Shown piece after piece: positions 1 to 14,754 of a DNA stretch of 14,754 nt (positions are counted from its first letter, which is position 1; the number at the start of each line of letters is the position of its first letter). The DNA is from Dactylosporangium aurantiacum (GTDB lineage Bacteria > Actinomycetota > Actinomycetes > Mycobacteriales > Micromonosporaceae), in assembly GCF_000716715.1 (NCBI RefSeq), contig NZ_JNYJ01000101.1:1-14754 (forward strand), in the 5' to 3' direction. The notes below the pieces were generated by a model. The model saw only the letters and a list, made by a program, of their open reading frames with translations. It did not search any database and had not been told where the DNA came from. The position numbers and the translations under genes were made by a program.

Positions 1-182
1 CCGTGGCCGTCACCGGCTGGAACGAGAAACGGCTCCGCGCTGCCGGCCGCCCTTACCAGGCGGTCCACACCCATCCCGCCTCCCACGCCGGCTACTACCG
101 GCTCTGCGAAGTCAGCGGGGTCAGCCGGTTCTGCAGCTATCTGTCGCGGGCCTCGGTAACCGTCGCGGCGGTCGTTGCGTGA
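1..182 (+). pseudogene. C-terminal fragment of an FAD-dependent pyridine nucleotide-disulfide oxidoreductase
   Basis: The frame enters from outside the window and stops with TGA at 180-182. It reads VTGWNEKRLRAAG and then THPASHAGYY. This is the start of the C-terminal dimerisation domain in NADH oxidase / CoA-disulfide reductase-like flavoproteins, where HP-x-SHAGYYPGA is usual. After GYY the match ends: the expected PGA and the following 80-100 residues of the domain are replaced by about 28 unrelated residues. The gene is therefore truncated or frameshifted at about position 100. The N-terminal FAD and NAD(P) domains, if present, lie outside the window. The family call rests on a short motif, so the exact enzyme cannot be named. 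Confidence 0.5.
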
Positions 183-184
183 GC

Positions 185-204
185 GGCCACCACGCGCCGT
201 GGCC
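185..204. repeat. Small perfect hairpin after the oxidoreductase fragment
   Basis: GGCCAC (185-190) and GTGGCC (199-204) form a 6-bp stem with an 8-base loop. It starts 3 bases after the stop at 182. There is no T-rich tail, so a terminator role is only possible. Confidence 0.3.
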
Positions 205-290
205 TCCGACTACGGAGCTGAGGTTCGGATGCTGGCGTGCCGGGTGCACCGATCAACATCGAGTGGACCGGGAGTGGCGCGAGGCTGTCG

Positions 291-890
291 CTATCGCGGC
301 TCGTGGGCGCCGTACACGCGCAGGATGCTGTGACGCAGCGCTGCCGCTGTCTGCGCGGTGGTCATGCGGGCGGCGGCGATCTCGCCGCCGGCCGCATGAC
401 CGAGCGCGATGGTCGCGGCGACCAACCAGGCCGGGTTGAGGGTTCCGTCGAACTCGCCGGAGGCCTGGCCACGCCTGATCAGCCGCTCTAGGCGCTCGAT
501 GACTGGGGCATGCTGGCGGTCGGAGTCCGCTTGGTCAATGGCGGTCACCGAGGGGTGCAGGAGCAGCGGATACCGGTCGAACAGCCGCCAGGTGACGTCC
601 AGCCAGCGCAGCAGCGCCTCGGTGACGGTGTCGCTGTCAACGTTGGCGGCGTCGATGGTGGCGACGGCTTCGGCGGTGATGCGGTCGATGACCGCGGCCA
701 CCAGCAGCGGCCGGGACGGGTAGTGGGCGTAGACGGTTTGGCGGGTGACGCCGGCTGCCGCGGCGACCTCTTCCACCTTCGCGTCCGGGTGCCGCCCGAG
801 CACCTGGACGGCTGCGTCGAGTACGGCGCCGGCGCTGCGCTCGGCGTCCGAACGTCGCCGGCGGCGCCGACCACCTGTTACGTCTGACAT
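291..890 (-). CDS. TetR/AcrR family transcriptional regulator
   Basis: This is a 199-residue DNA-binding repressor-type protein. A basic N-terminus (GGRRRRRRSDAER) leads into a helix-turn-helix near residues 39-58, VEEVAAAAGVTRQTVYAHYP, typical of TetR. The rest is a helical ligand-binding domain with the usual length and poor conservation. ATG at 890 is preferred over an in-frame GTG at 926. The GTG would leave only 34 bp before the divergent gene and would put the start inside the dyad at 914-940. It faces an NTF2-like gene at 961, a common regulator/target arrangement, so autoregulation and control of that neighbour are likely. The ligand is unknown. Confidence 0.9.
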   Translation of the reverse strand: MSDVTGGRRRRRRSDAERSAGAVLDAAVQVLGRHPDAKVEEVAAAAGVTRQTVYAHYPSRPLLVAAVIDRITAEAVATIDAANVDSDTVTEALLRWLDVTWRLFDRYPLLLHPSVTAIDQADSDRQHAPVIERLERLIRRGQASGEFDGTLNPAWLVAATIALGHAAGGEIAAARMTTAQTAAALRHSILRVYGAHEPR

Positions 891-913
891 GTTGTCTAAT
901 TTATCGCCTAGCG

Positions 914-940
914 TTATCGTATACACCGTGTCAAAGATAA
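914..940. promoter_or_regulatory. Candidate TetR operator in the divergent promoter region
   Basis: A 27-bp dyad is centred on 927: TTATC (914-918), ACAC (923-926), central C, GTGT (928-931), GATAA (936-940). Positions 920 and 934 also pair, giving 10 of 13 symmetric positions. It overlaps a consensus TTGACA -35 on the minus strand (929-934) and a GATAAT -10 candidate on the plus strand (936-941). The centre is about midway between the two start codons at 890 and 961, where a repressor would shut both promoters. Confidence 0.6.
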
Positions 941-960
941 TTGATGTTTAGGGAGATCAA

Positions 961-1335
961 ATGACGCCCCGTACCGATCTGACCGGCTATCTGGTCCGCT
1001 ATCCGCAGGAGGCAGGACTGAGCGACGAGGATCCGGCGACCGTGCTTGACCGCTACCACACGCCGGACTATGAGCTGGTCAACGACGGCGTGCTGCTGAA
1101 CCGGCAGCGATTGCTGGATCACATCCGCCCGGCCCGCAAGCGGGCCTCTGGTCTGCGTGTCGAGGTGGAGCAGGCGCTGGTGGACGACGACCAGGTTGCC
1201 GCCCGGTACCGGCTCATCGCGGAGCTGCGTAAGGGCGGCACCATCACCACGGAGATCTACATGTTCGGGGAGTTGGCTGCCGATGGTCGACTGCGCCGCG
1301 CCGTCCAAGCCACCCGGACGATCCCATCCGAATAG
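961..1335 (+). CDS. NTF2-like / SnoaL-like domain protein
   Basis: This 124-residue protein has the size and pattern of a single NTF2-fold domain: an N-terminal helical part (DEDPATVLDRYHTPDYELVN), then NRQRLLDHIRPARKRAS and alternating beta strands (LRVEVEQALV, QVAARYRLIAEL, TITTEIYMFGELA). The family includes small enzymes and binding proteins for hydrophobic ligands, so no reaction can be assigned. GGGAG at 951-955 lies 5 bases before the ATG and supports the start. A GATAAT -10 candidate is at 936-941. It is the probable target of the divergent TetR regulator. Downstream it runs into transposase debris with no partner gene. Confidence 0.8.
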   Translation: MTPRTDLTGYLVRYPQEAGLSDEDPATVLDRYHTPDYELVNDGVLLNRQRLLDHIRPARKRASGLRVEVEQALVDDDQVAARYRLIAELRKGGTITTEIYMFGELAADGRLRRAVQATRTIPSE

Positions 1336-1413
1336 TTCCACAAGTACGCCAAGCGGCGCCTGGACGGTGATGACCAGTGAGGTTCGCGCACGCCCGATTG
1401 GGGGCCTTCGAAT

Positions 1414-1816
1414 TTAGCGGAGGTCGAGATGCCCACGGGCTTTGCGGTGGTGGTGGTTCGGGTTCGTAGTCGCTGTTTGATGGGGTTGCGGAAGCCGTAG
1501 GCGTCGCGGGCGACGGTTTGATGACCCGGTTGGTGCCTTCGGAGCCGGCGTAGGTGATGCCCGTGTGCAGGAACGCGAGGATTTCCGGCCACCATGTCTC
1601 GACGGTCGTGGCCAGGCGTTGCAGTACGGGAAGGTCGGCGTCGGCGCAGCGGCGGAAGAACCGGTACAGCAGGTCGCGAACCTGTTCCCGGTTCGGGCGG
1701 GTGCGGGCGGTGGCCAGCAGGTCGAGCAGGTCCTCCTTGGCGTGCCACGCGGCGGTGCCACGCACATACGCGAACCGCCGACGCTCGTGAGCGGCGCATG
1801 TGAAGTGCGTACTCAT
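1414..1816 (-). pseudogene. ISL3 family transposase, degraded C-terminal remnant
   Basis: The minus strand encodes the end of an ISL3-type DDE transposase: GTAAWHAKEDLLDLLATA, LYRFFRRCADADLPVLQRLA, ETWWPEILAFLHTGIT and AGSEGTNRVIK. The conserved tail then continues in a second frame (TVARDAYGFRNPIKQRLRTR) and finishes in a third (RKARGHLDLR) before a TAA at 1414-1416. Two frameshifts are thus visible and about two thirds of the N-terminus is missing. The remnant cannot make an active transposase. It lies between the NTF2-like and DUF421 genes and marks an old insertion. No terminal inverted repeats were identified. Confidence 0.85.
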
Positions 1817-1889
1817 TCGCGGCCGGTCGTTGTGGACCCGCGACGCGGCCCGAGAAATGTCGAGGCGAACATCCGGGTAGCGACACGGT

Positions 1890-2417
1890 ATGTTCCTGCA
1901 GAGTTGGTCGGATCTGCTCCGGGTCGCCGTCGTCGGGGTCGTGGTCTATCCCGGGCTGATCCTGGTGCTGCGCTTGTCTGGCAAGCGGATGTTGGCGAAG
2001 ATGAACGCCTTCGACCTGATCGTCACGGTTGCGTTGGGGTCGACCCTGGCGACCATTCTGGTGTCGAAGGACGTATCACTGGCCGAGAGGATGGCCGCCC
2101 TTGTGCTGCTGGTCGTCCTGCAGTTGGCCGCAACGTGGCTGTCGATGCGCTCCCGCCGGATCCGGGTAGTGCTGAAGTCCGAGCCGACCCTGTTGCTGCG
2201 CGATCGGCGTTTGCTGGACGATGCGTTCCGGTCGCAGCGGGTCACCGACGGGGAGGTGCGGCAGGCGATCCGGTCGCAGGGTAGCGGTGGAATGGAACAG
2301 GTCGCCGCGGTGGTCCTAGAGACCGACGGTACCCTCAGCGTGATCCAGGAAGGTCAGGCCGACCGGTTGACCGCGTTGCGCGGCGTCGCCGGCGCGGCGG
2401 TACCGCTGGAGCGTTGA
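1890..2417 (+). CDS. DUF421 (YetF-like) membrane protein
   Basis: A 175-residue protein with the DUF421 layout. Three transmembrane helices lie near residues 9-27, 40-57 and 67-83, and a soluble C-terminal domain follows. Characteristic stretches are RLSGKRMLAKMNAFDLIVTV and ALGSTLATIL, then RIRVVLKSEPTLLLRDRRLL and the EVRQAIRSQG segment. The biochemical role of the family is not settled; members are membrane proteins often seen near stress genes. ATG at 1890 gives the expected N-terminus; the upstream ribosome site is weak. The stop at 2415-2417 is directly followed by the ancestral stop of the convergent DUF4440-like gene. Confidence 0.9.
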   Translation: MFLQSWSDLLRVAVVGVVVYPGLILVLRLSGKRMLAKMNAFDLIVTVALGSTLATILVSKDVSLAERMAALVLLVVLQLAATWLSMRSRRIRVVLKSEPTLLLRDRRLLDDAFRSQRVTDGEVRQAIRSQGSGGMEQVAAVVLETDGTLSVIQEGQADRLTALRGVAGAAVPLER

Positions 2418-2418
2418 C

Positions 2419-2799
2419 TCAGGCAGGCTGTGGCGTCTGTCGATGCAGCGCAAGTCGTCATGACTCCCCGCTGTGGGTGTAGACGCCCGTCATGATGGCT
2501 CGGTGCGGCTCGGCGTCGCTCGCCCGACGCGCCGTTGCACGGTGGACGAGAGCTGCGACGCCGGTGCCGAGTTCCTGGACTGCGCGGTCGGTGAGCTGGA
2601 CGTCCTGCCATAACTCGACGCCAGTCCACGACTGCAGTACGGCCTGGCGATCGAGCGCCGCTCCGGGCACGATTATGAGCGCATCTTCGGTCAGTACGGC
2701 ATCATAGTGCGTGACCGGATCTCCGCCGCACAGTGAGTGCCAACCGACTTCCTCGAGCTTCCGCTGCTCGTCCGTCTTGCCTCCCCGGGTTCGTTGCAT
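2419..2799 (-). pseudogene. DUF4440 / NTF2-like protein gene with a premature stop
   Basis: The open part (stop TGA at 2458-2460) reads EQRKLEEVGWHSLCGGD, then LTEDALIIVPGAALDRQAVL and AIMTGVYTHSGES, a DUF4440-type fold of about 105 residues. Directly after the TGA the same frame continues RLALHRQTP and stops at 2419-2421. The family usually ends in a WRL-x-x-HQQTP-like tail, so TGA replaces a Trp codon (TGG to TGA). The start is also doubtful. The only in-frame ATGs (2799, 2853) have no ribosome site, while GGGGAGG sits just before AAG-ACG at about 2773-2778, where the family would start. Both ends look damaged; an artefact at one position would not explain both. Confidence 0.65.
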
Positions 2800-2992
2800 T
2801 CTGCGCACTGCTGGGCAGCGCCGCCGACTCGGTCGAGGTTCCCTGATCCGCACCTGTCGATGCTGGAGTGGCCGCGTCTACGCGTGCGCTGCAACGGTCG
2901 ATGTCATGGTGCTGTCATATACCTGCAGGAATCTCTTGAGGTCGGCGAGGAACTGTGGGAGGGGAGAAGCCTACGACGAGAGGAGCAGGCCG

Positions 2993-3508
2993 ATGACAAC
3001 GTCTGTCCACGATTCCGACATCGCGGTGACTCGACCGTCCCACGTGCTCGACCGCGCGCCCGCCTTTCACACCGTTGCCCACTATCCCAGCTTCGTTGCT
3101 GCCGAGCAGGCGAGAGAGCACCTGCACGAGCTCGGCGTCTCGGCCGAGGATGTCACGATCGTCGGCCGTGGTCTGCATCCGTTGGTCGCGGCCGAGCGTC
3201 TCGTCGCCTGGCGGGCCAGCGGTCGCGCTGCGTCGGTGGGCGCGGTGATCGGAGGTCTGGTCGGGGCACTGCTCGGACTGGTCCACCTGTTGCCTGCCGC
3301 TACGGCGTACGTCATGTTGTCCGGCTTGGCGGTCGGCACGGTGATCGGCGCGGCGACCGGGTATCTCCGTCACCGTCTGCGCACTACGCGCAGCGATCTG
3401 AAGGGCATCGGCGGGCTGCGTGCCGAGGCGTACCAGGTCCAGGTCGACGCGCGCCACATTGATCCGGCCCGGGCCGAACACCGGTTGGCCCGTTTCTGGC
3501 CCATGTGA
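2993..3508 (+). CDS. General stress protein 17M-like (YflT-type) membrane protein
   Basis: A 171-residue protein. Its N-terminal soluble domain has the GSP17M-like pattern: VAHYPSFVAAEQAREHLHEL then GVSAEDVTIVGRGL (residues 28-61). Two glycine-rich membrane helices follow near 80-100 and 103-124 (GAVIGGLVGALLGL, GLAVGTVIGAATGY), and then a short C-terminal strand region with YQVQVDARHID. Homologues are induced by general stress in Bacillus and related actinobacterial proteins occur beside stress genes; the molecular role is unknown. AGGAG at 2981-2985 lies 7 bases before ATG 2993 and fixes the start; the open frame upstream of it looks non-coding. Confidence 0.8.
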   Translation: MTTSVHDSDIAVTRPSHVLDRAPAFHTVAHYPSFVAAEQAREHLHELGVSAEDVTIVGRGLHPLVAAERLVAWRASGRAASVGAVIGGLVGALLGLVHLLPAATAYVMLSGLAVGTVIGAATGYLRHRLRTTRSDLKGIGGLRAEAYQVQVDARHIDPARAEHRLARFWPM

Positions 3509-3851
3509 GCGTGGCCAGCAACTGCCGTGAGACGCAGCGGCGCCATTGGATGGCTGCAGGGCCCGGCGGGGCGCTGGTGCGCCCGCTCGCTGAGCTCGTC
3601 GGTACCTACCACGTGACGCCCGCGCCCATCGGCCCGAGCATCACCGGATACACCGACGCCGGGATCGGCGACTCGCTTGCTGCCGATCTCGGCGATGTCA
3701 CCGGCCAACGGGCACTGACTTCGCCTGCTCCGGCGCCTCCATCGCAGCCGGGGTTGCGTGTCCCCAGATGGCCGGTAGAAGGACGTTCATCTCGTGGAGA
3801 AGGGGCATATATGACTGCCATCGTCATCCAGTGGCCGCCCCGATCGGCACC
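3509..3851. other. Gap without a recognised gene, upstream of the kinase-like gene
   Basis: The plus frame starting at 3505 is open to 3864, but its product (GTYHVTPAPIGPSITGYT and a Pro/Ala-rich tail) matches nothing I know. A 17-codon frame with ATG at 3811 ends in a TGA that overlaps the region just after the kinase ATG at 3852. It could be a leader peptide, or the original kinase start displaced by a frameshift. Confidence 0.4.
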
Positions 3852-5168
3852 ATGGTCGTGCTGAACGAGCGGTATCTGTTGCGACGCATGGTCGGGCGTG
3901 GCGGTATGGCCATTGTCTGGGAAGCGCAGGACCTGCTGCTGGAGCGAACCGTGGCGGTCAAGATGCTCAGCGATGCGCTGAGTTCCGGACCATCTACCTG
4001 CGACTACGTCCGCCGGGAGGCGGTCGCCGCCGGCCGCCTCAACCATCCGCACGTTGCCAGTGTTCACGATTACGGGGAACACATCGACGTCTCTGGTGCG
4101 GTACGACCGTACCTGGTGCTGGAGTTCGTCGATGGTGCGACGCTGACGGCACACCTGTCACGGCATGGGCCACTGCCGTGGCCGGATGCGCTGCGCGTGG
4201 GTTCGGCGGTGGCCGAGGCACTGGCGGCCGCGCACGCCGAGGGCATCGTCTATCGCCACGTCAAGCCCGGCAATGTGATGCTGGGCCCGGCAGGTGTGAA
4301 GGTGGTCGACTTCGGGGTGGCCGGCGACGTCGGGCAATCCGCGACCGATGCCGCCGGGGTGCAGTGGGGGACCCCGGCGTATCTCGCCCCTGAGTACGTC
4401 CGTGACGCAACGGCGACGCCGGCCGGTGACGTGTTCGCCTTGGGCCTGCTGCTCATCACGATGCTGTCAGGTCGGGTACCGGACCGGGAGCCGGGTGACG
4501 ATGTTGATGTCCGGTTGCTGCTGCCGGACCGCCATGTGCTGCCCGCCAGCGTGCGTCAGGTGTTGTCCCGTTGTTTGGCAACCGATCCTGGCATCCGCCC
4601 CGCTGCGGCAGCAGCTGCCGGCGCCATGCGAGACGCGCTGACCGCCGTAGTTCAGGAGGACACCACCGACCTTACAGCGCTGACGGGTCGGCCGACTGTG
4701 CGCCGGGCGACGCAGCCCGAGCTGACCGCACCGGGGCCTGGCCTGGTCGGTCAGCCGCGCCCGCGTCGGACGGCAGCGCTTTCGGCGATCGGAGGGCGGG
4801 GCGGACTCCGCCGACACGTCCAGCGCTTCGATGTCGTGCATCGCCGAGTACTCGGTCCGGGTGCGCCCCGATGGACGGTTGGCCGCCGACCCCGCGGGGC
4901 AGCGTCTCACGACGGCTTCGGTGCTGCACTGGCAACAGGACCAGCGGGCAATCCAGCTCACGATCGACCGGCCCCTGGCCCCGGGCGCCAGCACCGCGGC
5001 CGCGTTGCAGGGCAACGTCGGACCCGCAACGGCGGCGGAGACGGCCGGAACCGCGCGCGCATTCGCGGTCAACGGCCAGCCGTGCATCCGCGTTGCCCCG
5101 TGATGCTGCCGAGCTCCCGCAGGGACGAATCGTGTTCGACCGGCCGGAGCGCCTTTCTCCATCGCTGA
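3852..5168 (+). CDS. Ser/Thr protein kinase-like protein lacking the catalytic Asp, with a frameshifted C-terminus (probable pseudogene)
   Basis: The kinase domain fills residues 8 to about 265: glycine loop GRGGMAIVW (15-23, third Gly replaced by Ala), Lys in VAVK (K37), helix-C Glu (E56), DFG (153-155) and GTPAYLAPE. The catalytic loop reads IVYRHVKPGN. Residues 134-136 are Y-R-H where the family has H-R-D, so the proton-accepting Asp is a His (codon CAC at 4257-4259); the following Lys and Asn are kept. After RPRRTAALSAIGG (about 4790) this frame becomes low-complexity Arg/Gly/Pro sequence to the stop. The expected membrane helix is absent, and the extracellular domain continues in another frame. 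The start at 3852 gives the normal NERYLLRRMVG opening; no good ribosome site is visible. Phosphotransfer activity is unlikely. Confidence 0.75.
   Translation: MVVLNERYLLRRMVGRGGMAIVWEAQDLLLERTVAVKMLSDALSSGPSTCDYVRREAVAAGRLNHPHVASVHDYGEHIDVSGAVRPYLVLEFVDGATLTAHLSRHGPLPWPDALRVGSAVAEALAAAHAEGIVYRHVKPGNVMLGPAGVKVVDFGVAGDVGQSATDAAGVQWGTPAYLAPEYVRDATATPAGDVFALGLLLITMLSGRVPDREPGDDVDVRLLLPDRHVLPASVRQVLSRCLATDPGIRPAAAAAAGAMRDALTAVVQEDTTDLTALTGRPTVRRATQPELTAPGPGLVGQPRPRRTAALSAIGGRGGLRRHVQRFDVVHRRVLGPGAPRWTVGRRPRGAASHDGFGAALATGPAGNPAHDRPAPGPGRQHRGRVAGQRRTRNGGGDGRNRARIRGQRPAVHPRCPVMLPSSRRDESCSTGRSAFLHR
4798..5103 (+). pseudogene. Out-of-frame CBM2-like domain of the kinase-like gene
   Basis: In the frame displaced from the kinase, a Ser/Thr/Asp-rich linker (GADSADTSSASMS) leads to CIAEYSVRVRPDGRLAAD, then PAGQRLTTASVLHWQQDQ, RPLAPGAS and FAVNGQPC, with TGA at 5101-5103. 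The opening Cys, the Trp after the strand, the PLAPGAS turn and the closing NGxPC match family 2 carbohydrate-binding modules. About 20 residues expected between GRLAAD and PAGQR are missing. Actinobacterial kinases with a membrane helix and an outer CBM2-like domain are known, so this is read as the lost tail of the preceding gene. Confidence 0.55.
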
Positions 5169-5189
5169 GGTAACGCTATGCCGGTCCGG

Positions 5190-5455
5190 TCCACCCGTCC
5201 ACCGGCCCGCATCCATGCGCCGCACGCGCTGTGCCTGCCCACGCAGGCACTCGCCGTCGCGGACGTCGACGGTGTAGTCATCGACGGCGCGAGTCAGACG
5301 GTCGAGTTGCGTGCGTACCGCGTCGCGCTGGGCCGGGTCGCGAGCGGTCCAGCCGATCTCCCAGAGCATGGCCAGCAGCCGGGACAGCACCGCGGACGGC
5401 TCGTGCAGCAAAAAATGTTGGTCTGTCCCAGGCCTCGGGTAGGCGGGGCCGTAAC
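5190..5455 (-). pseudogene. DUF2254 membrane protein, C-terminal relic
   Basis: On the minus strand one frame reads EPSAVLSRLLAMLWEIGW, TARDPAQRDAVRTQLDRL and LRGQAQRVRR. This resembles the C-terminal segment of DUF2254 proteins (RYG...PAVLARLLALLRE...AHRAAVAAQL). The N-terminal membrane domain is absent: the match ends where the universal stress protein relic begins at 5479. No convincing natural stop follows; the frame runs on antisense to the kinase-like gene. DUF2254 is a predicted membrane protein family of unknown role. The identification rests on one C-terminal motif block. Confidence 0.45.
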
Positions 5456-5478
5456 GGCACGAGCAGCGGGGGCCGTCC

Positions 5479-5765
5479 ATGCGAGAGCATCGTAGGATCG
5501 CCGTCGGCGTCGACGGGGCAGCAGCATTGCGACGGTCGTGTGGGCCGCCGCCGAGGCGGCGGTGCGCGGCGCTCGTCTGGACCTGCGTGCGCGCCTACCG
5601 TGAACCGTTCCTCGAGTCGTTGCCGCCTGTCGCGGGCCCGGCCGGCGGTTCGCGCCGGACCAAGATCAGCGCGAGGTGTCACACCGTGGGCAGCACGCTG
5701 CAGGCGGTGACGGCCGAGCTGCTGCAGCAGGCGCATTGCCGGTCGTGTCGGTCCCCAGCCGGTAA
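5479..5765 (+). pseudogene. Universal stress protein (UspA family) relic with frame changes and an internal deletion
   Basis: The N-terminus HRRIAVGVDGAAALR is the UspA first strand and loop. The next segment, VVWAAAEAAVRGARLDL, is in a second frame from 5535. VRAYREPFLESLPPVAG returns to the first frame. GSTLQAVTAELLQQA is the C-terminal helix, and LPVVSVPSR closes in the second frame with TAA at 5763-5765. Order and ends are those of a Usp domain, but only about 95 residues are present instead of about 140, so the middle, including most of the ATP-binding G-x2-G-x9-G(S/T) region, is deleted. The frame changes largely compensate, so one frame stays open to 5838, which can mislead gene callers. 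Confidence 0.65.
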
Positions 5766-5912
5766 CCACCCGAGACCACCGGCCACGGCGAACGTCCGCG
5801 TTGGAGCGACGGTCGCAGGCGGCGCCACACCCGGCTAAACGCAACGCCATGCCGCACGAGACGGTCGCCGTGCACACACGCCGGCCACCTGGTGATGACT
5901 GCAATGCGCGTG

Positions 5913-5920
5913 AAGGAGGT
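5913..5920 (+). promoter_or_regulatory. Strong ribosome binding site deciding the start at 5925
   Basis: AAGGAGGT lies 4 bases before ATG 5925. The match to the anti-Shine-Dalgarno sequence favours this ATG over in-frame ATGs at 5892 and nearby. Confidence 0.7.
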
Positions 5921-5924
5921 ACCC

Positions 5925-6140
5925 ATGTACCACATCGACTTTTCCACCAGGCCGGAAGTGGTGGCGGCGAAGAATGCCGGCTCGCGCCCGGTACCGGCTG
6001 TTCCCCGCCGGGCGCTGCAGGGACGCATCGGTGCCATCGACCCGGCGGGGTGGCCCCGCGGCTCGAGGCCGGTCGCCGTGCTCCGGCAGGTCGGGTTGGC
6101 GGTGCGATCGGCCGCCTTCGTGCTGTGGCGGCGGTCATGA
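5925..6140 (+). CDS. 71-residue protein of unknown function, coupled to DUF4235
   Basis: I do not recognise this protein. It starts MYHIDFSTRPEVVAAKNAGS, is rich in Arg, Pro and Ala in the middle, and ends with RQVGLAVRSAAFVLWRRS, a short amphipathic or weakly hydrophobic segment with basic residues at the end. There is no signal peptide. Two facts argue it is real: a near-perfect ribosome site (AAGGAGGT) and an ATGA overlap of its stop (6138-6140) with the start of the DUF4235 gene, which itself lacks a good ribosome site. Translational coupling of the two is likely. A peripheral membrane partner of the DUF4235 protein is a guess from context. Confidence 0.6.
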   Translation: MYHIDFSTRPEVVAAKNAGSRPVPAVPRRALQGRIGAIDPAGWPRGSRPVAVLRQVGLAVRSAAFVLWRRS

Positions 6141-6376
6141 GCCGCTGGGAAGTGCACCTGGCACGTAAGCCGGTGGGACTGCTGCTCGGCGCCGGTGCCG
6201 GTCCGGGAGCAACGATGCTCCTCAAACAGATGTGGACGCTGATCCGGCGCGATGCCATGCCGGACGCGACCGACGAGGACCGCAGCTGGGGCGAGGTCCT
6301 TGCCGCCGCCGCGCTGCGCGGCGCAATCTTCTCCGCCGCGAAAGCGGCCACCGAGCGGAAGGTGTCGCCACGGTGA
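6137..6376 (+). CDS. DUF4235 domain-containing membrane protein
   Basis: This 79-residue protein matches DUF4235 over its full length. RKPVGLLLGAGAGPGATMLL (residues 10-29) is a glycine-rich membrane helix. KQMWTLIRRD and the conserved DATDEDRSWGEVLAAAALRG block follow, then AIFSAAKAATER as the second helix. The family is small, actinobacterial and of unknown function, often beside other small membrane-associated proteins. The ATG overlaps the stop of the preceding 71-residue gene, so it is probably translated by coupling. The two genes look intact although the stress-gene relics just upstream are broken. Confidence 0.85.
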   Translation: MSRWEVHLARKPVGLLLGAGAGPGATMLLKQMWTLIRRDAMPDATDEDRSWGEVLAAAALRGAIFSAAKAATERKVSPR

Positions 6377-6707
6377 GCGGGGCCCACGGACGCCCCGGCT
6401 GACTCGCGGCTCGGGCGAATACGGTCGGCAGCTGCGCCGACAGCGCGTTGACAATCCGGCCTGGCGCTTGGACCAAGCAGGGAATCGACGTTGGCCCGCA
6501 CATCGAAGACGTTTTGCGCACCCGGGACATGGCTAGGTGACGGTGTGCCAGAGGCCCGGCGGGTGGGGGAGGACGTCTGGCGGTCGGCACGGCTGCGAGT
6601 GACTCCTACCGGACCACTGCCTTCCGCAGCACGGCAGCAGCCGTGCCGACGTCCACCCGTGCGGCGTGAACACCTGGCCTGTTGCCGCAGCACCGTGTGC
6701 CGGGTGC
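6377..6707. other. Gap between convergent DUF4235 and ZIP genes
   Basis: No gene is recognised in 331 bases. Open frames exist on both strands but look like shadows of GC-rich DNA. The only structure seen is the long inverted repeat at 6583-6650. Confidence 0.5.
6583..6650. repeat. 14-bp perfect inverted repeat between convergent genes
   Basis: GTCGGCACGGCTGC (6583-6596) and its exact complement GCAGCCGTGCCGAC (6637-6650) enclose a 40-base loop. Further pairing of GGACGTC-like flanks is possible with a small bulge. It lies 58 bases beyond the ZIP stop codon and could be a bidirectional 3'-end structure for the operon. No T tract is present. Confidence 0.5.
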
Positions 6708-7436
6708 TCAGATCTGGCTGAGCAGGAACGCGGTGATGAACCCGAGACAGGTACTGAGCCCGACGACACTGCCGGCGTGCTCGTACGCCTCGGGCATCAT
6801 CGTGTCGGCGAGCATGGTGAGGATCGCCCCGGCCGCGAACGCCTGCGTGACGGCGACGACCTGCGGCGGTGCGCCGCCCAGCGCGGCGTAGCCGATCGCC
6901 GCCGCGGCCGCCGAGGCGACCGCGACGCCGGTCCACAGGCCGAGGATCCAGCGGGTGGAGTGGCCGGCACGGCGTAGACCGGTGGCGGCGGACAGCGACT
7001 CCGGCACGTTGGACAGGAACACCGCGGCAACGACGGCGACGCCGACGGAGCCGCCGCCGAGCAGCGACACACCGATCGCCACCGACTCCGGGATGCCGTC
7101 GAGCAGCGAGCCGAGCACGATCGCGCCCGCCGAGCCGGCGGCCTGCTGCCCGCCGGAGCGTTTGCGGTGCTGCCCGCCGCGCCGGTCGATGATCCAGTCG
7201 CCGATGAAGAACGCGAACGCGCCGCCGACAAGACCGGCGAGGACCGGCCAGCCGCCGCCGCGTTCGAACGCCTCCTCGGTCAGTTCGAACGCTAAAGCGC
7301 TGATCAGCACCCCGGCGCCGAACGCCATGACCAGCCCGATGCCGCGGGCGGCGGAGTGCCAGACCAGGCCGATCACGGCGCCGACGATGAGCGCGAGACC
7401 GCCGACGAAGCCCCACCAAGCCGCTTCCCACATCAT
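6708..7436 (-). CDS. ZIP family metal transporter
   Basis: A 242-residue membrane protein with about eight hydrophobic helices, the usual ZIP size, likely importing zinc or another divalent metal across the cell membrane. Key signatures are LLDGIPESVAIGVSL (D113-G-I-P-E117) and FLSNVPESLSAATG (N143-V-P-E146), the paired metal-site helices 4 and 5. A His-containing loop with RKRSGGQ lies between helices 3 and 4. The His residues usual in HNxPEG and HExPHE are replaced by Asp and Ser-Asn here. Two adjacent ATGs (7436, 7433) follow GGGAG; either may start. It is the last gene of the minus-strand operon, 16 bp after the NADH dehydrogenase gene. Zinc supply to the zinc-dependent dehydrogenase is a plausible link but is inferred. 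Confidence 0.88.
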   Translation of the reverse strand: MMWEAAWWGFVGGLALIVGAVIGLVWHSAARGIGLVMAFGAGVLISALAFELTEEAFERGGGWPVLAGLVGGAFAFFIGDWIIDRRGGQHRKRSGGQQAAGSAGAIVLGSLLDGIPESVAIGVSLLGGGSVGVAVVAAVFLSNVPESLSAATGLRRAGHSTRWILGLWTGVAVASAAAAAIGYAALGGAPPQVVAVTQAFAAGAILTMLADTMMPEAYEHAGSVVGLSTCLGFITAFLLSQI

Positions 7437-7452
7437 GATCTCCCGCGATGGT

Positions 7453-8760
7453 CTATGCGGGACGGGCGGCAGCCGGCCGTACCGTCCGGGTGTCCAGGAT
7501 GAGCTGTTGCTGGCGGCGCCCGCTGCCCAGGGTCCAGGCCCAGTTGGCGAGGACGCCGAGGCGGTTGGGCCAGCCGGTGAGGAAGGCCAGGTGGACGCCG
7601 GCCCAGGCGGCCTTGCCGAGCGGGCCGTGCAGGTGCAGGCCGCGGACGTCGGCGACCGCGTCGAACGGGCTGATGGTGGCCATGGTGCCCAGGTCCAGGT
7701 AGCGGAACAGGCCCGGATGCGGACCGCGGCCGAGCCGGTGGCTGATGACCTTGGCGACGTACCGGCCCTGCTGCAGCGCGGGCTCGGCGATGCCGGGCAG
7801 ATCGTGGACGTTGGCGAGGTCGCCGATCGCGAAGATCTCCGGGTGGCCGGGCACCGTGCAGTCGGGCCGAACCTTGATGCGGCCCTTGTGGTCTCTGGAG
7901 GCGCCGGCGTCCTCCGCGAGCTGGGCGGTGAGCGGCACCGGGGTGACGCCGGCGGCCCAGATCACGGTGGGCGTCGCGAGGCGCTGCGGATCGCCGCCGT
8001 GCGCGGACTGTAGGGTGATGCCGTGCTCGTCGATGTCGGCGGCGCTGTACCCGAGGCGGACGTCGACGCCGAGGTCGCGGAGCCGCCGGTGGGCGTGCCG
8101 GCGTAGCGGGTCCGGGAACGGGGCGAGCACGGCGTCGCCGTGCTCGGTCAGCACGATGCGCAGATGTGCGGGGTCCAGGTCGTGGAACTGGCCGCGCAGG
8201 GTGCGGCGGGCCAGGGCGGCGAGCTGCCCGGCGAGCTCGACGCCGGTGGGGCCGCCGCCGACGATGGCGAAGGTCAGCCAGCGGCGGCGGGCCTGTTCGT
8301 CGCGGCTCGCGGCGGCCGTCTCGAACGCGTGCAGCAGCCGGTCGCGCAGCTCGACCGCCTGCCGCAGCGTCTTCATCCCCGCCGCGACCGCCGCCCACTG
8401 GTCGTGGCCGAAGTAGTTGTCGGTCGCCCCGGCGGCCAGGACCAGGTGGTCGTAGCCGAGCCGCTGGGCGGTGCCGTCCGCGGCGGTCACGGTCACGGTC
8501 TGCGCGTGCGGGTTGACGGCGGTCGCCTCGCCGAGCAGGACGCGGGTGTTGCGCTGCTCGGCGAGGATCCGCCGCAGTGGCGGGGCGATGTCACCGGCCG
8601 GCAGCAGACCCGTGGCGACCTGGTACAGCAGCGGCCGGAACAGGTGATGGTTGGCGCGGTCGACGAGGACCACGTCGGCGGGCGCGCGGCGCAGCCCGCG
8701 GGCGGCCCGCAGCCCGGCGAACCCGCCACCGATGATGACGACCCGCTGGCGCGCGGTCAC
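7453..8760 (-). CDS. Type II NADH dehydrogenase-like FAD-dependent oxidoreductase
   Basis: This 435-residue flavoprotein is of the NDH-2 type, which passes electrons from NADH to membrane quinone without pumping protons. It has an FAD-binding RVVIIGGGFAGL at residues 6-17, HHLFRPLLYQVATG at 38-51, an NADH-binding FAIVGGGPTGVELAG at 164-178, IFAIGDLAN at 309-317 and the quinone-side ALQQGRYVA motif at 328-336. A C-terminal amphipathic, Trp-rich segment (FLTGWPNRLGVLANWAWTLG) should anchor it to the inner membrane face. GTG at 8760 is chosen because it gives the normal N-terminus and overlaps the TGA of the glucose dehydrogenase gene (GTGA), indicating coupled translation. Confidence 0.9.
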   Translation of the reverse strand: MTARQRVVIIGGGFAGLRAARGLRRAPADVVLVDRANHHLFRPLLYQVATGLLPAGDIAPPLRRILAEQRNTRVLLGEATAVNPHAQTVTVTAADGTAQRLGYDHLVLAAGATDNYFGHDQWAAVAAGMKTLRQAVELRDRLLHAFETAAASRDEQARRRWLTFAIVGGGPTGVELAGQLAALARRTLRGQFHDLDPAHLRIVLTEHGDAVLAPFPDPLRRHAHRRLRDLGVDVRLGYSAADIDEHGITLQSAHGGDPQRLATPTVIWAAGVTPVPLTAQLAEDAGASRDHKGRIKVRPDCTVPGHPEIFAIGDLANVHDLPGIAEPALQQGRYVAKVISHRLGRGPHPGLFRYLDLGTMATISPFDAVADVRGLHLHGPLGKAAWAGVHLAFLTGWPNRLGVLANWAWTLGSGRRQQQLILDTRTVRPAAARPA

Positions 8761-9818
8761 CGGTCGCTCCCATCGAGGGTGATGACGACCTTCACGTCGT
8801 CGCCGGACGCGGTGAACGCGTCCGCTGCCTGCTCCAGCGGCACCCTGCGGGTGATCAGTCGGCCGAGCCAGTCCAAGTCGGCCTTGGCGAGAGCGTCGGC
8901 CGCGGCGGTGTAATGGCTGAGGTTCGCGTTGACGGAGCCGATGACGACGTCGTTCTCCAGCACGATCTCCCGGTTGAGCCCGCCGCTGTCCACGGCGAGC
9001 CGATGCCCGGGCGAGGACACGCCGGTAAGACACACGATGCCGTAGGCGGCGGTGCCCGACAGCGCGCCGAACACCACCGGTCCGGCGCCGGTGCACTCGA
9101 TGACGACGTCGGGTCGCACGCCGGACATGACCTCGCCGATCGGTTCGTGGTGGTACATCGCGCCGAGGTCGTGCACGAGGCCGGGTTTCGGGCCGGCGGT
9201 GACCTGGTCGAGCACGTGCACGTCGAGGCCGCGCTGGGCGCTGAGGAGTGCGGCGAGCAGCCCGATCGGTCCGGCGCCGGTGACGAGCACGGTCCGCGGC
9301 GCGAACCAGGCGCGGGTGCCGACCTTCTCGATCTCGTCCCAGGCCTTCGCGACCACGCTCGCCGGCTCCAAGAGGATGCCGACGTGGGCGAGGCGCGGGT
9401 CGAGTTTTACCGCGTAGTCCGTCTCGACGGTCCAGGATTCGCTGGCATACCCGTCGAGCTGTTTGATGCCCCGTTCGGTGTAGCGGCCGTTGCGGCACAT
9501 GTCGAACTGTCCGTGCGCGCAGGCGCCGCACGGCACCGGGTCCGGGCGACGGACCACGCCGACGACGAGGTCGCCGAGCGTGAAGCCGCTGCCGGGCGGC
9601 GCGTGCCGGACCCGGCCGAGGGATTCGTGGCCGATGACGAGCCGCTCCCGGTCCGGCGGCGCCCATCCGTACAGGCCGGCGGCGATCTCCTTGTCGGTGC
9701 CGCACACACCGACGGTGAGGCCGTCGACGAGCAGCTCGTCGTCGCCGGGCCGGGGGTCCGGCACGTCGGTGACGGCCAGGGAGCGGGCCTGTTGCGGGAT
9801 GACGGTCAGGGCACGCAT
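8757..9818 (-). CDS. Zinc-dependent glucose 1-dehydrogenase (medium-chain dehydrogenase family)
   Basis: A 353-residue MDR-family enzyme resembling archaeal-type glucose dehydrogenase, which oxidises glucose to gluconolactone with NAD(P)+. Catalytic zinc residues appear as C39 in GVCGTDKEI, H64-E65 in VIGHESLGRV and E151 in LLEPASVVAKAW. The structural zinc lobe is PCGACAHGQFDMC (C97, C100, C108). The coenzyme fold has GAGPIG at 181-186, followed by HVLDQVT. The GTDKEI and GHESLG segments favour glucose dehydrogenase over general alcohol dehydrogenase. ATG 9818 has GGAGGTGAG upstream, lying inside the end of the GH15 gene; the genes overlap by 13 bp. NAD+ or NADP+ preference cannot be read with certainty. 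Confidence 0.85.
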   Translation of the reverse strand: MRALTVIPQQARSLAVTDVPDPRPGDDELLVDGLTVGVCGTDKEIAAGLYGWAPPDRERLVIGHESLGRVRHAPPGSGFTLGDLVVGVVRRPDPVPCGACAHGQFDMCRNGRYTERGIKQLDGYASESWTVETDYAVKLDPRLAHVGILLEPASVVAKAWDEIEKVGTRAWFAPRTVLVTGAGPIGLLAALLSAQRGLDVHVLDQVTAGPKPGLVHDLGAMYHHEPIGEVMSGVRPDVVIECTGAGPVVFGALSGTAAYGIVCLTGVSSPGHRLAVDSGGLNREIVLENDVVIGSVNANLSHYTAAADALAKADLDWLGRLITRRVPLEQAADAFTASGDDVKVVITLDGSDR

Positions 9819-11608
9819 GCGGTGCTCACCTCCGACGAGGGCGCGGTGGATGACAGATGACGGGCGGAGTTGACCAGCCCGACGTGGCTGAACGCCTGCG
9901 GGGTGTTGCCCAGCTGCCGGCCGGTGGCCGGGTCGTACTCCTCGGCGAGCAGGCCGAGGTCGTTGCGCAGGCCGAGCAGCCGCTCGAACAGCCGCTCCGC
10001 CTCGTCGTGCCGGCCGATGCCGGCCAGCGCGTCGGCGAGCCAGAAGCTGCAGGTGACGAACGCGCCTTCGGTGCCGGGCAGCCCGTCGACGAGGTCGCCG
10101 GCCTGCGGGCGGTACCGCAGCAGGAACCCGTCGACGCACAGCTCCCGGCGGACCGCGTCGACGGTGCCGGCGACCCGCGGATCGGACCACGGCAGGAACC
10201 CGTACCGGGGGAGCAGCAGCAATGCCGCGTCGAGTCCTTGCGAGCCGTAGAACTGGGTGAACGTGCCGCGGTCCGGGTCGAAACCGCGCTCGCACACGTC
10301 GCGGTGGATCCAGTCGCGGACGGCGCGCCACCGCTGCACCGGCCCGTCCAGGCCGGAGTCCAGCACCGCCCGGACGGCGCGGTCCAGGCCGACCCACGCC
10401 ATGACCTTGGAGTGCACGAACTGCCGCCGGTCGCCGCGGACCTCCCACAGCCCGTTGTCCGGTTCGGCCCAGTGGCCCTCGAGGTAGTCCAGCAGCGCGC
10501 GCTGCAGGTCCCAGGCGTCCTCGTCCGGGGCGATACCGGCCTGACGGGCCAGGTGCAGTCCGTCGAGGGTCTCGCCCCACACGTCCAGCTGGAACTGCCC
10601 GGAGGCGGCGTTGCCGATCCGTACCGGCGCGGCGCCCTCGTAACCGGGCAGCCAGTTCAGGGTCAGCTCGGTGAGTCGTCGGGTGCCGTCGATGCCGTAC
10701 ATGATCTGCAGGTCGGCGGGGTCGCCGGCGGCGGCGCGCAGCAGCCATTCCCGCCACGCCCGCGCCTCGGCGACGAACCCGGTGCCGAGCAGCGCCTGCA
10801 GAGTGAGCGTGGCGTCGCGCAGCCAGCAGAACCGGTAGTCCCAGTTGCGTGGACCGCCCCACTGCTCCGGCAGCGATGTGGTGGCGGCCGCGACGATCCC
10901 GCCGGTCGGCGCGTAGGTGAGCGCCTTGAGTGTCACCAGTGACCGGCGGACGGCCTCCTGCCAACCGCCGGTGTACCGGAAACGGCTCATCCAGTGCGAC
11001 CAGAACGCCTCGGTGTCGGCGAGTGCCTGCACCGCGTCGGCGGGGCGGGGCTTCGGTTCGTGCGACGGCCGGTACGTGAGTACGAACGGCACCCGCTCAC
11101 CGGCGGCGACCTCGAAGTCGGCGTAGGTGGTGAAGTCCTCGCCACGCAGCGGCACCGGCGTGTGCAGCCAGGCCGCGTCCGGTCCGGCGACCGCGGCGAG
11201 CTGCCCGTCGTGGTGGCGCACCCACGGCACGATCCGGCCGTAGTCGAACCGCAGCCGCAACGCCATGCGCACCGGCACCCGGCCGGTGACGCCCTCGACG
11301 ACCCGGACCACGTCGGCAGCCTCGCCGCGCGGCGGCATGCAGTCCACCACCCGCACGGTGCCGTCCGGCGTGTCCCACTCCGTCTCCAGGATCAGGGAGT
11401 CACCGCGGTAGCGGCGGCGCGTCGCCGGCCCACCGGCGGCCGGGGCGAGCCGCCAGTACCCGTGCCGGTCGTCGCCGAGCAACGCGGCGAAGCAGGCCGG
11501 TGCGTCGAAGCGGGGCAGGCACAACCAGTCGATGGAGCCGTCCCGGCCGACCAGCGCCGCCGTGTGCAGGTCGCCGAGCAGCCCGTAGTCCTCGATCCGC
11601 GACACCAC
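9806..11608 (-). CDS. Glycoside hydrolase family 15 protein (glucoamylase or trehalase type)
   Basis: This 600-residue protein has no signal peptide, so it acts in the cytoplasm. The N-terminal beta domain opens with SRIEDYGLLGDLHTAALVGR then SIDWLCLPRFD. The (alpha/alpha)6 catalytic barrel carries NWDYRFCWLRDATLTL (255-270), DNGLWEVRG (384-392) and LLAEEYDPATGRQLGNTPQA (553-572). E389 and E556/E557 are the likely acid and base by family position. Members release glucose from alpha-glucans, or split trehalose in mycobacteria; the substrate cannot be told here. GTG codons at 11608 and 11605 follow GAGGAGG and give the family N-terminus; upstream ATGs lie in the promoter region. It is the first gene of the operon and divergent from a MarR regulator. 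Confidence 0.9.
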   Translation of the reverse strand: MVSRIEDYGLLGDLHTAALVGRDGSIDWLCLPRFDAPACFAALLGDDRHGYWRLAPAAGGPATRRRYRGDSLILETEWDTPDGTVRVVDCMPPRGEAADVVRVVEGVTGRVPVRMALRLRFDYGRIVPWVRHHDGQLAAVAGPDAAWLHTPVPLRGEDFTTYADFEVAAGERVPFVLTYRPSHEPKPRPADAVQALADTEAFWSHWMSRFRYTGGWQEAVRRSLVTLKALTYAPTGGIVAAATTSLPEQWGGPRNWDYRFCWLRDATLTLQALLGTGFVAEARAWREWLLRAAAGDPADLQIMYGIDGTRRLTELTLNWLPGYEGAAPVRIGNAASGQFQLDVWGETLDGLHLARQAGIAPDEDAWDLQRALLDYLEGHWAEPDNGLWEVRGDRRQFVHSKVMAWVGLDRAVRAVLDSGLDGPVQRWRAVRDWIHRDVCERGFDPDRGTFTQFYGSQGLDAALLLLPRYGFLPWSDPRVAGTVDAVRRELCVDGFLLRYRPQAGDLVDGLPGTEGAFVTCSFWLADALAGIGRHDEAERLFERLLGLRNDLGLLAEEYDPATGRQLGNTPQAFSHVGLVNSARHLSSTAPSSEVSTACVP

Positions 11609-11651
11609 CGCCGCCCTCCTCGCTCGCGAGCCGATTGATGTCCGCATACCC

Positions 11652-11679
11652 GTGCATCGTGCATCCATGCGTTGTGCAT
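11652..11679. promoter_or_regulatory. GTGCAT repeat cluster between the GH15 and MarR genes
   Basis: GTGCAT occurs three times (11652-11657, 11659-11664, 11674-11679), and GCAT-CC-ATGC (11661-11670) forms a short dyad within it. The cluster sits midway in the 101-bp divergent intergenic region and is the best candidate for binding of the adjacent MarR protein. No clear -10 box was found. Confidence 0.45.
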
Positions 11680-11709
11680 GAAATCTGGTTCGCGGGGCAT
11701 GTTGGGCTT

Positions 11710-12225
11710 GTGACCGCACCCGACGCGGCGCCCGCCGGCGTCGACACCGACCTCGTCGAGGCGTTCCTGACCGCCAGCCGGGTCCTCGTCGCCGTCGCCG
11801 TGCGGTCCCTCAGCTCCTACGACGCGGACATCAGCCTCCCGCAGCACCGCGCCCTGGTGCTGCTCGCCGCCCACGGCCCGCAACGCATGACCGACCTCGC
11901 CGAGTTGCTCGACGTCAACAGCTCCACCGCCACGCGCCACTGCGACCGGCTGCAGCAGCGCGGCCTCGTCCAGCGCGCCCCCGCCGTCGACGACCGCCGC
12001 GCGGTGCAGGTGTCACTCACCCCCGCCGGCCGCCGGCTGGTCCGGCGCGTCACCGACGCCCGCCGCCGCGAGATCAGCCGAATCCTGAACGCCATGCCGG
12101 CGAGCGAACGACCGTCGCTGCTGGCCGCCCTGCAGTCGTTCGCCGGCGCCGCCGGTGAGGTCCCGGACCAGCACTGGACGCTCGGCTGGGGCACCGACCG
12201 GTCACTGGCAAACCTCGACCCGTAA
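11710..12225 (+). CDS. MarR family transcriptional regulator
   Basis: A 171-residue winged-helix regulator. Residues 12-40 form the dimer helix region. LPQHRALVLLAAHG (43-56) leads into the recognition part RMTDLAELLDVNSSTATRHC (59-78) with DRLQQRGLVQR. The wing is DDRRAVQVSLTPAG. C-terminal helices close the dimer interface. GTG 11710 is taken as start because it directly precedes the conserved region and leaves a normal divergent promoter gap; the ribosome site is weak. Divergence from the GH15-led operon suggests it controls that operon and itself, probably through the GTGCAT cluster. Its ligand is unknown. Confidence 0.88.
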   Translation: MTAPDAAPAGVDTDLVEAFLTASRVLVAVAVRSLSSYDADISLPQHRALVLLAAHGPQRMTDLAELLDVNSSTATRHCDRLQQRGLVQRAPAVDDRRAVQVSLTPAGRRLVRRVTDARRREISRILNAMPASERPSLLAALQSFAGAAGEVPDQHWTLGWGTDRSLANLDP

Positions 12226-12232
12226 GGGGGTG

Positions 12233-12253
12233 TCTCAGTTGGCGATGCTGAGA
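12233..12253. repeat. Weak hairpin after the MarR gene
   Basis: TCTCAG (12233-12238) and CTGAGA (12248-12253) form a 6-bp stem 8 bases after the MarR stop codon. There is no T tract. The remaining bases up to 12486 show no recognised gene. Confidence 0.25.
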
Positions 12254-12486
12254 ACCGCTCGGGGTTCCTGACCCGTGCCGGTGCGGCCGCCAGATCGAAA
12301 CGTTCATCGCGCTCGGCGTCCTCGACCGGCAGTCGCTGCCGCTGCCCCGGCACCCGCAGACACCGGGCGGCCCCGAGCCCCGGGCCGACTCGATGCCGTC
12401 GCCGACCAGATCGACACAGCCCTCGTCATGGGGAGCAGCGGGCGGCCGGAACGTTACCGATGTGTCCGCGGGGGCAAGGGGAGCCG

Positions 12487-13392
12487 GTGGGTACATTCTT
12501 CGAGCTCCTCCGGGACACCGACAGTCTGGTCGGCCGGTTGGTCACCACGGTCGTGATGATCGTGCTGGCAGTGCCGGTGGCCGTGGTGGCGGGCCGGTTG
12601 GTGTCACGGCGGTCTGGGGATCCGTACAACCGGTACTACCTGCGCAAGGCGGTCCACTACGGTGTTGCGGTCGTGCTGGTGATCGCGTTGGCGGTGGTGT
12701 GGCGGCCGTTCGCCGGACGCATCGGGGTGGTGCTCGGTCTGGCCGCTGCCGGGGTGGCGTTCGCGATGCAGGACGTGATCGGTGCGGTGGCGGGTTGGGT
12801 GAGCATCCTGACCGGGCGGCAGTTCCGGGTCGGTGATCGGGTACAGATGGGCGGGGTGCACGGTGACGTGCTGGACATCTCTCCGCTGCGGACGAAGATC
12901 CTGGAGATCGGTTCGGCGAGGTCGGAGACCTCGTGGGTGCGGGGGCGGCAGTACACGGGCCGGGTGGTGTCGGTGTCGAACAAGGCGATCTTCAGCGAGC
13001 CGGTGTACAACAGCACCGCTGCCCTGGATTACTTGTGGGAAGAGCTGACCGTGCCGGTGCGCCACGGTGACGACTGGCGGCTGGCCGAGCGTATCCTGCG
13101 GGAGGAGGCGCAATGGGCGTCATCGTCTCAGGGCGCGCGGGAGGCGATCGAGCAGATGCGCCGCCGGTACCCGGTGGGACGGGCGGACGTGGAGCCGCGG
13201 GTGTTCGTGCGGATCACCGATGACTGGGTGGAACTGGCCGCCCGGTTCGTGGTGCAGGTGCGCAACGCCCGAGCGGTAAAGGACGACATGTCCCGGCGGG
13301 TACTGGACCGGTTCGTCGCCGAGGGCATCGCTGTAGCCTCGGCGACGCAGGAGGTTACCGTGCGGTCTGAACCGGACGATGGCCGGTCCTGA
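12487..13392 (+). CDS. MscS family mechanosensitive ion channel protein
   Basis: A 301-residue membrane protein of the small-conductance mechanosensitive channel superfamily. Helix 1 spans about 18-38 and helix 2 about 55-72. The pore helix region 79-104 contains VVLGLAAAGVAFAMQDVIGA, followed by the diagnostic beta-domain entry TGRQFRVGDRVQMGGVHGDV and VSVSNKAIFSEPVYN. A C-terminal soluble domain completes it. The conserved Gly/Ala pattern of the pore helix is kept, so it looks functional; likely roles are osmotic release of solutes or ion leak. GTG 12487 follows AAGGGGAG closely. An in-frame ATG at 12460 is possible but has no ribosome site. Confidence 0.85.
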   Translation: MGTFFELLRDTDSLVGRLVTTVVMIVLAVPVAVVAGRLVSRRSGDPYNRYYLRKAVHYGVAVVLVIALAVVWRPFAGRIGVVLGLAAAGVAFAMQDVIGAVAGWVSILTGRQFRVGDRVQMGGVHGDVLDISPLRTKILEIGSARSETSWVRGRQYTGRVVSVSNKAIFSEPVYNSTAALDYLWEELTVPVRHGDDWRLAERILREEAQWASSSQGAREAIEQMRRRYPVGRADVEPRVFVRITDDWVELAARFVVQVRNARAVKDDMSRRVLDRFVAEGIAVASATQEVTVRSEPDDGRS

Positions 13393-13878
13393 ACGTGACG
13401 GCAGGATCTCGACCCTGCGCTGCTCCAGCACCCGCCGCACCCCGGCGGTGACAGCGGCGGCGAGCGCGACGATACCGGCGGTGAGCGCGGCGCCGGCCGG
13501 TCCGTGCCGGCCGGTCCGCGGCGGTCCGGAGCGAGCCGGTCGAACAGCCGGGTCAGGTGGCCGAGGACCGCTCGCTGTGGCGCGGCGAGCCATACGTCGC
13601 AGGCGACCGGCTCCGGCGAAGCGTGCCACGCCCGGCAGGTGGCCGATGACGCCCAGCAGCGGACCGGCCACGGCACGGCTGCGGTCCCGTGCCAGTGCCT
13701 GACCGGCGGTGAGCGTCGGCGATCGCAGTGCATAGGCTGTGTTCGTCGTTGGCCGGGTGGGCCCGGTGCCGGATGATGCCGGACGGGTCGACCAGGTGGG
13801 CGGAGTTGGGTTGACCGATGAGTCAACTCCGGCGGGTGGCTCAACGCGCGGCGCCGCGGGCCATGTGGGCGGCTTCCC
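13393..13878. other. Coding-like stretch with no recognised gene
   Basis: The minus strand shows protein-like pieces in different frames: LVDPSGIIRHRAHPANDEHS (about 13740-13800), GPLLGVIGHLPGVARFAGAG (about 13610-13670), VLGHLTRLFDRLAP (about 13530-13575) and a hydrophobic AALTAGIVALAAAVTAGVRR (about 13430-13490). They may be one decayed membrane-associated gene or chance open frames in GC-rich DNA. I cannot assign a family. The open frame ending at 13120 runs antisense into the MscS gene, so its annotated-looking 3' half is not credible. Confidence 0.3.
13802..13830. repeat. Inverted repeat downstream of the DUF1330 gene
   Basis: GGAGTTG (13802-13808) pairs with CAACTCC (13824-13830). An alternative inner stem is GTTGAC (13810-13815) with GTCAAC (13822-13827). 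It lies about 50 bases beyond the DUF1330 stop codon on the minus strand. It could be a 3'-end hairpin or a binding site. Confidence 0.35.
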
Positions 13879-14259
13879 TCAGCCGCCGCCCCATGGGGCC
13901 GTCGGCTGCAGGACCGCTTCCCGCAGCGCACGGCTGCGCAGGCGGGTGATCTGCCGGTAATCGGGATCGGCGACCATCTGGCTGAAGGCGCGCCGGGACG
14001 GGTACCGCACGAGCAGCACCGCGTCCCACTCCTGCCCGGCCTCGGCGACCAGTGGCGTGTCGCCGTTGCCGGCGTAGATGACCTCGACGCCGTACCGGGG
14101 CGCGAACGTCTGGCTGAACTCCCGGCTGTACTGCCGGTAGAGCTCCCGCCCGCCTTCGGCGAATCGGAGCAGGTTGAGCATGACGACTGGACCGTCGTCA
14201 CCGGCCGGGTCGCCGGCCAGGAACTCCGCGAGGCGCTGCTCCGACGGGTCAACGGCCAT
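13879..14259 (-). CDS. DUF1330 domain-containing protein
   Basis: This 126-residue protein has a DUF1330 (dimeric alpha/beta barrel) pattern. GPVVMLNLLRFAEGGRELYR is the first strand and loop. Then come VEVIYAGNGDTPL and EWDAVLLVRYPSRRAFSQMV, with the family's conserved Y-P-S-R-x-A-F motif, and DPDYRQITRLRSRALREAVL. The fold resembles EthD/ABM-type small enzymes, but the reaction is unknown. ATG 14259 is chosen over 14271 because GGAG lies at the right distance before it and nothing precedes the other. No operon partner is visible; the neighbouring stretches on both sides lack recognised genes. Confidence 0.85.
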   Translation of the reverse strand: MAVDPSEQRLAEFLAGDPAGDDGPVVMLNLLRFAEGGRELYRQYSREFSQTFAPRYGVEVIYAGNGDTPLVAEAGQEWDAVLLVRYPSRRAFSQMVADPDYRQITRLRSRALREAVLQPTAPWGGG

Positions 14260-14271
14260 GGTGCACTCCAT

Positions 14272-14675
14272 CCGGTCGGGGATGGCTCACCGTCCCGCAG
14301 CGATGAGGCGGCTGTCAACTGAACGCGGTGTGGAAGTGGCCGCAGCCGGCGGCACCCGAGCACGTCTACGCCCCGGGTTGTGGACAACCTCACCGGCGAC
14401 CCAAGCGACCGGTGCACGGCACTTGCTTGTGATGCGGCCGAATGATTTCAACCCGCACCGCGGTGACGTCGCGTGACAACCTCACAGGCCGTTGCCCGCC
14501 TCGCCCTTGTGCTCTGGCGACGTCAATCCCCTGGTGATCGGCCACCGGATCGTCGGCGACCTCATCGATCGCCGAATGGGGTGCCTCCGAACCGCCGAAG
14601 TGCACCCTGACGTTCGCATCGAACGCGCTGGCGTGAGTGTGGAACGCCGCTGGGTGCCTAGGTCGTGTGTCGAAG
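14272..14675. other. Gap of about 400 bases without a recognised gene
   Basis: Short open frames occur on both strands but none resembles a known family. The stretch holds the palindrome at 14376-14389 and should contain the DUF1330 promoter. Its right edge abuts the IS5-type element end. Confidence 0.45.
14376..14389. promoter_or_regulatory. Palindrome containing a DnaA-box-like sequence
   Basis: GGTTGT-GG-ACAACC is a dyad with 6-bp arms. Its complement contains TTGTCCACA, identical to the preferred actinobacterial DnaA box. A single copy upstream of DUF1330 is more likely an operator or chance than an origin. Confidence 0.3.
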
Positions 14676-14754
14676 TCATAGCCATTCGTTGATCGCGGCG
14701 ATGTGCAGGGTGGCTTCGTACCGGACGGCGAGCTTGTCGAAGCGGGTGGCGACA
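14676..14754 (-). CDS. IS5 family transposase, C-terminal end (partial at window edge)
   Basis: The last 25 codons before TGA (14676-14678) read VATRFDKLAVRYEAT then HIAAINEWL, the standard C-terminus of IS5-family (IS427-like) DDE transposases, where RFDKxAxxYxA is conserved. The gene enters from the right edge, so its catalytic core is not visible. The element end should lie close to 14661, where CTAG (14658-14661) precedes GGTCGTGTGTCGAAG; CTAG/TA-type targets are known for this group. Whether the element is active cannot be judged. Confidence 0.85.
   Translation of the reverse strand, partial: VATRFDKLAVRYEATLHIAAINEWL

Follow-up and report, generated by a model that had tools for sequence, protein, structure and literature searches.

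A minus-strand run of GH15, glucose dehydrogenase, NDH-2 and ZIP genes in Dactylosporangium aurantiacum, a putative glucose-respiration cassette

The closest counterparts of the proteins analyzed here include the archaeal zinc MDR glucose dehydrogenases 2b5w and 2cd9/2cdb (which we take to be of Haloferax and Sulfolobus origin), the type II NADH dehydrogenases (NDH-2) 9mqy and 4nwz, and BbZIP of Bordetella. Family GH15 includes the trehalase of Mycobacterium smegmatis (Carroll 2007, taken from citing passages of PMC10969515 and PMC12446779) and the isomaltose glucohydrolase of Kribbella flavida (5z3a), which is named in a passage of PMC12446779. Inverting GH15 enzymes yield beta-D-glucose, according to a passage of PMC12446779. 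These component families are known, whereas their combination had no match in a search of open-licence literature at the level of titles and abstracts.

Layout and predicted chemistry of the operon

The window, that is, the whole analyzed stretch of 14,754 nucleotides, comes from a D. aurantiacum strain with a genome of 11.4 Mb; among the relatives listed, the nearest named relatives of its glucose dehydrogenase (GDH) are from Dactylosporangium. In the minus-strand run from 11605 to 6708, neighboring genes overlap or almost touch. The gene coordinates confirm the sequence-only reading of four head-to-tail genes, with overlaps of 13 bp and 4 bp, a 16-bp gap and a divergent MarR gene, beyond which the family scan of the window found an MscS-like gene. 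The features are:

11710..12225 (likely; scanned as 11629-12225), plus strand: divergent MarR-family regulator (PF01047)
11646..11670, minus strand: promoter-like element GCATG-N14-GGGTAT upstream of GH15, fitting the published S. coelicolor SigB consensus
9806..11605, minus strand: GH15 alpha-glucosidase, predicted to release glucose, with a trehalase-like N domain (start at 11605 or 11608)
8757..9818, minus strand: zinc MDR glucose 1-dehydrogenase (GDH), predicted NAD+-specific (PF16912, 230 bits; nearest PDB sequence 2b5w)
7453..8760, minus strand: NDH-2 (PF07992; 384 bits to 9mqy; E206 at the NADH site)
6708..7436, minus strand: ZIP-family membrane protein of the 'LDGIPES' subfamily

We consider it probable, with some reservation, that this locus encodes a cytoplasmic glucose-respiration cassette controlled by MarR and a stress sigma factor, with ZIP as an accessory. 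The sequence itself gives the order and families of the genes, the NAD-type site of GDH, the promoter motif and the recurrence of the cassette; we infer location, substrates, electron flow, regulation and metal as follows. The GH15 enzyme would hydrolyze an alpha-glucoside (trehalose, isomaltose or a short maltodextrin) to beta-D-glucose, the zinc GDH would convert glucose and NAD+ to gluconolactone and NADH, and the membrane NDH-2, itself pumping no protons, would oxidize NADH and hand the electrons on to menaquinone. Recovery of gluconate would rely on a gluconokinase from another part of the genome, where a profile search detected one (194.6 bits). The operon would be controlled by the divergent MarR protein and probably also by a SigB/SigF-type sigma factor, and the ZIP protein, a probable importer of divalent metal whose gene is probably part of the same transcript, would be accessory. 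The first three genes recur as a module that was put together more than once, and its simplest reading is release of glucose, NAD-linked oxidation and reduction of quinone.

The GH15 protein scored above the PF00723 cut-off and has the GH15 fold, its nearest solved structures being other GH15 enzymes; neither phmmer with this protein nor the GH15 profile yielded a match among PDB sequences. It falls below the NCBIfam trehalase equivalog cut-offs TreH1 and TreH2 (377.1 vs 820 and 330.4 vs 1000 bits), models that are archaeal, and it may still be a bacterial trehalase. The NDH-2 protein aligns with the non-electrogenic NADH:ubiquinone reductase 9mqy over 421 of 435 residues and has an acidic residue, E206, in its NADH site. 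GDH is well above the Pfam cut-offs for Glu_dehyd_C (230.2 vs 34.9 bits) and ADH_N (49.0 vs 23.5 bits), and the catalytic zinc ligands C39, H64 and E65 are retained in all 93 filled rows of a 95-row GDH alignment. Asp204, where the second strand of the Rossmann site ends, is present in all 95 rows; this acidic residue is presumably the NAD+-type determinant. An NAD-type cofactor, as implied by the sequence-only reading, is accordingly what this conserved residue predicts, NADH usable by NDH-2 would be expected as the product, and a GDH specific for NADP+ is not favored.

One gene cluster lies directly 3' of GDH in six Streptomyces loci, and its single scanned member (L092:9138-9584) is a GntK-type gluconokinase that scored above the cut-off (145.8 vs 113.75 bits). 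These neighbors lend support to glucose as the GDH substrate and, together with Asp204, make conversion of glucose to NADH plus gluconate the likely reaction. At E <= 0.001, no TIGR01313-type gluconokinase was detected in two cassette-carrying genomes, G503 and G443. Six mycobacterial loci (L062, L063, L070, L079, L094 and L109) have a GDH-GH15 pair next to a MarR gene in divergent orientation. In these loci, the pair is followed by genes for a TPP enzyme, an enolase-superfamily enzyme resembling acid-sugar dehydratases and a large FAD/FeS oxidase (representatives scanned), possibly a gluconate-degrading route.

Both the Streptomyces and the mycobacterial neighborhoods would fit GDH making gluconate or another sugar acid for a carbon pathway, through gluconokinase or an acid-sugar dehydratase, with NDH-2 merely rebalancing NADH and energy gain not being the purpose. 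We find this somewhat unlikely, given that the called genes of the window include none for gluconokinase or a dehydratase route and that the Actinoplanes-group cassettes have NDH-2 as the partner, although the carbon-pathway and respiration readings overlap.

Recurrence of the cassette and origins of its NDH-2

GDH relatives came from 80 named actinobacterial records, the top-ranking 80 among 558 confirmed stretches, and from further genomes. The resulting comparison set comprises 95 distinct wide loci after removal of two duplicates: the 80 named records, the window and 14 hand-picked loci. Several of the latter were picked because they already showed the cassette, which inflates the share of NDH-2, and the loci are kin to each other, so that the counts lack independence.

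GH15 is the immediate co-oriented neighbor of GDH in 45 of the 95 loci, or 46 with L190, where GH15 is split; it precedes GDH in 22 loci and follows it in 24, with gaps of -13 to +79 bp, and one of the 46 (L085) has a distant GH15 (~40% identity). Split GH15 genes in two frames were observed at L190:9291-11126 and L215, in otherwise intact cassettes, and could reflect sequencing error or decay. NDH-2 lies beside GDH in 10 of the 95 loci. In the 80 named records alone, GH15 adjoins GDH in 37 and NDH-2 in four (L065 and L106 being represented by L187 and L191). GH15, NDH-2 and gluconokinase are all absent beside GDH in 43 of the 95 loci.

Two less biased samples disagree. In family- and order-level relatives (29 loci with 1.5-kb flanks), GH15 was found beside GDH in five loci and NDH-2 in none, whereas in the genus of G503, presumably of the Actinoplanes group, GDH was detected at E <= 1e-140 in 21 of 67 genomes (24 matches), and 14 of the 20 fetched loci had GH15 beside it and 10 had NDH-2. 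The distribution of the cassette is thus uneven, with some genera rich in it. Of six other genomes from the genus of the window, one has this GDH. Across 108 wide loci, partly hand-picked, NDH-2 is concentrated where GH15 is present (14/52 loci vs 2/56 without GH15). The proposed linkage of glucose release, glucose oxidation and quinone reduction therefore holds insofar as the genes are linked and recur outside this strain, but in shuffled orders and with NDH-2 at a minority of loci.

The cassette NDH-2 proteins are of two types. Type A (the window, L157 and L076 of Cellulomonas septica) is encoded 3' of GH15-GDH, and type B (L112, L187-L191 and L193; seven loci), ~35% identical to the window protein, 5' of GDH. 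In a tree of 40 NDH-2 proteins built by a quick method, a long branch with 100% support separates the two types, although the program warns that two long branches, L122 and the type B side, join there. Two non-cassette paralogues of the genus, L124 and L125, are placed with type B, and a separate NDH-2, ~50% identical to that of the window, exists in the window's genus. The best PDB-sequence matches of L187, the sole type B protein compared, are NDH-2-like enzymes. It is thus supported, by sequence comparison, that NDH-2 joined GH15-GDH from two lineages and on opposite sides. To account for the three type A loci, the GDH tree requires three gains or losses.

Eight of the 12 nearest NDH-2 relatives (P0122-P0133) were assigned to the same contig as a near GDH by equal sequence size; three of these also match in strain name, and the size match of the other five is indirect evidence. 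A ninth, that of C. septica, adjoins GDH by direct reading (L076). A Kribbella GDH/NDH-2 pair (P0068/P0150) shares strain and source-sequence size. Three Dactylosporangium strains have close GDHs (83-86%), and the contigs of these GDHs are the source of none of the 120 NDH-2 relatives listed; none of the six other genomes of the window's genus had an NDH-2 more than 49% identical. Close matches to the window NDH-2 numbered one, the window itself, in 296 genomes of the class (E <= 1e-135), two, the window and G503, in 300 genomes of the family (E <= 1e-132), and one in 67 genomes of the genus of G503 (E <= 1e-132). At these thresholds, which hide type B, the NDH-2 lineage of the window is rare.

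The intact order GH15-GDH-NDH-2-ZIP was not found outside the window among the 108 wide loci. All four families occur in two Actinoplanes-group genomes, in the orders NDH-2, GDH, GH15, ZIP (L190) and ZIP, cation-efflux gene, NDH-2, GDH, GH15 (L212). Elsewhere in the window's own genome (L158; G000 contig 16, about 95903-96299), a GH15 piece directly abuts a ZIP piece, matching window positions 10511-10683 (86.7%) and 6716-6941 (88.1%), respectively. This remnant would be left if a second operon copy had lost everything between a point in GH15 and a point in ZIP; it could alternatively have come from a related strain by transfer, or from contamination (tabulated at 5.85%). An assembly chimera is an unlikely source of the four-gene order, because an apparent second, deleted copy with 87-88% identity and two abutting pieces is present in the same genome. 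Hence, the expectation that this order would be found across actinobacteria did not hold for the intact order, which among the loci compared was found in this genome only, and was borne out to the extent of a compatible deletion remnant and two rearranged clusters.

Some neighbors are of other kinds. A YetF-like (DUF421) membrane protein is encoded at window 1890-2417, and its cluster also neighbors four other GDH loci. A formate-dehydrogenase-like molybdopterin enzyme is encoded near the cassette in two Actinoplanes-group genomes (L157:9067-11562 and L189:12179-14653).

We reject chance clustering of GH15, GDH and NDH-2 in view of their recurrence in reshuffled orders and of the two NDH-2 lineages. 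A narrower alternative, which we judge unlikely, is that GH15-GDH is a true functional pair and that NDH-2 and ZIP are unrelated genes placed by chance in a plastic, stress-related region. It would account for the lower frequency of NDH-2 beside GDH compared with GH15, for the absence of NDH-2 from the sample of 29 relatives and for the unique four-gene order, as well as for the ion exchangers, STAS and YetF-like genes in cassette neighborhoods (125 of 139 neighbor proteins scanned, no background rate measured). Recruitment of two distant NDH-2 lineages on opposite sides of the pair argues for the three-gene module instead, as do the co-occurrence of NDH-2 with GH15 in the partly hand-picked set and the gene overlaps and short gaps.

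Promoter-like element and metal transporters

The element GCATG-N14-GGGTAT (window 11670-11646), located between GH15 and MarR, matches the SigB/SigF-type consensus GNNTN-N14-16-GGGTAY, given for S. coelicolor SigB in a passage of PMC5402319, with mapped examples given in passages of PMC8346170. A wider pattern, drawn up after the site was seen, matched the window once and matched none of 200 shuffled versions. Similar elements occur 39-40 bp before GH15 in L157, L185 and L186, where a MarR gene is likewise divergent from a GH15-first cassette. ATGCAC repeats overlap the window element and could be a candidate MarR site. In L157:3050-4114 and L186:12339-13403, a Na/Ca-exchanger-type gene on the same strand overlaps the MarR gene by four bases, possibly forming a MarR operon.

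With a spacing of our own, chosen after the sites were seen, the motif was found before 11 of 22 GH15-first, 5 of 18 GDH-GH15, 2 of 7 NDH-2-first and 11 of 48 GDH-alone loci, compared with 43 of 1048 other genes. With the published spacing and any last base, the counts were 9/22 for GH15-first, 18/66 for GDH-first and 49/1048 for other genes, and with the full published consensus, 3/22, 5/66 and 25/1048. The GDH-alone matches indicate that the motif is associated with GDH genes in general and not just with the full cassette. SigF promoters of M. smegmatis are similar, and the SigF regulon is induced on inhibition of respiration, according to passages of PMC7693655. A SigB/SigF-type stress sigma factor is a candidate regulator of the operon.

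The ZIP protein has the ZIP fold by fold comparison but scored below the curated Pfam Zip cut-off (27 vs 35.1 bits) and the ZupT equivalog cut-off (31.4 vs 252 bits); phmmer with this protein found no match among PDB sequences, unlike the ZIP profile, which did. In what we take to be the BbZIP ligand numbering, His177, Asn178, Gln207 and Asp208 are replaced by Asp (D113 for H177), Gly, Ser and Asn, and the Glu240 position is lost, so that most of the second metal site is missing. Matches to this ZIP at E <= 1e-30 were found in 74 of 296 genomes of the class, and in the 29 fetched non-window loci no GDH, GH15 or NDH-2 gene lay within 1.5 kb. Equal source sizes linking ZIP to GDH relatives (1653 and 1778, too short for both genes, and 1958, from different sources) were not counted, as such sizes can coincide by chance.

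The ZIPs of L190 and L212 share 81% identity with one another and 53% with the window ZIP. Two NDH-2 cassettes, L188 (11884-13116) and L218 (2588-3820), have an Nramp gene two genes after GH15; the two are 97% identical and hence close to one event. When the 108 loci are searched for ZIP or Nramp up to 6 kb from GDH, one or the other is present at 5 of the 16 loci that have NDH-2, at none of the 38 that have GH15 only and at 2 of the 54 that have neither gene (5/16 vs 2/92, Fisher p = 0.0007, kinship ignored). The metal transporter appears to be a looser add-on to the cassette.

NDH-2 is not known to require zinc, and Nramp is atypical as a zinc importer. That the transporter supplies the zinc of GDH, making the operon self-sufficient, is very improbable: the retained catalytic ligands, the clear ZIP fold and the enrichment near NDH-2 cassettes would fit it, but this claim of the sequence-only reading is weakened by the missing BbZIP histidine, by a second site that is mostly lost, by the 29 ZIP loci devoid of cassette genes, by the nearly identical Nramp alternatives and by an enrichment that tracks NDH-2, not GDH.

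Implications and comparison with known systems

More broadly, we tentatively suggest that Actinobacteria repeatedly built the same stress-controlled module, which burns a reserve of internal alpha-glucoside by NAD-linked oxidation of glucose straight into the quinone pool, each lineage adding to an ancient GH15-GDH pair its own NDH-2, of two origins, and at times its own divalent-metal importer, ZIP or Nramp. If so, the cassette would feed storage sugar into the respiratory chain by a short, non-phosphorylating route, one that bypasses glucose kinase as well as glycolysis and that may operate under stress. A physiological role, with testable substrates, would also follow for many actinobacterial GH15 enzymes and genes annotated as 'threonine dehydrogenase-like' or 'glucose 1-dehydrogenase'.

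Compared with the described enzymes, the window GH15 shares its family with the M. smegmatis trehalase, as far as the passages citing that enzyme go, and also has the Pfam trehalase-like N-terminal domain, whereas the 371-residue chain of 5z3a aligns only to its C-terminal part, from residue 211. The NDH-2 enzymes 9mqy and 4nwz are similar to the window protein, 9mqy over nearly its whole length; the window gene differs by lying in a sugar-oxidation operon. The archaeal enzymes 2b5w and 2cd9/2cdb have in common with the window GDH the family, the catalytic ligands and the Glu_dehyd_C domain. Where these have a Gly-Arg-Arg or Asn-Arg-Arg stretch, the window enzyme has Asp204, a replacement that predicts use of NAD+ rather than NADP+, and, unlike its archaeal counterparts, it is encoded beside GH15 and NDH-2.
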